Positions 1 to 64,000 of a stretch of DNA of 64,000 nt are shown one piece after another; the first letter of the stretch is position 1; every line of letters starts with the position of its first letter. A program made the translations under genes and the position numbers. The DNA lies in assembly GCF_000219125.1 (NCBI RefSeq), contig NZ_AFGF01000241.1, positions 1-64,000 of the forward strand. Reading direction: 5' to 3'. The notes beneath the pieces are model-generated. The model was not told the origin of the DNA, made no database searches, and was given only the letters and a program-made list of their open reading frames with translations. Origin of the DNA: Acetonema longum DSM 6540 (lineage in GTDB: Bacteria; Bacillota; Negativicutes; Sporomusales; Acetonemataceae).

Positions 1-43
1 CCTGAAATGGGTAGTTTTTTGTATCAATGCCTGGTTGACACAA

Positions 44-577
44 TTAATGAATCTGCTCAACACCACGGTTAATCGCTGTTTTGTTAATAGCCAGCAATTC
101 CGGCTTTTTAGCAAACATTTTGGCGAAGGCTTTGACTACTGATTCAGTGTCAACAGCCTTGGTGGCAGCTACTAAGGCACCTAGAGCCACCATATTAGCC
201 ACTTTTGCATTGCCCAATTCATTGGCAATGTCGTTGGCCGGAACGCGAAAAATCTTAATATCCGTCCTTTGGGCTTGTTTATCGATCAGAGAGCTATTAA
301 TAATCAGAATGCCGCCAGGCCGCAGGGTTGACTCAAACTTATCCAGGGAAGGCAGGTTCATCGCCACCACAGCGGAAGATTCCGAAACAATGGGAGCACC
401 GATGGGTTCGTCCGCTACGATGATTGAGCAGTTTGCGGTGCCGCCCCGCATTTCCGGACCGTAGGAGGGAATCCATGAAACATTTTTCTCTTCCAGCATG
501 CCGGCATAGGTTAATAACTGTCCCATTACCATGATACCCTGGCCGCCGAAGCCGGCGATAATCATTTCGTGTGTCAT
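44..577 (-). CDS. 2-oxoacid:ferredoxin oxidoreductase, gamma subunit
   Basis: Gamma subunit of a 2-oxoacid:acceptor oxidoreductase that oxidatively decarboxylates a 2-oxoacid to its acyl-CoA and reduces ferredoxin in the cytoplasm. The 177 residues carry the family's N-terminal glycine-rich motif GFGGQGIM (about 9-16) and SYGPEMRGG (about 38-46), and the length is normal. It is the last gene of a four-gene operon. Its ATG shares one base with the TAA stop of the beta-subunit gene, so translation is probably coupled. Whether the substrate is 2-oxoglutarate or a branched-chain 2-oxoacid cannot be decided from sequence alone. Confidence 0.93.
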   Translation of the reverse strand: MTHEMIIAGFGGQGIMVMGQLLTYAGMLEEKNVSWIPSYGPEMRGGTANCSIIVADEPIGAPIVSESSAVVAMNLPSLDKFESTLRPGGILIINSSLIDKQAQRTDIKIFRVPANDIANELGNAKVANMVALGALVAATKAVDTESVVKAFAKMFAKKPELLAINKTAINRGVEQIH

Positions 578-1329
578 TATTTAGAACCTCCTTCCGGCGA
601 CTTATAGACCCCCAGCGGATAATAAGGGATCATATTTTTTTCCAGCCAATCAGAAGCTTCCAGAGGGGTCATTCCCCAGTTGGTAGGACAGGTGGACAGT
701 ACTTCCACCATGGAAAAGCCCGCGCCGGACAATTGCAGTTCAAAAGCCTTTTTTATGGCAGCTTTGGCTTTGGCCATATTGACAGCGTTATTGATGGCCA
801 CGCGAGTGATGTATTTGGCACCGTCCAGGGTGGACAGCATTTCGCACATACGGATCGGCAGGCCGGCCTCGGCACTTTTCCGGCCATAGGGAGAGGTGTT
901 GGTCACCTGATCAATCAGGGTAGTGGGCGCCATTTGTCCGCCGGTCATACCGTAGATGGCGTTGTTTACAAACACGGTGGTGATTTTTTCACCCCTGGCG
1001 GCAGCATGAACGATTTCAGCACAGCCAATAGCTGCCAAATCTCCGTCACCTTGATAGGTAAAGACCACTGCGTCCGGATGAACTCTCTTTACGCCGGTGG
1101 CTACTGCCGGTGCCCGACCATGAGCGGCTTCCAGCATATCGCAGTTAAAATACTCATAAGCCAGGACAGAACAACCTACCGGCGCTACGCCGATGGTTAT
1201 TTCTCCCACGCCCAATTCATCGATGACTTCAGCAACTAAGCGATGAATAATGCCGTGATGGCAGCCCGGACAGTAGTGGAATGGCACATCAAGCAGAGCT
1301 TTAGGCCTGGCAAACAAAACTTCCGCCAT
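577..1329 (-). CDS. 2-oxoacid:ferredoxin oxidoreductase, beta (TPP-binding) subunit
   Basis: Thiamine-diphosphate-binding catalytic subunit of the oxidoreductase. It is 250 aa long with an N-terminal CPGCHHG motif (C20, C23) typical of KOR/VOR beta subunits. The TPP/Mg signature starts at GDGD (94-97) and ends at the NN pair (122-123). The start is ATG with AAAGGAGG upstream. It lies 2 bases after the alpha-subunit stop and overlaps the gamma start by one base. Family assignment is firm; substrate choice is not resolved. Confidence 0.94.
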   Translation of the reverse strand: MAEVLFARPKALLDVPFHYCPGCHHGIIHRLVAEVIDELGVGEITIGVAPVGCSVLAYEYFNCDMLEAAHGRAPAVATGVKRVHPDAVVFTYQGDGDLAAIGCAEIVHAAARGEKITTVFVNNAIYGMTGGQMAPTTLIDQVTNTSPYGRKSAEAGLPIRMCEMLSTLDGAKYITRVAINNAVNMAKAKAAIKKAFELQLSGAGFSMVEVLSTCPTNWGMTPLEASDWLEKNMIPYYPLGVYKSPEGGSK

Positions 1330-1331
1330 TT

Positions 1332-2396
1332 TTATTTGCCTCCTTTTTTATAAGTAGTTACGATTTGATCATAAACAGCTTGCGGGCTGGGAATTATGCC
1401 GCCGGTACGGCCAAAGAAGTAAACGGGGCACTGTCCATTAGCCGCCAGCCGGACATCTTCTACCATTTGACCGGCGCTTAACTCAACCGTCAGCAGCATC
1501 TTAACCCGTGAAGCAATTCGCTGCAGCGCTTCTTCCGGGAAAGGCCAGAGGGAAATAGGTCGGAACAAGCCTACTTTCATGCCGTTTTTCCGCGCTTTCT
1601 CCATGGCGGAACGAACAATGCGCGAAGTGATGCCATAGGCTACCAGGACCAGTTCCGCATCTTCGGTCATCAACTGTTCATAGCGAATTTCATTTTTTTG
1701 GATCAAGGAATATTTTTCCTGCAAACGGATATTATGTTTTTCCAATGCATCCGGTTGCAAGTAAAGGGAATTAATGACATTGGGCTGGCTGCGCTTTTTC
1801 ATTCCGGTTGCTGCCCAGGGCTTTTCCGGGGCTTTGCTTTGACTGGCCTTGAATTCGACCGGTTCCATCATTTGCCCCAACGCGCCGTCGCCGAGAATCA
1901 GCACCGGATTGCGATATTGATCAGCCAGGTCAAACGCCAGGACCGTAACATCTACCAGTTCCTGCACTGAGTTAGGAGCTAAAACGATGTTGCGATAATC
2001 ACCATGACCACCGCCTTTGGTGGATTGGAAATAGTCGGCCTGGCCTGGCTGGATGCTGCCTAATCCCGGGCCTCCCCGCATGACGTTGACAATGACACAG
2101 GGAAGTTCCGCGCCGGCAGCATAGGAAATACCCTCCTGCTTCAAACTGAATCCGGGACTGGAAGAGGAAGTCATCACTCTGGCCCCGGCGCCTGCCGCTC
2201 CGTAAACCATGTTAATCGCAGCCACTTCACTTTCGGCTTGCAAAAAAACTCCGTTCACCAGCGGCATGCGCTTCGCCATATATTCAGTCAATTCGGTTTG
2301 CGGCGTAATAGGATAGCCGAAGTAATGCCGGCAGCCGGCGACAATAGCCGCCTCCCCTATGGCTTCATTTCCCTTCATCAATACTTTTTCAGCCAT
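1332..2396 (-). CDS. vorB: 2-oxoacid:ferredoxin oxidoreductase, alpha subunit (VorB type)
   Basis: Alpha subunit of the 2-oxoacid:ferredoxin oxidoreductase, 354 aa from the chosen ATG. The PITPQTE motif (about 29-35), typical of the pyrimidine-binding domain of this family, is present, followed by a C-terminal transketolase-like domain. I start at the ATG at 2396 because GGGAGGAG lies 8 bases upstream; a GTG three codons earlier lies inside that SD. Protein families annotated VorB (3-methyl-2-oxobutanoate type) and KorA overlap here, so the symbol reflects resemblance, not proven substrate. It is flanked by the small ferredoxin subunit and the beta subunit. Confidence 0.92.
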   Translation of the reverse strand: MAEKVLMKGNEAIGEAAIVAGCRHYFGYPITPQTELTEYMAKRMPLVNGVFLQAESEVAAINMVYGAAGAGARVMTSSSSPGFSLKQEGISYAAGAELPCVIVNVMRGGPGLGSIQPGQADYFQSTKGGGHGDYRNIVLAPNSVQELVDVTVLAFDLADQYRNPVLILGDGALGQMMEPVEFKASQSKAPEKPWAATGMKKRSQPNVINSLYLQPDALEKHNIRLQEKYSLIQKNEIRYEQLMTEDAELVLVAYGITSRIVRSAMEKARKNGMKVGLFRPISLWPFPEEALQRIASRVKMLLTVELSAGQMVEDVRLAANGQCPVYFFGRTGGIIPSPQAVYDQIVTTYKKGGK

Positions 2397-2411
2397 ATAA
2401 ATCACTCCTCC

Positions 2412-2615
2412 CTACTTATGAATTTCGATCACCAAATCAGGACAGGTTCGGGCGCAAAGCATGCAACCGATACACTGAGACTCATCTGAGCAGGATGAAC
2501 AGCGATAGCCTTTGCTGTTGAAACGATTGGACATTACGATAATTTTTTTGGGACACACTCTGGTACACAGCTCACATCCTTTACATCTTTCATCTGTAAA
2601 TACAGGTTTTGGCAT
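2412..2615 (-). CDS. 2-oxoacid:ferredoxin oxidoreductase, delta (2x[4Fe-4S]) subunit
   Basis: A 67-aa ferredoxin-like subunit that carries electrons from the TPP site to external ferredoxin. Two cluster motifs are visible: CKGCELCTRVCP near the N-terminus and CIGCMLCARTCP near the C-terminus. An additional CSSC sits between them. The start is ATG with AAGGAGG upstream. It is the first of the four subunit genes, 18 bases after the iclR-type regulator, so the regulator and enzyme genes are probably co-transcribed. Confidence 0.93.
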   Translation of the reverse strand: MPKPVFTDERCKGCELCTRVCPKKIIVMSNRFNSKGYRCSSCSDESQCIGCMLCARTCPDLVIEIHK

Positions 2616-2633
2616 TTTGGGTTCCTCCTTCTT

Positions 2634-3416
2634 TTAGTCAACTGCCGGATATCCTTGACCTTCGGAAATGGAGCGGGCCTTCTCCCGCAGGATTTGCAGG
2701 ATGGATTTGCGTTTTTGCTCATTCATGGTGGAACTGGCGCTGGAGACCGAAAGGGCGGCTGTAACCTCTCCGCCCGCGTTATATACCGGAACGGCGATAC
2801 AGGTAATTCCTTCAATGGTTTCATTACAGCCCATGGCAAACCCCTGGCAGCGTACTTTGGTTAATTCCTGCTCTAACACATGCCGGTCAGTTATGGTATA
2901 AGCTGTATATTGGGCAATTCCCCGTTCCAACACTCTTGCTTGAACAGACTCGTCCGCATTAGCCAACAGCAGCTTCCCCATTGCCGTACTGTGCAGGGTG
3001 ATCGAGAAATCAAACTTAGGTATGATGAAAAAAGGCCGCTGCGGTTCTACCTTTTCAATGATGATCAGTTCTTCTCTGGACAGGATGGCCAGCATAGCGA
3101 TTTCCTGGGTTTGCTGCGCTAACTCAATCATCAGAGGACGCGCAATCATCTTAATATCAATCCGTTCGGAGCACAGGGTTCCCAAGTGCATCAAACGCAA
3201 CCCCAGCATATAGCGTCCCGCTTCATTCTGTTGTACAAAGCCTTTTGCCAATAAGGTTTGCAATAAACTATGGACAGTACTTTTCTGAACGTTCAGCAAT
3301 TTGCCGAGTTCAGTCACTCCCATAGCCTGAGGATTCCTTCCCAGGATAAGCAGAAGCTCCAGTGCTCTGTCTACAGAAGCTACAATATAAGGATAAGGTG
3401 ATCCAGGTTTTATCAA
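2634..3416 (-). CDS. IclR-family transcriptional regulator
   Basis: 260-aa IclR-type DNA-binding regulator. It has an N-terminal winged helix-turn-helix (about residues 12-70) and a C-terminal IclR effector domain with the usual GMGKLLLA-like segment and a GCNETIEGITCIAVPV stretch. The start is TTG, 7 bases after GGAGG; no ATG fits. It sits directly upstream of and in line with the oxidoreductase genes, which suggests it controls that operon and itself. A palindrome at the promoter just upstream is a plausible operator. The effector is unknown; a 2-oxoacid or a related acid is only a guess. Confidence 0.9.
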   Translation of the reverse strand: MIKPGSPYPYIVASVDRALELLLILGRNPQAMGVTELGKLLNVQKSTVHSLLQTLLAKGFVQQNEAGRYMLGLRLMHLGTLCSERIDIKMIARPLMIELAQQTQEIAMLAILSREELIIIEKVEPQRPFFIIPKFDFSITLHSTAMGKLLLANADESVQARVLERGIAQYTAYTITDRHVLEQELTKVRCQGFAMGCNETIEGITCIAVPVYNAGGEVTAALSVSSASSTMNEQKRKSILQILREKARSISEGQGYPAVD

Positions 3417-3439
3417 AGACGCACCTCCGTTTCCATAGA

Positions 3440-3454
3440 CAGAACAGTGTTCTG
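3440..3454. promoter_or_regulatory. Palindromic operator candidate for the IclR regulator
   Basis: CAGAACAGTGTTCTG is a perfect 7-base-arm palindrome around a central base. It starts just downstream of the -10 box of the iclR-type gene and would cover the transcription start. Position and symmetry suit autoregulation. That IclR binds it is inference. Confidence 0.5.
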
Positions 3455-3456
3455 AA

Positions 3457-3485
3457 TATATACTATTCTATTCAACAGCCTCCAA
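3457..3485 (-). promoter_or_regulatory. Promoter of the iclR-oxidoreductase operon
   Basis: On the minus strand TTGGAG (3485-3480) and TATATA (3462-3457) are separated by 17 bases, a sigma-A-like arrangement. The palindrome immediately downstream fits repression at the start site. The leader to the TTG start is about 40 bases. Confidence 0.5.
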
Positions 3486-3526
3486 TAAAATCCTCTTTCA
3501 AAGAGAATGAGTACAAAATAACATAT

Positions 3527-3569
3527 CAATAAAAACATGGCATGATAATCTACAGAATTATCATGCCAT
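3527..3569 (-). terminator. Rho-independent terminator after pduL
   Basis: A perfect 13-bp inverted repeat (3537-3549 with 3557-3569, loop of 7) is followed on the minus strand by GTTTTTATT. It lies 30 bases after the pduL stop and separates pduL from the iclR operon promoter. Confidence 0.85.
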
Positions 3570-3600
3570 ATACGACTCCTTATATGTTACAGTAAAAGGC

Positions 3601-4176
3601 CTACTTTATGACTTCGACTATTTCACCGTTTTTCAGCATTGCTGCATTACCTTCGTCGGTGTCAATATGGAGTTCCAGGGAATAGGCCGGGTTGACCCGC
3701 ACCAGAACCTGATCGAAAATGACAGCCCGTGGACCGCCGGTTTTTACTTTTACAATATCCTTATCCTTCACACCAAATTTTGCGGCGTCATCAGGTGTCA
3801 TATGGATATGGCGGCCGGCGATAATGACTCCTTCAGTGATCGTAACCTGACCTTTGGGCCCGCTAATGGTCAGGCCCGGCGACCCTTTCAGATCGCCTGA
3901 GTCTCTGACCGGCGGGTTGATTCCCAGTTTAATGGAATCCGTCAGAGCAAGCTCAATCTGGGTTTGCTTACGCTCCGGTCCCAGAATCCGGACGTTTTTA
4001 AAGGTGCCCTTTTCCGTGACGAGATCAACCAATTCCTTGGCAGCATATTGTCCTGGCTGTGACAAGTCTTTCATCGGCTGGAGCTGGTAACCCTGTCCGT
4101 ACAGCACATCCAGATGTTCCCTCGAAACATGAACGTGTCTGCCGGAAACTCCTACAGATACTTTATTCGTTGTCAT
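3601..4176 (-). CDS. pduL: Phosphate propanoyltransferase / phosphotransacylase PduL
   Basis: PduL-type phosphotransacylase, exchanging phosphate and CoA on short acyl groups (acetyl or propionyl). With an acetate kinase encoded elsewhere this gives ATP from acyl-CoA. The 191-aa protein has two halves, each with the zinc-site signature: SGRHVHVS near residue 10 and AGRHIHMT near residue 122. There is no long N-terminal encapsulation extension and no shell gene nearby, so it is probably a free cytosolic enzyme. ATG with GAAAGGAG upstream. It could use the acyl-CoA made by the neighbouring 2-oxoacid oxidoreductase. Confidence 0.93.
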   Translation of the reverse strand: MTTNKVSVGVSGRHVHVSREHLDVLYGQGYQLQPMKDLSQPGQYAAKELVDLVTEKGTFKNVRILGPERKQTQIELALTDSIKLGINPPVRDSGDLKGSPGLTISGPKGQVTITEGVIIAGRHIHMTPDDAAKFGVKDKDIVKVKTGGPRAVIFDQVLVRVNPAYSLELHIDTDEGNAAMLKNGEIVEVIK

Positions 4177-4218
4177 ATTATTTGTCTCCTTTCAGATATG
4201 AACTCACACCTAGTCCTG

Positions 4219-4566
4219 CTATTCCAGGATTTCGGAGAAGTATACTACTGTTACTTTATCGCTGGATGCAAGAGTCTTTTCGTACATGGATTCCAAAAAA
4301 GCCATGACATCGTCGACTTTGGAAATGTCGGGGTTTTCTCCCTGCAGGTCTTCTAGGGTTAATTGAGAGATGGGCTTAAACAGGATCCGGTCAATTACTG
4401 CGGTGTAAATTTTGCGTCGTGGCCCAAATCTGGGACCAACCGTAATCCAGACAATATCTCCTTCACCATATTTATCGGTTTTGTCTCCCAAGCGGATTGT
4501 GCACTTCTTGCGGCGACATACCAATTGACTGTGATATTCAGCAGAATAGAAATTCAAAGCCCGCAT
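4219..4566 (-). CDS. ASCH/PUA-like putative RNA-binding protein
   Basis: Small protein of 115 aa beginning MRALNFYS. The pattern of an N-terminal LNFY strand, a basic KKCTIRLG segment and a GDIVWITVG strand resembles ASCH/PUA-like RNA-binding folds. The C-terminal half is acidic and helical (about 65-115). I use the ATG at 4566, which has GGAAGGGG 8 bases upstream; an in-frame TTG six codons earlier overlaps that SD. It lies 34 bases after gltA and 42 before pduL. The molecular role is unknown; the fold call is by pattern only. Confidence 0.7.
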   Translation of the reverse strand: MRALNFYSAEYHSQLVCRRKKCTIRLGDKTDKYGEGDIVWITVGPRFGPRRKIYTAVIDRILFKPISQLTLEDLQGENPDISKVDDVMAFLESMYEKTLASSDKVTVVYFSEILE

Positions 4567-4600
4567 GGCATTATCCCCTTCCAAGCTTCATAGTACAGCC

Positions 4601-6001
4601 TTATCCATGATTTCGGGCTTTCTTGCCTTGCACATAGTCGTGAATGGCAGCAGCCGCCTTCTTGCCTGCCCCCATAGCCAGGATGACGGTAGCGGCGCCG
4701 GTTACAATGTCGCCGCCGGCGAAGACACCTTCTTTGGAGGTGAAGCCTGCTTCATCGGCTGTGATATTGCCATGTTTATTGACCGCCAGACCGGGGGTGG
4801 TCTGCTGCACCAAGGGATTGGGACCTTGACCGATGGCCATAATTACGGTGTCTACTGGCAGTTCGAAATTGGACCCTTCAAGGGGGAGGGGACGCCGCCG
4901 GCCGGATTGGTCCGGTTCGCCCAGCTGCATTCTGATACATTCCAGGCTGGTGACCCAATTTTTGTCGTTGCCGTTGATTTTAACCGGGGCTGTCAACAGG
5001 TGAAACTGAATGCCTTCTTCTTTGGCATGTTCCAGTTCTTCTGACCGGGCGGGAATTTCATCTTCCGACCGCCGATACACGATATAGACATTTTCCGCTC
5101 CCAGCCTGAGAGAGGTGCGGGCTGCGTCCATGGCTACATTGCCGGCGCCGACAACTGCCACGTTTTTACCGACATGAACCGGCGTGGCTGTGGCAGGGAA
5201 TTGGTAGGCCTTCATTAAGTTGACCCGGGTTAAGAATTCATTAGCGGAATAGACTCCATTCAGGTTTTCGCCGGGAATATCCATGAAATGGGGCAATCCT
5301 GCTCCGGTGCCGATAAATACGGCGTCAAAACCTTGCTCTGAAATCAGTTCGTCAATGGTGAAGGTTTTACCGGCGATGGCATTAACTTCTATAGTGACTC
5401 CCTTTTGTTTCAGGGAGTCGATTTCTTTGCGGACGATGTCTTTGGGGAGACGAAACTCGGGAATGCCGTAGATTAAGACGCCGCCGGGCGCATGGAGGGC
5501 TTCATATACGGTTACTTGGTATCCCAGGCCGGCCAGATCACCGGCAGCGGTTAATCCGGCAGGTCCGGCACCAATGACGGCTACTTTGCCCAGGGATTCT
5601 TTGAGGGCAGGATGGGCTCCATTGTCATGGGTTTGGCCATGATCCGCGGCAAAGCGTTCCAGCCGGCCAATGGCTACAGATTGTCCTCTTTTCGCCAGTA
5701 CACAATGCTTTTCGCACTGATTTTCCTGAGGACAGACCCGGCCGCATACAGCCGGCAGATTGTTTTTGTGCTTGATTTCCTGAATGGCGGCGTCCATTTG
5801 ACCGTCTTTGATATGTTTGATAAAGGCAGGTATGTTGACTTCCACCGGGCAGCCCTGCCGGCAGGGGGATGTTTTGCATTGCAGACAGCGGCTGGCTTCG
5901 GCCTGGGCCGTGTCGGCGGTATAGCCTAAAGCGACTTCGCTGAAGTTGGAGCGTCTTTTTTCTGCCGATTGTTCCGGCATTTTATGTCTTAGTGATGGCA
6001 T
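4601..6001 (-). CDS. gltA: GltA-type flavoprotein, NfnB/SudA subunit
   Basis: 466-aa flavoprotein of the glutamate-synthase small-subunit family. Beside a SudB/NfnA homologue it is best read as the large subunit of the electron-bifurcating NADH-dependent ferredoxin:NADP oxidoreductase. Visible are two N-terminal [4Fe-4S] cysteine sets (CLQCKTSPCRQGCP and CGRVCPQENQCEKHC), an FAD-binding GAGPAGLTAAG motif (about 145) and an NAD(P)-binding GAGNVAMDAA motif (about 285). The ATG at 6001 overlaps the 3' end of the NfnA gene by 13 bases and has GGGGAG upstream; an earlier TTG abuts the SD. No glutamate synthase large subunit is nearby. Confidence 0.9.
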   Translation of the reverse strand: MPSLRHKMPEQSAEKRRSNFSEVALGYTADTAQAEASRCLQCKTSPCRQGCPVEVNIPAFIKHIKDGQMDAAIQEIKHKNNLPAVCGRVCPQENQCEKHCVLAKRGQSVAIGRLERFAADHGQTHDNGAHPALKESLGKVAVIGAGPAGLTAAGDLAGLGYQVTVYEALHAPGGVLIYGIPEFRLPKDIVRKEIDSLKQKGVTIEVNAIAGKTFTIDELISEQGFDAVFIGTGAGLPHFMDIPGENLNGVYSANEFLTRVNLMKAYQFPATATPVHVGKNVAVVGAGNVAMDAARTSLRLGAENVYIVYRRSEDEIPARSEELEHAKEEGIQFHLLTAPVKINGNDKNWVTSLECIRMQLGEPDQSGRRRPLPLEGSNFELPVDTVIMAIGQGPNPLVQQTTPGLAVNKHGNITADEAGFTSKEGVFAGGDIVTGAATVILAMGAGKKAAAAIHDYVQGKKARNHG

Positions 6002-6822
6002 GAGCAACTCCCCGCTTCCCGTTCGATCCGCTCTGCTTCATGGTACATACGCTGCCGGGCCATTAATCCGACGAAGTCGACTTCATGTCCGTCAAATTCC
6101 GGGCCGTCCACACAGGCGAATTTATTTTTATTGGCAACACTGACCCGGCAGCCACCGCACATTCCGGTGCCGTCGACCATGATGGGGTTTAAGCTGACCA
6201 GGGTTTTAATGCTATGGGGGCGGGTTACTTCCGCCACGCTTTTCATCATAATGACCGGGCCGATGGCCATGACCAGACGGATGTCTTCTCCGGCTGCGAT
6301 CAGTTCTTTCAGAGGGTCAATAACCAGGCCTTTTCGCCCTTTGGAGCCGTCGTCGGTGGTAATATGCAGACTCTCGCTGACTTGGCGCATTTCGTCTTCC
6401 ATGATTAACAGTTCGGCATTGCGGGCGCCGATAATAGAGATGACCTTATTGCCGGCCTCATGGTAGGCCCGGGCGATTGGATAGACAGGAGCTACGCCGA
6501 TACCACCGCCAATACAGACGACGGTACCGAATTTTTCAATGTGGGTGGCTTGTCCCAGGGGACCAGCTACGTCCAGAATGGAGTCGCCGGCGCCTAATCG
6601 TCCCAGATGGCGGGTGGAGCAGCCGACTTCCTGGAAAATAAGGGTGATGGTGCCTTTTTGCCGATTAAAATCGGCAATGGTCAAGGGAATCCGTTCTCCG
6701 GCTTCGTCCATGCGTAAAATGATAAATTGGCCGGGCTGGCATTTTTTCGCGATGGCCGGCGCCTGTACCACAAAAAGTTTTACACTGGGCGACAATTCTC
6801 GTTTTTCTAGTATAGGGTACAA
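5989..6822 (-). CDS. NfnA/SudB subunit, ferredoxin-NADP reductase family
   Basis: 277-aa sulfide dehydrogenase beta / NfnA-type subunit, with an FAD- and NAD-binding reductase module and a C-terminal [2Fe-2S] site. The cysteine set CGGCRVSV...C is visible near residues 222-240. Together with the overlapping GltA-type subunit it would couple NADH and reduced ferredoxin to NADPH formation. The start is TTG, 7 bases after GGGAGGG. An ATG in between is in another frame and gives no family match. It is 25 bases after the deaminase gene, so probably in the same transcript as the SAH recycling genes. Confidence 0.88.
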   Translation of the reverse strand: MYPILEKRELSPSVKLFVVQAPAIAKKCQPGQFIILRMDEAGERIPLTIADFNRQKGTITLIFQEVGCSTRHLGRLGAGDSILDVAGPLGQATHIEKFGTVVCIGGGIGVAPVYPIARAYHEAGNKVISIIGARNAELLIMEDEMRQVSESLHITTDDGSKGRKGLVIDPLKELIAAGEDIRLVMAIGPVIMMKSVAEVTRPHSIKTLVSLNPIMVDGTGMCGGCRVSVANKNKFACVDGPEFDGHEVDFVGLMARQRMYHEAERIEREAGSCSCHH

Positions 6823-6847
6823 TTTTCATCCCTCCCAATCATCCAAA

Positions 6848-8134
6848 CTAACGGTCACGCACCAGCCGCATGCCCCGTTGCTGCACTTCAAATAAGAGTT
6901 TTTCTTCGTCAATGGTCACCAGCTTTTGGTTATCAACTACAATATGACCGTTGACAATAACGGTATGAACATCCTGAGCGCTGGCGGAGTATGTTAATAA
7001 AGAGATTCTATCATGACGCGGGCACCAGCGTAGGTTATGCATATTCCAAATCACAAGATCGGCTTTAAACCCTTTCTGGATACTGCCTATGGCATCTTCC
7101 AGGCCAACTGCTTGCGCTCCCATTGCTGTGGCCATGTCCACTGCTGTTTTAGCCGGGACAAGCAGTGGATTCAGTTCGTGTACTTTGTGCAATAAGGCAG
7201 CTAGTCTCAGCTCTTCCAGCATATCCAAATTATTATTGCTGGAAGCCCCGTCCGTTCCCAACCCTACTGGCAGTCCTGCAGCCAGCATGGCCGGAACCGG
7301 CGCCACGCCGCTGGCCAGTTTCATATTACTGCCCGGATTGTGGGCTACGCGTACCTTATGACGCTGCATGATTGCGATATCCTCGGCGGAAACATGCACG
7401 CAGTGGGCGGCCAGCACGCCATGCCCCAAGAGGCCCAGTTCTTCCATCAGGGCAATCGGTGACTTACCGTATGCTTTCAGACAGTCCAGAACTTCACCCT
7501 CTGTTTCTGATAAATGAATATGAATCTGCGCTCCTAATTTTTCCGCCAAGCTAATCACCTTTTTCAGATAATCCGGCGGACAGGTATAGGGGGCATGGGG
7601 CCCCAACATGACTGTGATCCGGCCGTCGGCAAAACCATGAAAGGTGCGGAAAAATTCTTCACTTTCGGTCAGCGCCTGCTGGGCGGTAGGAGTGACTCCT
7701 GACATTCCCCGGGATAAAACAGCCCTGATGCCGCTTTGGTCAACGGCTTTAGCCACTTCGTCCATGAAAAAATACATATCGGCAAAGGTCGTTGTGCCTG
7801 ATTTCAGCATTTCGGCAATGGCCAGCATGGTCCCCCAATATACGTCCTGAGCGACGAGTTTGGCCTCAGCCGGCCAAATTTTTTTCTGCAGCCAATCCAT
7901 TAAGGCCATATCGTCGGCATAGCTGCGAAACAGGGTCATGGCCGCATGGGTATGGGTATTAACCAAACCGGGAGCAATCAGTTTGTCACTGCAGTGAATC
8001 GTCTTTTCAGGCTGCCAGGTTTGCGGAATATCGTCAACATAGGCAATAACATTATTCTCTATCGCCACATCGGCTTGTTTCACCTGACCGTTTGGCAGCA
8101 GGACCTCCCCGCCTTTTAATAATAGCTTTGTCAA
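6848..8134 (-). CDS. mtaD: 5-methylthioadenosine/S-adenosylhomocysteine deaminase
   Basis: 428-aa amidohydrolase of the MtaD/DadD group, which deaminates S-adenosylhomocysteine and methylthioadenosine to the inosyl compounds. Metal-binding motifs are in place: NTHTHAAM (about 59-66), LGPHAPYTC, HIHLSETEGE, HCVH and LGTDGASSNNNLDML. The start is TTG, 8 bases after AAGGAGG; the ATG inside the spacer runs into a stop at once. The gene follows ahcY by 28 bases, and mtnA and mtnP precede that, which supports a role in recycling SAM by-products. Confidence 0.9.
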   Translation of the reverse strand: MTKLLLKGGEVLLPNGQVKQADVAIENNVIAYVDDIPQTWQPEKTIHCSDKLIAPGLVNTHTHAAMTLFRSYADDMALMDWLQKKIWPAEAKLVAQDVYWGTMLAIAEMLKSGTTTFADMYFFMDEVAKAVDQSGIRAVLSRGMSGVTPTAQQALTESEEFFRTFHGFADGRITVMLGPHAPYTCPPDYLKKVISLAEKLGAQIHIHLSETEGEVLDCLKAYGKSPIALMEELGLLGHGVLAAHCVHVSAEDIAIMQRHKVRVAHNPGSNMKLASGVAPVPAMLAAGLPVGLGTDGASSNNNLDMLEELRLAALLHKVHELNPLLVPAKTAVDMATAMGAQAVGLEDAIGSIQKGFKADLVIWNMHNLRWCPRHDRISLLTYSASAQDVHTVIVNGHIVVDNQKLVTIDEEKLLFEVQQRGMRLVRDR

Positions 8135-8162
8135 ATCATTCTCCTCCTTTCCGGGAATCTAT

Positions 8163-9401
8163 TTACGCATGAGACAGATAATGTTTTTGCTCCGGGGTCA
8201 GCTGGTCAGTGCGAATTCCCATGGCTTCCAGCTTCAGCGCTGCGATTTTCTGGTCAATCTCATAGGGTACACGATAGACCTGACCAGACATTTCGCGATG
8301 GTTCGCCAGAATGTGCAGAACGGATAAAGCCTGGACGGCAAATGACAAATCCATGATTTCAGTGGGGTGTCCGTCGCCGGCTGCCAGATTCACCAGACGC
8401 CCTTCCGCCAATAAATATAGTTTCCTGTCCGCCAGAGCGAATTCCTCGATATTCTTACGCACCACGCGTCGGGAGTGAGCCAGTTTATTTAAATCGTTTT
8501 TATTGATTTCCACATCAAAATGTCCGGCATTGGCCAAAATAGCGCCGGATTTCATCACCTTAAAATGTTCTTCACGGATAACATCCTTGCAACCGGTCAC
8601 AGTGATAAAAATATCACCTCGTTTGGCGGCATCGCCCATATCGGTCACCCCGAAACCGTCAAAGGCAGCTTCAATCGCTTTAATCGGGTCTACTTCGGTA
8701 ATCAGCACGTTGGCCCCCAGGCCCTTGGCCCGCATGGCCACTCCCTTGCCGCACCAGCCGTAGCCGGCAATCACAACAGTCTTGCCGGTCACAGTCAGAT
8801 TCGTGGTCCGCATAATGCCGTCCCAGGTGGACTGGCCGGTGCCATAACGATTATCGAACAGATATTTGCAGTATGCGTCATTGACAGCCATCATCGGGAA
8901 TTTTAATTTGCCTTCACCGGCTAAGGCACGCAGGCGCATGACCCCAGTGGTGGTTTCCTCGCAGCCTCCCAGAATATTGGCAGCTAATTCGGACCGTTCG
9001 CCGTGCAATAAGGAAACCAGATCTCCCCCGTCGTCAATGACGATGTCCGGTTTGATATCCAGGGCTTTATGCAGGAAACGCTCATACTCTTCCGCCGTGG
9101 TGTTATGCCAGGCATAAACCTGGACGCCATGTTCGGCCAGCGCGGCGGCTACATCGTCCTGGGTGGATAATGGATTGCTTCCGGTCACAGCCACATTGGC
9201 GCCGGCATTTTTTAAAACAATACCCAGATAAGCTGTTTTGGCTTCCAGGTGCATGGTAATAACCAGGCGTTTCCCGGCAAGGGGTTTGGAATGTCCCAAT
9301 TCGGCATTCAACTGGTTCAACACCGGCATATGTTCTTTTACCCAGTTGATTTTATCGTGTCCCGGAGGGGCTAATTTCATATCGCGAACTATAGAATCCA
9401 A
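8163..9401 (-). CDS. ahcY: Adenosylhomocysteinase (possibly S-inosylhomocysteine hydrolase)
   Basis: NAD-dependent hydrolase of the SAHH family, about 412 aa. It releases homocysteine from S-adenosyl- or S-inosyl-homocysteine. [10 protein letters not shown], the substrate-domain [17 protein letters not shown] and the NAD-binding GYGWCGKG motif are visible. It is the short form, lacking the insertion of eukaryote-like enzymes. I choose the TTG at 9401: AAAGGTGG lies 7 bases upstream, whereas the GTG six codons earlier overlaps it. It lies 14 bases after the mtnA stop and directly before the deaminase gene. The deaminase neighbour raises the question of the true substrate. Confidence 0.92.
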
Positions 9402-9415
9402 TTTTCTTCCACCTT

Positions 9416-10450
9416 TCACTTTCGTAATGATCGGATGGCCGGACCATAGGGCGGACGTAAAACGCCCCGCTCGGTAATAATCGCGCTGACTAACTCAGCC
9501 GGCGTAACATCAAAGGCCGGGTTAAAAACGTCAATCCCGTCCGGCGCTATCAAGGTTCCGCCTATAGCAGTCACTTCCTGAGGATTGCGTTCCTCAATCG
9601 GGATCTCATCGCCGCCGGCTATGGAAAAATCAAAGGTTGAAACCGGCGCCGCCACATAAAAGGGAATCCCATGCTGACGGGCCAGAACTGCCACGGAATA
9701 AGTGCCGATTTTGTTGGCCACATCGCCGTTCGTTGCAATCCGGTCCGCTCCGACAATGACCGCTGCCACTTTTTTTTGTTTCATGACCCAGCCGGCCATA
9801 CTGTCGGTAATGAGGGTCACCGGAATGCCGTCTTCCTTCAATTCCCAGGCTGTAAGCCTGGCGCCCTGCAGCAGAGGCCGGGTCTCATCGGCAAAAACCC
9901 GTTTGAATTTTCCTGCCTGCCATCCTTGCCTGATCACGCCAAGGGCCGTACCGATATCAACAGTAGCCAGAGCGCCTGCATTGCAGTGGGTTAAGACAGC
10001 CTCTACGGCATGGGGGAATAAAACCAGGCCATGCTGGGCAATCCGGCCGTTCACCTCTCTGTCTTCTTCCATAATGCGCAGGGCTTCCTGTTCCAGTAAG
10101 GCCAACAGTTCTACCGGGGATACAGTTGAAGGAGCCTTGTCTGCTGCCGACAACATCCGGTTAATCGCCCAAAATAAATTCACGGCAGTTGGCCGGGTCT
10201 GGCGCAACTCATCTGCGATTTGACGCAAGGCCTCCCGAAAATCCAGGGATTGACCGGCCAATTCGCGGGCACCCAGCACCAGACCAAAAGCAGCAGCCGC
10301 GCCAATCGCCGGCGCCCCCCGGACTTCCAGCCGCCGGATAGCTTCTGCTACCCGGCGATAATCCCCACATTCGATATAGTCTACTATCCCCGGCAGCAGA
10401 GTTTGGTTTAATAAGGTTAAGCGGCCGTTAGACCATTTGATGGACTGCAC
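9416..10450 (-). CDS. mtnA: S-methyl-5-thioribose-1-phosphate isomerase
   Basis: Isomerase converting methylthioribose-1-phosphate to methylthioribulose-1-phosphate in MTA salvage. The family landmarks [25 protein letters not shown] (with the catalytic Cys) and [19 protein letters not shown] are all present. From the GTG at 10450 the protein is 344 aa, the usual length, beginning [15 protein letters not shown] lies just upstream of this GTG. An ATG at 10471 is possible but has no SD, and the open frame further upstream overlaps mtnP and does not match the family. No mtnB or later salvage genes are in the window. Confidence 0.91.
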
Positions 10451-10488
10451 TCTTTCACCTGACTCTCTCATTGAATGAAGATGATGAA

Positions 10489-11283
10489 TTATAACTGAAA
10501 CCCGCCGAATTCGCGGAGAGCCTGACGGCAGGTACAATTCCGGGATAAGTCCATCCGCTGAATCGTCGCCAAAATCAGCTGTTTGATATTTTCGGTATTG
10601 GAACGCATGGTATCCAGCACTTCCCCGTGAGTTAAAGGCGATTCGGATATCCCGGCAGCAAAATTTGTCACCATGGAGATGGTGCAGTAACACATTTCAG
10701 CTTCCCGCGCCAGAACCACTTCCGGCACATTGGTCATTCCCACCAGGTCCCCTCCTAATTTGGCGAACATTGAGATCTCGGCAGGAGTCTCGAACCGGGG
10801 CCCTTCGGTGCAGACATACACTCCCGTCTGGTGAACCTTAATACCTATGGCTTTTGCCGCCTGAAAAACATCCTGACGGACGGAAGGGCAGTACGGGTTC
10901 GTCACATCTACGTGTACAACTCCCCGTTCGCCGCCTTCGTAAAATGTGCTGATGCGTCCTTTGGTAAAGTCTATGAACTGATCCACCGCCACAAAATCGC
11001 CCGGTTTCATCGCCGGGTTCAAGGATCCGACTGCCGTGGTGGAAATGATATTTTCAACCCCTAATTGTTTCATAGCCCAAATATTAGCCCGGTAGTTGAT
11101 TAAATGCGGCGGAATGGAGTGGGAACTGCCGTGGCGCGGTATGAATGCCACTTTTCTCCCGACATATTCTCCTACCTTCAATTGGACTGTGCCATAAGGG
11201 GTAACAATTTCGTCTTGGTATACATTGTTCAATATCCGGGGGTCATAAACACCAGTGCCGCCAATAATTGCAATTTTAACCAT
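10489..11283 (-). CDS. mtnP: S-methyl-5'-thioadenosine phosphorylase
   Basis: Phosphorylase splitting methylthioadenosine into adenine and methylthioribose-1-phosphate, 264 aa. It shows the purine nucleoside phosphorylase fold signatures: GGTGVYD near the N-terminus, FIPRHGSSHSIPPHLINYRAN (about 49-69), TEGPRFETPAE and GMTNVPEVVLAREAEMCY. ATG with AAAGGAGG upstream. First gene of the mtnP-mtnA-ahcY-mtaD-nfnAB run, so it probably defines the transcript start. The 190-bp region upstream is AT-rich; I could not fix a promoter there. Confidence 0.94.
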   Translation of the reverse strand: MVKIAIIGGTGVYDPRILNNVYQDEIVTPYGTVQLKVGEYVGRKVAFIPRHGSSHSIPPHLINYRANIWAMKQLGVENIISTTAVGSLNPAMKPGDFVAVDQFIDFTKGRISTFYEGGERGVVHVDVTNPYCPSVRQDVFQAAKAIGIKVHQTGVYVCTEGPRFETPAEISMFAKLGGDLVGMTNVPEVVLAREAEMCYCTISMVTNFAAGISESPLTHGEVLDTMRSNTENIKQLILATIQRMDLSRNCTCRQALREFGGFQL

Positions 11284-11421
11284 GGGTACCTCCTTTGCTG
11301 GTCGTAATGACGAAGTATAATAATTAAATTATTCGCAACCCAGGTATATATCCCTGCTGCTGCTATAAAATTGTCTGAAATACCGTTAAAAATAGTTTGA
11401 CTCAGCCCAGACTAAACATAC

Positions 11422-11459
11422 ATGCAGGGGAGCATTCAGCACAGAACGCTCCCCTGCAT
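11422..11459 (-). terminator. Strong hairpin after the TIGR04086-like gene
   Basis: A perfect 12-bp GC-rich inverted repeat (11422-11433 with 11448-11459, 14-base loop) lies just after the membrane protein gene. The T-run that should follow is weak (GTATGTTTAG), so it may act as an imperfect terminator or an RNA-stabilising hairpin. Confidence 0.55.
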
Positions 11460-11471
11460 CGGGCCGGTTTA

Positions 11472-11891
11472 CTAGGATAGATGAAGACCAATGACACCCC
11501 CTAGCGCCCCGGCCGCTATTCCGGTAAAAATCTTATTGAGAAAAACAGACAATGCTATGGTCTCCCCATTCAACTGCATGCCAACCAGGATTGAAAAAAA
11601 CACATACAAAACGCCAACCGTGATACCTACCAGCAGTATTTTTGACTGGGCCTTCCTTGAGGCGTAAACGCTGCCAATAAAGATGCTGACAATATTGACT
11701 GCGACCATTATATGATGAGTATACTGACTTATGTATACTGTATCACTCGCCAGTGTTACCAGCGAAAATAGCAGGGTAAAGAACAGGGATATGCATAAAC
11801 CAACCAATAAGCCGCGTATAATAAGCCCTATCATCTGAATCGGTCTTACGGCTGGCGGACTTATTTTTCTATATTTCGCCGGTTTGGCCAT
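11472..11891 (-). CDS. TIGR04086-like small membrane protein
   Basis: 139-aa integral membrane protein with four hydrophobic segments (roughly residues 20-45, 55-75, 80-103 and 110-137) and a basic N-terminus. The pattern and length resemble the TIGR04086 family of Firmicute membrane proteins, whose function is unknown. I start at the ATG at 11891, which has GGGGAG 8 bases upstream; an in-frame start 15 codons earlier has no SD and adds no hydrophobic segment. It stands alone between surE and mtnP, followed by a GC-rich hairpin. Confidence 0.72.
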   Translation of the reverse strand: MAKPAKYRKISPPAVRPIQMIGLIIRGLLVGLCISLFFTLLFSLVTLASDTVYISQYTHHIMVAVNIVSIFIGSVYASRKAQSKILLVGITVGVLYVFFSILVGMQLNGETIALSVFLNKIFTGIAAGALGGVIGLHLS

Positions 11892-11977
11892 ACGACTCAC
11901 TCCCCAGGGTGTTTTACTTAAATGTATGCGAGTCATGGCCTATTCATGATATTTTATGACAGTATTTCAAAAGAACA

Positions 11978-12745
11978 TCAATTCAACTCTATTTTCCAGT
12001 CCCTGATCATGTTCATGATTGTATAGTTTGTCAAATCAAAATGCACCGGAGTGACGGAAATATATCCGGACTGCACGGCCGTCACATCGCTGTCAGATTC
12101 GTTATCACCGTAAACCAGGCTGCCGCCCATCCAATAATAAACTCTCCCCCGGGGGTCTTGCCGCTTTTCAAATACGTTTTCATAAGCGATGCTTCCCAGT
12201 TTGGTAACCCGGACTCCTTGGATATCTGCCTGAGGTAGATCGGGCACATTCACATTGAGTAATGTATTGGGCGGTAAAGCATGTCCGGCCATAGTGGGGA
12301 CAAACTTTGCAATGAATCGCGCCGCAGGAGTAAAGTCTGACGGATTGCGGCCAGCCAACGATACCGCTACCGAAGGTATACCATGCAGTGCCCCCTCAAT
12401 CGCAGCGCTCACCGTACCGGAATAAAGCACATCAGTAGCCAGATTGGGACCGTGATTGATACCTGATACAATAAGATCCGGTTCCAGGTTTAAAGCTTCC
12501 AGAGCAATTTTAATACAATCTGCAGGGGTTCCCGCAATGGCCCAAGCCTGCACATTAGACTGATTTTCAACCGGGAATTTGTCTACCCGGATGGGCTGAT
12601 GAACGGTTATAGACTGGCTGCAGGCGCTACGTTCCGCATCCGGGGCAACTACAAACAATTCGTTAGCAATTTGAGCCAACTCAGCCCATAGAGATCGGAT
12701 TCCGGCAGCGTGAATCCCATCATCATTCGTCAATAGAATGCGCAA
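11978..12745 (-). CDS. surE: 5'/3'-nucleotidase SurE
   Basis: SurE, a metal-dependent nucleoside monophosphate phosphatase, 255 aa. The N-terminal LTNDDGI metal-binding motif and the SGINHGPN motif (about residue 93) are clear, along with VAPDAERSACSQSIT. The start is TTG, 6 bases after GGGAGGT, placing RILLTNDDG at the very N-terminus as expected. An open frame running 48 codons further upstream is not coding; it overlaps a degenerate repeat element. Cytoplasmic; thought to act in nucleotide salvage and stress survival. Confidence 0.93.
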   Translation of the reverse strand: MRILLTNDDGIHAAGIRSLWAELAQIANELFVVAPDAERSACSQSITVHQPIRVDKFPVENQSNVQAWAIAGTPADCIKIALEALNLEPDLIVSGINHGPNLATDVLYSGTVSAAIEGALHGIPSVAVSLAGRNPSDFTPAARFIAKFVPTMAGHALPPNTLLNVNVPDLPQADIQGVRVTKLGSIAYENVFEKRQDPRGRVYYWMGGSLVYGDNESDSDVTAVQSGYISVTPVHFDLTNYTIMNMIRDWKIELN

Positions 12746-12788
12746 TAGAGTACCTCCCTTAACTGTATAATCAAACGGTTTTCTAACG

Positions 12789-12908
12789 GACCAGGCCGCC
12801 GGAAGCCTCATTGGCGCTGTGTTCCCAGGGAGCGCTGTCATAGTACCTTTGAACGTACTGTCTGCACACTTCTTTGGGATGCCTAGCATCTGAGACTTTC
12901 TCGACGGC
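12789..12908. repeat. Degenerate copy of an intergenic inverted-repeat element
   Basis: About 120 bp upstream of surE. One end contains CCTAGCATCTGAG (12882-12894), identical over 13 bases to the reverse complement of one end of the larger element at 48.7-49.0 kb. The other end (GGACC then AAGCCTCAT) resembles that element's opposite end. A small internal hairpin AGTAC/GTACT lies at 12842-12859. It looks like an old relative of the same family. Confidence 0.5.
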
Positions 12909-12932
12909 CTGCAATAGGATTAACTAGTAAAC

Positions 12933-14213
12933 TCATTTAATAATTTGTTTACCCAGCATCTCGTCTTTGCCGAAATTATCCTGAGCAAACATTACATCCC
13001 GGTAACTAAGGCTTCTGGTATGCTGAGTGTGGCTCCAGACACGGTCATTTCTATGCCAAAATCCGATGAAGGTAATGGGAATCCAGGTATATACGAACAA
13101 CGGATACAGGATGAGATACAGCCATGATTTAAACTTGGCCCGTATTTTCAATAAAATAAGGAGCGGAAACACATATTGGCCTACGGCAATAATCCGCCAT
13201 ACTTCAATCGGCAGAACCATAAACAATATATTCGTATAAAAAGGCTCAATATGGTATAGATAACTCAACAGGACAAAAAAGGTCGACAGTATCAAAAAAT
13301 GAGGCTGTAAAAGGTGCAATACACCATCGAGGATGACGATATTGCGTTGCCTGATTCCTTCATACAGCAAAAGGGGAATGTAACGGCCTGCCACGTCAAA
13401 ATGTCCTTGCGCCCACCGTTTGCGCTGCCGCCAGGATTGCTTCAGCGTCAGAGGTTTTTCGTCATAAACGATTGCTTCGTGGGCCCAAGTGGTCCGGATG
13501 CCTTTTAATAATACCTTCATGGAAAATTCCAGGTCCTCAGTCAAACAAGTTGCTCCCCAGCCAAATCGATACAATACGTCGGTAGCGATACACATGCCTG
13601 TCCCGCCTAAGGCGCTGGATAATCCCAAATTATTTTTCGCTAAGTGCCAAATATGGTTCACCAGCCAGAAAGACAAGGCAAATGTTCCGGCAATCCAGGT
13701 ATCGTACGGATTTTTTGCATCAAGGTATCCCTGAATGACCTTTTCGCCTTTACAGAGCTTACTGTTCATTTCCAGCAAAAAATTAGGGTGAACCAGATTA
13801 TCGGCGTCAAAGATCACCACTGCATCATACTTTCGCTCCAGAGCGAACAGTTTGGAAAATGCCCACTCCAAGGCATAGCCTTTGCCGCGTTGCTCCAGAT
13901 TGGTCCGCTCGTACACCATGGCATGGTTTTTACGAGCAATATCCGCCGTATTGTCCGTGCAATTATCGGCAATAACAAATACGTCGTAGAGATGCCGCGG
14001 ATAGTTTAAGACAAATAAGTTTTCCAAAAGCTGGCCTATTACCCGGGATTCATTATGAGCTGCCACGATAACAGCGAAACTTTTTTCCGGGATCGTTGTT
14101 TTATGCTCTTTCTTTTGAAAGATGCCAAAAAGAGCCAAGGTAAAGTAGTACAACGTGAAAAACACGATAATAAGCTGCATGGGAATCATAATATAGTCAA
14201 AGATGTAATTCAT
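12933..14213 (-). CDS. Membrane family 2 glycosyltransferase
   Basis: 426-aa processive-type GT2 glycosyltransferase. An N-terminal membrane segment (about 5-30) is followed by a cytoplasmic catalytic domain. Its motifs are VIVAAHNE, FDADN (DxD-like), LTEDLEFS and QRKRWAQGH (the QxxRW signature of cellulose/hyaluronan/PNAG synthases). C-terminal membrane segments lie at about 305-385. It could make an exopolysaccharide or modify an envelope glycan; the product cannot be told. ATG with AAAGGAG upstream, and a 10-bp hairpin sits just before that. Monocistronic, between surE and the pssA terminator. Confidence 0.87.
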   Translation of the reverse strand: MNYIFDYIMIPMQLIIVFFTLYYFTLALFGIFQKKEHKTTIPEKSFAVIVAAHNESRVIGQLLENLFVLNYPRHLYDVFVIADNCTDNTADIARKNHAMVYERTNLEQRGKGYALEWAFSKLFALERKYDAVVIFDADNLVHPNFLLEMNSKLCKGEKVIQGYLDAKNPYDTWIAGTFALSFWLVNHIWHLAKNNLGLSSALGGTGMCIATDVLYRFGWGATCLTEDLEFSMKVLLKGIRTTWAHEAIVYDEKPLTLKQSWRQRKRWAQGHFDVAGRYIPLLLYEGIRQRNIVILDGVLHLLQPHFLILSTFFVLLSYLYHIEPFYTNILFMVLPIEVWRIIAVGQYVFPLLILLKIRAKFKSWLYLILYPLFVYTWIPITFIGFWHRNDRVWSHTQHTRSLSYRDVMFAQDNFGKDEMLGKQIIK

Positions 14214-14240
14214 CGGGACTACTCCTTTATTTCCTGTTTT

Positions 14241-14264
14241 TCTAACCGGGGAATCCCGGTTAGA
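14241..14264. promoter_or_regulatory. Perfect hairpin in the leader of the glycosyltransferase gene
   Basis: TCTAACCGGG and CCCGGTTAGA form a perfect 10-bp stem with a 4-base loop, ending 28 bases before the ATG. No T-run follows on the minus strand, so it is not a standard terminator. It could be an operator or a 5' RNA structure. Function is inferred from position only. Confidence 0.45.
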
Positions 14265-14363
14265 AATCCTTATTCTTCCAACCTATATTATACGAATACC
14301 TTTTAGGATAGACAACTGCTTTTTATATTATTTACCCAACAACTTTATGTTTAATATAACCAC

Positions 14364-14402
14364 ACAAAAAAATAAGTATCCTTCCATGCCTCGCAAGGAT
14401 AC
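14364..14402 (-). terminator. Terminator after pssA
   Basis: GTATCCTT and AAGGATAC (14376-14383 with 14395-14402) form an 8-bp stem with an 11-base loop. On the minus strand it is followed by TTATTTTTTTGTG. It ends the psd-pssA transcript 35 bases after the pssA stop. Confidence 0.8.
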
Positions 14403-14436
14403 ATTTTCTATTATTGTATGGAAATCACAACATTAT

Positions 14437-15108
14437 CTATTTAAGGGCGAAGATGCTATATATAGTATTTAATATCCCGAATAGGGCATAGGCAAAAAAC
14501 GGCACAAACAGATTTACAGAATGGAAAAGATAGAAAAGATAGACGGACAATGCTACTGTAATAACGACCGGTACCGTATGAATCTTTGCACCGTCTTTTC
14601 CCTTAAAATCGGGATATTTCACAGTGCTAACCATCAGATAAGCGACGATTAAGATCAAGGCCGGAAACCACCATCCTTCCGGGTGTATTCCGGTCATCAC
14701 CAAGGTGGCGACAACACAACCGGCAGCAGGAATCGGCAGGCCCATAAAATAGCCTTTCACCGTCGTGGTATTCACATTGAACCGAGCCAGCCGCATGGCG
14801 CCGCAGGTAGCGAAAACAGCCCCCGCAAGCATACCCATTCCGCCGAAATTATGTAAGAAAAATACATAACCTAAGAAGGCAGGAGCAACGCCAAAAGAAA
14901 CCAAATCACACAGGGAATCCAGTTCTTTACCGAAGTCGCCGCTTATTTTCATATAGCGGGCAACCCGTCCGTCCATACCGTCAGCTACCATGGCTGCCAC
15001 AATCAAAATCGCCGCTAGACGCAACTCACCGTGAAAAGTATATAGAATGGAAAATACGCCAAACACCAAATTAAGAGCAGTTAGACCATTGGGGATCCAG
15101 CTTCTCAT
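14437..15108 (-). CDS. pssA: CDP-diacylglycerol-serine O-phosphatidyltransferase
   Basis: Membrane enzyme making phosphatidylserine from CDP-diacylglycerol and serine, 223 aa. The CDP-alcohol phosphatidyltransferase signature DG-x2-AR-x8-G-x3-D-x3-D is intact near residues 46-68. Several hydrophobic segments follow. The ATG overlaps the TGA of psd (ATGA), so the two are translationally coupled. With psd it forms the pathway to phosphatidylethanolamine. Confidence 0.94.
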   Translation of the reverse strand: MRSWIPNGLTALNLVFGVFSILYTFHGELRLAAILIVAAMVADGMDGRVARYMKISGDFGKELDSLCDLVSFGVAPAFLGYVFFLHNFGGMGMLAGAVFATCGAMRLARFNVNTTTVKGYFMGLPIPAAGCVVATLVMTGIHPEGWWFPALILIVAYLMVSTVKYPDFKGKDGAKIHTVPVVITVALSVYLFYLFHSVNLFVPFFAYALFGILNTIYSIFALK

Positions 15109-15743
15109 TTAACAACCCTCCCAATGACAGTTTCGCCGCCGCGAACACGGTCACCTTTTTGTACACATATCGTTACGTTTGTCGGAACCACAACTTCAGT
15201 GCAAGAGCCAAATTTAATCAATCCATAACACTCACCTTGTTTTAAAATACTGCCAATTGTAACCCATGATACAATTCGTCGTGCCAGAATGCCGGCTACC
15301 TGGGTAACCAAAATACGAAACGTTCCATTGTCCAGACCAATGGAATGCCGCTCGTTTTCACATCCTGCCGATTCTTTGTACGCCGGACGAAATCGGCCGC
15401 AGGTGTATTGCTGGAATTTTATATCCCCGGCAATCGGACTGCGATTTACATGTACATCAAAAACAGACAAAAAAATGCTGATTTTAACGGCCTGGCAATT
15501 TAAAAACTGGTCTTCAAAGACTTCCGATATACTCATCACCTTGCCATCAGCAGGCGACAATATTAAATCATCTTTGTCAGGAACAGACCGTTTAGGGTTA
15601 CGAAAAAAGAATGTTACAAAAGCTGCCAGGACGCCGGGAATAATGCTCCAATACGGATTTATGATCACTCCGACGGCAATTGTTATAAAAACCAAGGCCG
15701 CAATATATACATAACCCTCTTTAACAATAAGAGCTTGTTTCAT
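15105..15743 (-). CDS. psd: Phosphatidylserine decarboxylase (short type)
   Basis: 212-aa phosphatidylserine decarboxylase proenzyme of the short type found in Firmicutes and archaea. It makes phosphatidylethanolamine. Two N-terminal hydrophobic segments (about 12-50) are followed by LSPADGKV and FLSVFDVHVNRSPI. A C-terminal FGS motif (KFGSCTEV, about residue 183) supplies the serine for self-cleavage and the pyruvoyl group. The ATG at 15743 has AGGAGG upstream; the open frame further upstream is not conserved-looking. Its stop overlaps the start of pssA. Confidence 0.92.
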   Translation of the reverse strand: MKQALIVKEGYVYIAALVFITIAVGVIINPYWSIIPGVLAAFVTFFFRNPKRSVPDKDDLILSPADGKVMSISEVFEDQFLNCQAVKISIFLSVFDVHVNRSPIAGDIKFQQYTCGRFRPAYKESAGCENERHSIGLDNGTFRILVTQVAGILARRIVSWVTIGSILKQGECYGLIKFGSCTEVVVPTNVTICVQKGDRVRGGETVIGRVVK

Positions 15744-15879
15744 CCATCCACCTCCTGAAGCTAACCGCATGCTACGAGAACGTAATTTACAACAGCAATA
15801 AAAACAAAAGACAAGTAGTGAAAACTTGCCCAAGCCCTATATTTTCTCAAATTATTATAATATAGGCAGTTTATTTTGT

Positions 15880-16608
15880 CTAACGATTTTTGACGAGAAC
15901 CCGGATGGCAAACCGTGGTAATGCCATCATTCTTCCAATCCGCTGGGGCTGACGCAGCAGCCGGAAAAACCATTCCAGGTTTGCCCGCTGCATCCATTCA
16001 GGCGCCCTGGGTACAGACCCGGCCATGACATCAAAAGAGCCTCCCACTCCCATGCATACCGGGACTTGTAACTTTTGGAGATTGCGGTAAAGCCATTTTT
16101 CCTGTTTGGGCACTCCTAACGCAACCAACAACACATCCGGCACCGCATTGCAAATTTGATCAATGATCCGACCTTCATCGGCAGCAGAGAAAAAGCCATG
16201 GTGGATGCCGACGATTTGAATGCCGGGATAAAGTCTTTCTGCTTTGTGTTTGGCTGCTAGAATCACCTCCGGGGCAGCGCCAAGCATAAATACCCGGTAA
16301 CCATGAAGACTGGCCTTATGTAAAAGCGACTGAGTCAGATCATAGCCGGTAACCCTCTCCGGTACATGAAACCCTCGATGCCGTGCGGCCCATACCACAC
16401 CTGCTCCGTCAGGAACAATCAGATCGGCGGCATTCAGTATATCGGCCAGGTCTCTGTCTTTTTGCGCGAACATAACCATTTCCGCATTGGCTGTGGCAAT
16501 CAAATGAGGTGTACGGCTTTTAATATACCATTCCAATCTTTCTAGAGCTTCTTCCTTAGTGACTGCATGAATTTTGATTCCCAAAACAGATGGATCAGCA
16601 GTAGTCAT
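15880..16608 (-). CDS. WecG/TagA/CpsF-family glycosyltransferase
   Basis: 242-aa glycosyltransferase of the TagA/WecG family, which transfers N-acetylmannosamine (or a related sugar) to a lipid-linked acceptor. The conserved features are IATANAEMV, VPDGAGVVWA, FMLGAAPEV and the LGVPKQEKWLY motif (about 173-183). The Asp in VPDG matches the proposed catalytic residue. ATG with GGGAG upstream. In a cell of the Negativicutes type it more likely serves a secondary cell-wall or envelope polysaccharide than classical wall teichoic acid; this is inference. Confidence 0.88.
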   Translation of the reverse strand: MTTADPSVLGIKIHAVTKEEALERLEWYIKSRTPHLIATANAEMVMFAQKDRDLADILNAADLIVPDGAGVVWAARHRGFHVPERVTGYDLTQSLLHKASLHGYRVFMLGAAPEVILAAKHKAERLYPGIQIVGIHHGFFSAADEGRIIDQICNAVPDVLLVALGVPKQEKWLYRNLQKLQVPVCMGVGGSFDVMAGSVPRAPEWMQRANLEWFFRLLRQPQRIGRMMALPRFAIRVLVKNR

Positions 16609-16664
16609 TATTCTCCCTCAGCGTTCAATAGAAATACAGGCTCTAACATTATTGTAGCACAAGA

Positions 16665-18659
16665 TTAGAATCCCGGCAATCTTAGCCATGGAAGCCGCCA
16701 GACAGGCTTCCTTTTTTCTTGCGGCTGCTGTGGCGCCGGCTGGGGGATATCTTCTCTGAATGATCGCTTGCGGGGGGGAGAAAACGCTTTCGGTTCAGTG
16801 CCTTTTACAAAAGCGCTGTACTCCACTTCCTTGCACTTGCCGCTGGCCAAATGCCCGGAGTCGGTGCAAACCGGCACCCCGGCGATCACATCCGGAGGTA
16901 ATGTGAAATCTTCCACCGGAGTTCCCGCTACAATCTTAGCCATCATCTGCCCCCACATGATGGCTACATGGCTGCCGGTTATGCCTACTGACTTACGGTC
17001 ATCGTTGCCAATGTAGATTCCAGCTAACAATTCGGGAGTATAACCGATGAACCAGGCAGTTTTGGCGTCATCGGTGGTACCGGTTTTCCCGGCAGCCGGC
17101 CGGCCCAGGTTGGCCCCCATTCCGGTGCCTTTCTGCAGAACAGATTGAAGCATATCAGTAATAATATAGGCAATGGCCGGCTCCAGTACCGGTTTTTGTA
17201 TAATCTGACTCTGTTCCAGGACCTGCCCGTTTTCATCCAAAACTTGCAAAATCGCAATAGGCTTGGATAATATGCCGGAATTAGCAAAAGCCGTATAGGC
17301 CGTTGTCACCTCCATTAAATTGACTCCCTGGGTTAATCCGCCTAAAGCCGAAGCCAGATTATTATCCTGAGGCACTAAGGTAGTGATGTCCATTCGTTTG
17401 GCCAGATCCAATACATTCGACATTTGCACCTGCTGCGCCAGTTTTACTGCAATCACATTAATAGACAGACGCAATGCTTTCTTGAGCGTGGTTGAGCCAA
17501 TATATTTTTTATCGTAATTCTGAGGCTGGTATCCGTTAATATTAATGGCTTCATCCGTCATGACAGAATTGGCTGCATAGCCTTGCTGCAGCGCTACGGT
17601 ATAGACGAAGGGCTTAAATGCCGATCCGGGTTGACGGACCTCCGAAACTACCCGGTTGATTTGACTTTCGGCATAATTTCTCCCGCCAACCATTGCTTTA
17701 ATATACCCGTTACGGGGATCCATGATCAAAACAGCGCCTTGGTACTGACCTAGTACACCTTCTGCCACCTGCTGCATTTGGATATCCAGGGTGGTATAGA
17801 TTTTCAGTCCGCCCTTGTAAACCCGATTCGCTCCGTATCTTCCCACCAGGTCTTGGGCGATATAGTCGAGAAAATAAGACGCTTGAACAGTCCGCTTTTT
17901 TTTCCCTGCCAGGACAATAGGTTCAGCATCCGCTTCTTTCATTTGTTCAGTGGAGATGAATCCGGCCTTTCCCATGCCGGATAATACGACTGACCGCCTT
18001 TTTTGCGCTGCGTCCATATCAATATAGGGTGAATAGATATTCGGACCCCGGATAATACCGGCCAAAAGTGCCCCCTCAGCCAGAGATAAATCGCCGGCGC
18101 TTTTACCGTAATAAACTTGAGCGGCTGCCTCTACTCCATAAGCGCCTTCTCCAAAATAAACCTGGTTCAAATAAGCTTGCATGATTTCCTGTTTGGTAAA
18201 TTTGCGTTCGATCATTAATGACAGTATTGCTTCTTTTATTTTACGGGTTAAAGTCTGCTCCTGAGTTAAAAACATGTTTCTGGCCAACTGCTGGGTAATT
18301 GTGCTGCCTCCCTCTACGATGCCGCCGCTCCTGATATTGACCCATACAGCTCTTAGAATTCCTATAGGATCAATGCCGATATGGCTGTAAAACCGGCTGT
18401 CTTCATTGGCGATTAGTGCCTGAGGGATGTAAGGGGAAATTTGCTGCAACGAGACTACAACCCGGTTTTCTTCAAATAATTTGGCAATCAGATTCCCGTG
18501 AATATCGTATACCTGAGTGGCTTCCACAAATTGTAATTCATTCAGATTATTCGCCGAAGGAATTCCCAAAAAGCTGCAACCGGCAGAAATTAGGGAAACT
18601 GCAATTGTACCAATAAGAAGAGTAGAAATATATTCCTGGACCCTCCGTCTCATAAACAT
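16665..18659 (-). CDS. Bifunctional penicillin-binding protein 1A
   Basis: 664-aa class A PBP that polymerises and cross-links peptidoglycan. It has an N-terminal membrane anchor (about 13-33) and a GT51 glycosyltransferase domain with NEDSRFYSH (catalytic Glu) and GGSTITQQLARN. The transpeptidase domain carries the active-site SAFK (GSAFKPF) and KTGTTDD. The C-terminus is a short proline- and basic-rich tail. ATG preceded by AAGGAGGAGG; a second ATG two codons later fits the SD spacing as well. It is divergent from the polysaccharide deacetylase gene. Confidence 0.93.
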   Translation of the reverse strand: MFMRRRVQEYISTLLIGTIAVSLISAGCSFLGIPSANNLNELQFVEATQVYDIHGNLIAKLFEENRVVVSLQQISPYIPQALIANEDSRFYSHIGIDPIGILRAVWVNIRSGGIVEGGSTITQQLARNMFLTQEQTLTRKIKEAILSLMIERKFTKQEIMQAYLNQVYFGEGAYGVEAAAQVYYGKSAGDLSLAEGALLAGIIRGPNIYSPYIDMDAAQKRRSVVLSGMGKAGFISTEQMKEADAEPIVLAGKKKRTVQASYFLDYIAQDLVGRYGANRVYKGGLKIYTTLDIQMQQVAEGVLGQYQGAVLIMDPRNGYIKAMVGGRNYAESQINRVVSEVRQPGSAFKPFVYTVALQQGYAANSVMTDEAININGYQPQNYDKKYIGSTTLKKALRLSINVIAVKLAQQVQMSNVLDLAKRMDITTLVPQDNNLASALGGLTQGVNLMEVTTAYTAFANSGILSKPIAILQVLDENGQVLEQSQIIQKPVLEPAIAYIITDMLQSVLQKGTGMGANLGRPAAGKTGTTDDAKTAWFIGYTPELLAGIYIGNDDRKSVGITGSHVAIMWGQMMAKIVAGTPVEDFTLPPDVIAGVPVCTDSGHLASGKCKEVEYSAFVKGTEPKAFSPPRKRSFREDIPQPAPQQPQEKRKPVWRLPWLRLPGF

Positions 18660-18801
18660 CTCCTCCTCCTTATTTCTAGTATGTCCGGTTGAATTGGATA
18701 TTTTTCACGCAGGAATAGCCAGGAACTTTATCTAATTATTACTATCGTACAAGATGCACCATTATCGCTGCCAGGTGAATTTGCAGTTAGGAGCTATTGA
18801 A

Positions 18802-19722
18802 ATGACGAAAATTGCCAAAACATGGTGTCTGATTGGATTGATTGCAGCTGTCTGTACAGGTTTTCTCTTGGCGATATTCACCCAACAACCTACTCTTCAG
18901 GAGACGGTGCAAACGCAGGATATAACCCCCTCCGTCGAACACGAACAGGGAAAAAAACATTTGCCTTTCTTACGGCTAAACCCGCCTGCCCATCTATTGG
19001 ATGATGCTGTTCTGACTCAACCCGATGATGCAAATAAGCCGGTATTTGACCGATATACGGTTGTGGAACGCAAAGCCAGGAAATTACCTTTAACCTTACC
19101 GGAGATACCTCCGTTTTATGGCGAGAAAGTGGTATATTTGACCCTGGATGACGGGCCCTATGTGCATACTGATATTATTTTGGACATTCTAAAAGAGCAG
19201 CATGTCCCCGCTACTTTTTTTGTCTTGGGCGTACAGGTGGAAAAATACCCTGCCATCCTGAAGCGAATCTACGAGGAAGGCCATGCCATCGGCAATCATA
19301 CTTATAATCACGCGTACCGTGAAGTATACAAATCGCCGGCAGATTATCTCAATCAACTGCAGCGGACTGATGAGCTCATCCAAAAAATCATCGGAGTTCG
19401 CCCTCGGATCACCCGGGCCCCGGGCGGCACAGTCGGGCATTTTAACCAAAAATACTGGCAAGCCATTAAAGATAACGGTTATGTGGACATTGGCTGGAAT
19501 ATCAATGCCGACGACGCTTCCAAGGCCACTGCCAGTCAAATTATCGCCAACGTTTGTTACCAGATGGGAAATCGGGCTTTATGGAACCGGGCGATCATTC
19601 TGCTGCATGACGGCCCCAGTCAGACCGAAACCTTCAAGGCATTACCGGTTATCATCCAATATTTAAAAAAAGAAGGGTTCCAGTTCCGGGTGGTGGATTT
19701 GAGAACGCCGCCTGCCTGGTAA
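18802..19722 (+). CDS. Polysaccharide (peptidoglycan-type) deacetylase
   Basis: 306-aa secreted or membrane-anchored NodB-domain deacetylase, the only clear plus-strand gene here. An N-terminal hydrophobic anchor (about 7-27) is followed by a linker of about 90 residues. The catalytic domain has LTLDDGPY (catalytic Asp and metal Asp), GNHTYNH (metal His pair), TRAPGG and a late LLHDGP motif. The ATG at 18802 has TTAGGAG 8 bases upstream; an ATG 16 codons earlier has none. Likely substrates are peptidoglycan N-acetyl groups, perhaps in spore cortex or vegetative wall. Confidence 0.9.
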   Translation: MTKIAKTWCLIGLIAAVCTGFLLAIFTQQPTLQETVQTQDITPSVEHEQGKKHLPFLRLNPPAHLLDDAVLTQPDDANKPVFDRYTVVERKARKLPLTLPEIPPFYGEKVVYLTLDDGPYVHTDIILDILKEQHVPATFFVLGVQVEKYPAILKRIYEEGHAIGNHTYNHAYREVYKSPADYLNQLQRTDELIQKIIGVRPRITRAPGGTVGHFNQKYWQAIKDNGYVDIGWNINADDASKATASQIIANVCYQMGNRALWNRAIILLHDGPSQTETFKALPVIIQYLKKEGFQFRVVDLRTPPAW

Positions 19723-19728
19723 AACAAA

Positions 19729-19771
19729 CAGGGTGTCGCATGCGTTTCTAAAAACGTTTTGCGGCACCCTG
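19729..19771. terminator. Bidirectional terminator between deacetylase and guaB
   Basis: A 12-bp stem (19729-19740 with 19760-19771, one G-U pair) surrounds a 19-base loop that can itself pair weakly (CGTTT/AAACG). It lies between two convergent genes, 6 bases after the deacetylase stop and 12 bases from the guaB stop. Confidence 0.75.
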
Positions 19772-19783
19772 TTCTGTAACATA

Positions 19784-21241
<1,458 letters not shown>

Positions 21242-21332
21242 CTAAACTCCTTCCACGATTTCCCCTTGTGGGTATTTCAATTATCATATCATATTTGACA
21301 CCAGAATAACATAGGAAAATAGAAAAATTTAA

Positions 21333-22580
21333 TTAATCCTCTGCTGCCGCCATTTTGGCGGCAGCGCCCATAATGCCCAGCATTGCATGCTCAAAAGACA
21401 GAGCTCCCTGCAGATAGACCGCATAGGGTTCCCGCAGAGGACCGTCGGCGCTGAGTTCAATCGAGGATCCCTGCACGAAGGTTCCTCCGGCCATAATGAC
21501 GGCATCAGAGTACCCGGGCATACCACTTGGCTCGGGAGACACATGAGAATCCACCGGTGAATGGTGTTGCAGCCCCCGGCAGAAGGCCACCATTTTTTCG
21601 GGAGAGCCGAGTTGCACCGCCTGAATAATGTCATTGCGGCGCTCAGTAGCAGCAGGATGGGTTTTGTAGCCAAGCAGCGTAAAGAATTGCGCGGCAAAAA
21701 TGGCGCTTTTCACAGCCTGAGCAACCGTATGAGGCGCTAAAAACAATCCCTGATACATCAGCCGCTTTACGTCCAGCGAGCAGCCGACTTCGGCCCCGAT
21801 GCCGGGAGCGGTCAGTTGATAAGCTGCCAGATCCACCAAGTCTTCCCTTCCAGCCACATAACCGCCGGTAGGCGCCAGACCGCCTCCCGGATTCTTGATC
21901 AACGATCCGGCCATGATATCGGCGCCTGCCTGGGTTGGTTCCGATTCAGCTACAAATTCGCCGTAGCAATTATCGACAAAACAGATACAAGCGGGGTTGA
22001 TGCTTTTAACCGTAGCACAGAGCTGTTTAATTTGCTCAATGGTCAGGGCGCTGCGCATACTGTAGCCCCTGGACCGCTGGATCATAGCCATTTTAGTGGT
22101 AGGGCGGATGGCGGCGGCAATGCGGGGCAAATCAGGTTTTCCGTCCTGTAAGGCAATTTCGTCGTAGCAGATGCCCCGGTCGATTAAGGACCCTCTGGTT
22201 GACTGGGGATACCCGATTACTGTTTGCAGCGTATCGTAAGGCGAACCGGTAATTGCCAGCAGCTCGTCCCCTGTCCGGAGTATTCCCAACAAAACCGTAG
22301 CAAGGGCATGAGTCCCCGAAACAAATTGAGGTCGGAAAATTGCCTTTTCTGTCTGGCAGATTTCCGACCAGATAGCATCAAGGGTATCTCTGCCAGCATC
22401 ATCATAACCGTAGCCTGTAGTCCCGCCAAAATGATAGGGAGAAACCCGGTGATGCTGAAAAGCGGACAGGACTTTGGACGTATTATTCAAGGCAATGCTA
22501 TCGACTAAGAGAAATTGTTCTTTTACTTGTTCCAAGGCAGTATTTTTAGCCTGGAGAATCGTATCCGGAAATTGAATCAT
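21333..22580 (-). CDS. YnbB-type PLP enzyme (methionine gamma-lyase/aluminium resistance family)
   Basis: About 415 aa, a fold-type I PLP enzyme of the family annotated as methionine gamma-lyase family or aluminium resistance protein. The PLP lysine lies in SLIKNPGGG (about 235), with VDNCYGEF upstream and an N-terminal [14 protein letters not shown] segment typical of the family. The ATG at 22580 lies inside the end of hflX (about 35-base overlap); an upstream TTG falls in the GGGGGAAG that may be the SD. B. subtilis has ynbB in the same place, directly after hflX (ynbA). The true reaction is unsettled. Confidence 0.86.
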
Positions 22581-24405
22581 TGTTTTCTTCTTCCCCCACA
22601 ATAAACTGATGATATCGCTTGATGTATTCCGACGAAACCGAGACTTTTACCCTGATGCCGCTTTCCTGATAGTCTACCGACTGTACAACGGCAAAGCCGT
22701 ATAAGTTCGATACCAGGCCGCTTGCCTCATAAGGAATCAGCATCTCTATAATCTGGGTCCGTTGATTGAGGACCTGTTCAATAGCAGCAAACAGATCGTC
22801 GCTTCCTTCACCGGTCAGAGCCGAAATCGCCACGGCATGTTCCTGTTTGAGCAGTTTCTCCCGCAAAGCATCACCCGATTCTAGTCTGTCCACTTTATTG
22901 CAAACAGTGATGATGTCTTTGCTATCCGACTCCAGCTCCCGCAGCACATGAAAGACCGCGTCACTTTGGGCGCGAAACCGAGGATGGCTGATATCCAGCA
23001 CATGCAGCAGAAGGTCGGCCTGCTTCACCTCTTCCAGTGTCGCCCGAAAGGCCGCTACCAGATGATGCGGCAGTTTCTGAATAAATCCGACTGTATCGGT
23101 CAGAAGGATTTCCTGTCCATTGCTCAATTTTACGTTCCGGGTGGTTGGGTCCAGGGTGGCGAACAACTTATCCTCAGCCAGCACACCGGCCTCACTTAAG
23201 CTATTTAACAAAGTGGATTTACCGGCATTAGTGTAACCGATCAGCACCACGCTGGGTATGCTGGATTTTTTCCGGCGTATGCGTTGTAAAGCGCGATTGG
23301 CTTTAACAGTTTCAATTTCTTTTTCTACATCGTGGATTCGTGACCGGATCCTGCGCTTGTCCATTTCCAGCTTAGTTTCTCCCGGCCCACGGGTACCGAT
23401 GCCGCCGCCCAGCCGGGACAAAACCAATCCCTGTCCGGATAGCCGCGGCAGATTGTAGCGAAGCTGGGCCAGTTCTACCTGCAGCTTGCCTTCGTAGGAA
23501 CGGGCCCGCTGGGCGAATATATCAAGAATCAGCGCTGTCCGGTCTATTACTTTAATTTTCAGATACTGCTCCAAATTTCTCTGCTGGGCGGGCGTCAGCT
23601 CATCATCCAATACTAAAACATCCGCTTCCGTTTCTTGAATCAGGTGCTGGATCTCATCCACTTTGCCCTTGCCAAGGAAAAAAGCGGCGTCAGGTTTTTC
23701 CCTGACTTGGCTTACCTGTCCGACCACACAACCGCCGGCAGTCTCTGCCAATTGGACCAGTTCCGCCAATGAATCGGCGATGTCCCATTCGCTGCCTTTA
23801 GTTTCCAGTCCGGCTAATAGGACCCGTTCCTTCCGCTGGGCAACATCATGCATCTGGGTTACGGAAAATTGCCGTTCTAAAAAGGCAATGAAGTCCGTTA
23901 CATTTAAGTCCGCAAATTCGTTAAAGCCCATCAGTTCGATACTTTGCACCACTGTGTCTCCCGGCGAAGAGGCTAAGTTACTGATAAAGCCCATACTGAC
24001 GCTGGAGATCCCGCCATCCGCTTCCACGCCTAAAGCTGCTATCAGATCGAACCGAAGTTGTTTCAGGCTGCTGATATCCAACCGGCTTAACCGGCTGTCG
24101 CCGCCGGGATGAGTATGAATACACCGGAAGCCATTCAGTTTGGTATTGCTGCGGCGCAAATCAATTTCCGGCAGGGTGGCGGATTGAATATCGCCGATAG
24201 CGATGTGGGTCACTTTCCCCCTTCGGTTAATATACAGAACAACTTCCCGCCGTATCTGCGCGGAAAGCTGGGCCGCTTTTGCTGCGACTTCCTGAGATAC
24301 AGGCTGGTTTGCAGGAACTTGCATATCATAGATCCTTTGCAATTCCTGAATTACATTTTGCCGGATACCGTCTAATTCACCGGATATGATTTTGTTTTGT
24401 GACAT
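22546..24405 (-). CDS. hflX: Ribosome-associated GTPase HflX
   Basis: 619-aa HflX GTPase, which binds the 50S subunit and can split or rescue stalled ribosomes. An unusually long N-terminal part (about 1-190, with [11 protein letters not shown]) precedes the HflX nucleotide-binding-like domain (about 200-375, [15 protein letters not shown]). The G domain follows, with GYTNAGKST (about 388), the DTVG motif and NKVD. The extended N-terminus is seen in some Firmicute HflX proteins. The 5' region holds a TATAAT hexamer at 24467-24462, so it may have its own promoter. Confidence 0.94.
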
Positions 24406-24500
24406 GGTTTCACGCTCCGCTGCTGCAATGAATCGCCTTTAAAGTTTATAGCCGTGAACAAATTATATCCCAAATTTGACATTATGAACAGTCACACGTA

Positions 24501-25118
24501 TTAAATATTATGTCCCACACAAGCCTTCACCTCTCGAAATCCTGTCCCATGCAATGCGGAAACGGGAATGATCGCAGCCTGAGGATAGCGGGACTGGACC
24601 TGTTTGAGGCATTGACTGTCGTCTACTATATCGATTTTATTGACTAGAATACTATAAGCACTGCGAACTATGCCGTAATAATATATTTCAGAGTCTATAT
24701 TCGTGTTCTTGTTTGACTTACCGTCAGCATGGCAGGCAGCAGGTTGCGATGCGTCAATCATATGAAAAATATAGTCGGCCTGACGCATTAGATTCAAAGT
24801 TTGCGCCATGCCGCGTCGAATGGTTTTGTCCGGATGGATTTCTTCCGCTATGCCGCAGGTGTCATTTAGCAAGAAATCAATATTGGTTCTGCCTATGGGC
24901 ATATTCAGAGTGACAGATTGGAGATGTTTGGTTTTATGTAAATCCGGTCCACACAATTCTCGTTTTGCTTCCTCGGGTGTAAAGCGGCGGGAAGTGACGA
25001 TACCGTTATGGGCTCTAAAAACAATCCTGATATTATGAACCCCCAAATATTCGGCGAAATGAATGGCAAACAATGTCTTACCCGAGTTGGGGCGGCCAAT
25101 CAAAATGATTTGCTTCAT
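24501..25118 (-). CDS. Small GTPase linked to SpoVK-like ATPase
   Basis: 205-aa P-loop GTPase of the Era/Obg-like type, not one I can name. G1 is GRPNSGKT (about 8-15), G3 is DTCG (about 86-89), G4 is NKID (about 160) and G5-like SALHG lies near residue 188. There is no second domain, so it is essentially a bare G domain. A Gln-to-Ile-Ala change after DTCG is unusual. Its ATG overlaps the TGA of the spoVK-like gene (ATGA), so the two are probably made together. Function unknown; a partner role in sporulation is inferred from linkage alone. Confidence 0.75.
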   Translation of the reverse strand: MKQIILIGRPNSGKTLFAIHFAEYLGVHNIRIVFRAHNGIVTSRRFTPEEAKRELCGPDLHKTKHLQSVTLNMPIGRTNIDFLLNDTCGIAEEIHPDKTIRRGMAQTLNLMRQADYIFHMIDASQPAACHADGKSNKNTNIDSEIYYYGIVRSAYSILVNKIDIVDDSQCLKQVQSRYPQAAIIPVSALHGTGFREVKACVGHNI

Positions 25119-26075
25119 GATTTCCCCTCCGACAGATCTTCAGGTTCTATTAACATGAGTTCTTCTCGGGTAATGCTTTTTTGGGCTATCAGACGCACCG
25201 CCTGTCTTCTGATAGCTTTTTCAATGGTATTGCGAATAGTCCGGGCATTGCCACGGGTGTCGCCGTGCCCGTTTTCCGCTGCCGAAACAATGCTCGCCAA
25301 GAGTAGTCTGGCCTGAGCAGCCAGCCTGTACTGACGGGCTTGGCACATCTGTTCCGCAATTTGTATCAGCTCTTGCTGGCTATAGTCGGGAAATTCTATA
25401 TGAATAGGGAATCTGGAGCGCAGGCCCGGATTCGTTTGCAGGAAATTCTCCATTTCTTTTTGATAACCAGCCAGGATCAGAATCAAGTCATTGCGTCGTT
25501 CCTCAATGCCCTTAACCAAACAGTCGATAGCTTCCTTGCCGAAATCTTTTTCTCCGCCTCGGGCCAAAGAATAGGCTTCGTCAATGAAAAGAATACCGCC
25601 GCAGGCTTTTTTTTATCTGTTCCCTGGTTTTCTGCGCCGTATGGCCAATGTATTCGCCGACAAGATCTGCCCTTTCGATTTCAATCAGGTGCCCTTTCGG
25701 CAGTACGCCGATTTCCCGGAATATTTTGCCGATAATCCGGGCCACCGTTGTCTTTCCGGTTCCCGGATTGCCCTTGAAAATCATATGCAGCACTAAGGGC
25801 TCAGCAACAAGATTCTCCTTTTGCCGGCGCTTTTGGATTTCAACAAAGGCATAAATCTCCCGTACCAGCTTTTTTACTTCTTTCAAGCCGATTAAGGCGT
25901 CCAGTTCGGCCAACATCCGTTCATTCCGGTGCTGTGGAGTATCTGCTGTGCGGCTGTCCTGGCGGGGACTTGATTTACGCCTGCCCTCCAGGTCTCTAAG
26001 AGTCTTGCAGGCTTGAGCGGCTGATATTTCACCATTCTTCATGGCGCTAAAAACATCTTGAGGATACAGATACAT
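25115..26075 (-). pseudogene. spoVK: SpoVK-like AAA+ ATPase, frameshifted in a poly(A) run
   Basis: Stage V sporulation protein K / CbbX-like AAA+ ATPase split into two frames. The first part (25581-26075) has the Walker A motif GNPGTGKTT and stops after REQIKK. The second (25115-25567) resumes in the other frame and carries the rest of the AAA domain through RGNARTIRN. At 25607-25614 the minus strand reads eight A; seven would restore [16 protein letters not shown], a perfect Walker B. The restored protein is 319 aa, the usual SpoVK length. It could be a true mutation, a sequencing or assembly error, or slippage. Location between hfq and hflX matches B. subtilis spoVK. Confidence 0.85.
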
Positions 26076-26138
26076 CACCTGTTGTCACATCCCCCCGGAT
26101 ATCGGTGATACTATTATACGTATCAAAATCATTTTGGT

Positions 26139-26176
26139 GACAAAAGGACCCTGGGCCAAAGCAACCCGGGGTCCTT
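26139..26176 (-). terminator. Terminator after hfq
   Basis: A 12-bp stem with one G-U pair (26144-26155 with 26165-26176) and a 9-base loop is followed by TTTTGTC on the minus strand, about 30 bases after the hfq stop. It closes the mutS-mutL-miaA-hfq unit. Confidence 0.85.
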
Positions 26177-26206
26177 AAGAATCTGTACTATACATTATGC
26201 GCCATG

Positions 26207-26461
26207 TTACTTATTCTCCGGTTTATCCTCCCGCTTCTCATATCCTCCTGCTAAAGGACGGAAAGGAGTAATGGTGGATATGGCATGTTTATACACCAAT
26301 TGTTGTTTCCCCTCATTTTCAATGATAACGGTAAAATTATCAAAGCCTTTTACCGCGCCCCGTAATTGAAACCCATTGACTAAATAAATAACGACAGGGA
26401 TATTTTCCTTTCGGACCTGATTTAAAAAACTATCCTGGAGATTAATTACTTTGGTTGTCAT
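26207..26461 (-). CDS. hfq: RNA chaperone Hfq
   Basis: 84-aa Sm-like RNA chaperone. The Sm1 region ([22 protein letters not shown]) and the Sm2 region with VYKHAIST (the YKHAI signature) are both intact. The C-terminal tail is short and charged. The ATG at 26461 has GGAGGT 7 bases upstream, which excludes the longer open frame. It follows miaA by 37 bases, as in most bacteria, and is closed by a terminator. Confidence 0.97.
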
Positions 26462-26498
26462 GAATAATACCTCCATGTTCACATACTAGAATTTTATT

Positions 26499-27440
26499 TT
26501 AACCGACCGGAAATTTTTCCAGAATACGTTTATGAATACGCGTCAACATCACAGCATAATCATGTTGATCCAAAGAGAACCATTCTATATACGGCATTTT
26601 TCGAAACCATGTCATTTGCCGCTTGGCAAAATGCCTGGTAGATTGCTTAATTTGCCCGATGGCGGTGGGCAAATCCGTCTGGCCTGCCAAATAGGCGACA
26701 ATCTCCTTATAACCGATAGCCTGCAGCGACTGAGCCCCGGGCGGTACTCCCCGTGCCAGCAGATTGAATACCTCTTCTACTAATCCGTTTTGCAACATCA
26801 AGTCAACGCGTCGGTTAATTTTATCATATAAAACGTCTCGCCTCAAGCTTAGACCAATGACCATACAGTCAAAGAGATGCTTGTTGCCGGTCGCTTGTTT
26901 TTGTTCCGACAGTTGCTCTCCGGCGGTATAATGCACCTCAAGAGCACGGGTGACCCGGCGAAGGTCATTGGGGTGCAGCCGTTGAGCCGTATAAGGGTCC
27001 ACCTCTGATAATAGGTCATGCAGATATTGATTGCCTTGGGTTTCCGCCAGTTTGGCCAGGCGGCTTCTTAACTCATGGTCGCCGACAGCTTGGTTGAAGG
27101 TGAAGCCTTCGAGCAAAGCCTTTACATATAGACCGGTGCCTCCTACCAGTATCGGAATCATGCCCTGCTGATTGATGCTATGAATGATTTCGCCGGCCAT
27201 AGATTGAAACTGAGCGACACTGAAATCTTCCGTCGGCTCCAAAATATCAATCATATGATGGGTGATGCCCTGCCGTTCTTTTAGGTCCGGTTTGGCAGTG
27301 CCCACATCCATGCCGCGATAAATCAGCATGGAATCGCCGGAGATAATTTGTGTCTGCAGTAGCTGAGCCAGGTCAATTCCCAAACGAGTCTTGCCGACTG
27401 CCGTGGGCCCAATAACAACGATTAAGCGGTCCAGAATCAA
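26499..27440 (-). CDS. miaA: tRNA dimethylallyltransferase
   Basis: Adds an isopentenyl group to A37 of tRNAs reading UNN codons, 313 aa. The P-loop GPTAVGKT (about 11-18), SGDSMLIYRGMDVGTAKP and DLRRVTRALEV are family hallmarks. Here the start is uncertain. The TTG at 27440 overlaps the stop of the methyltransferase gene (TTGA), but the G-rich SD directly abuts it, so initiation a few codons downstream is possible. miaB, which acts on the product, is 5 kb upstream in the same direction. Confidence 0.94.
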   Translation of the reverse strand: MILDRLIVVIGPTAVGKTRLGIDLAQLLQTQIISGDSMLIYRGMDVGTAKPDLKERQGITHHMIDILEPTEDFSVAQFQSMAGEIIHSINQQGMIPILVGGTGLYVKALLEGFTFNQAVGDHELRSRLAKLAETQGNQYLHDLLSEVDPYTAQRLHPNDLRRVTRALEVHYTAGEQLSEQKQATGNKHLFDCMVIGLSLRRDVLYDKINRRVDLMLQNGLVEEVFNLLARGVPPGAQSLQAIGYKEIVAYLAGQTDLPTAIGQIKQSTRHFAKRQMTWFRKMPYIEWFSLDQHDYAVMLTRIHKRILEKFPVG

Positions 27441-28240
27441 CCCCCCAGTTCAATAACGCCAAATGCGATCCTGCTGTATTTTCCGCCGATGATATCCGTA
27501 ATGCCTAAGCGTTGGAATTCTTTACTGCCGCTGCCTTCTTTAACCACAACTCTCTGGCGGGCAATCCGGCAGGCTTCACGGAGTACTTGCGGGTCGATGC
27601 TTCTGTTATCGGCAAGATCACGCATGGGATTTAATTGCGAACTCCTGTAATTGGGGTGGCGAAACATGGGATCAAAATAAACAATGTCGAAACAACGGTT
27701 CGGCATTGTTGCCAAAAATTCGGCATAATCGGCATTTTTGAGGCGGACCCGGCGCGCGGCCTGAGTAATCTGCTCACTGGGATGGCAAAAATTTTGCAGT
27801 CCCCAGCCAATCATAAAAGCAATAATGGGAGATGACTCTAACCCAGTTACCGCTCCGGTTTCACCTGTGACATAGCTGGCCACCAGGGCATCTGTGGCCA
27901 ATCCGGCAGTGCAGTCCAATACTGACATGCCTGATCTCAGCTGCATTGCAGCAACCATATGGTCATGTTTACCATCTGCCAGGTTTTTTATACGCAATTC
28001 GCCCATACTTACATGAAAAAAAAATTCTCCATTCGGTGTATGAATCAGCGGTCCGTCCCTTGTTATCACTAATATGTTATGAAGAGCGTAATCATGTCTT
28101 ATTTTTGCCAATGAAATTCGTTTTCTTTGAATCAAGGGCGCCTCTAGAATTTGCGCCGCATCCTGGGCGGCGATCTCCATTTGCGGCGACGGATCAAATG
28201 CAGTTGTAACAATTAAATTCATACATCCTATTTCTGTCAT
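27437..28240 (-). CDS. Class I SAM-dependent methyltransferase, RsmJ-like
   Basis: 267-aa methyltransferase with a Rossmann SAM site (VLDCTAGLATDAL, about 130-142) and a catalytic-type FDPMFRHP motif. The DPMF/DPMY pattern and the acidic GLESSP loop recall RsmJ-like enzymes acting on rRNA, although the overall match is my pattern judgement. I use the ATG at 28240: AGGAG lies 6 bases upstream and it clears the mutL stop by 19 bases. It sits between mutL and miaA. The target is unknown. Confidence 0.75.
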   Translation of the reverse strand: MTEIGCMNLIVTTAFDPSPQMEIAAQDAAQILEAPLIQRKRISLAKIRHDYALHNILVITRDGPLIHTPNGEFFFHVSMGELRIKNLADGKHDHMVAAMQLRSGMSVLDCTAGLATDALVASYVTGETGAVTGLESSPIIAFMIGWGLQNFCHPSEQITQAARRVRLKNADYAEFLATMPNRCFDIVYFDPMFRHPNYRSSQLNPMRDLADNRSIDPQVLREACRIARQRVVVKEGSGSKEFQRLGITDIIGGKYSRIAFGVIELGG

Positions 28241-28259
28241 ATAGGTCTCCTGTGCCTGT

Positions 28260-30041
28260 CTAAGAGCGTTTGAACATTCGTTCCAGTTCATTTTTACCAA
28301 AATGCAGGATAGTCGGCCTGCCGTGGGGACAGGTATAGGGCAAATCAGTATTCATCAGTGCGTCCAGTAAAGCCTGCATCTGCCGGATATTCAGCGCATC
28401 GCCGGCTTTGACGGCGGCTCTGCAGGCCGCAATCTGGTAGTACGTCTGCCGTAGTTCATGGGGTGCGGGGTTACGCATAGTTTCCGTCGACTTTAGTATT
28501 TCTCGCAGCAATCCGTCGATGTCCGATTCTTTGAAATCAACCGGCATCTCGGTCAGCCGAAACAATTGAGGGCCGATTTGTTCCAGGGTAAAGCCTAAAT
28601 CTTTCAGGCAATCCAGGGATTCAGTCAAGGCAAGACTTTCCTGCCGGTCAAATTCCAGCACGCAGGGTACCAGCAATTGTTGGGTGGGAACGTTACCGGC
28701 CTGTCTGGATAAACGATCAAACAGGATCCTTTCATGGGCGGCATGCTGGTCCATTAAATACAGGCCTTCCGGTCCCCGCGCTACAATGTAGCAGCTTTCG
28801 ATCTGGCAAATTGCCTCCAATAAACTGTTATAGGCAACGGTTGCCGGTTCAGTCAGAGGAGCCGGTTCTTGCCATTGGGAACAGGATGTTGGAGGAGCAA
28901 AGTTTTCCAGGCGTTCATGAAACAGAGGCTGGGACGGTACAGGACGCAAGATCTCCCTGCCGCCAGAAGCGGTGGCGGCAAAGACTGGGGAAAAAGGCGC
29001 CAGTGGAGCAAACTGCCGCTGGGATGTGTCCTCTTCATGAGTTTCTGTTTTGGTCCGCAAGGCCTCGGCAATTGCCTGATAGACCGAGCGAAAGGCCGAA
29101 CTTTCGTCACGAAATTTAATTTCGCTTTTTTGCGGGTGAATATTCACATCCACCTGATCAGGCGGTAAGGTAATGTTTAAAAGAACAAAGGGATAGCCAT
29201 TATGAGGCAGCATGGAATGATAGGCATTATCCACGGCTTTGGCCAGCATGCGGTTGCCGATAACCCGGGAGTTGACGATAAACGTTTGCCATTGGCGGCT
29301 GCTTTTAATCAAGCTGGGCTTAGATACATAGCCCCAGGCGCAGATTCCGTTTTGCTCATAGCTGACCGGCAGCAAGTCCTTAACCACCTGACCGCCGTAA
29401 ACAGCGCCAATAGTTTCCGGCAAGTCCGACGTACCCGGCGTCATCAGCACCAGCCGGTTGTTGTTAATGAGTTTAATGGCAATATGGGGCTGTGACAATG
29501 CCAGTTTGACAAGCATGTTATAGATATGAGAGCTTTCGCCTTGTGGAGTTTTTAAAAACTTCCGTCGGGCCGGAGTATTAAAGAACAGGTCTTGCACCAT
29601 AATGGTTGTACCGACAGAAGTGCCGGTTTCTCTGACCGCAGACAGAATCCCGCCTTCGATCTCAAGTAGTGTCCCCAGGTCATCCTCAGGGCGTCTGGTG
29701 GTCAGGGAAAACCTGGATACCGCCGCAATGCTGGGAAGCGCTTCACCACGAAAGCCTAAAGAAACCAGGCGAAAAAGGTCTTCTACGTTATGCAGTTTGC
29801 TGGTGGCATGCCGGATAACTGCCAGTCGGGCGTCCGGCTCACTCATGCCGCAACCGTCATCGGTGACCCGGATCAATTGAATGCCACCCTCACGAATTTC
29901 AATTTCCACAGCCTTGGCCTGGGCGTCAATCGAGTTTTCCACCAGTTCCTTGATGACTGAGGATGGTCTTTCCACCACTTCTCCGGCGGCAATTTGATTG
30001 ATCAGCTCATCTTCCAGGATTTTGATGACCGGCGTGATCAT
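28260..30041 (-). CDS. mutL: DNA mismatch repair protein MutL
   Basis: 593-aa MutL. The N-terminal GHKL ATPase domain has ELVENSIDA (ATP-binding Asn/Asp), DDGCGM and FRGEALPSI. The C-terminal dimerisation/endonuclease domain has DQHAAHE (about 430), the motif of latent-endonuclease MutL proteins. The distal acidic residue of the usual DQHA-x2-E-x4-E pattern is Asp here. A long proline-rich linker lies at about 330-400. Its ATG overlaps the TGA of mutS (ATGA). Confidence 0.96.
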   Translation of the reverse strand: MITPVIKILEDELINQIAAGEVVERPSSVIKELVENSIDAQAKAVEIEIREGGIQLIRVTDDGCGMSEPDARLAVIRHATSKLHNVEDLFRLVSLGFRGEALPSIAAVSRFSLTTRRPEDDLGTLLEIEGGILSAVRETGTSVGTTIMVQDLFFNTPARRKFLKTPQGESSHIYNMLVKLALSQPHIAIKLINNNRLVLMTPGTSDLPETIGAVYGGQVVKDLLPVSYEQNGICAWGYVSKPSLIKSSRQWQTFIVNSRVIGNRMLAKAVDNAYHSMLPHNGYPFVLLNITLPPDQVDVNIHPQKSEIKFRDESSAFRSVYQAIAEALRTKTETHEEDTSQRQFAPLAPFSPVFAATASGGREILRPVPSQPLFHERLENFAPPTSCSQWQEPAPLTEPATVAYNSLLEAICQIESCYIVARGPEGLYLMDQHAAHERILFDRLSRQAGNVPTQQLLVPCVLEFDRQESLALTESLDCLKDLGFTLEQIGPQLFRLTEMPVDFKESDIDGLLREILKSTETMRNPAPHELRQTYYQIAACRAAVKAGDALNIRQMQALLDALMNTDLPYTCPHGRPTILHFGKNELERMFKRS

Positions 30042-32644
30042 AAAAGCCCCGCCTCCTGTTTGGCCTGATTTTGCAGCCGGTATATGATATTCAAAGCCTC
30101 AATGGGTGTAAGACTGTTAATATCGACTGCCAGGATTTCGGCTGAAAGCGTATTGGCAAATAAGGATATGGGCACAGGACCCTCGACGGTTTTTGGCGGG
30201 AAAGTCTGCTCCACAGTAGCCGCCGCCATCATCTGGCTGCTTTCCAACTCATTCAGCAGATCTTGGGCCCGTTCCAGCAGTTTTTTCGGTAATCCGGCCA
30301 GCCGGGCCACATGAATTCCATAGCTTCTATCCGTGCCGCCGCCTTTTATCCGGTGCAGAAAAATGATATCATTTCCCCGCTCTTTTACCGCGACAGAGAA
30401 ATTTTGCACGGTAGGATACATTTTTTCTAATTCTACCAGTTCGTGATAGTGGGTAGAAAACAAGGTCTTAGCATGTACGGATTCTTGAATATACTCAATG
30501 ACAGCGCGGGCAATGCTCATGCCGTCAAAGGTACTGGTTCCCCGCCCCACCTCATCAAGTAGAATCAGGCTGTCCGCTGTGGCGTTTTTCAGGATATTAG
30601 CCACTTCCGCCATTTCCACCATGAAGGTGCTCTGTCCCTGAGCCAGATCATCATTGGCCCCTACCCGGGTAAAAATACGGTCCACCGGCGAGATGGAAGC
30701 CTCCTTTGCCGGGATAAAACTGCCGGTTTGGGCCAGCAGTACCAGCAAGGCAACCTGCCGCATATAGGTGGACTTGCCGGCCATATTGGGACCAGTAATC
30801 ACCATGGTTTCGCAGGTTTTATGGTTCAGGCCGGTGTCATTAGGTACAAACCGTTCCCCGGTCAGGATCTCCTCCACAACCGGATGACGACCCTCTTTAA
30901 TGAGAATGTTCCGGTTGTTGTTCAGGGAAGGTCTTATATAATTATGACGCACCGCAGCTTCACTCAGGCTGAGATAAACATCAAGCTCGGCAATCTTGCG
31001 AGCTGTCTCTTGAATCTGGCGTAAATATTTCTTAATAGTATCCCGGATATCGCAAAAAATTTGATATTCCAGGGCTACGATTTTTTCCTGGGAGCCCAGG
31101 ATCTTGATTTCAAATTCCTTTAATGCCGGCGTGATGTAGCGTTCAGCGTTGGCTAAGGTCTGTTTCCGGGTGTAGTGATCCGGCACGTTGGCCGTATTCG
31201 TATGAGTAACCTCGATATAATAGCCAAAAACTTTGTTAAAGCCGATTTTAAGTGATTTTATGCCGGTTCTTTCCCGTTCTGCCGTTTCCAGTTCCTGTAT
31301 CATTTTTTTACTATTATGACTGATTTCGCGTAATTCATCCAGATCCAGATTATAACCCGGCTTAATCATCCCGCCTTCCCGCACGGAAAAAGGCGGATCA
31401 TCCACTATGGCACTGTGAATCAAGTTCGTAATATCTGTGTGGGCAGCCATGGTATCCGCCAAGGAATGCAGGTTATAGCAAGACACCTGTTGCAGGCTTT
31501 TTTTTACATCCGGCAATACTCCCAAGGATTGTTTTAGGGCAACCAGATCCTTGGCGTTGGCCGACCCTACTTCAATGCGGGTAAGAATCCGTTCAAAATC
31601 ATAGATCTGATGCAAATTGTCCTGTAAAATCGTCCGCAGGGAAGGTTTGCCGATCAATTCCGCCACCGCTTCCTGCCGGTTCCGTATTTCAGAAATTTTT
31701 TTCAGGGGAGATTCCAGCCATTTCTTAAGGAGGCGCCCCCCCATGGCTGTTTTGGTGAAATCGATCACTGCCAGCAGCGTGTCCTTTTTTCCCCCGTCCC
31801 GCAGATTCCTGGTCACTTCCAGATTTCGGAGCGCAATGGCGTCCAGCACCAAATGCTCTCCGAAAATAAACTGTGTCAGCTTATTGATATGAGACAGATC
31901 ACTTTTAACAGTCTGGTGCAGATAATATAACAAATAGCTGATACAGGTAAGAGCCCCCTGGTCCTCCGGCAATTCCTCCGGGACAAAGTGTTGTTGCGGC
32001 AATTGCCGCAACAACTCGGAATCTTCCAGTTTGATCGTCGAATCCATGCAGCCGGGGATACGATTCGCGGCAAAATTTCTGATCTGGACCGCTTCGCTAA
32101 AAACGCCGGCAAACAGAATCTCTGCCGGCATGAGGGTAAACAAATGGTCACAGGTAGAAGCGATCCTGTTAACACCGGAAAAAGCGGTCCACTGGCATTC
32201 ACCGGTGGATATATCAACAGCAGCCAGGCAGACAGATTGATCCTCTTCATGGAGGGCAACCAAATAATTATTGGTTTTAGCTTGCAGCAACGCATCGGAC
32301 AATACTGTTCCCGGCGTAATAATCTTTATCACTTCACGCCGTACAATGCCCTGAGCCTGTTTAGGGTCTTCCACCTGTTCGCAGATAGCAACTTTATATC
32401 CCTTATTGATCAGTTTTGCAATATAGTTTTCTGCCGCGTGATAGGGTACACCGCACATGGGAATCCGTGTCCCCGGTCCGCCATCACGGGAAGTCAGGGT
32501 AATTTCCAATTCCCGCGAGGCGAGTTCAGCATCAGTAAAAAACATTTCATAGAAATCCCCTAGACGAAAGAAAAGAATCTCTTCTTGATGCTGTCGTTTA
32601 ATATCCCGATATTGCTCCAGCATGGGAGTGTATACGGTCGTCAT
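30038..32644 (-). CDS. mutS: DNA mismatch repair protein MutS
   Basis: 868-aa MutS. The N-terminal mismatch-binding domain contains FFRLGDFYEMF (Phe-x-Glu motif). The connector, lever and clamp domains follow. The ATPase has Walker A GPNMAGKST (about 617), LLDEVGRGTSTFDG and STHYHEL. I start at the ATG at 32644 with TAAGGAG upstream. The open frame further upstream covers part of a repeat-like sequence and is not mutS. An A8 run in this gene (31498-31505) is read in frame and causes no break. Confidence 0.96.
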   Translation of the reverse strand: MTTVYTPMLEQYRDIKRQHQEEILFFRLGDFYEMFFTDAELASRELEITLTSRDGGPGTRIPMCGVPYHAAENYIAKLINKGYKVAICEQVEDPKQAQGIVRREVIKIITPGTVLSDALLQAKTNNYLVALHEEDQSVCLAAVDISTGECQWTAFSGVNRIASTCDHLFTLMPAEILFAGVFSEAVQIRNFAANRIPGCMDSTIKLEDSELLRQLPQQHFVPEELPEDQGALTCISYLLYYLHQTVKSDLSHINKLTQFIFGEHLVLDAIALRNLEVTRNLRDGGKKDTLLAVIDFTKTAMGGRLLKKWLESPLKKISEIRNRQEAVAELIGKPSLRTILQDNLHQIYDFERILTRIEVGSANAKDLVALKQSLGVLPDVKKSLQQVSCYNLHSLADTMAAHTDITNLIHSAIVDDPPFSVREGGMIKPGYNLDLDELREISHNSKKMIQELETAERERTGIKSLKIGFNKVFGYYIEVTHTNTANVPDHYTRKQTLANAERYITPALKEFEIKILGSQEKIVALEYQIFCDIRDTIKKYLRQIQETARKIAELDVYLSLSEAAVRHNYIRPSLNNNRNILIKEGRHPVVEEILTGERFVPNDTGLNHKTCETMVITGPNMAGKSTYMRQVALLVLLAQTGSFIPAKEASISPVDRIFTRVGANDDLAQGQSTFMVEMAEVANILKNATADSLILLDEVGRGTSTFDGMSIARAVIEYIQESVHAKTLFSTHYHELVELEKMYPTVQNFSVAVKERGNDIIFLHRIKGGGTDRSYGIHVARLAGLPKKLLERAQDLLNELESSQMMAAATVEQTFPPKTVEGPVPISLFANTLSAEILAVDINSLTPIEALNIIYRLQNQAKQEAGLL

Positions 32645-32660
32645 TGCCTCTCTCTCCTTA

Positions 32661-32712
32661 CGGGGCCGTTGAAAAAGGCCCAGATTCGATGCCGTACATG
32701 AATTTTGCACGG
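32661..32712. repeat. Short relic of the CGTTGAAAAAGGC intergenic element
   Basis: CCGTTGAAAAAGGCCCAGAT (32666-32685) lies between miaB and mutS. Its 13-base core CGTTGAAAAAGGC is identical to one end of the element at 48.7-49.0 kb (reverse complement), and both copies sit beside TCGAATCTGGG on one strand or the other. A small hairpin GCCGT/ACGGC follows. Only one end is recognisable. Confidence 0.45.
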
Positions 32713-32716
32713 CTCC

Positions 32717-34051
32717 TCAAATGCAAAGTTGGCCTTTTAACAGCCAGGTCTGAGCCTTGTCTATTTTCACGTTCAGAAGCTGTCCCGGCTCTTCCTGATC
32801 GCCTTTCTTCCAGATCACGATTTTATTGGTTCTGGTGCGGCCTGTCCAATAAGCCGCATCGTTCTTACTGGGTCCTTCGACTAAAACCTCCAGGTTTTTG
32901 CCTGTAAAGGTTTCGTTAATGGCCAGACTGATTTGATTTTGCAGATTCATCAACTGCTGCAGCCGTTCTTTTCTTTCTGCCAGGGGGACCTGATTCGGCA
33001 TTTGGGCCGCAGGTGTGCCGGACCGGGGCGAATAAACAAAGGTATAGGCTGCATCAAAGCGCATTTCATTAATAAAATCAAGAGTTTCTTCAAATAACCC
33101 GGCTGTTTCACCGGGAAAACCTACGATAATATCGGTAGTGACACTGGCATGGGGGAGTTTTTGCCGCACCTCGTCGATGAGTCTACGGTAATAATCAGTG
33201 GTATACCCTCGATTCATCTCTTTCAGAATGGTATCGCTGCCTGACTGGATGGGCAGATGAAAATGCTCGCACAGCTTTTTGCCGGAGCGTATAGCTTCAA
33301 TGACTTCAGCGTTCATGTCCCTGGGATGAGAAGTCATATACCGGATCCTCTCGATTCCCTCTATTTCGTCAGTGCTGTTTAATAAATCGGCGAAATCTAT
33401 ATCATCCTGTCGATCTTTACCGTAGGAATTTACGTTTTGTCCTAACAGAGTAACCTCTTTGACTCCTTTTTGCACCAAGACCTGAATGTCCCTGATAATA
33501 TCATTTTGGGCCCGGCTGCGCTCTCTGCCCCTTACATAGGGGACAATGCAATATGTGCAGAAATTATTGCATCCGTACATGATAGGAACCCAAGCCGAAA
33601 CCTGCCCATCCGCCGCAACAGGAATAACATGGTTGAAGTCGTCTGTCAATTCCTGTACCGCCAGTACCCTTTCCCGGGTTTCCAGCACCTGTTGAATATG
33701 AGCTAAGATTTGATGCACCACAAAGGTACCGGTTACAAAATCAATGTGCGGTGCTTTGCGAAAGAGGTTTTCCTTGTCTTTTTGCGCCAGACATCCGGTT
33801 ATGCCGATTATTAAATCCGGGTTTAACTGCTTCAGCTTTTTGAGTTCTCCAATTTTGCCGTAAATTTTTTGTTCCGCACTTTCCCGGACGCAACAGGTAT
33901 TTAAAATGATAAGATCTGCGTTTTCCAACTGGTAGACCTGTTCGTACCCTGCCTGGAGTAACTTTGCAGCCATCTGCTCGGAATCAGAGATATTGCCCTG
34001 GCAACCATAGGAAAGAATAATATATTTATGCGGCGGCTTGATTTGCTCCAT
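32717..34051 (-). CDS. miaB: tRNA-2-methylthio-N6-dimethylallyladenosine synthase
   Basis: Radical SAM methylthiotransferase acting on i6A37 in tRNA, 444 aa. The N-terminal UPF0004 domain has three cluster cysteines in YGCQGN, NTCCVRE and TGCLAQ. The radical SAM core has CNNFCTYCIVP (about 155), and a C-terminal TRAM domain follows. The first motif reads GCQGN where most MiaB have GCQMN. The SD (AAAGGAG) is about 12 bases from the ATG, longer than usual. It follows the DUF3870 gene and precedes mutS. Confidence 0.95.
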   Translation of the reverse strand: MEQIKPPHKYIILSYGCQGNISDSEQMAAKLLQAGYEQVYQLENADLIILNTCCVRESAEQKIYGKIGELKKLKQLNPDLIIGITGCLAQKDKENLFRKAPHIDFVTGTFVVHQILAHIQQVLETRERVLAVQELTDDFNHVIPVAADGQVSAWVPIMYGCNNFCTYCIVPYVRGRERSRAQNDIIRDIQVLVQKGVKEVTLLGQNVNSYGKDRQDDIDFADLLNSTDEIEGIERIRYMTSHPRDMNAEVIEAIRSGKKLCEHFHLPIQSGSDTILKEMNRGYTTDYYRRLIDEVRQKLPHASVTTDIIVGFPGETAGLFEETLDFINEMRFDAAYTFVYSPRSGTPAAQMPNQVPLAERKERLQQLMNLQNQISLAINETFTGKNLEVLVEGPSKNDAAYWTGRTRTNKIVIWKKGDQEEPGQLLNVKIDKAQTWLLKGQLCI

Positions 34052-34133
34052 TCAGTGCTTCATCTCCTTTGAATTATTATAACCTACAAATTCAGTTTAA
34101 ACAACCAAACCCTGCCAAGCTATCCGGACCATA

Positions 34134-34170
34134 CGAAAAAACAAGGGTGCGAATCCTCATCACCCTTGTT
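34134..34170 (-). terminator. Terminator after the DUF3870 gene
   Basis: A 10-bp perfect stem (34140-34149 with 34161-34170, 11-base loop) is followed on the minus strand by a TTTTTT run. It lies 13 bases after the DUF3870 stop and separates it from miaB. Confidence 0.85.
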
Positions 34171-34183
34171 TCATGGCAATTGT

Positions 34184-34531
34184 TTAATCCAGCGCGCTGG
34201 GGGTCATACCATCTTTATAGCTGCGATATTTATCGTAAATAATCCGCAATGCCGTAATAATTGCCTTTTTGGCGCTTCCTTGGTAAATTTGGTCAACCAA
34301 ACGGACTAGTGGGTCCGGACCATCTTTCATAGTGCAGCCGATCAGTGCTGAAGAAATATGCCGGTTAGCCAGTTTAGTCGCTAAAGTACAATCGGCTTCT
34401 GTAATGATTTCCTTCTCCACGTCAATTAATACAACCACACCGATTACCTTATACATTTCACTAGCTGTAATACCGGTTGGCAATTTAGCATATCCAGAAA
34501 ACAGGATGATATTATCTTCCGGCTTATCCAA
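34184..34531 (-). CDS. DUF3870-like protein
   Basis: 115-aa small soluble protein resembling the DUF3870 family of Firmicutes. Its parts are an N-terminal FSGYAKLPTGITA segment, a hydrophobic VIGVVVLIDVEKEIITEADCTLAT strand region and a helical C-terminus. No catalytic motif or membrane segment stands out. The start is TTG, 7 bases after GGGGAGG. It follows the P-loop/Gls24 fusion gene by 22 bases and ends in a terminator, so the two probably form a small operon. Function unknown. Confidence 0.72.
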   Translation of the reverse strand: MDKPEDNIILFSGYAKLPTGITASEMYKVIGVVVLIDVEKEIITEADCTLATKLANRHISSALIGCTMKDGPDPLVRLVDQIYQGSAKKAIITALRIIYDKYRSYKDGMTPSALD

Positions 34532-34553
34532 CAGACTTCCTCCCCTATCTATT

Positions 34554-35378
34554 TTATTCGATGCTCAATCGTTTCACTTCAATATTTACTTCTCTAATCA
34601 TCATACCCGTCATATACTCCACCATATCTTTTATGCGGTGTTGCGCCTGATGTACAACGTTCCAAATCGAAGCGCCATATTTTATTGTTACTTCAAGGGA
34701 TATGGAAATTCCTTTTTCCCGATCATTGGAATTTCTAATGATCACTTGACTCGTACGGGTTATGGACGGGTCGCTTGTAGCCACATAATCTACAATAACA
34801 GCAAGAGCAGCATCAGAAATCAAAAGTTTGCCATAATAGCTGAACGTCGGTCGCACAATAGACTTTTCACCAAGTTTACGATACTTGGCCTGGGGTTTTT
34901 TAAAAAATATTTGCAAAGGGTCAATCAAATAACCGGAAAAATGCGGTTTTAACTCTATAGTTGGAACGGGAATGATGTGCTTGCCTTCTTTAATTCTGCT
35001 TTCCCTGGCCCGCACGATTTCGGCCGGGGTTGCAATGTCCTGAATGCGGATGATCTTTGTTAAAGGCGGCAGCTGAAGAATTTCTACAATTTTTTCCACC
35101 ATATTGACGGACGTTCCAAGAATGAGGATGCGTTCCGGGTTGGTTTCCTTTACTGCGGCACGCACGGAACTTGCATGTTCTTCATCCATAAAAATGGCTC
35201 GTTTTACGGCTTTAATTTTGCTGGGCTCTTTTTTGGCTGAGTAACCGGCAATAATTTTACTGTCCTTTATAAATAAGCCATCGTCAATAATTGCGTCGGC
35301 ATTATATTCATGGGCGACAATTAAAGCGCGATGGCTCTTCCCCGTTCCACTGGGCCCTGTTAGGGCAATGACTTCCAT
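34554..35378 (-). CDS. P-loop NTPase fused to an Asp23/Gls24-like domain
   Basis: 274-aa two-domain protein. The N-terminal half (about 1-165) is a P-loop nucleotide-binding domain with GPSGTGKS (8-15), an IIDDGLF acidic segment and an ILILGTS strand. It looks kinase-like but I cannot name the family. The C-terminal half (about 175-274) matches the pattern of Asp23/Gls24 envelope-stress proteins: GKLLISDAAL, IKYGASIWNVV and a final MMIREVNIEVKRLSIE. ATG at 35378 with AGGAGG 5 bases upstream. It precedes a DUF3870 gene. No role is known to me. Confidence 0.75.
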   Translation of the reverse strand: MEVIALTGPSGTGKSHRALIVAHEYNADAIIDDGLFIKDSKIIAGYSAKKEPSKIKAVKRAIFMDEEHASSVRAAVKETNPERILILGTSVNMVEKIVEILQLPPLTKIIRIQDIATPAEIVRARESRIKEGKHIIPVPTIELKPHFSGYLIDPLQIFFKKPQAKYRKLGEKSIVRPTFSYYGKLLISDAALAVIVDYVATSDPSITRTSQVIIRNSNDREKGISISLEVTIKYGASIWNVVHQAQHRIKDMVEYMTGMMIREVNIEVKRLSIE

Positions 35379-35528
35379 GACAGCCTCCTGTGCGCCAGAG
35401 ATCATTATACGTTCTCGGCTTTGGCATATACCAATCATACATTGATATTCTATATAAAAAAAATAAATACCTTTACAGGTGTTGTTCAGTAATAAAAAAA
35501 CTTCATGCCCAAATTACATTTATATGTT

Positions 35529-36356
35529 CTATTCCCTGTAAGTTTGTAATTGATATACCACATCAGCCGGAATATAAAATTGACCTAAAGATGCAGGATA
35601 GCGCGCGGGTATGCCATGAAAATCAGAACCACCGGTCACCAATAGATTGTGTTGCCTGGCTAAACTTAAGTATTTTGCTATTTCTCCTTTACTATGCATA
35701 GGATGATAAACCTCTAGCCCGCGAATTCCCTTTTGAATGATGGCCGACACTAAAGCATCATTGCCGATGAGACCCGGGTGAGCCAGCACTGGCACGCCCT
35801 TTGCTTGAATAATTAAGCGGATTACCTGCTCCGGTGTTAATTTAAAATGAGGAACATAAGCCGGCTTTCCAGCGCTTAATATCTGTGAAAAAACTTCTGC
35901 TACCGATGAAAAGTAGCCTCTCTCCACTAACACTTTAGCCACATGGGGGCGGCCAACCGAGGTCGCCCCCATGGCTGTTCTCAGCACCTGTTCCTGAGAG
36001 ATGGGATACCCCAGCAGGGCCAATTTTTCTAGGATTTTGTTGACCCGTAGCCGGCGGTCTTCAGTCAGAACATCTAATTGCTGCCGCAGCGGCTTGCTGC
36101 GTATATCGATATAATATCCTAAAATATGTACTTCATGAGCAGGAAGATCCGTGCTGAACTCAATGCCAGGGATGACTTTGAGCTTTTGTACATGGGAATC
36201 GGCGTTCAAGGATAACAGTCCGTCCAGTGTATCGTGATCTGTAATAGAAATATGTGATAAACCGGCCTGTAAGGCACTATCAATAATTTCTTGCGGCGTA
36301 TATAAGCCATCCGAAGCTGTGGTATGAATGTGTAAATCGGCTTTTTCAATTGACAT
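35529..36356 (-). CDS. PHP-domain phosphoesterase
   Basis: 275-aa PHP-domain protein of the YciV/RNase AM group, likely a metal-dependent phosphoesterase on nucleoside bisphosphates or short RNA 5' ends. Metal-site motifs DLHIHTTASDG, SITDHDT, PGIEFST, LAHPG and GGSDFHG are all present and in order. The ATG at 36356 overlaps the 3' end of pepA by 11 bases and has only a weak SD, so it may rely on coupling. Exact substrate is not fixed by the sequence. Confidence 0.87.
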   Translation of the reverse strand: MSIEKADLHIHTTASDGLYTPQEIIDSALQAGLSHISITDHDTLDGLLSLNADSHVQKLKVIPGIEFSTDLPAHEVHILGYYIDIRSKPLRQQLDVLTEDRRLRVNKILEKLALLGYPISQEQVLRTAMGATSVGRPHVAKVLVERGYFSSVAEVFSQILSAGKPAYVPHFKLTPEQVIRLIIQAKGVPVLAHPGLIGNDALVSAIIQKGIRGLEVYHPMHSKGEIAKYLSLARQHNLLVTGGSDFHGIPARYPASLGQFYIPADVVYQLQTYRE

Positions 36357-37833
36357 AGGAACTATCCAACACCAGCCTAATGAAAGTACGCACCCCAATC
36401 CCGGTAGCACCCTTCACATTATACCCGGCATCCTTATCAACTGTAACCGTGCCGGCGATATCGATGTGGACCCAAGGCCGCTTTTCGACGAATTTTTCAA
36501 TAAACTTACCGGCAGTGATCGCACCGGCCCATCTTCCTCCCGAATTCTTCATGTCAGCAATATCACTTTTAATTTGTTCGGTATAATCGTCAAACCCAGG
36601 CAGTTCCCACATTTTTTCCCCGGAATACTGAGCTGCTGCTAGAAGTTGCTTGCACCAATCCGAATCGTTGGTAATGACCCCGGATACCGATTTTCCTAGC
36701 GCCACTACACAGGCGCCGGTCAGTGTGGCGATATCCACAATTCGGGTAGCTCCTGCCCGAATGGCGTAGGTAATCGCATCGGCCAGGATCAGCCGGCCTT
36801 CGGCATCAGTTGTAATAATTTCAATGGTCTTGCCACTCATAGATGTCACTACGTCACCCGGTTTCAGAGCTCGACCGGAGGGCATATTCTCGACGCAGGG
36901 AAGCACCGCTAGGATATTGACCCGCGGCTTTAGCTGGCCAATAGCTTTCATAGCGGCCATGACAGCCGCAGCGCCGGCCATATCGTCTTTCATATCTCCC
37001 ATGCCTTCACTGGGTTTTAATGAAATGCCGCCACTGTCAAAGGTGACTCCTTTGCCGACGAACGCCAGCATCTCCTGGGAATCCGGATTCCCCTTATACT
37101 TAAACACAATAAGCCGGGGCGGTTCTTCACTGCCTTTGGCCACTGCCAGTAAGGCGTTCATTTTTTTCTGCCGCATGGCCTCCTGGTCTAATACAGTTAA
37201 TTCTAAGCCAGTGGATTCTTCCACCAAAGCCGCATAATCCACCATTCGGCTTGGTGTTAGATAATGGGAAGGATGATTGACCAAATCGCGGCAAAAGTTG
37301 ACGGAATCCGCTACGATCCTGCCCTGTTTGAGGCCCCATTCCACATCAGACTGGCAATGGGATTCGCACTGCAGGAACACTTTGTCCAGAAACTTGCTTG
37401 GCTTGCTATCGGTTTTATAGCATTTAAATTCATAGGTTCCTAGCAGGGCACCTTCCACTATGGCTTGAGCTATATCAGAAACCTGGGCACCAGGAATCAT
37501 ATAGTGGCCAACATCCAAAAGAAGGGCAGCGGCTCGATGCCGATTGATGCTTCTAACCGCAGAGCCCATCAAAGTCCTTATTTTATCCTGTGTCAAATCC
37601 TTGATGCTGCCCAGGCCGACCAATACGATGCGTTGAATCGGATGATCTGCGATATATAGGCTGGTAATTTCGCCATAATTGCCGCAATCCGGGTTTTGCT
37701 GCCGTATGGCATCAAAATAAGCCTGTAATGTGCCGTCTACAGTGTTGCTTGCCCTCCCGTCCTTGTCAATGCCAATGAGCTGAGCATCGCATATGACGCC
37801 GGGTACGGCATCGGTAATGACCTCTAGTATCAT
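36346..37833 (-). CDS. pepA: Leucyl (cytosol) aminopeptidase
   Basis: 495-aa M17 aminopeptidase, a two-metal enzyme removing N-terminal residues from peptides. The catalytic domain carries FVGKGVTFDSGGISLKPS, DMAGAAAV and the family signature TTDAEGRLILADA (near residue 338). The N-terminal domain is of normal size. ATG with AAGGGGG upstream. It precedes the PHP phosphoesterase with which it overlaps. Confidence 0.95.
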   Translation of the reverse strand: MILEVITDAVPGVICDAQLIGIDKDGRASNTVDGTLQAYFDAIRQQNPDCGNYGEITSLYIADHPIQRIVLVGLGSIKDLTQDKIRTLMGSAVRSINRHRAAALLLDVGHYMIPGAQVSDIAQAIVEGALLGTYEFKCYKTDSKPSKFLDKVFLQCESHCQSDVEWGLKQGRIVADSVNFCRDLVNHPSHYLTPSRMVDYAALVEESTGLELTVLDQEAMRQKKMNALLAVAKGSEEPPRLIVFKYKGNPDSQEMLAFVGKGVTFDSGGISLKPSEGMGDMKDDMAGAAAVMAAMKAIGQLKPRVNILAVLPCVENMPSGRALKPGDVVTSMSGKTIEIITTDAEGRLILADAITYAIRAGATRIVDIATLTGACVVALGKSVSGVITNDSDWCKQLLAAAQYSGEKMWELPGFDDYTEQIKSDIADMKNSGGRWAGAITAGKFIEKFVEKRPWVHIDIAGTVTVDKDAGYNVKGATGIGVRTFIRLVLDSSYVN

Positions 37834-37900
37834 TTGTCATCCCCCTTTTCAACCATTTATCTATATTATATCTGAAATGAATCATTACTAACTAAACTAC

Positions 37901-37940
37901 GAATAAAAAATAGTAAAACCTGTCCGTCAGAACAGGTTTT
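37901..37940 (-). terminator. Terminator after spoVS
   Basis: A 9-bp stem (37915-37923 with 37932-37940) with an 8-base loop is followed on the minus strand by ACTATTTTTTATTC. It lies 16 bases after the spoVS stop. Confidence 0.85.
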
Positions 37941-37955
37941 GAGGTCCTCTTGGAT

Positions 37956-38216
37956 CTACCTCGGTTCGACGATTAATTTGATGGCGGTTCGCTCTTCACC
38001 ATCAATCATGATATCTGTAAAGGCAGGGATGCAAATAAGATCGACTCCATGGGGAGCCACAAAGCCTCGCGCAATCGCGACCGCTTTTACTGCCTGGTTG
38101 AGTGCGCCGGCTCCGATGGCTTGCATTTCAGCGCAGCCCCGTTCCCTCAAGACTCCGGCCAGAGCCCCTGCAACAGAATTAGGATTAGACTTTGCTGATA
38201 CTTTCAAGACGTCCAT
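37956..38216 (-). CDS. spoVS: Stage V sporulation protein S
   Basis: 86-aa SpoVS, a small ALBA-like protein needed for spore coat and core maturation in Bacillus. The sequence is highly typical: MDVLKVSAKSNPNSVAGALA at the start and a GAGALNQAVKAVAIARG stretch. ATG with GGAGGGCAC upstream. It is a single gene with its own promoter and terminator. Its presence near rny matches B. subtilis order and supports a spore-forming host. Confidence 0.96.
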   Translation of the reverse strand: MDVLKVSAKSNPNSVAGALAGVLRERGCAEMQAIGAGALNQAVKAVAIARGFVAPHGVDLICIPAFTDIMIDGEERTAIKLIVEPR

Positions 38217-38245
38217 ATTATCAGTGCCCTCCTCTAATTAAACAA

Positions 38246-38274
38246 AATATATGATGCGGCAAAAGGTTTTGCAA
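38246..38274 (-). promoter_or_regulatory. Promoter of spoVS
   Basis: On the minus strand TTGCAA (38274-38269) and TATATT (38251-38246) are separated by exactly 17 bases, about 30 bases upstream of the spoVS ATG. It looks sigma-A-like; a sigma-H motif as in B. subtilis was not evident. Confidence 0.55.
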
Positions 38275-38366
38275 CATGAGTTGTTTTCTGGTAAATACGC
38301 TTCTGTTGAGAGAAAAAAAGATTCAAAGTATTAAGAATAAATCAACAAAAATTTTTAAACATTCAT

Positions 38367-38900
38367 CTATTTATTAAAAACCAATACTCGGCCATCTTCT
38401 CTGATGCCGATCAAGCTATGCTCAGCATAATCTTTTTTTACATTTTCCAGCATGTTTTCAATCAGTTCTTCCTGAACAAGCAAATCTTCTTCCAGCAGAA
38501 ACTCATTTTGATCGGTAATCAAGCGGTCTTTTAATTGCTCCCGCAAGAGTGCAATCAGTAACGCAATTTCCCCTTTGGTAAAAGTGTAGACATCCCGGAT
38601 CACAGTTAAGATAGTCACTTGCTCGTAAGTACTGATGTGAACACGAACAATGCTATTGGCCTTTTCGCCGTTTAACAAATGATAAGTATGAATGCTGTCT
38701 AAAAGCCGATTTTGCAATGTAGCAATTTTACATTCCGAAGGGATGCCGGAAAACATAAATGTAAACTTTAAAGAATGTGAAAGCGGATCAAATCGTATCG
38801 TCCCAACTTCCGGATAGCGTACAAGAATTGAAATCAGTAAATTGACTCCGTCAGAAATCCGTTCATCTCCCTGCTGATATTGGGGCATATAGTTCACCAT
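38367..38900 (-). CDS. Hypothetical protein between rny and spoVS
   Basis: 177-aa soluble protein I do not recognise. The N-terminal half is beta-rich (VGTIRFDPLSHSLKFTFMF). A central strand region (NSIVRVHISTYEQVTILTVIRD) is followed by an acidic helical C-terminus (about 110-155) and a final strand. There is no membrane segment, signal peptide or catalytic motif. The ATG has a weak SD, and another ATG lies at codon 5. In B. subtilis the rny-spoVS interval holds ymdB, which is absent here. Strand, codon use and length support a real gene. Confidence 0.6.
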   Translation of the reverse strand: MVNYMPQYQQGDERISDGVNLLISILVRYPEVGTIRFDPLSHSLKFTFMFSGIPSECKIATLQNRLLDSIHTYHLLNGEKANSIVRVHISTYEQVTILTVIRDVYTFTKGEIALLIALLREQLKDRLITDQNEFLLEEDLLVQEELIENMLENVKKDYAEHSLIGIREDGRVLVFNK

Positions 38901-38989
38901 CCAAGCAAAAAAATTAGGAACAAAAAATAAGACAATAAAGAATGCATATCTTTTTGTTTCTCTAACGATTCGCTAAAATCCTGCATAAA

Positions 38990-39036
38990 ACACAACGCGA
39001 AATAAAAAACGGCCCTAAGGCCATTTTTTATTTCGC
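38990..39036 (-). terminator. Terminator overlapping the rny stop codon
   Basis: Long inverted repeat CGCGAAATAAAAAA-C-GGCC / GGCC-A-TTTTTTATTTCGCG with a CTAA loop and one mismatch. The upstream arm contains the last codons and the TAA stop of rny (39028-39030). On the minus strand the second arm includes a TTTTTTATTT run. Termination would leave the stop codon within the stem. Confidence 0.8.
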
Positions 39037-40569
39037 GTAATCAACCGCTCGAGTTTCCCGAATGACAGTAACCTTTATTTGACCAGGATACTCCAGTTCA
39101 CTTTCAATCTTTTTAACGATATCGCGTGCTATACGAACGGACGATACGTCATCTACCTTATCAGGTTTTACAATAATGCGGATTTCGCGTCCGGCCTGAA
39201 TTGCATAGGATTTTTCTACACCCTCAAACGACTCTGCAATATTCTCTAACCGTGTCAGTCTTTTCAAGTAGGTTTCCAGGCTTTCCCGGCGAGCGCCGGG
39301 ACGGGCGGCGGAAACAGCATCGGCAGCAGCCACCAAAACAGCTTGAACGGTTTTCGCTTCCTCGTCCCCGTGGTGGGCACCGATTGCGTTAATTACTTCC
39401 GCAGATTCACGGTATTTTTTTGCCAAGTCGGCTCCAATAGTAACGTGAGGTCCTTCTACCTCATGATCAACCGCTTTGCCAATATCATGCAATAATCCGG
39501 AACGTTTCGCCAGCATTACGTCCACGCCTAATTCGGCAGCCATAACGCCAGCCAGATGAGCAACTTCAATTGAGTGTTTCAAAACATTTTGACCATAACT
39601 GGTACGATATTTAAGCCGTCCCAGCAGTTTAATCAACTCGGGATGCAGTCCGTGAACACCGGTTTCGAAAGTAGCCTGTTCTCCCGCCTCTTTGATCTTC
39701 TGATCGACTTCTTTTTGTGCCTTTTCCACCATTTCTTCGATACGAGCAGGATGGATCCGGCCATCGGTAATCAGCTTCTCCAGGGCAATTCTCGCCACTT
39801 CCCGCCGTACCGGATCAAATCCGGATAGTATGACGGCTTCGGGCGTGTCATCAATGATCAAATCAATGCCGGTTAAAGTCTCTAAGGTGCGAATATTGCG
39901 ACCTTCACGCCCAATAATACGTCCCTTCATTTCATCATTCGGCAGCGCCACAACCGACACGGTAGTTTCCGCGACATGGTCGGCAGCACATCGTTGAATG
40001 GCCAGAGAAATAATTTCTCGCGCCTTTTTATCGGCTTCTTCTCTGGCTTGTTGTTCGAGATCTTTAATCAAAATCGCCGTTTCATGCTTGATTTCCTCTT
40101 CTACATTTGCCAGCAGCAACTGTCTAGCCTGCTCAGAAGTCAAACCTGATAATCGTTCAAGTTCAGCGAGTTGTTTAGTATACAACTCGTTAATTTTCTC
40201 TTGACTCTTATCCAACTCAGCCTCTTTTCGGCCAAGCGTCTCTTCCTTTTTTTCCAGGGAATCAATTTTGCGGTCCAGATTTTCTTCCTTCTGTACTAGA
40301 CGGCGTTCAAGACGCTGCAATTCGGCACGACGTTCTTTTACTTCACGGTCTAACTCACTTCTTAGACGATGAATTTCTTCCTTGGCTTCCAGGAGAGATT
40401 CTTTCTTTTTCGCCTCGCCGAATCGTTCCGCCTCTTCCAAAATTTTTTTAGCGGCATTCTCCGCCAAAGCAATTTTAGCTTCCGCAATATTTCTTCGCGT
40501 CAGATAGCCTGCACCAAATCCAATTGCTCCAATAATGATTGCAATAATAATTATTTCAAATAAGATAAT
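39028..40569 (-). CDS. rny: Ribonuclease Y, probable ATT or ATC start
   Basis: RNase Y, the membrane-anchored endoribonuclease that starts mRNA decay. From the first standard start (TTG 40467) it lacks the expected N-terminal anchor. The same frame runs 34 codons further up to an in-frame TAA (40572-40570) and encodes a hydrophobic segment ([19 protein letters not shown]) followed by TRR, exactly the RNase Y anchor. It has no ATG, GTG or TTG there. AAGGAGGT ends 4 bases before ATT (40569), followed by ATC. From the ATT the protein is 513 aa: anchor, long coiled coil, KH domain ([12 protein letters not shown]) and HD domain ([11 protein letters not shown]). Confidence 0.9.
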
Positions 40570-40602
40570 TTACACCTCCTTCTTTTTAGGTTTAATTACG
40601 GG

Positions 40603-40628
40603 TAAAGCCGAGTATCAACTCGGCTTTA
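40603..40628. promoter_or_regulatory. Hairpin in the rny leader
   Basis: TAAAGCCGAG and CTCGGCTTTA form a perfect 10-bp stem with a 6-base loop, about 25 bases upstream of the rny SD. No T-run follows on the minus strand, so it looks like a 5' RNA structure rather than a terminator. Confidence 0.45.
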
Positions 40629-40757
40629 GCACTTTATAATGCTCCCCTACAGTTGTCGGCAAGTCGGTAGTATAACATTACATATGGATTGATTTCATTG
40701 TAAATGTTTTTCAAAGGAGTGTCAAGCTAACCTTGCTTTCTACCCGGCTTATTCGAC

Positions 40758-41192
40758 TCATTCTGTCATTAAAGGAGAAATAACTCGGTTGATGACAGGG
40801 CGGGAGAAACCTCTGGAATATAAAAAGCGCGCTGCCTTGGGAAGATCATCCAGCAAGCGGCGCTTTGTCAGCAGATCTTTTGCCCAGATGTCTTCCTCGC
40901 TAAAATCAATTTGACTCATTTGCTCTCTAATGATCGGATCGGAAATTCCTCGCTTGCGCAGCTTGTTGCGAATTCCCAGGGAACCCAGGTCACCCTGAAT
41001 GCAATGCTTCTCAATCAACCGGCGGCATAATAATTCATCTGATAAGTAGTGCCGTTCCAACAAATAGGAAACTGTCCGGTCTACTTGAGACGGCAAAGCT
41101 TTAAGACGCAGTTTTTGCCGAAGCTCATACTCGCTTAAATCGCGCCGGCCGAGAAGCCGCATAGCCAAAGCCAGAACCTCTGCCTCATTCAA
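40758..41192 (-). CDS. recX: Regulatory protein RecX
   Basis: 144-aa RecX, which modulates RecA filaments. The three-helix tandem repeats are visible: [27 protein letters not shown] and a third before the SPLMTE end. The start is TTG, 9 bases after GGAGG, and the first bases overlap the recA stop, so the two are coupled. Normal length for the short form. Confidence 0.9.
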
Positions 41193-42231
41193 CCGCCAGA
41201 TCCTCCGTACCGGCTTCGGTTGCTGCCGTCAACTTCAGATTACTGTTGCCTTGCAGCAAAGTTTCTCTGATTCTTCTCTCGATTTCATCGCTGACAGCTT
41301 TATTGGCTTTCAGATACTCCTTGGCATTTTCCCGGCCCTGGCCCAAACGATTATTATTATAGGAATACCAGGCGCCGCTTTTATCAATCACTTCTAATTC
41401 AGTGGCTATATCCACCAGGCATCCCTCGCGGGAAATTCCTTCGCCGTACATAATATCAAATTCCGCTTGTTTAAAGGGCGGTGCAATTTTATTTTTGACC
41501 ACTTTCACCTTGGTCCGATTGCCGACGGCATCATTGCCGACTTTGATGCTTTCAGTTCTGCGGACCTCCAAACGCACGGAAGCGTAAAACTTAAGGGCGC
41601 GGCCGCCGGTCGTAGTTTCCGGGTTGCCAAACATGACACCTACTTTTTCCCGGATTTGGTTGATAAAAATGGCGGTAGTGCGGGATTTACTGATGATGCC
41701 GGTAAGTTTGCGCAGGGCTTGAGACATTAAGCGGGCCTGAAGGCCTACATGAGAATCCCCCATTTCCCCTTCAATTTCAGCCTTGGGAACCAAGGCTGCT
41801 ACCGAATCTACGACGATAACGTCAATGGCCCCGCTACGCACTAAAGCATCGGCAATCTCCAGAGCTTGCTCCCCGTGATCAGGCTGGGAAATCAGCAGGT
41901 TATCAATGTCTACCCCCAGCTTTTTTGCATAAACAGGATCCAGAGCATGTTCAGCATCGATAAAAGCGGCAATGCCTCCCTTTTTTTGCGCTTCAGCGAT
42001 CACGTGCAGGGCCACGGTGGTTTTACCGGAAGATTCCGGTCCATAGATTTCGATTACTCTGCCGCGGGGAACGCCGCCTACTCCTAGGGCAACATCCAAT
42101 GAAATAGCTCCTGTAGGGATTACTTCCACGTTCATTTTGGCAGCTGCTTCACCCAGCTTCATAATGGATCCCTTGCCAAAGTCTTTTTCAATTTGCCGCA
42201 TGGCGCTTTCCAAAGCCTTGATTTTATCCAT
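41185..42231 (-). CDS. recA: Recombinase RecA
   Basis: 348-aa RecA. Walker [10 protein letters not shown] (about 66-74), the [14 protein letters not shown] signature and the L1/L2 loops are all standard. The ATG at 42231 has GGGAGGGG upstream; eleven extra codons in the open frame are not used. It overlaps recX at the 3' end. I saw no clear LexA-type box in the 60 bases upstream. Confidence 0.97.
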
Positions 42232-42301
42232 TTCTTCCCCTCCCATCCTGCCATCATAACACAAGCTTCTATTTCTATCCTTGCATTCGCGATGCCGTTC
42301 T

Positions 42302-43880
42302 TTAATTTCGACCTTTAGCCGGTTCCACGTTAATTCTATAACCCTTTATCGTATTGCGGTGCATAACGGCCAGAACCTTTTCCGCCACATCTTCCGGCAC
42401 TTCAACAAAAGTAAATTTATCATAAATGTTGATCAAACCGATGGTGTTACCCGGAATACCGGTTTCTTCGGCAATGGTCCGGACCATGTCCTCAGGCCGG
42501 ATATTTTGCGCCCTGCCCACGTTGAAAAATAGGCGTACCATGCCTTCCTCAGCACCGGTATTCTCAAAGCTGCTCTTTTCTTCCGCTGCTTTCTCCTTAT
42601 ATCCTTCCTGAGCAAACTTTAATGCCGCAGCCGCTACATCCATCGGATCATATTCCGCTGAGAGATCAGCTACGATGGAATGATAATCGGCGAAATTGCC
42701 CTGCATTAGGACCTGCAGCAGGCGAGTTTTCAGAACTTCTTTTTGCCGCTCCAGAATATCGGCGGAAGTAGGCAAGGCTCTTCGAACAATGCGGGTTTTA
42801 ACCGCTTTTTCGATGATTTTCAGCTGGCGATATTCCCGAGGTTCGATAAAGGTAATGGCATGTCCTTTTTTTGCCGGCCCGGCCGGTCCGGCCAATCCTG
42901 TGGACATAGGACTCAGGATCCTGGGGAATATCAAAGTTGACTACATGGGTCACATGTTCAATATCCAGACCCCGTGCTGCCACATCGGTGGCCACTAATA
43001 TCTCCAGCTGTCCGTCCCGGAACTTTTTCATGACTCTGTCCCGCTGGGACTGGCTCAGGTCGCCATGCAGGCCGTCGGCCATATATCCCCGGGCTTGCAA
43101 TGAAGAAACTAGATCATTGACTCCCTTTTTGGTACGGCAAAAAATAATCAGGCGGTCAGTTTCTTCAATATCAAGAATACGGCAAAGACCTTCCAGTTTG
43201 TCGCGCGTCTCATAATAGCTCTGGTCAATCAGGGGAACGGTAATTTGTTCTTTGCTGATGGTGACCGTGACCGGGTTGTTCATATATTTATTGGCCAACG
43301 CCAGAATCGCCGAAGGCATGGTAGCCGAAAAAAGGAGGGTTTGCCGGCCCTCAGCGGGTACCTGATCCAGAATGCTTTCTACATCCTCAATAAACCCCAT
43401 GTCCAGCATTTCGTCGGCTTCGTCTAATACCACAGTTTTTACCGTATCAAGATGAATCGTGTTGCGCCGGATGTGATCCAGCATTCTTCCAGGGGTGCCG
43501 ATTACTACCTGAACCCCGTATTTTAATGTCCGGATCTGGCGTTCAATCGATTGCCCGCCATAGATTGGCAGGACTTTCAATTTGCGAAATTTACCGATTT
43601 TTGATAACTCTTCGGAAACCTGTATGGCCAACTCACGGGTAGGGGTTAGAACCAGCGCTTGAATATGCCTGCTGTCATTGAGCCGTTCGATAATGGGAAT
43701 GCCAAAAGCAGCTGTCTTCCCTGTGCCGGTCTGGGCCTGCCCGATCACATCATGCCCTTCTAACACTGTGGGGATGGTTTTGCTTTGAATAGGAGACGGC
43801 TCCTCAAAACCCATTTCTGTGATCGCTGTTATAATTTTTTTGCTTAAAGCAATATCGCCAAATAAACCTTGTTCTTTCAT
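42302..43880 (-). pseudogene. DEAD-box RNA helicase (CshA/DeaD type), +1 in a poly(A) run
   Basis: ATP-dependent RNA helicase in two frames. The first part (42798-43880, 360 aa) holds every core motif: AQTGTGKT, PTRELA, GTPGR, DEAD, SAT, the region around ATDVAARGLD, and HRIGRTGRAG. It then leaves frame at KK. The second (42302 up to the join near 42870) supplies KKGHAITFIEPREY and the C-terminal DbpA-like RNA-binding domain (VRLFFNVGRAQNI...). The minus strand reads seven A at 42872-42866 where six restore one 525-aa protein. As written the product keeps the helicase core but loses the RNA-binding tail. Sequencing error, mutation or slippage are all possible. Confidence 0.85.
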
Positions 43881-43898
43881 AGACTTTCCTCCTAAAAA

Positions 43899-45134
43899 TT
43901 AGAGTACATAACGTCGTAGATGGTCTAACGCTGCATGACTGGTGCGTTGTTTAATATTCATCCGGCTGCCGGTGAATATATTTCGGTGCACTATCGGTCC
44001 CTTGGATCCGTCTACCGCAATATAAACCAACCCTACCGGCTTTTGTTCGGTACCGCCGCCCGGACCGGCAATCCCAGTAATGCCAATGCCGATATGGCTG
44101 GCAAACTTACTGCGGATTTGCTTGGCCATATAAAGGGCAGTTTCCGGACTGACAGCGCCAAAATCCCGCAGCACCGAGTCGGGAATATCCAGAAACCCCT
44201 GTTTCACCTCATTGCTGTAGGCCACGACAGAACCAACAATATAGCCGGAACTGCCGGGAATATCCGTAAGCCGGCTGGTAACCAGACCACCGGTGCAAGA
44301 TTCTGCCAGGCTGAGGGTCTGATTCGTTTCTGTTAATAAATTGCCCACAACCACTTCTAAATTTTCATCATCACAGCCATAGATAAATTCATTAATTCTG
44401 CTGCGTATTTGAGACTCCAGTCCGGCAATGAGTTCCTTTGCCTGAACGTCAGATGAAGCTTTGGCAGTAATCCGGACGTGAATCTCTCCGTCCCTGGCCA
44501 ACAAAGCAAGGGTAGGATTGGTTTGCCGGCGAATCAGATCCATAATTTTTTCTTCCAGCGCCGATTCGCCGATGCCAAAGGTACGCAATACCTTCGAGAG
44601 AATCGCTCCTTGCTCGCCAAAACGGTTCTTTAGATAAGGAACCACACCATTTTCAAACATCCATTCCATCTCATGGGGAGGGCCCGGCAAATCGATAATT
44701 ATTTTTCCCATGTGTTCCATAATGACTCCGGGCGCAGTACCCCGTTCATTATCCAATACAAAAGCGCCCTGGGGCATCATCGCCTGCCTTAAATTGCTCT
44801 GGGGCATGGAAAGGCTGCGGCGGGCAAAAAATGCTTCTATCCGTTCGACGCTGTGGGAATCTAAAACCAGCGGCAGTCCAAGCACCGAGGCGCAAACCTC
44901 TTTGGTAATGTCTCCTTGGGTGGGACCCAGGCCTCCGGTGGTAATCACCAAACCAGCCCGTCCCAATGCTGTATTCACTACCTGGGTCATGCGCTCCCGG
45001 TTGTCCCCTACCGTGGATTGGAACAACACGCTAAACCCTAATGCATTAAGCCGCTGTGCTAAATATTGGGCATTCTTATTTAATATCTGGCCTAAAAGTA
45101 TCTCAGTGCCGGTACTGATCAGTTCGACAATCAT
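43899..45134 (-). CDS. cinA: CinA-type nicotinamide-nucleotide amidohydrolase / damage-inducible protein
   Basis: 411-aa CinA. The N-terminal MoaB/MogA-like domain (GTEILLGQILNKN, TTGGLGPTQGDITKE) is joined to a C-terminal NMN deamidase (PncC) domain with SLAESCTGGLV and GITGIAGPGGGT. It salvages NMN and acts on ADP-ribose in other species. ATG with AGGAGG 8 bases upstream. It lies near recA, as in many Firmicutes, with 18 bases to the helicase gene. A complex hairpin region precedes it. Confidence 0.94.
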   Translation of the reverse strand: MIVELISTGTEILLGQILNKNAQYLAQRLNALGFSVLFQSTVGDNRERMTQVVNTALGRAGLVITTGGLGPTQGDITKEVCASVLGLPLVLDSHSVERIEAFFARRSLSMPQSNLRQAMMPQGAFVLDNERGTAPGVIMEHMGKIIIDLPGPPHEMEWMFENGVVPYLKNRFGEQGAILSKVLRTFGIGESALEEKIMDLIRRQTNPTLALLARDGEIHVRITAKASSDVQAKELIAGLESQIRSRINEFIYGCDDENLEVVVGNLLTETNQTLSLAESCTGGLVTSRLTDIPGSSGYIVGSVVAYSNEVKQGFLDIPDSVLRDFGAVSPETALYMAKQIRSKFASHIGIGITGIAGPGGGTEQKPVGLVYIAVDGSKGPIVHRNIFTGSRMNIKQRTSHAALDHLRRYVL

Positions 45135-45210
45135 ACAGTCAACCTCCTAAATAAAGAAATTCGCATAAAAAGGAAGTTTTCCTCCCTTCGGCACGAAACT
45201 TGCTAAAGTA

Positions 45211-45280
45211 TCTGCGGATTTTGTCCTGCATATATAAAAATAGTAGGACAAAATCCGTCGCTACTATTTTTACAAGCAGA
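45211..45280. repeat. Overlapping alternative inverted repeats between rimO and cinA
   Basis: Hairpin A: 45215-45227 with 45245-45257, 13 bp perfect. Hairpin B: 45235-45246 with 45261-45272, 12 bp perfect (TAAAAATAGTAG/CTACTATTTTTA). They share bases, so they cannot form together. A flanking TCTGC/GCAGA pair adds an outer stem. On the minus strand B is made first, then A. Confidence 0.75.
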
Positions 45281-46606
45281 CTATAACTTTTCGCCCAATA
45301 AATCATATGCAAAACCTTGCACGATCCTTACCTTGACGAATTCACCGGCAGGCAGCGCTGAAGCACTTTCAATATAAATATGGCCGTCAACATCAGGTGC
45401 TTCCCGGTAAGAACGGCCCATCATCACCCGATCTTGTTCGGTGGCTCCTTCGATCAGAACATCCAGTATCTGCATTTCCATGCTCTGATTGATCTGTTCG
45501 GAAATTTGGGATTGGATGGCCATTAATTCATGGTACCGTTCCTGTTTAGTTTCGTCTGCAATTTGATCCTCCAAGGCGGCGGCAACCGTCCCTTCTTCCT
45601 GCGAATAGGTAAAGATGCCCACATGCTCAAACCGCTGCTCACTGATAAAGTTACGCAGATTTTGAAATTGTTGTTCTGTTTCACCGGGAAAACCGACAAT
45701 AAAAGACGTCCGGACGGCCACGCCGGGAATACGGCTTCTGATCTTAGCCAGCAGGACTTCAATTTCATTTTGGTTGTCCGGACGGTTCATGACCTGCAGT
45801 ATCGAGTCATCAATGTGCTGCAGCGGCAGATCAATATACTTACAGATTTTGGGTTCTTTGGCGATCAGGTCAATCAGATCATCCGTAAAATATTTAGGGT
45901 AACAATACAAAATCCGGATCCAGGCGATGCCGTCAATGCGGACTAATTCTTTCAACAGACCGGTGAGCTTAGGTCCGTCATATAAATCCCGTCCATAGCT
46001 GGTGGTATCCTGGGCGATCAGGTTAATTTCCTTTACACCCCGCGCCGCAAGCTGTTTAACTTCATTCACCACTGATGCCGCAGTCCGGCTGCGAAAGGCG
46101 CCGCGAACCATGGGTATCACGCAAAAGGAGCAGCAATTACTGCAGCCCTCAGCAATTTTTACATATGCCGTATGGGAAGGCGTAGTAGTAATGCGGGGCA
46201 TAGTTTCATCATAGATAGCTGGATCTTCCCCCGTCAAAAGAAGCCTTTCCTTTTTTTGCAAAACCACTTCAATAGCTTCAACCACCCGATGCCAGGCACC
46301 GGTACCTAAAATCGCGTCTACTTCCGGCAGTTCGTCCAGCAGCTCGCCCTGATAACGCTGGCCCAGACAGCCGGCAACGATCAGACAGCGGCAATGGCCG
46401 GTTTTTTTATACGCCGCCATCTGTAAGATAACCGAAATCGACTCTTCCTTGGCCGAGTCAATGAAACTGCAGGTATTTACAATAAGTATTTCAGCCTCCG
46501 CCGGGTCATCGGTAATATTTATTCCGGCTTTATCTAACAAGCCCAGCATGATTTCCGTGTCCACCAGATTCTTAGCGCATCCTAAACTGATAAATCCTGC
46601 ACGCAA
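45281..46606 (-). CDS. rimO: Ribosomal protein S12 methylthiotransferase RimO
   Basis: 441-aa radical SAM methylthiotransferase modifying an Asp of ribosomal protein S12. The N-terminal domain has LGCAKNLVDTE, NTCSFIDSAKEES and AGCLGQ. The radical SAM core has CSNCCSFCVIP (about 150), and a C-terminal TRAM domain ends the protein. LGCAKNLVD separates RimO from MiaB. The start is TTG, 7 bases after GGAGG. It lies 18 bases after the YgiQ gene. Confidence 0.93.
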   Translation of the reverse strand: MRAGFISLGCAKNLVDTEIMLGLLDKAGINITDDPAEAEILIVNTCSFIDSAKEESISVILQMAAYKKTGHCRCLIVAGCLGQRYQGELLDELPEVDAILGTGAWHRVVEAIEVVLQKKERLLLTGEDPAIYDETMPRITTTPSHTAYVKIAEGCSNCCSFCVIPMVRGAFRSRTAASVVNEVKQLAARGVKEINLIAQDTTSYGRDLYDGPKLTGLLKELVRIDGIAWIRILYCYPKYFTDDLIDLIAKEPKICKYIDLPLQHIDDSILQVMNRPDNQNEIEVLLAKIRSRIPGVAVRTSFIVGFPGETEQQFQNLRNFISEQRFEHVGIFTYSQEEGTVAAALEDQIADETKQERYHELMAIQSQISEQINQSMEMQILDVLIEGATEQDRVMMGRSYREAPDVDGHIYIESASALPAGEFVKVRIVQGFAYDLLGEKL

Positions 46607-46624
46607 GACAAAACCTCCAATATT

Positions 46625-48511
46625 TTACTTCCCGACAAATTTGTTCTTTTGATTTCGCGACGCAGCAAGCCGCCGCTGTTTAGGTCTGGGGGCCTTATTC
46701 TGATCCCGCCTGTCATCCCGCGGCGGCCGGATCAGGCATTTGGGGCCATAACCAATCAGGTCCTGACGTTTTGCCTGGGTTAAAGCTTGATGCACCAGTT
46801 GATAATTTTGGGGATCCCGGTATTGCAAGAGAGCACGCTGCAGTTTTTTTTCCGTAAGACTTTTAGCCACATGGACCTTTTCCCCGGTAAGCGGGTGAAT
46901 ACCGGTATAATACATACAGGTGGAAAGGCTGCCGGGTGTGGGAATAAAATCCTGCACCTGCTCCGGATGATAACCGGTGTCCCGAAGGAATTCAGCCAGT
47001 TCAATGGCATCTTTGACGGTAGCCCCCGGATGACTGGACATAAAATAGGGCACCAAGTACTGCTTTTTATTGAGCCTTGCATTGATTTCTTTATAGAGAA
47101 AGGCAAATCGCAGGTATACTTGTTTGTCCGATTTTCCCATCAACCGGATTACCTGGGGCGATACATGCTCAGGGGCTACCTTGAGCTGCCCGCTGATATG
47201 ATGCCGGCACAACTCCTCGAGAAATTCCCGATTATTACCGGCTAAAATAGCGTCATAGCGCAAGCCGGAGCGTACAAATACCTTTTTAACTCCCGGCACT
47301 TGGCGCAAGGCCCGTAAAAGTTCCAGATAGTCGCTATGATCTGTATTCAGTTGCCTGCAGGGAGAAGGAGAAAGGCAATGGCGTTCTTTACAGGTTCCCC
47401 TCTCCCCTTGGGAAGCGCAGGATGGATGACGAAAATTGGCGGTAGGGCCGCCAACATCGTGAATATATCCTTTGAAATCCGGCATTTGGGTTAAAATCCG
47501 GGCCTCACGTAAAATTGATTCCTGGCTTCTACTTTGAATTATGCGCCCCTGATGCGATACAATGGCGCAAAAGGAGCAACCCCCATAGCAGCCGCGATGA
47601 CTGACAATGCTGAATTTCACCTCTTCGATGGCAGGCACCCCGCCCATGTCATCATAGGATGGGTGAAACGTTCTTTGATAAGGAAGGTCATATATTTCAT
47701 CCATCTCCTCGCTGGTAAGCGGCAAAGCAGGAGAATTTTGAATCAGGAAAACATCCTGATGTTTTTGCACAAGAGTTTTACCACGGATGGGATCCTGGTC
47801 CAGATATTGCAACCTAAAGGCCTGGGCAAACTCTTGCTTATCCTCGGCTACAGCTTCATAACCAGGCATTTCGATATAATCCCAAAGATGTTCCAGCGAA
47901 TCAGCCAGATAGCAGGTGCCAGGGACAGAGACTATATCAGCCGCCTTTACTCCCTGGGACAGTTGGGAAGCGATATCAAGAACCTGTTTTTCTCCCATGC
48001 CGTACACCAGAAGGTCAGCCCGGCTGTCCACCAAAATGGAGCGGCGCACAGAGTCCGACCAATAGTCGTAATGCGCAAATCTTCTTAAACTAGCCTCAAT
48101 ACCGCCAATGATAATGGGAACGCTTTTCCACAGTTCCCGTACCCGATTGCTGTAGACAATGCTAGTCCGGTCTGGGCGCCGGCCGGCAGCGCCGCCGGGG
48201 CTGTAGGAATCTTGACTACGGTATTTCTTTGCAGCGGTGAACTTATTAAGCAGCGAATCCATATTGCCGGCGGAAATCAGCACTCCCAGCCGCGGTTTCC
48301 CCAGCCGGGAAAATTCGCGGGTCGAGCGCCAATCCGGCTGGGCAATGATGCCCACCCGATAGCCATGTTTCTCTAGTAAGCGGCAGATGATGGCCGGACC
48401 AAAACTGGGGTGATCCACATAGGCGTCGCCGCTGATAAACAAAAAATCCAGCTGATCCCATCCCCGCTGTTTCATATCCTCCGGGCTGATGGGTATAAAC
48501 CTGTTTTCCAT
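46625..48511 (-). CDS. YgiQ family radical SAM protein
   Basis: 628-aa radical SAM enzyme of the YgiQ family. Near residue 298 the cluster motif is GCYGGCSFCAI (C-x3-C-x2-C), preceded by a B12-binding-like N-terminal domain. A C-terminal extension (DUF3362-like, rich in basic residues) ends the protein. ATG at 48511 with GGAGAG 8 bases upstream. Some family members are linked to unknown modification reactions; no substrate is known to me. A terminator-like hairpin stands immediately before its SD. Confidence 0.88.
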   Translation of the reverse strand: MENRFIPISPEDMKQRGWDQLDFLFISGDAYVDHPSFGPAIICRLLEKHGYRVGIIAQPDWRSTREFSRLGKPRLGVLISAGNMDSLLNKFTAAKKYRSQDSYSPGGAAGRRPDRTSIVYSNRVRELWKSVPIIIGGIEASLRRFAHYDYWSDSVRRSILVDSRADLLVYGMGEKQVLDIASQLSQGVKAADIVSVPGTCYLADSLEHLWDYIEMPGYEAVAEDKQEFAQAFRLQYLDQDPIRGKTLVQKHQDVFLIQNSPALPLTSEEMDEIYDLPYQRTFHPSYDDMGGVPAIEEVKFSIVSHRGCYGGCSFCAIVSHQGRIIQSRSQESILREARILTQMPDFKGYIHDVGGPTANFRHPSCASQGERGTCKERHCLSPSPCRQLNTDHSDYLELLRALRQVPGVKKVFVRSGLRYDAILAGNNREFLEELCRHHISGQLKVAPEHVSPQVIRLMGKSDKQVYLRFAFLYKEINARLNKKQYLVPYFMSSHPGATVKDAIELAEFLRDTGYHPEQVQDFIPTPGSLSTCMYYTGIHPLTGEKVHVAKSLTEKKLQRALLQYRDPQNYQLVHQALTQAKRQDLIGYGPKCLIRPPRDDRRDQNKAPRPKQRRLAASRNQKNKFVGK

Positions 48512-48530
48512 GCCACTGTCTCTCCAAAAG

Positions 48531-48553
48531 AAAAAAGCCAATCCGGCTTTTTT
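48531..48553 (-). terminator. Terminator-like hairpin in front of the YgiQ gene
   Basis: AAAAAAGCC and GGCTTTTTT form a 9-bp stem with a 5-base loop, followed on the minus strand by CTTTT. It ends less than 10 bases before the SD of the YgiQ gene. It may end the rodZ/mnmH transcript or attenuate YgiQ expression. A second imperfect GC hairpin lies at about 48570-48600. Confidence 0.7.
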
Positions 48554-48687
48554 CGCATTATTTAGGCAGAAAAAGGCTCTGCAAAGCAGGCTCTTTCTTG
48601 TCACTCAAAGTATGTGTCAACCGATGGCTTCTATACCCTCTCCCAAGAAACCCGTTACAACCTCATCTGTAGCCTCGAATCTGGGAG

Positions 48688-49023
48688 CGTTCAAAAAGGC
48701 TCAGATGCTAGGTAAGAGCAACGCCTGCGTTGTCATACTGAAGAATTTAGGTGACTTTTCGGCTTTTGAGAAAACATCCGCTACTACCTCTCTCCCGAAA
48801 AGTCACAAATTCTGATAGCGCGACGAGGACGGGCGTGAGACTGTACGTTTGGCAGGGTACGTCGATACTAGAAAGATGCGGAGCATCGTGAGATCAGGAG
48901 GAAAGCAGGTCGCTTTTCGGCGTAATCACAACAAAACTATCTGTTGCTTATGAACCTGAAAAGAGACGCTTTCCGAACGAGTCCGCCCGCAGGAGCAACG
49001 ACGCAGATGAGCCTTTTTCAACG
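48688..49023. repeat. 336-bp element with imperfect terminal inverted repeats
   Basis: CGTTCAAAAAGGCTCAGATG (48688-48707) and the reverse complement of 49004-49023 (CGTTGAAAAAGGCTCATCTG) match in 17 of 20 bases. Inside, 48743-48762 pairs with 48795-48812 in a long stem, and small hairpins (GATGC/GCATC at 48874-48887) follow. No convincing coding frame is present, so I take it as non-coding. It fills most of the 517-bp gap between YgiQ and the RodZ-like gene. Related pieces occur at 12.8 and 32.7 kb. Confidence 0.65.
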
Positions 49024-49028
49024 GTCCC

Positions 49029-49802
49029 TTAGCGGGCGGTGAAGTTTTTGACCACCACCTGCCCATTTCTTCCTTGGACACCTAAAAATTGTCCATTATA
49101 GGTCAGTTCCACGGCAGCCGCATTACCAAAGCGCAGTTCCATGGCCTTTTGTGCTTCCCAGGTCAGAATCTCTCCCCGTTGCGGCGTTCCCTCAAAAACC
49201 AGCTTTCCGTCTGCGGTTACCCGTGTCCAAGAACGGGTGCTGAACGTGGCGACAACCACAATCGGCTTAGCTGCCGGCTTAGGTTGAACCGCTGCCGGAG
49301 GCGTTGTCGGCGTCGCTGCTTGGGAAGGCTGTACCGGCGCAACAGGCGCAGTTTGAACTTGCGGCGGAACCGGCGGCTCAGGCTGTCCCGGCAGCTGTTC
49401 GCCGCCGGTTGAATCGCCCATGAGCCACCAGGTAGTCCCTCCGCCAACAATTACGATAAAAGCAGCGATAAACAGCCATTTTTTTATAGCATCCTCAGAA
49501 GAAGACTCAGAAACAGGTGTAACCATTTCACTGCCGGTGCCGGTGGCTTGCAGCTCAGGATCAGGCGGCGTTTGGCGGCTTTGCCGATACAGTTCGACGA
49601 ATTCAGCCCCGTTTAAGCCCAAGAAATTAGCATAATTGCGTATAAATCCTTTCAAAAAGACTTCACCGGGAGAAACAGAATAATTTCCTTGCTCAATGGC
49701 CTCTAAATATAATGCTCGAATGTTCGTGGCATTTTCAATATCCTTCAATGTTAGTCCCTTTTTTTCCCGTTCGGCGCGTAGCATTTCACCCAAAGATGGC
49801 AT
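49029..49802 (-). CDS. RodZ-like helix-turn-helix membrane protein
   Basis: 257-aa protein with an N-terminal RodZ-type HTH (about 5-70, GEMLRAEREKKGLTLKDIE), a single membrane segment (about 112-132) and a proline/alanine-rich stretch. It ends in a C-terminal beta domain like DUF4115. The set matches RodZ/YmfM, a cytoskeletal anchor linked to MreB and cell shape. The ATG at 49802 has AAGGAGG upstream and overlaps the end of mnmH by 17 bases. In B. subtilis ymfM stands in the same interval between spoIIIE and recA. Confidence 0.88.
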   Translation of the reverse strand: MPSLGEMLRAEREKKGLTLKDIENATNIRALYLEAIEQGNYSVSPGEVFLKGFIRNYANFLGLNGAEFVELYRQSRQTPPDPELQATGTGSEMVTPVSESSSEDAIKKWLFIAAFIVIVGGGTTWWLMGDSTGGEQLPGQPEPPVPPQVQTAPVAPVQPSQAATPTTPPAAVQPKPAAKPIVVVATFSTRSWTRVTADGKLVFEGTPQRGEILTWEAQKAMELRFGNAAAVELTYNGQFLGVQGRNGQVVVKNFTAR

Positions 49803-50859
49803 TAGCGTTACCTCCTTGTTTAATATAGGCAATAATCTGATCAGCAGCTTCATCCAAATTCTCAGCGCAAACACAATAGTCAAAATCAGTGAGACCCGCC
49901 GTTTCATATCCATACAGTGGATCATAATAGTGAAGCAGCAATTGCTCAACCATATCGGCAATCTGCCCTTGCAGGAAATTATCCCGCAGGGTGTTCGTCA
50001 GATGATTACCAAGCCGTTTCCGCAAGCTTTCCAGGCTGGCAAAAACCGCATCCGTCAAGTCCGGGCCAGTTTCCATATACTCATCCATCAGACGACGTGT
50101 CCGGGTTTTGATACTAGCCGTGACCAATATCCTGATTCCTTGCTGCATGGCCTGATGGAAAAAATCCGGCAAGTACACATTTCCAATTCGCTTGCTCTCA
50201 CACTCCACCACAATATAAGGCTCTGTATTCATGCTTTGAAGCTGACCTAAAAGATGAGCATCAAAATTTTGCGCTGTAGCCGGCTTTCCCAGACCCAAAT
50301 GGCCAAAAGCCGATCCCCGGTGATTTGCCAGTTGCTCCAGATCAATCATGGCCTGGCCCCTTGCGGCAAGTTTGGCCAATAAGGTTGTTTTTCCCACCCC
50401 GGTAGAGCCGCACAAAACAGCGATCCGAGGCTTGAGAGGAAATTTCTGCAGTTTATTCAGTATCTGATTGCGGTATGCTTTATATCCTCCTGACAGTTGG
50501 TACGCCTGGATTCCCATCAAATCAAGAATCATTACCAGGGATTTGGAGCGCATGCCGCCTCGCCAGCAATATACCACGATCGGACGTTCCCGGCAATTTA
50601 ATTCTTTTACCCGGTTGACGATATCCGATAATTTGCCGGAAGCGATAGCCAACCCTACATCCTTCGCTTCATCTGAGCCAACTGTTTTGTAAAGGGTCCC
50701 CACCCGTGCCCTCTCTTCATCGGAGAACAGCGGGATGTTAACGGCGCCGACGATGGCACCGTGCCGATACTCCGATGGCGAGCGCACGTCGATAAATAGC
50801 GGGAGGACATCCGGGGAAAACATTTTTTCACACTCTTCCAGTGAAATAACTTTAGGCAC
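49786..50859 (-). CDS. mnmH: tRNA 2-selenouridine/geranyl-2-thiouridine synthase
   Basis: 357-aa MnmH/SelU, which replaces sulfur with selenium in 2-thiouridine at tRNA position 34 through a geranylated intermediate. The N-terminal rhodanese domain contains the catalytic Cys in VVYCWRGGMRS (about 97). The C-terminal P-loop domain has GSTGVGKTT (about 150) and LANHRGSAFG. ATG with the SD weak or absent. Its presence implies selenophosphate supply elsewhere in the genome. Next gene downstream is the RodZ-like one, with which it overlaps. Confidence 0.92.
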   Translation of the reverse strand: MPKVISLEECEKMFSPDVLPLFIDVRSPSEYRHGAIVGAVNIPLFSDEERARVGTLYKTVGSDEAKDVGLAIASGKLSDIVNRVKELNCRERPIVVYCWRGGMRSKSLVMILDLMGIQAYQLSGGYKAYRNQILNKLQKFPLKPRIAVLCGSTGVGKTTLLAKLAARGQAMIDLEQLANHRGSAFGHLGLGKPATAQNFDAHLLGQLQSMNTEPYIVVECESKRIGNVYLPDFFHQAMQQGIRILVTASIKTRTRRLMDEYMETGPDLTDAVFASLESLRKRLGNHLTNTLRDNFLQGQIADMVEQLLLHYYDPLYGYETAGLTDFDYCVCAENLDEAADQIIAYIKQGGNANAIFG

Positions 50860-50900
50860 TTTTGTTCACCAACATCATTGCAGTATATCTTGATCTATTG

Positions 50901-53051
50901 TTAGCTCTTAAAATAACGGCCGTAAACCTGATCGCTGGTCATCAAAATTTCGCGAGGTTTACTCCCAATATTGGGGCCGACAATTTTCATTTCTTCCATG
51001 GCGTCAATGAGACGTGCTGCCCGCGTATAGCCGATCCTGAACTTGCGCTGCAACATGGAAACTGAAGCCTGACCTGTTTCCATAACCACACGAACGGCTT
51101 CTTCCAGCATCTCATCCTGGGGTGCTGACTCCTGCTTTTTTTCTTCCTCCGGTGAAAAAGAAGCAATTTCTTCCAGATATTTTGGTTCTCCTTGCATTTT
51201 TACATAATGGATTAAAGCTTCCACTTCCTGATCGGATATAAATGCCCCCTGGATGCGTATGGGCTTATTAGAGCCAATGGGGCTAAACAACATGTCCCCT
51301 TTTCCCACTAATTTTTCCGCTCCGCCCATGTCCAATATCGTGCGAGAGTCGACCTGGGACGATACGGCGAAAGCAATTCGGGACGGAATATTGGCTTTTA
51401 TCGTCCCGGTAATGACATCAACAGAAGGTCTTTGGGTCGCCAGCACCAAGTGCAGGCCTGCCGCTCTCGCCTTTTGCGCCAAACGGCAAATCGCATCCTC
51501 AACATCCACAGGCGCCACCATCATTAGATCGGCCAATTCGTCGATGATAATGACCACCCAAGGAATGGCTTCAGCTTGATGCATTTCATTATACCGCTGG
51601 ATATCCCTCACGCCGGTTTCGGCGAACAAACTATAGCGGCGCTCCATCTCCTGCACAGCCCAGCGCAGAGTGGTAGCAGCCTTTTGCGGATCGGTGACAA
51701 CCGCACTCATGAGATGAGGAATACCATTATAATTAGATAACTCCACCATTTTGGGATCAATTAGGATAAATTTTACCTGATTGGGTCGAGCCTTAAATAG
51801 CAAACTGGTGATGATCGTATTAATGCATACGCTTTTGCCGGAACCGGTAGAGCCGGCTACCAATAAATGCGGCATCTTCGAGAGATCTGCCACAATTGAT
51901 TTTCCCGCAATATCTTTGCCCAGCGCTACGGTAAGAGGCGAAGCAGACTGTTGAAACTCACTGCTTTCCAACACCTCCCGCAACGGGACACTGGATACTT
52001 CTTTATTGGGTACTTCAATTCCCACCGCTGCCTTGCCGGGAATGGGCGCTTCAATGCGAACTCCGGATGCTGCCAGTTTCAGGGCGATATCGTCAGCCAA
52101 ATTGACAATTTTGCTCACTTTAACTCCTGGCGCTGGTTCAAGTTCATAGCGGGTGATGGTAGGCCCTTGACAAGTATTGATAATCCTGGCCCCTACGCCG
52201 AAATTAGCCAGAGTTTCCTCCAGCAATTTGGCGTTATCCACCAATTCCTTCTGCATTTTTAAGGAGCGGGGTTTTTGATTTTTCGTGAGAATACTCAACG
52301 GTGGAATCGTGTAAACATGAACTTGCTCCAAATTCGATGCAATCGCACGAAATTCCTCTGTATCTTTCGCTGTTGTTAAAATAGGACTCTGATCAGAAGT
52401 TACCGCAGGCAGCAAGAGGGGTGCCTCCGGATGCTGCCTGCTTATCTGGCGATTTTGATCAAAAAAGGATTCCCTGTCCCAATCGGTCACGCTCGTAGAT
52501 TGTTCTGATGCGGCTGTCTGCTTACGGGCAAGAAACCAATGATCCACTGTTTTTTCCCGGGCAGTGTCAATGCCTTCACGCAGAGACCACATAGTGGCTA
52601 ATAGCATACCGCACACCGAGAAAGAAAGCAAAAATACCCAAGCACCATGATTGCCGACCAGTTTGCGCAGCACAAACAAAAATAATCCGCCAATCAGACC
52701 TCCGCCGGGAATTAAACTTTCCGGCAGTATCTCCTGGCCGACAGGGATGCAGACAATGTGGATAAAGGCCAAAAGACACAAATACAGCATGAAAAGACCC
52801 CAAAACCTCGCTGAATAGCTTATACCACAGCGCATCCAAATATAACGGGTACCGACAATAATGATCATGACGGGGAAGACCGGGGCTCCCATCCCCAGAG
52901 AATATTGTAACATTTTTGAAATATAGGTTCCCAGTGTTCCGTTATCAGGGCTAAATAAACTTATCAAAGACAACAGACCCACTGTCGTCAGAGCTATCCC
53001 TATTAACTCATATCTTATCTCATCTGACAGTTCTGAGAAGAACTTTGGCAA
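50901..53051 (-). CDS. DNA translocase FtsK/SpoIIIE
   Basis: 716-aa FtsK/SpoIIIE translocase that pumps DNA at division or into the forespore. Four N-terminal membrane segments lie in about 20-160, followed by a short linker. The motor domain has GSTGSGKS (about 400) and LIIDPKMVELS. The C-terminal gamma winged helix (SVSMLQRKFRIGYTRAARLID) reads KOPS-like sites. TTG at 53051 is 7 bases after AGAGGT; the GTG three codons earlier overlaps the SD. The tepA-ylzJ-spoIIIE order is as in B. subtilis. Confidence 0.93.
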   Translation of the reverse strand: MPKFFSELSDEIRYELIGIALTTVGLLSLISLFSPDNGTLGTYISKMLQYSLGMGAPVFPVMIIIVGTRYIWMRCGISYSARFWGLFMLYLCLLAFIHIVCIPVGQEILPESLIPGGGLIGGLFLFVLRKLVGNHGAWVFLLSFSVCGMLLATMWSLREGIDTAREKTVDHWFLARKQTAASEQSTSVTDWDRESFFDQNRQISRQHPEAPLLLPAVTSDQSPILTTAKDTEEFRAIASNLEQVHVYTIPPLSILTKNQKPRSLKMQKELVDNAKLLEETLANFGVGARIINTCQGPTITRYELEPAPGVKVSKIVNLADDIALKLAASGVRIEAPIPGKAAVGIEVPNKEVSSVPLREVLESSEFQQSASPLTVALGKDIAGKSIVADLSKMPHLLVAGSTGSGKSVCINTIITSLLFKARPNQVKFILIDPKMVELSNYNGIPHLMSAVVTDPQKAATTLRWAVQEMERRYSLFAETGVRDIQRYNEMHQAEAIPWVVIIIDELADLMMVAPVDVEDAICRLAQKARAAGLHLVLATQRPSVDVITGTIKANIPSRIAFAVSSQVDSRTILDMGGAEKLVGKGDMLFSPIGSNKPIRIQGAFISDQEVEALIHYVKMQGEPKYLEEIASFSPEEEKKQESAPQDEMLEEAVRVVMETGQASVSMLQRKFRIGYTRAARLIDAMEEMKIVGPNIGSKPREILMTSDQVYGRYFKS

Positions 53052-53146
53052 ATGTACCACCTCTTAGAAATGGTTCTACATATTGCCGCGAAATCCTTCA
53101 TTATTACGCAATTAGCCGGGATGTTCGGAATTTAAAAGTACTCTCA

Positions 53147-53386
53147 TTACGAGAGCACCTCTAAAGACGGCCTATATGTCAAAATACTGCCAGGCTGCAA
53201 GTCAGAGCGCAGATAGTCTTCGGGATTGGTGGTCAGGATTCGGACGACTTGATATTCAGCGGCGGAAACTTTGCTGACCTGCAGCCGGATGCCCTGATAC
53301 TCCAGTTCTTCCAAAACCGGAATCTCCGGGTCAGCAGCAGAGGCAACCACCGTTTCTATAGGCATTACGGTCCACAATACACTCAT
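53147..53386 (-). CDS. YlzJ-like protein
   Basis: 79-aa protein resembling YlzJ of sporulating Firmicutes. It begins [13 protein letters not shown], contains an EYQGIRLQV strand, and ends in a conserved-looking [14 protein letters not shown]. The start ATG overlaps the tepA stop. No domain of known function. Position between tepA and the FtsK/SpoIIIE gene is the same as in B. subtilis. Confidence 0.82.
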
Positions 53387-54150
53387 TGTTTTAACACCGA
53401 GGCTTCTTTTTGCAGCTTAATTAATTCATAGAGTTTATTTAATGCTTGGGATACTCCGCCTACCTCATCCACCAGGCCTATTTTTACAGCGTCTCTGCCG
53501 ACGACTGAAGTGCCGATATCCCGCGACAGCTCTCCGGTCTTAAACAAGAGTTCTCTCCATTTATCCTCGGTCACATGAGAATGACTAATGACAAATTTAT
53601 TGACCCTTTCCTGCATTTTCTCCAAATAATCGAATGAACTTTGGGCTCCAATCACCAGACCGGTTAAACGGATTGGATGAATCGTCATACTGGCACTTTC
53701 CACAATAAAGGAACGAGTGGCTGAAACCGCGATGGGCACGCCGATACTATGCCCTCCTCCCAGCACAATAGAAACGGAAGGCTTGGACATACTGGATACC
53801 ATTTCGGCAATGGCTAATCCTGCTTCCACATCTCCGCCCACAGTGTTCAGAAGCATTAATAAGCCCTCAATTTCCTGATTTTGCTCAATGGCAACCAATT
53901 GCGGCATGAGATGTTCGTATTTCGTCGTTTTATTCTGTGGTGGAAGTACCATATGGCCTTCTACCTGTCCGATGATGGTCATAACATGAACATTGCTTTT
54001 TACCGTTGGAATCTCAGTACTTCCCATTTCCCGGATGTTGTCCACAGTCTCAGACTTTCTGTGCCGGCGTTTTGGTTCCGGAGAAATGTGGCGGGGCGTA
54101 TCCGGGTTTTCCGTGGTATCAGGTAAAACAGGTTTAATGATGTCTGGCAT
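53383..54150 (-). CDS. tepA: ClpP-family serine protease TepA
   Basis: 255-aa ClpP-like protease of the TepA (translocation-enhancing) type. The ClpP fold is visible with [25 protein letters not shown] (catalytic Ser) and [10 protein letters not shown] (catalytic His). The acidic N-terminal 50 residues are disordered-looking. ATG at 54150 with GGAGGG upstream; the longer frame has no SD. B. subtilis tepA stands directly upstream of spoIIIE, the same order as here. Confidence 0.9.
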
Positions 54151-54228
54151 GAATACCCTCCTAAATAAAGTATGGCATCTGATTCTCGTTGGCCTGATGA
54201 TCAAGTCGTTCTAATTTCTATTATTAAC

Positions 54229-54258
54229 AAAAAAAACCGGGGAAATTCCCCAGTTTTT
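54229..54258 (-). terminator. Terminator after the RNase J gene
   Basis: AAAAAAC-C-GGGGA and TCCCC-A-GTTTTTT form a stem with one mismatch and a 3-base loop, with T-rich sequence on the minus strand. It lies about 20 bases after the rnj stop. Confidence 0.75.
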
Positions 54259-54277
54259 TAGATTGTGCGCAAAAGCG

Positions 54278-55948
54278 CTATACTTCCATAATAATCGGTA
54301 AAATCATAGGCCGACGGCGGGTCTTTTCGTAAAGATATTTACCTAACATATCCCGGACACTAGTTTTAATCATGGCCCATTCGGTTCCGCTGTTCAATTC
54401 GCATTTTTCCAGTGCCTGATTTACTTTTTCCTTGGCCTCTTCCATCAGCTGTTCCGATTCCCTCACATAGACAAAGCCCCGGGATACAATATCCGGCCCG
54501 GCTACCAGACATCCTCGCTTTTTATCGATCGTTAGTACTACGACTAATATTCCGTCCTGGGAAAGTTGCTTCCGGTCCCGCAACACGATATTGCCTACAT
54601 CGCCCACTCCTAAACCGTCAACCAGCACACGGCCAGCTGTCACTTTGGAGGTAATAGCGCCTTTATCCCGGCTAAGTTCGATAACATGTCCGTTTTCTGC
54701 CACAAAAATGTTTTCTTTGGGCGTTCCTAAATCCTGGGCCAGCTTAGCATGCTTTTTTAAGTGGCGGTACTCGCCGTGCAGCGGAATAAAGAACTTGGGA
54801 CGAATCAGGTTGTGCATCAGCTTAAGTTCTTCCTGGCTGGCATGCCCGGAAACATGGATGCCGGATTCCCGGTCATACACCACTTCGGCGCCCTGCCGAA
54901 ATAAAAAATCAATCGTCCGGGATACCATCTTCTCATTGCCGGGGATCGGAGTGGCGGAAATGATAACCGTATCCCCGGGGACAATCTCCACCTTCTTGTG
55001 ATCAGACATAGCCATCCGGGTCAGTGAAGCCATAGGCTCACCTTGGCTGCCAGTCGTCAGTATGACTACTGCGGCAGAAGGATACTTGCCGATTGCGTCA
55101 ATATCGATTAAAAGACCGTCTTCAATCGTTAAATACCCTAACTCCAATGCAATATTCACAATGCTTTGCATGCTGTGCCCGATAATGGCAACCTTGCGCT
55201 TATACTTTCGCGCCGTATCTATCGCCTGCTGGATGCGGTGCACATTCGATGAGAAAGAAGCAATAATAATACGGTCTCTGGCGTGATGAAAAACTTCATC
55301 AAAATGCATTCCAACCGTTCGTTCACTGATGGTAAAGCCTGTCCGGTCAGAGTTTGTGCTATCGGCCAAAAGAGCTAAAACCCCTTGATCGCCAAGATCG
55401 GCCAGTCTGTGAAAATCAGTCACTTTTTCCTTTCCGTCCACAGGCGTCTGGTCAAATTTAAAGTCGCCGGTATGCACAATCGTTCCGACGGGAGTTTTTA
55501 CCGATATGGCCACGGAATCAGGAATACTATGATTCACACGAATAAATCCGACCTGGAAAACACCCAGTTGAACCCTGTCGCCGGGTTGAACCGGAATCAG
55601 GTCGGCTTTAGCAACATTATTCTCCTTCAGTTTGCCGCCCAGGATTCCCAATGTCAAACGTGTCCCATACACCGGAACATTTAATTGCTTCAATACATAG
55701 GGAAGGGCCCCGATATGGTCCTCGTGCCCATGAGTAAGAATGATGGCCCTGACAAAATCACGGTTTTCCAATAAATAGGTGATATCCGGTATGACTAAAT
55801 CAATACCCGGCATATCGTCCTCCGGAAACATTAAACCACAGTCTATCACGATAATATCGTCACCGTAGCGTATTACCGTCATATTCTTGCCGATTTCACC
55901 CAGTCCACCTAAAGGAATGATTTGAATTTTAGGGGGAGTTTTTGCCAA
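54278..55948 (-). CDS. Ribonuclease J
   Basis: 556-aa RNase J of the metallo-beta-lactamase/beta-CASP family, with 5'-exo and endonuclease activity on RNA. The metal motif is HGHEDHIGALP (about 73), and IQIIPLGGLGEIGKNM stands at the N-terminus. A beta-CASP domain (SFSSNVHRIQQ) and a C-terminal dimerisation part follow. I use the TTG at 55948 (MAKTPPKIQ), with GGAGG 11 bases upstream; a GTG four codons earlier overlaps the SD. In B. subtilis rnjB lies between dapA and tepA, as here. Confidence 0.93.
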   Translation of the reverse strand: MAKTPPKIQIIPLGGLGEIGKNMTVIRYGDDIIVIDCGLMFPEDDMPGIDLVIPDITYLLENRDFVRAIILTHGHEDHIGALPYVLKQLNVPVYGTRLTLGILGGKLKENNVAKADLIPVQPGDRVQLGVFQVGFIRVNHSIPDSVAISVKTPVGTIVHTGDFKFDQTPVDGKEKVTDFHRLADLGDQGVLALLADSTNSDRTGFTISERTVGMHFDEVFHHARDRIIIASFSSNVHRIQQAIDTARKYKRKVAIIGHSMQSIVNIALELGYLTIEDGLLIDIDAIGKYPSAAVVILTTGSQGEPMASLTRMAMSDHKKVEIVPGDTVIISATPIPGNEKMVSRTIDFLFRQGAEVVYDRESGIHVSGHASQEELKLMHNLIRPKFFIPLHGEYRHLKKHAKLAQDLGTPKENIFVAENGHVIELSRDKGAITSKVTAGRVLVDGLGVGDVGNIVLRDRKQLSQDGILVVVLTIDKKRGCLVAGPDIVSRGFVYVRESEQLMEEAKEKVNQALEKCELNSGTEWAMIKTSVRDMLGKYLYEKTRRRPMILPIIMEV

Positions 55949-56057
55949 AAAAAGATACACCTCCAGATTCCGAACAATCTTTCACCAGCAATAATGATAT
56001 TTCCGCCCATGAATACCAACATTAGCTAAATCCGACCGTTCATATTGATTCACTAAA

Positions 56058-56086
56058 ATTATATCCTATTTCGATTGAGGCAACAA
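56058..56086 (-). promoter_or_regulatory. Promoter of the RNase J gene
   Basis: On the minus strand TTGTTG (56086-56081) and a perfect TATAAT (56063-56058) are separated by 17 bases. The leader to the rnj start is about 100 bases. It follows the dapA operon terminator. Confidence 0.6.
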
Positions 56087-56144
56087 GTAGATAACCATAA
56101 GGTTGGAAATAATGGAACCTTTGTCCCAATCAAAAACCCCAGGC

Positions 56145-56176
56145 AGAAGAAAGTCCCGGTCCAATCAGACCGGGAC
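56145..56176 (-). terminator. Terminator of the dapB-asd-dapG-dapA operon
   Basis: GTCCCGGT and ACCGGGAC (56153-56160 with 56169-56176) form a perfect 8-bp GC-rich stem with an 8-base loop, followed on the minus strand by TTTCTTCT. It lies 26 bases after the dapA stop. Confidence 0.85.
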
Positions 56177-56201
56177 AGAATTATCCCTTACTCACATAGT
56201 A

Positions 56202-57086
56202 TTACGCATGGATTCCCAACTTATTCATTGCATTTTTAAATTGTTCTATTTCCTGAGAGGTGGCTGCAACCAAGGGCAGTCTCAGAGGGCCTACCTCATG
56301 GCCGGTTAATTGCATGCAGGTTTTGATTGGAATTGGGTTGGTGGTAATAAAAATGACTTTGAAGAATGGCAGCAATTCAAGATGAATTGTCTTGGCCAGG
56401 TCATGTTTGCCACTGAAAAATGCCTGAATCATCTCCTGCATCCGCACACCTACAACATGAGCCGCCACACTGATAATCCCCGTACCGCCAATGGAGAGAA
56501 TCGGCAGCGTCAGGCTGTCATCGCCGCTATACACGAAAAAATCTTTGGGCGTAATCCGGACAACCTCCGATATTTGATCCAAGTTGCCGCTGGATTCTTT
56601 CACGGCCACGATATTTTCCACGGCAGCCAGCCGGGCAATCGTCTCCGGCATAATGTTGGAGGCAGTACGTCCCGGTACATTATACAAAATAACCGGCAGC
56701 TGCGTCGCTTCTGCGATAGCACGAAAATGACGATACATGCCTTCCTGAGGCGGCTTATTATAATAAGGTCCTACTAGCATGGCGCCGTGGACACCCAGTT
56801 TTTCCGCTTCCCGGGTCAATAGAATCGAAGTTTGGGTATCATTAGAACCGGTGCCGGCAATTACTGTTGCTTTATCACCTACCGCATCCAGCACTGTGGA
56901 AAATAATTCTAATTTTTCTGTCGCGGTGAGAGTAGCTGCCTCACCGGTGCTGCCGCCAACTACTAAACCGTCCGAGCCATTAGCCACCAGATGCCGCGCC
57001 AGGCGGGCCGCTGCCTGATGATTCACGGAAAAATCCTCATGAAAGGGAGTGACCATAGCCGTGAGAAGTCTTCCAAAATTTTTCAT
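56202..57086 (-). CDS. dapA: 4-hydroxy-tetrahydrodipicolinate synthase
   Basis: 294-aa DapA, condensing aspartate semialdehyde and pyruvate in the lysine/diaminopimelate pathway. The TIM barrel shows GSTGEAATL (about 43), YNVPGRT and the Schiff-base lysine in AVKESSGN (about 161). ATG at 57086 with AGGTG upstream; the short frame extension has no SD. Last gene of the lysine-riboswitch operon. In a spore former its product also leads to dipicolinic acid. Confidence 0.96.
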
Positions 57087-57121
57087 TTTTTCTTCACCTC
57101 GCATAAAAGTACACTAAGCGA

Positions 57122-58345
57122 CTAAACAGATGCCAACCCAAATTGTTCATGTAGAGCAGTGACCGCTTGAGCTAAATCACTCTGTTTGACCAACACCGAG
57201 ATCGAGGCATTGGAGTCAACGGTTTGCATGATAGGGATGCGGTGTTGCGCCAGAGCTTCAACAAAACTGGCCATCACGCCGGGAACCTCCCGCATGCCGC
57301 CCCCCACAACAGAAACCTTGGCGCAGTTCAAGACGGCTTCAACCTGAAAGCCGTTTTTCTCCAGGATTTTCGTGGCCGTTTCCGCCAGGTCCTGAGGAAT
57401 CGTGAACATAACCCAATCGGGCAGAACGTTGATCAGATCTACGCTGATTTTATGATCCGACATGGCTTTGAAAACCTTGAAAGCGGCGTCGCAAGCAACA
57501 TTATCCCCTAAACTCACCCGAATCTGGGCGATATGATTCATATAGGTAACACCGGTAGCAACCCGGTCTGCCACGTATATGCCATCGGTATCTTCTTTAC
57601 TGAGATTAGTAATAAGGGTGCCAGGCATATCGGAGAAAGTAGACTTAACAATCAGCGGTATATTTTTTTGCATGGCAATTTCCACCGCCCTCGGATGAAT
57701 CACTTTTGCCCCTTGCTGGGCCAACTGACATACTTCGCCGTAACTGATCATATCCAGAATTTTGGCATTGTTGACAATGCGTGGGTCAGCCGTCATAATG
57801 CCATCCACATCAGTATAAATCTCCACCATTTGTGCGTTAAGGGCTGCCCCCAGTGCCGAAGCTGTCGTGTCGCTTCCGCCTCGGCCCAAAGTGGTGAACT
57901 CATCATCGGTTGTTGTTCCCTGGAACCCGCAAACCACAGGGGTTTTCCCTGTTTTCAACAAATAGAGAAGCCGCGATGGTTCTACTTTTTGTATGCGGGC
58001 GTTATTAAAATTATGATCTGTCACAATGCCGGCCTGACCACCTGTCAACATAAGAGCGTCAATCCCTGCAGCCTGCAGCGTACCGGCCATGATGACCGCC
58101 GATATGATCTCGCCGCAGCACATGATCTGATCCATTTCCCGCGCTGAAATTCCGGGACAGACAGAATGGGCTAATTCAATCAGGGTGTCGGTTGCGTATG
58201 GTTCTCCCTTTCTCCCCATGGCCGACACGACAACAACGGTTTGAAATCCCTGCTCCTGCGCTGCTGCTATTTTCTCCACAACTTTTTCCCGGGCTTCAGC
58301 CGTAGCCACGGAAGTTCCCCCAAATTTCTGCACTACAATACGCAT
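57122..58345 (-). CDS. dapG: Aspartate kinase (DapG-like)
   Basis: 407-aa aspartokinase, the first step from aspartate to lysine, threonine and methionine. It has KFGGTSV at the N-terminus (about 7), GRGGSDTTA and two C-terminal ACT domains for allosteric control. The ATG at 58345 has GAGGT 7 bases upstream. In B. subtilis the gene at this place, dapG, is the diaminopimelate-sensitive enzyme. Feedback type is inferred from synteny, not from the sequence. Confidence 0.93.
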   Translation of the reverse strand: MRIVVQKFGGTSVATAEAREKVVEKIAAAQEQGFQTVVVVSAMGRKGEPYATDTLIELAHSVCPGISAREMDQIMCCGEIISAVIMAGTLQAAGIDALMLTGGQAGIVTDHNFNNARIQKVEPSRLLYLLKTGKTPVVCGFQGTTTDDEFTTLGRGGSDTTASALGAALNAQMVEIYTDVDGIMTADPRIVNNAKILDMISYGEVCQLAQQGAKVIHPRAVEIAMQKNIPLIVKSTFSDMPGTLITNLSKEDTDGIYVADRVATGVTYMNHIAQIRVSLGDNVACDAAFKVFKAMSDHKISVDLINVLPDWVMFTIPQDLAETATKILEKNGFQVEAVLNCAKVSVVGGGMREVPGVMASFVEALAQHRIPIMQTVDSNASISVLVKQSDLAQAVTALHEQFGLASV

Positions 58346-58355
58346 AGCAAACACC

Positions 58356-59387
58356 TCAAACTAAATTGTTATCAATCATATATTCGGCGATTTGGAGCGC
58401 ATTTAACGCAGCCCCCTTGCGAATCTGGTCCCCCACAACCCACATGTTAAGGCCATACTTCACGGAAGAATCTTTGCGAATACGCCCGACAAATACTTCG
58501 TCCCGGTCCGAGACAAAAAGCGGCATGGGATACTCCATTTGCACCGGATCATCCTGTACCACCACGCCGGGAAACTCTGCGAGCAACGCCTTGGTTTCCT
58601 CAATCGATAGATCTTTTTCTAATTCAATATTCACCGACTCGGAATGACTGCGATAAACCGGAACCCGCACTGTGGTTGCAGTAATGCCGATGCTGTCATC
58701 ATTCAGGATCTTATGGGTTTCGTCCACCATTTTTATTTCTTCTTTGGTATACCCGCTATCCAGGAATTTATCAATTTGCGGGATCAAGTTGAACGCAATC
58801 TGATAATGTTTTTCCAAACTTGCACTGGGAAGTATTTTAGCGGTAACAGGCCGGTTTGCACCAATGCTTTTTACCTGGTTGGTCAATTCATCAATAGCTT
58901 CTTTGCCGGCACCGGAAACCGCCTGATAAGTAGATACAACAACACGCTTTATTTTAGCCCGGTCGTGGATTGGTTTCAACGCCATCACCATAATGATTGT
59001 GGAACAGTTAGGATTAGCAATAATGCCTTGGTGATTCCTGATGGCTTCAGGGTTCACTTCCGGTACAATCAAAGGGACATTGGGATCCATCCGGAAGGTG
59101 CTGGAGTTGTCAATAACCACTGCCCCACGCTTGACCGCTTCCGGCGCAAAGGTCTTACTGGCGGATCCTCCTGCAAATAAAGCAATATGAACATCGTTAA
59201 ATGAGTCAGGTACGGCTTCTTCCACAACAAATGTTTTTCCCATGAATTCAATTTTCTTGCCGGCAGATCGCTCCGACGCCAAAAGTTTCAATTCAGCATA
59301 AGGAAAATTCCGTTCTTCAATCAGTTTTAAAAATTCCTGCCCCACTACGCCGGTGGCGCCTAGTATAGCAACATTGTACTTTTTCAC
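58356..59387 (-). CDS. asd: Aspartate-semialdehyde dehydrogenase
   Basis: 343-aa NADP-dependent Asd, reducing aspartyl phosphate to the semialdehyde. GATGVVGQEF (about 9-18) binds NADP, and the catalytic Cys is in NPNCSTIIM (about 128). STYQAVSGAG and the HSESVN segment are standard. I start at the GTG at 59387, which has GGGAG 8 bases upstream and gives MKKYNVAIL; the ATG five codons earlier has no clear SD. Second gene of the operon. Confidence 0.95.
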   Translation of the reverse strand: MKKYNVAILGATGVVGQEFLKLIEERNFPYAELKLLASERSAGKKIEFMGKTFVVEEAVPDSFNDVHIALFAGGSASKTFAPEAVKRGAVVIDNSSTFRMDPNVPLIVPEVNPEAIRNHQGIIANPNCSTIIMVMALKPIHDRAKIKRVVVSTYQAVSGAGKEAIDELTNQVKSIGANRPVTAKILPSASLEKHYQIAFNLIPQIDKFLDSGYTKEEIKMVDETHKILNDDSIGITATTVRVPVYRSHSESVNIELEKDLSIEETKALLAEFPGVVVQDDPVQMEYPMPLFVSDRDEVFVGRIRKDSSVKYGLNMWVVGDQIRKGAALNALQIAEYMIDNNLV

Positions 59388-59414
59388 CAGATCCACTCCC
59401 ATCTTTAATCCACT

Positions 59415-60209
59415 TCAATCTAAAATGTTTTCCAATCCGTAAACACATCCGTTGACCGTTAACACTTTCTTACAGGCTAATACTACTCCGGGCATGAAGG
59501 ATTCGCGGGAAATGGAATCATGACGAATGCTGAGGGTTTGCCCCAGTCCGCCGAATATCACCTCTTGATGGGCAACATAGCCCGGTAATCGTATACTATG
59601 TATGCGCATACCGGAAAGTTCCCCCCCACGGCTTCCGGGAATTTTTTCCACTTCTTGTGGGTGCCCCTGTTTTAAATAGCCCCGGCTCTTTTCAATTAAT
59701 TCAGCCGTGCGTAAAGCAGTACCGGATGGTGAATCCAATTTTTGGTCATGATGCATTTCAATGATTTCAGCATGAGGCAATATTTTAGCTGCCTCCTGGG
59801 ACAGACGCATCATTAAAACGGCACCGATGGAAAAATTGGGGGCGATGATGGCATTCACACCACTAGTGCGGCATAAAGATTCCACCGCAGCGATATCGGC
59901 CGCACTCATTCCGGTTGTTCCCACCACCGGACATACGCCATTGCGAATCGCGATCTTAAGATTATTTAATACCGCACCAGGATTCGTAAAATCGACCATA
60001 ACCTGGGGCTTAGTTTCTTTAATGACCGTGTCTAAATCATTGCCGACAATGACGCCTATCTTCTCTGTCCCGATTAAACTGCCTACATCGGCAAAACCGG
60101 AATGAATATCCACTGCTCCCACAACACTCAACTGCTCATCCTGATGAACCGCTTTCAGAACTTCCCGCCCCATTTTACCGTAAGCGCCGCACACAAGTAC
60201 TCTGATCAC
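59415..60209 (-). CDS. dapB: 4-hydroxy-tetrahydrodipicolinate reductase
   Basis: 264-aa DapB, the next step after DapA. CGAYGKMG (NAD(P) binding) stands at the N-terminus, and the family signature EMHHDQKLDSPSGTA (about 150) is exact. The GTG at 60209 lies 8 bases after AAGGAGG; a GTG three codons earlier overlaps the SD. It is the first gene after the lysine riboswitch and its terminator, so it is under direct lysine control. Confidence 0.95.
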   Translation of the reverse strand: MIRVLVCGAYGKMGREVLKAVHQDEQLSVVGAVDIHSGFADVGSLIGTEKIGVIVGNDLDTVIKETKPQVMVDFTNPGAVLNNLKIAIRNGVCPVVGTTGMSAADIAAVESLCRTSGVNAIIAPNFSIGAVLMMRLSQEAAKILPHAEIIEMHHDQKLDSPSGTALRTAELIEKSRGYLKQGHPQEVEKIPGSRGGELSGMRIHSIRLPGYVAHQEVIFGGLGQTLSIRHDSISRESFMPGVVLACKKVLTVNGCVYGLENILD

Positions 60210-60224
60210 AATTAACACCTCCTT

Positions 60225-60267
60225 AAAAAATAAAAACAGCCAGTTTCTATCCCCATCTGGCTGTTTT
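60225..60267 (-). terminator. Riboswitch-controlled terminator of the dap operon
   Basis: AAAACAGCCAG and CTGGCTGTTTT (60233-60243 with 60257-60267) form an 11-bp perfect stem with a 13-base loop. On the minus strand TTTTTATTTTTT follows, then the dapB SD. It is the expression platform of the lysine riboswitch just upstream. Confidence 0.88.
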
Positions 60268-60321
60268 CACAGACAAGTCAAACAAGGAAGATTCAAAGTT
60301 GTACTTCCCTATATGACAACT

Positions 60322-60494
60322 GATGAGATAGCGCTCCACCAAAAAAATTTGGTGACAGTTTTGCACCTGTTTAATGCAAAACCAGTGCGACCGATCCGGT
60401 ATCATGCCGCACTTCGGCAGTCAACCCTTTCCTTTCAGATCATCAGCACCACTCTTCCTGAAAGTACTCTTGTTGCCCGCACCTCTACCTGCAT
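60322..60494 (-). ncRNA. Lysine riboswitch (L-box)
   Basis: The minus strand carries the L-box landmarks in order: GGTAGAGGTGCG, AAGAGTA, a helical domain ending CTGAAAGG, GCCGAAG, GGTTTTGCATTAAACAGGTGC, ACTGTCACC and GGTGGAGCGCTATCTCATC. This matches the B. subtilis lysC leader pattern closely. It sits between promoter and terminator of the dapB operon. High lysine would favour the terminator and lower Dap enzymes. It fills the only gap of more than 300 bases between dapB and the stress protein gene. Class call is firm; switch mechanism is inferred. Confidence 0.93.
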
Positions 60495-60518
60495 ATTCTT
60501 ATTTAATTGTATGTTTAT

Positions 60519-60546
60519 TGTATATCATTGGCTACCAAAGTGTCAA
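60519..60546 (-). promoter_or_regulatory. Promoter of the dap operon
   Basis: On the minus strand a perfect TTGACA (60546-60541) and TATACA (60524-60519) are separated by 16 bases. The riboswitch begins about 25 bases downstream. The -35 lies only a few bases after the stop codon of the upstream gene. Confidence 0.75.
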
Positions 60547-60551
60547 CGATT

Positions 60552-61187
60552 TTAGCGGCTGTTGTGAGATTCCACTTCCTGGGCGCCATTTTGCCGCAAA
60601 ACCAGGGCCGCTTTGTCCACATTGGAGGGGGAAGTGCGGATCACAGCCAGTATGCCGCCTTCTTTGACTCTATTTTCATAGTGTTCACTTACCTCAGCCG
60701 GGATGCCCCAGTCAATCAGGCCGCCGGCAACGCCGCCCATCAGGGCTCCGCTAAGAGCAGCCGCAATCGGACCGGCAGCGACAACGGGCCCCAGCCCGGG
60801 GATTGCCAATGCCCCCGCGCCCAAAAGCAGGCCGCCAATGCCGCCGATGGTGCCGCCGGTCAGGGTGCCGTCAGTGATATCATCGTCTTCATATTCTGTG
60901 GTACCCTGTTCTTCCCGGGTTTTTTCCTTTTTCGTTACGATATTGATTTCTTCGTTGGTAAATCCTTGTTGCCGCAAATTGGAAACCGCTTTCTCCGCAT
61001 TCTGGACCGAAGAGAAAACGCCGATAACCACTTTTTGGCCAGTACCTCCGGCGGCGGAATTCACCGTGCCGGCAGAGGTCGGTTGCGCCTGACTGGAAAG
61101 AGATGATGTCTGCAAGGCGGATACATCGCTGTTTTGTTGAGAAGCAGCACTGTCTTGCAAATTGTTGGGATTCTGTTGAGTAGCCAT
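60552..61187 (-). CDS. General stress protein 17M-like with glycine-zipper
   Basis: 211-aa protein. A low-complexity Gln/Ser-rich N-terminus (about 1-48) precedes a general-stress (GSP17M/YflT-like) domain that begins KVVIGVFSSVQNAEKAVSNL. A long Gly/Ala hydrophobic zipper (GGTIGGIGGLLLGAGALAIPG..., about 107-160) follows, and a C-terminal segment resumes the domain. The zipper may insert in or sit against a membrane. The ATG at 61187 has AAGGAGG 10 bases upstream. Precise function unknown; a stress role is suggested by family only. Confidence 0.78.
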   Translation of the reverse strand: MATQQNPNNLQDSAASQQNSDVSALQTSSLSSQAQPTSAGTVNSAAGGTGQKVVIGVFSSVQNAEKAVSNLRQQGFTNEEINIVTKKEKTREEQGTTEYEDDDITDGTLTGGTIGGIGGLLLGAGALAIPGLGPVVAAGPIAAALSGALMGGVAGGLIDWGIPAEVSEHYENRVKEGGILAVIRTSPSNVDKAALVLRQNGAQEVESHNSR

Positions 61188-61260
61188 ATTCACAGTACCT
61201 CCTTATTTTATGCAGAATTTGCTACGGTAGTAGGCTACCCGAAAATATGGCTAAGTATAC

Positions 61261-61542
61261 CTATCGGGAATTCTGTCCTCGCTGGCGAAAAATCCGTTCA
61301 AAAGAATTGCTTAGATCTACAATAATAACTTCATCACCGATCCGCTTAATGGAGTGCCAGGGAATCACAGGCGATTTGGAATCGCCGAAAAAATGAAATA
61401 ACCCCCCGCGGTTAGGCAGGACGATAGTTTCAATTGTACCGCTTTGACTGTCAAATGTAAGGTCACAATCCTCAATGACGCCTAACCTGGCTCCGTCTTC
61501 AATATTGATGACCTCTTTACCCGTTAAATCGCTCAAACGCAT
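61261..61542 (-). CDS. YlmC/YmxH-type PRC-barrel sporulation protein (copy 1)
   Basis: 93-aa PRC-barrel protein of the YlmC/YmxH family. It begins MRLSDLTGKEVINI, continues DGARLGVIEDCDLTFD, has FFGDSKSPVIPWHSIKRIG and ends in VDLS. The ATG at 61542 has AGAGGTG upstream. In B. subtilis ymxH lies just before the spoVF-asd-dapG-dapA cluster, which fits this position. A second member lies 0.8 kb upstream. Confidence 0.87.
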   Translation of the reverse strand: MRLSDLTGKEVINIEDGARLGVIEDCDLTFDSQSGTIETIVLPNRGGLFHFFGDSKSPVIPWHSIKRIGDEVIIVDLSNSFERIFRQRGQNSR

Positions 61543-61614
61543 CTTATCACCTCTGTACATATTTTGATCCGCATAACGGAACGGAATTCTTCTTCCCTCA
61601 TTACTGCGTATCGC

Positions 61615-61923
61615 TTAAACAAATCGTTTCCAGAGCGGTTGTACCACGGCCGAAAGAATAGCGAAAAGTGCCAGAGGATCAAAAGAAACTTCAAATAGTT
61701 CCAAGGTTTGGGGCAAATCAATTTTTAAAAAGGATATCAGCATAATAATGGATAAATAGACTCCGCCGGCTGTTCCAACCAGCTCTTGCAAGGCCATTGA
61801 TAATGGAGACTGTCTGACGGTATGTTCATTCAATTCAAAGTTATGCCGGTAGTATCGTATTCTTAGCCAAATCGAAACGAGGATAGCGCCGCCCAGTACA
61901 ATTATCCCCAGCCAAACACGCAT
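61615..61923 (-). CDS. Small membrane protein between two YlmC/YmxH genes
   Basis: 102-aa protein I do not recognise. It has an N-terminal hydrophobic segment (about 3-20) followed by basic residues (RIRYYRH), a central hydrophobic stretch (about 45-68) and a C-terminal one (about 78-96). It looks like a three-segment inner-membrane protein. ATG start. Its location between two YlmC/YmxH paralogues suggests a related, unknown role. Confidence 0.6.
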   Translation of the reverse strand: MRVWLGIIVLGGAILVSIWLRIRYYRHNFELNEHTVRQSPLSMALQELVGTAGGVYLSIIMLISFLKIDLPQTLELFEVSFDPLALFAILSAVVQPLWKRFV

Positions 61924-62010
61924 CCGAATCCCCCCGCTATATGGTTATGGTCAATGCCGGCATTTTATGTCCAAAAACTCGAATTGGCATTACCTGAACG
62001 AATAGCACGA

Positions 62011-62034
62011 CAAAAAAGACCCACCCGGGTCTTT
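62011..62034 (-). terminator. Terminator after the second YlmC/YmxH gene
   Basis: AAAGACCC and GGGTCTTT (62015-62022 with 62027-62034) form a perfect 8-bp stem with a 4-base loop, followed by TTTT on the minus strand. It lies about 50 bases after the gene at 62083. Confidence 0.8.
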
Positions 62035-62082
62035 CCATGAGTCAGCAATCAGCAGGCACCGGTCAGCCATCCGTTCTCTCAA

Positions 62083-62346
62083 TTACCTCTCGAGACGCGC
62101 CATATCCCCGGCAGCTGCCGTTTCTACTAAAATTACATCGTAACCGATTTTCTGTATCTTTTCCCATCCAATCACAATATCATCATTACGGCCAAAAAGA
62201 CCCAGAAACTTCCCGGATCCGGGGACGACAATCGCTGTCAACTTTCCTGTTTCAACATCAATTTCGATATCGGTGATCGTGCCCAACCGTCTGCCGTCAA
62301 TTGTATTAACGACTTCTTTCATTTTTAAGTCACTAGTCTTTAACAC
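62083..62346 (-). CDS. YlmC/YmxH-type PRC-barrel sporulation protein (copy 2)
   Basis: About 87-aa PRC-barrel protein: LKTSDLKMKEVVNTIDGRRLGTITD, then a VPGSGKFLGLFGRNDD segment and a final YDVILVE strand. GTG starts occur at 62346 and 62355; I take the inner one because the family begins at LKTSDL and a G-rich SD stands about 8 bases upstream. The start is uncertain by three codons. Paralogue of the gene at 61261. Confidence 0.82.
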   Translation of the reverse strand: MLKTSDLKMKEVVNTIDGRRLGTITDIEIDVETGKLTAIVVPGSGKFLGLFGRNDDIVIGWEKIQKIGYDVILVETAAAGDMARLER

Positions 62347-62525
62347 ATCCTTCACCCCCGCCCCTATTCCCTAACATTATATGAAGGACAAAGGATATAT
62401 GCGACTAGTTTATTTATTATTTTTTATAGTGTTCTCCAATGCCTGGTTTTGCTGCATCTTTAACTATTTATGATCGTTAAGAGTTAACCATTTTTAGAGC
62501 TAACTGTCTCAAAAACTGTCCCAGC

Positions 62526-63680
62526 CTATACCCCATAATAGGCAGCAACAGCCTGCGTAACAGTCTCTGCATCGCCTGGTAAAAGGTGGCCATAAACATC
62601 CAAAGTGATACTTGTTTTTGCATGCCCTAAAATTTTCGATATAGCCTTTATGTTTAATCCCTGGCTGATTGCCACAGAAGCGAAGGTATGCCGTAGTTGG
62701 TGAAAGGTTCGTCTTTCAATAGGAGTTTTAGCCATGAGTCGGGTAAATCTGCTATCTAACGTATTCGGATATGTAATATTGCCATCTGGCTCACAAAAAA
62801 CAAGGTCTAAATCGTTGTACGCCTCGCCTAAGTCGTTTTTTAACCTATTCTGTTGCGCCTGGTGCCATTTCAGCACTTCAATAAGCCTGTTCCCTATGGG
62901 AATAGTACGGTACGAGGATTTTGTCTTTAATTTACCCAAATAGGGCTTTTTATCATGTGTCCTATCTACCTTGGCCTGCTGCTTGATCTCTATTCGCTTA
63001 TTTTTAAAGTCAATATCAGTCCAACGAATACCGCATACTTCTCCGCGCCTTACTCCTGTATGCAGTGTGAAAAAGATGATATTGTATAGGGCGCTGCCAG
63101 ACCCGCCAGTATCCAAGAGCTTTTTAACTTCCTCCTGATTGAGCGGATGAATCTCCTCTTTTTCGACCTGCGGCAGTTTGATCTTTTTGCATGGGTTTCT
63201 CAGAATTAAATGGTCTAATTCGGCAACATTTAAGGCATCAGCCAGTACAGCCTTTATTTGGCCTATATAACTAGGCGCTACTGTTTCACCCTTTTCATTT
63301 ATAAATCGCTGAATGTCCACCCTTTTTACTTTGTCTATGTCCTTTTTCCCCAATGCTGTGTCCTTGATATGGTTATCAATTATGGTTTGATAGATTATGT
63401 AGGATTTTCCAGAGACAGAACTTATTTTGTTGACTTCCAGCCAGGTATCAAGCCATTCCTGCAAGGTCATTTTCTTGGCTTTTGGCTTGACGCCGGCTTC
63501 AATTGATCTTAAAAACTCTTTCTTTTTACTCAATACCTCGCCCTGACTTGCCCCGCGTATGGTTGTTCGTTCCAGGTCGTCAGTTTCCGGGTCCCGGTAA
63601 GACACCTTTAGCCACCACCGGCCATTAGCGCCTTGTTTTGGTTCTGTACCTGCTCCGTTTTCCCGTCTCGGTCTCGCCAT
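62526..63680 (-). CDS. Tyrosine site-specific integrase
   Basis: 384-aa phage/ICE-type tyrosine recombinase. An arm-binding AP2-like N-terminus (about 15-60) is followed by a SAM-like core-binding domain (about 70-165). The catalytic domain has the full set: R in HTGVRRGEVCG, K in LKTKSSYRT, HQLRH (H-x2-R), H in LGHAKTS and the tyrosine in LDVYGHL. ATG with GGGGAGG upstream. It reads toward the chromosome, with the element extending right. This is the left edge of a prophage or integrative element; its att site was not found. Confidence 0.93.
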   Translation of the reverse strand: MARPRRENGAGTEPKQGANGRWWLKVSYRDPETDDLERTTIRGASQGEVLSKKKEFLRSIEAGVKPKAKKMTLQEWLDTWLEVNKISSVSGKSYIIYQTIIDNHIKDTALGKKDIDKVKRVDIQRFINEKGETVAPSYIGQIKAVLADALNVAELDHLILRNPCKKIKLPQVEKEEIHPLNQEEVKKLLDTGGSGSALYNIIFFTLHTGVRRGEVCGIRWTDIDFKNKRIEIKQQAKVDRTHDKKPYLGKLKTKSSYRTIPIGNRLIEVLKWHQAQQNRLKNDLGEAYNDLDLVFCEPDGNITYPNTLDSRFTRLMAKTPIERRTFHQLRHTFASVAISQGLNIKAISKILGHAKTSITLDVYGHLLPGDAETVTQAVAAYYGV

Positions 63681-63704
63681 AATCCCTTACCTCCCCGATA
63701 ATGT

Positions 63705-63730
63705 AAAAAGGAGTAGGATTAACCTACCCC
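63705..63730 (-). terminator. Terminator after the coiled-coil protein gene
   Basis: GGAGTAGG and CCTACCCC (one mismatch) form an 8-bp stem with a short loop; on the minus strand a TTTTT run follows. It lies about 20 bases after the stop at 63752 and before the integrase gene. Confidence 0.6.
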
Positions 63731-63751
63731 TCAAAGCCATATGCGCTGGAC

Positions 63752-64000
63752 TTATTTTATCCTCTTAAAAATGATTTCCTCATGATCGCTTACCTTCGCT
63801 TCTATCCGGTCAAGCTGGCCCTGCTGCTGGGTTTGTCCCTCGGCCAGTGCTTTGATTGCCGGCTGAATTTTGTTTTCAATGACAAGGTTTGTTTTGGTAA
63901 TTTTCTTATCTAGCTTACTAAACTGGTCAACGGTGAACTGCTGGAAGGCCGCTACCTGGTTTTCTAAAGCCTCTTGCCTACTATCCATCTTGTCCAGCTT
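63752..64000 (-). CDS. Coiled-coil protein of the mobile element (partial)
   Basis: Partial gene; it runs open to the right edge. The visible 82 codons (78 from the ATG at 63988, four before it) encode a heptad-like coiled coil: LENQVAAFQQFTVDQFSKLD, then IKALAEGQTQQQGQLDRIEAKVSDHEE. No other domain is seen. Small coiled-coil proteins of this kind occur beside phage integrases, but the function is not known. The real start may lie beyond the window. Confidence 0.55.
   Translation of the reverse strand, partial: KLDKMDSRQEALENQVAAFQQFTVDQFSKLDKKITKTNLVIENKIQPAIKALAEGQTQQQGQLDRIEAKVSDHEEIIFKRIK

Follow-up and report, generated by a model that had tools for sequence, protein, structure and literature searches.

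What kind of sequence fills the intergenic space at positions 48688 to 49023 of the window, the 64,000-nucleotide stretch of the Acetonema longum DSM 6540 genome analyzed here? A first-pass annotation described a noncoding segment with inverted-repeat ends and offered two possibilities: either the element is mobile but non-autonomous, or it belongs to a structured RNA family that has no name. Both halves of that proposal gained support: filled and empty TA sites, a strongly covarying fold, and copies in several phyla.

Extent and modular make-up of the element

The ends at 48688 and 49023 are terminal inverted repeats, imperfect as first described, with CGTTCAAAAAGGCTCAGATG and the reverse complement CGTTGAAAAAGGCTCATCTG identical at 17 of 20 positions. 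A 16-base end pattern with up to 3 mismatches occurs five times in the window (shuffle mean, 1.48; five matches were reached in 1 of 100 shuffles). A genome-wide search for the ends had been suggested; indeed, the whole genome (4.32 Mb, 295 contigs) contains 251 matches to the end pattern TTSAAAAAGGCYCA with at most one mismatch, versus 10 for a reversed control, indicating that other copies exist. Similarly, a 351-base stretch of the window gives at least 55 BLAST matches in its own genome (40 of 222 candidates scored). Our own-genome set consists of 75 distinct two-ended copies, and none (0/75) lies inside an open reading frame (ORF) of at least 100 amino acids, in agreement with the noncoding, intergenic character originally assigned. 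Related pieces had also been noticed at 12.8 kb and 32.7 kb of the window, and both are real. Positions 12790 to 12913 (minus strand) hold a complete short copy without modules (model R1, 51.9 bits, E = 1.3e-10), and 32660 to 32749 hold a palindromic remnant of end sequences (R1, 16.6 bits on the plus strand, E = 0.044; 13.1 bits on the minus strand).

An anchored consensus of the 75 copies retains the inner ends at 48688 and 49023 but shows that the interval between them is too narrow; the full element extends from about 48644 to 49031, on the plus strand, which is the best-folding strand in most copies. The right edge lies 8 bases past 49023, where the consensus GTCYCCTA ends at 49031. On the left, a weaker arm (consensus TAGGAGTCTGTTGCAAAACTCATCTGCRGCCTCGAATCTGGGAC) reaches about 44 bases beyond the inner left end to an edge near 48644. 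Its outermost part is the weakest, with little information beyond -34 in own-genome copies, and the left edge of the window copy is approximate because its outermost bases are degenerate. Edges are crisp in genomes G075 (Methylomirabilota) and G060 (Deltaproteobacteria), reading TAGCAGGCTGCTGAAAAA, about 18 bases, CAGGCTGCTCAAAAAGG, core, and CTTTTTCAGCAGCCTGCTA in G075. There are therefore two end-like repeats on the left and one on the right.

From its left edge, the window copy (all parts on the plus strand) begins with the outer left arm L1 (48644 to 48669), degenerate here, with the flank consensus TAGGAGTCTGTTGCAAAACTCATCTG and the same arrangement, with TAGCAGGCTGCTGAAAAA, in G075. The inner left end L2 (GTTC) forms the left strand of the terminal stem P1 (48680 to 48703) and pairs, with a conserved C.C mismatch, with the right end R (49008 to 49031), identified from the sequence and the right-end consensus. 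Internal loop A follows, its 5' strand (GATGCTAGG, 48704 to 48712) made of near-invariant columns in alignments A1 and A3 and covarying with the 3' strand (CAACGACGCAGA, 48996 to 49007), which was placed by the alignments and by this covariation. The variable stem P2 has its 5' strand region at 48819 to 48838 (alignment A1 and the window-copy fold) and its 3' strand region at 48984 to 48995 (alignment A1), and the apical stem P3 (GTACG ... GTACGT) occupies 48843 to 48862 (helix 5, 96% of cells paired). Two optional modules, each a small hairpin plus a long hairpin, were delimited from BLAST pieces and the module count: module A at 48713 to 48817 and module B at 48866 to 48983. In own-genome copies, the left arm GCCTCGAATCTGG (48670 to 48712 in the window) can also pair with CCAGATGCTAGGC in competition with P1, a possible switch.

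Modules A and B enter at fixed places in a core of about 120 bp. Copy sizes between the inner ends cluster at about 117, 220 to 235, and 331 to 344 bases, with some shorter or intermediate. The window copy has both modules; by BLAST of the window modules, 11 of the 75 copies contain both, 23 only A, 7 only B, and 34 neither, the last an upper bound because the BLAST cutoff misses diverged modules. Module A is thus present in 34/75 copies and module B in 18/75. The two modules look alike, but their similarity score of 32 equals the best of 500 shuffles. Elsewhere, head-to-tail arrays of three to four copies occur (L101 1239 to 1752 in G042, L098 1108 to 1614 in G045, and L136 2967 to 3345), and some copies stand directly beside tRNA genes (L135 3449 to 3657, Rfam tRNA match; L097 and L099, tRNA-like by eye).

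A conserved fold with covarying stems and an asymmetric strand

The long stem and small hairpins proposed for the interior are borne out by the window copy, in which each strand has a more stable fold than any of 100 dinucleotide-shuffled versions (z = -4.6 and -4.9), and by the hairpins of the two modules. The two strands of this copy do not differ in stability (-118.2 versus -118.3 kcal/mol). Structure proved to be conserved in relatives, in a common fold, in the pairing of 91% of alignment cells, and in the covariation of loop A. Forty-seven cores from the own genome, its relatives, and other phyla can be aligned end to end (alignment A1, which leaves out L138, L144, L151, L156, L170, L171, L176, and L177 for their odd lengths, together with L154, L099, L081, and some of the short copies from the own genome). 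RNAalifold places 29 pairs on this alignment, 23 of them with double changes, and the single sequences each fold into one long hairpin. The sequence of P2 can be unrelated while its stem is long and perfectly paired (L135, L153). In alignment A4, which is model based and leans toward its model (83 rows, 78 distinct), 91.2% of cells pair versus 33.4 to 38.4% when the partners are slid, and double-change cells number 382 versus 56 to 91; 0 of 500 shuffles reached the observed values.

Within loop A, the base after GATGC covaries with the middle base of AACnYnGCAG. Among 69 distinct non-own sequences, 67 obey one of three combinations (A-C 26, T-A 31, G-A 10; other, 2), and the mutual information is 0.87 against a maximum of 0.18 in 2,000 shuffles. 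The own genome is looser, with T-A in 51/63 copies yet four A-A present. Further, the plus strand is more stable than its complement in 151/175 copies: 59/75 in the own genome, 21/24 in relatives, 21/26 in others, 30/30 in G012, and 20/20 in G075 and G060. P1 contains more G.U than A.C in four of five sets (145/52, 55/22, 68/27, and 23/0); the delta-type set shows the opposite (37/73), though the ungapped register is invalid there. L093 1487 to 1614 (G017) and L094 1487 to 1614 (G026), which look like elements at the same, orthologous locus, have many differences in P1, mostly compensated, and a nearly unchanged interior.

Two other explanations bear on these stems. In the own genome, P1 reads AAAAAGG...CCTTTTT and lies at gene ends, as would a bidirectional intrinsic terminator consisting of an A-tract, a stem, and a T-tract. 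Relatives, however, lack the A/T tracts (GTTCAGAAAG..CTTTATCAAC in L083; TTAGAAATG..GCGTTTCTAA in L093) while keeping loop A and P3, and many copies lie within tandem gene pairs; we rejected the terminator reading because the tracts are not conserved, and consider it highly improbable. The second explanation is a conventional MITE belonging to a TA-targeting DDE insertion sequence (IS630 type or IS5-like). A transposase would then bind the ends TAGCAGG..GTTGAAAAA, and the hairpin would arise incidentally from the inverted repeats. Matched ends changing together would also yield the covariation in P1. Such a MITE does not account as readily for an interior structure conserved across phyla, for a P2 that pairs despite wholly different sequences, for the loop A covariation, or for the strand bias (151/175); a double-stranded substrate needs none of these.

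Filled and empty insertion sites

We searched joined flanks in nine genomes of one genus for filled and empty sites, the check for target-site duplications proposed in the first-pass annotation, and found both states at two loci with TA bordering the insert. At the L095 locus, G022, G027, and G025 carry the element, whereas G024, G021, G007, G023, and G017 have an empty site. The filled site in G025 reads CTCCT-TA-GAGACTG ... CACATC-TA-ACAAAG and the empty site in G024 reads CTCCT-TA-AAAAAG, a clean TA on both sides versus a single TA. At the L089 locus, G021 has the element and seven other genomes do not; the TA borders there have decayed to CA and TG. For a third locus, L087, the joined-flank search of the nine genomes found no ortholog. 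Empty sites keep the same neighbor genes as filled ones. Back-to-back copies have one TA in common (L037, L017), and TA terminates 28/74 right ends in the own genome. The element moves, and TA borders the insert, a 2-base border in which a true duplication is indistinguishable from an element end carrying its own TA. As in MITEs, there is no coding capacity, the ends are terminal inverted repeats, many copies are dispersed, and insertion is polymorphic at the two loci, with the borders at L095 in G025 as a TA target-site duplication would leave them.

These borders, the terminal inverted repeats (TAGCAGGCTGCTGAAAAA in G075), and the two end-like repeats on the left with one on the right are what the DDE-type MITE would predict. 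An IS630-type transposase, on the other hand, is missing where it would be expected: DDE_3 has 0 matches in the own genome, occurs in 9 of 60 genomes, and is absent from the highest-copy relatives. Together with the interior structure, this makes the DDE-type MITE unlikely. Y1_Tnp is found in 45 of the 60 genomes, with three matches in the own genome, and is absent (0) from G002, G016, G018, and G020, which carry 20 to at least 57 copies. We rejected IS630-type and Y1 transposases as mobilizers, as both are absent from the high-copy genomes G002, G016, and G020 and neither tracks the element; among these two transposase types, no mobilizing gene was found in the 60 genomes. G042 has 19 Y1 transposase matches, mostly with identical scores.

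REP and BIME units with their RAYT (Y1) enzymes are multicopy folded units thought to move single-stranded in trans. On that model, a Y1 transposase is expected in element-rich genomes, whereas several of the high-copy genomes studied lack Y1_Tnp. REP units are also unlike the window family in measuring 20 to 40 bp (excerpt of PMC3733652). As described in passages of PMC2229807, Correia/NEMIS, RUP, and other TA-bordered MITEs resemble the family in their small size, hairpin transcripts, and internal size variants. RUP is tied there to IS630-Spn1, and the own genome is without an IS630-type transposase.

Placement at stop codons and orientation to genes

Neighboring genes were called with a simple ORF caller (at least 100 amino acids), which flanked 74 copies on both sides. 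Tandem gene pairs surround 60 of these (both minus, 42; both plus, 18), with 11 copies between convergent and 3 between divergent genes. A stop codon is found no more than 25 bases from the right end in 45/74 copies and from the left end in 11/74 (P = 5e-6); similarly, in G012 the counts are 16/30 and 4/30. Thirty stop codons lie at exactly -3 (17 TAG, the element's terminal one) or -14 (13 TGA, in GTTGA). In the window, 49029 to 49031 (TTA) is the TAA stop codon of a RodZ-like ORF (49029 to 49961, minus strand), and the next minus-strand ORF, YgiQ-like, lies beyond the left arm; both names were read from translations. The better-folding strand is usually antisense to the neighboring gene. This orientation rule may come from selection, which would keep the stable strand out of mRNA, or from the insertion reaction. 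Replication-strand targeting was considered and set aside: the plus strand tends to be the G-poor strand (47/73 own copies and 20/30 in G012), in agreement with the replication strand, yet gene direction explains this equally well.

This placement could also reflect a cis-acting regulatory or processing RNA, which would act on mRNA stability between tandem genes and would have spread mainly by its usefulness, mobility being secondary. Such a role fits the 60/74 copies between tandem genes, the stop codons, and the preferred orientation; it fits the compensatory changes at the apparently orthologous L093 and L094; and it has a parallel in literature on the repeat ERIC and mRNA decay (excerpt of PMC2229807). 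It sits poorly with a copy number that, within a single order, leaps from 0 in some genomes to at least 57 in another, with a better-folding strand that is usually the antisense of the neighbor gene, and with element-free sites between the same neighbors. We regard it as doubtful, if somewhat less so than the DDE-type MITE.

Distribution among bacteria and database matches

With model R1, the family was detected in 43 of 60 genomes of the own class, including the own genome, at 1 to at least 57 copies each; genomes with zero copies occur in the same order as copy-bearing ones. Among 199 genomes drawn across the phylum, 11, the own included, carry it. The annotation had also suggested that such sequences occur in other bacterial groups, and copies were indeed found across several phyla: Deltaproteobacteria, Nitrospirae, Rokubacteria, and Methylomirabilota. 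The pattern used for this contig search has 17 specified bases and an estimated 30 or so chance matches, and loci with a readable core alone were used. Of 28 genomes reached through such loci, 20 are positive, with 4 to at least 124 copies each, a proportion that is no unbiased rate because these genomes were preselected by the end pattern; the eight negatives are probably chance pattern matches. In G012, 145 of 150 scored candidates are family copies.

A BLAST search with the delta-type core gave no match among plasmids (72,556 records), phages (50,697 records), or E. coli (5,426 genomes). Rfam gives no family match for the element at the gathering score and only chance-level matches at E up to 10, and a literature search with the end sequences returned nothing relevant. 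The window also contains a lysine riboswitch aptamer (60321 to 60495, minus strand; RF00168, 127.8 bits).

One published set of sequences is likely to belong to the family. The "predicted short RNA elements" of Geobacter metallireducens comprise 24 intergenic copies (Figure S1 of PMC2700814), one of them inside an operon, with similar sequences reported in Desulfotalea. Their central palindrome, GRCGTAGCGCTGCTACGCC, resembles GGCGTAC..GTACGCC of the family; the comparison was made by description and legend. The excerpted part of PMC2700814 proposes short RNAs and, there, no mobile or wider family. The window family occurs in the window's order and in several other phyla.

Comparison with ERIC

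ERIC, which has long served for typing, has been described from enterobacteria and Vibrio; internal insertions of about 70 bp occur in it, and it has no known mobilizer. Excerpts of the literature describe TA at the ends of ERIC (IRU, RU-1) with TA duplication (PMC2759123, PMC2229807), a single long stem-loop (PMC2267715), and mRNA decay, reported for Yersinia (PMC2229807). Its length of about 127 bp, TA borders, and single long stem-loop are likewise found in the window family, and the fold of ERIC from E. coli shares its topology. At seven ERIC loci, the same strand folds better in 7/7, and the same end lies 0 to 7 bases from a neighbor's stop codon in 4/7 (cusC, potI, and two Rahnella loci). 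Loop A in the published E. coli ERIC consensus (excerpt of PMC2759123) has the letters GCAAGGCGGC / GCCAACGCAGC, which occur in the delta-type family. ERIC differs in P1, ends, and P3 sequence and has no second left end. Its range, reviewed as Enterobacteriaceae and Vibrionaceae in the excerpted text of PMC10969869, is also unlike that of the window family.

Model R2, built from 22 mostly delta-type sequences with none from enterobacteria, was run with filters off. On 54.4 kb containing the seven ERIC loci, with 50 kb of K-12 as background, ranks 1 to 4 of 36 matches are ERICs, all on the plus strand (20.0, 18.0, 15.5, and 13.5 bits). These matches are weak, with a best E of 0.0016 under rough calibration, three of the seven ERICs at chance, and the top match (L292) aligned out of register. 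On 53.7 kb, a Kosakonia ERIC is at the top, and an in-register match to the cus ERIC reaches 8.1 bits. R1 with default filters detected none of the ERICs supplied to it, and a loop A weight matrix did not set ERIC apart, giving it 8.5 bits when family members score 26.5 to 42.8 and the background reaches 17.4. Despite these two results, the R2 ranking, taken with the shared topology, strand, and end placement, suggests that ERIC and the window family probably have a common origin, ERIC being a distant branch.

A model for the family

Beyond the first reading, the analysis shows that the element is modular, where it truly ends, and how it is placed at stop codons, and it points to a likely link to ERIC. 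We favor, with fair confidence, a non-autonomous mobile element with a TA target, moved in trans and with one folded strand under selection. An element measuring about 120 to 340 bp from one inner end to the other would insert at TA through the action of a trans-acting enzyme. Selection would maintain the fold of the plus strand, a long hairpin with P1, loop A, P2, and an apical GUAC stem, in which loop A keeps a fixed non-Watson-Crick base relation and P2 is free in sequence yet always complementary. Movement, TA borders, the fold with its strand bias and loop A covariation, and the stop-codon placement are observed; we infer from the whole that the enzyme recognizes the folded plus strand, as RNA or as single-stranded DNA. 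Insertion would often hit a stop codon at its TA, and the reading frame would then be closed by the end of the element itself, either with its TAG or with the TGA lying 11 bases further in, so that the gene survives. Copies would persist mainly between tandem genes, oriented so that the mRNA contains the less stable strand, as expected if the stable strand is selected against there.

A broader version of this model is tentative. It would place the family and ERIC in a bacteria-wide, structure-guided superfamily that moves as a folded single strand via loop A and homes, in a set orientation, to the TA of stop codons; if true, it would represent a new mode of non-autonomous transposition in bacteria. 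If ERIC is a twig of such an ancient superfamily, the core of loop A, free P2, and GUAC stem tells what the mobilizer must recognize, and the high-copy genomes would allow a hunt for it by gene content. The family itself is large and structured, shows covariation, and is not yet catalogued in Rfam; it also allows the link of TA insertion with stop codons to be put to the test.
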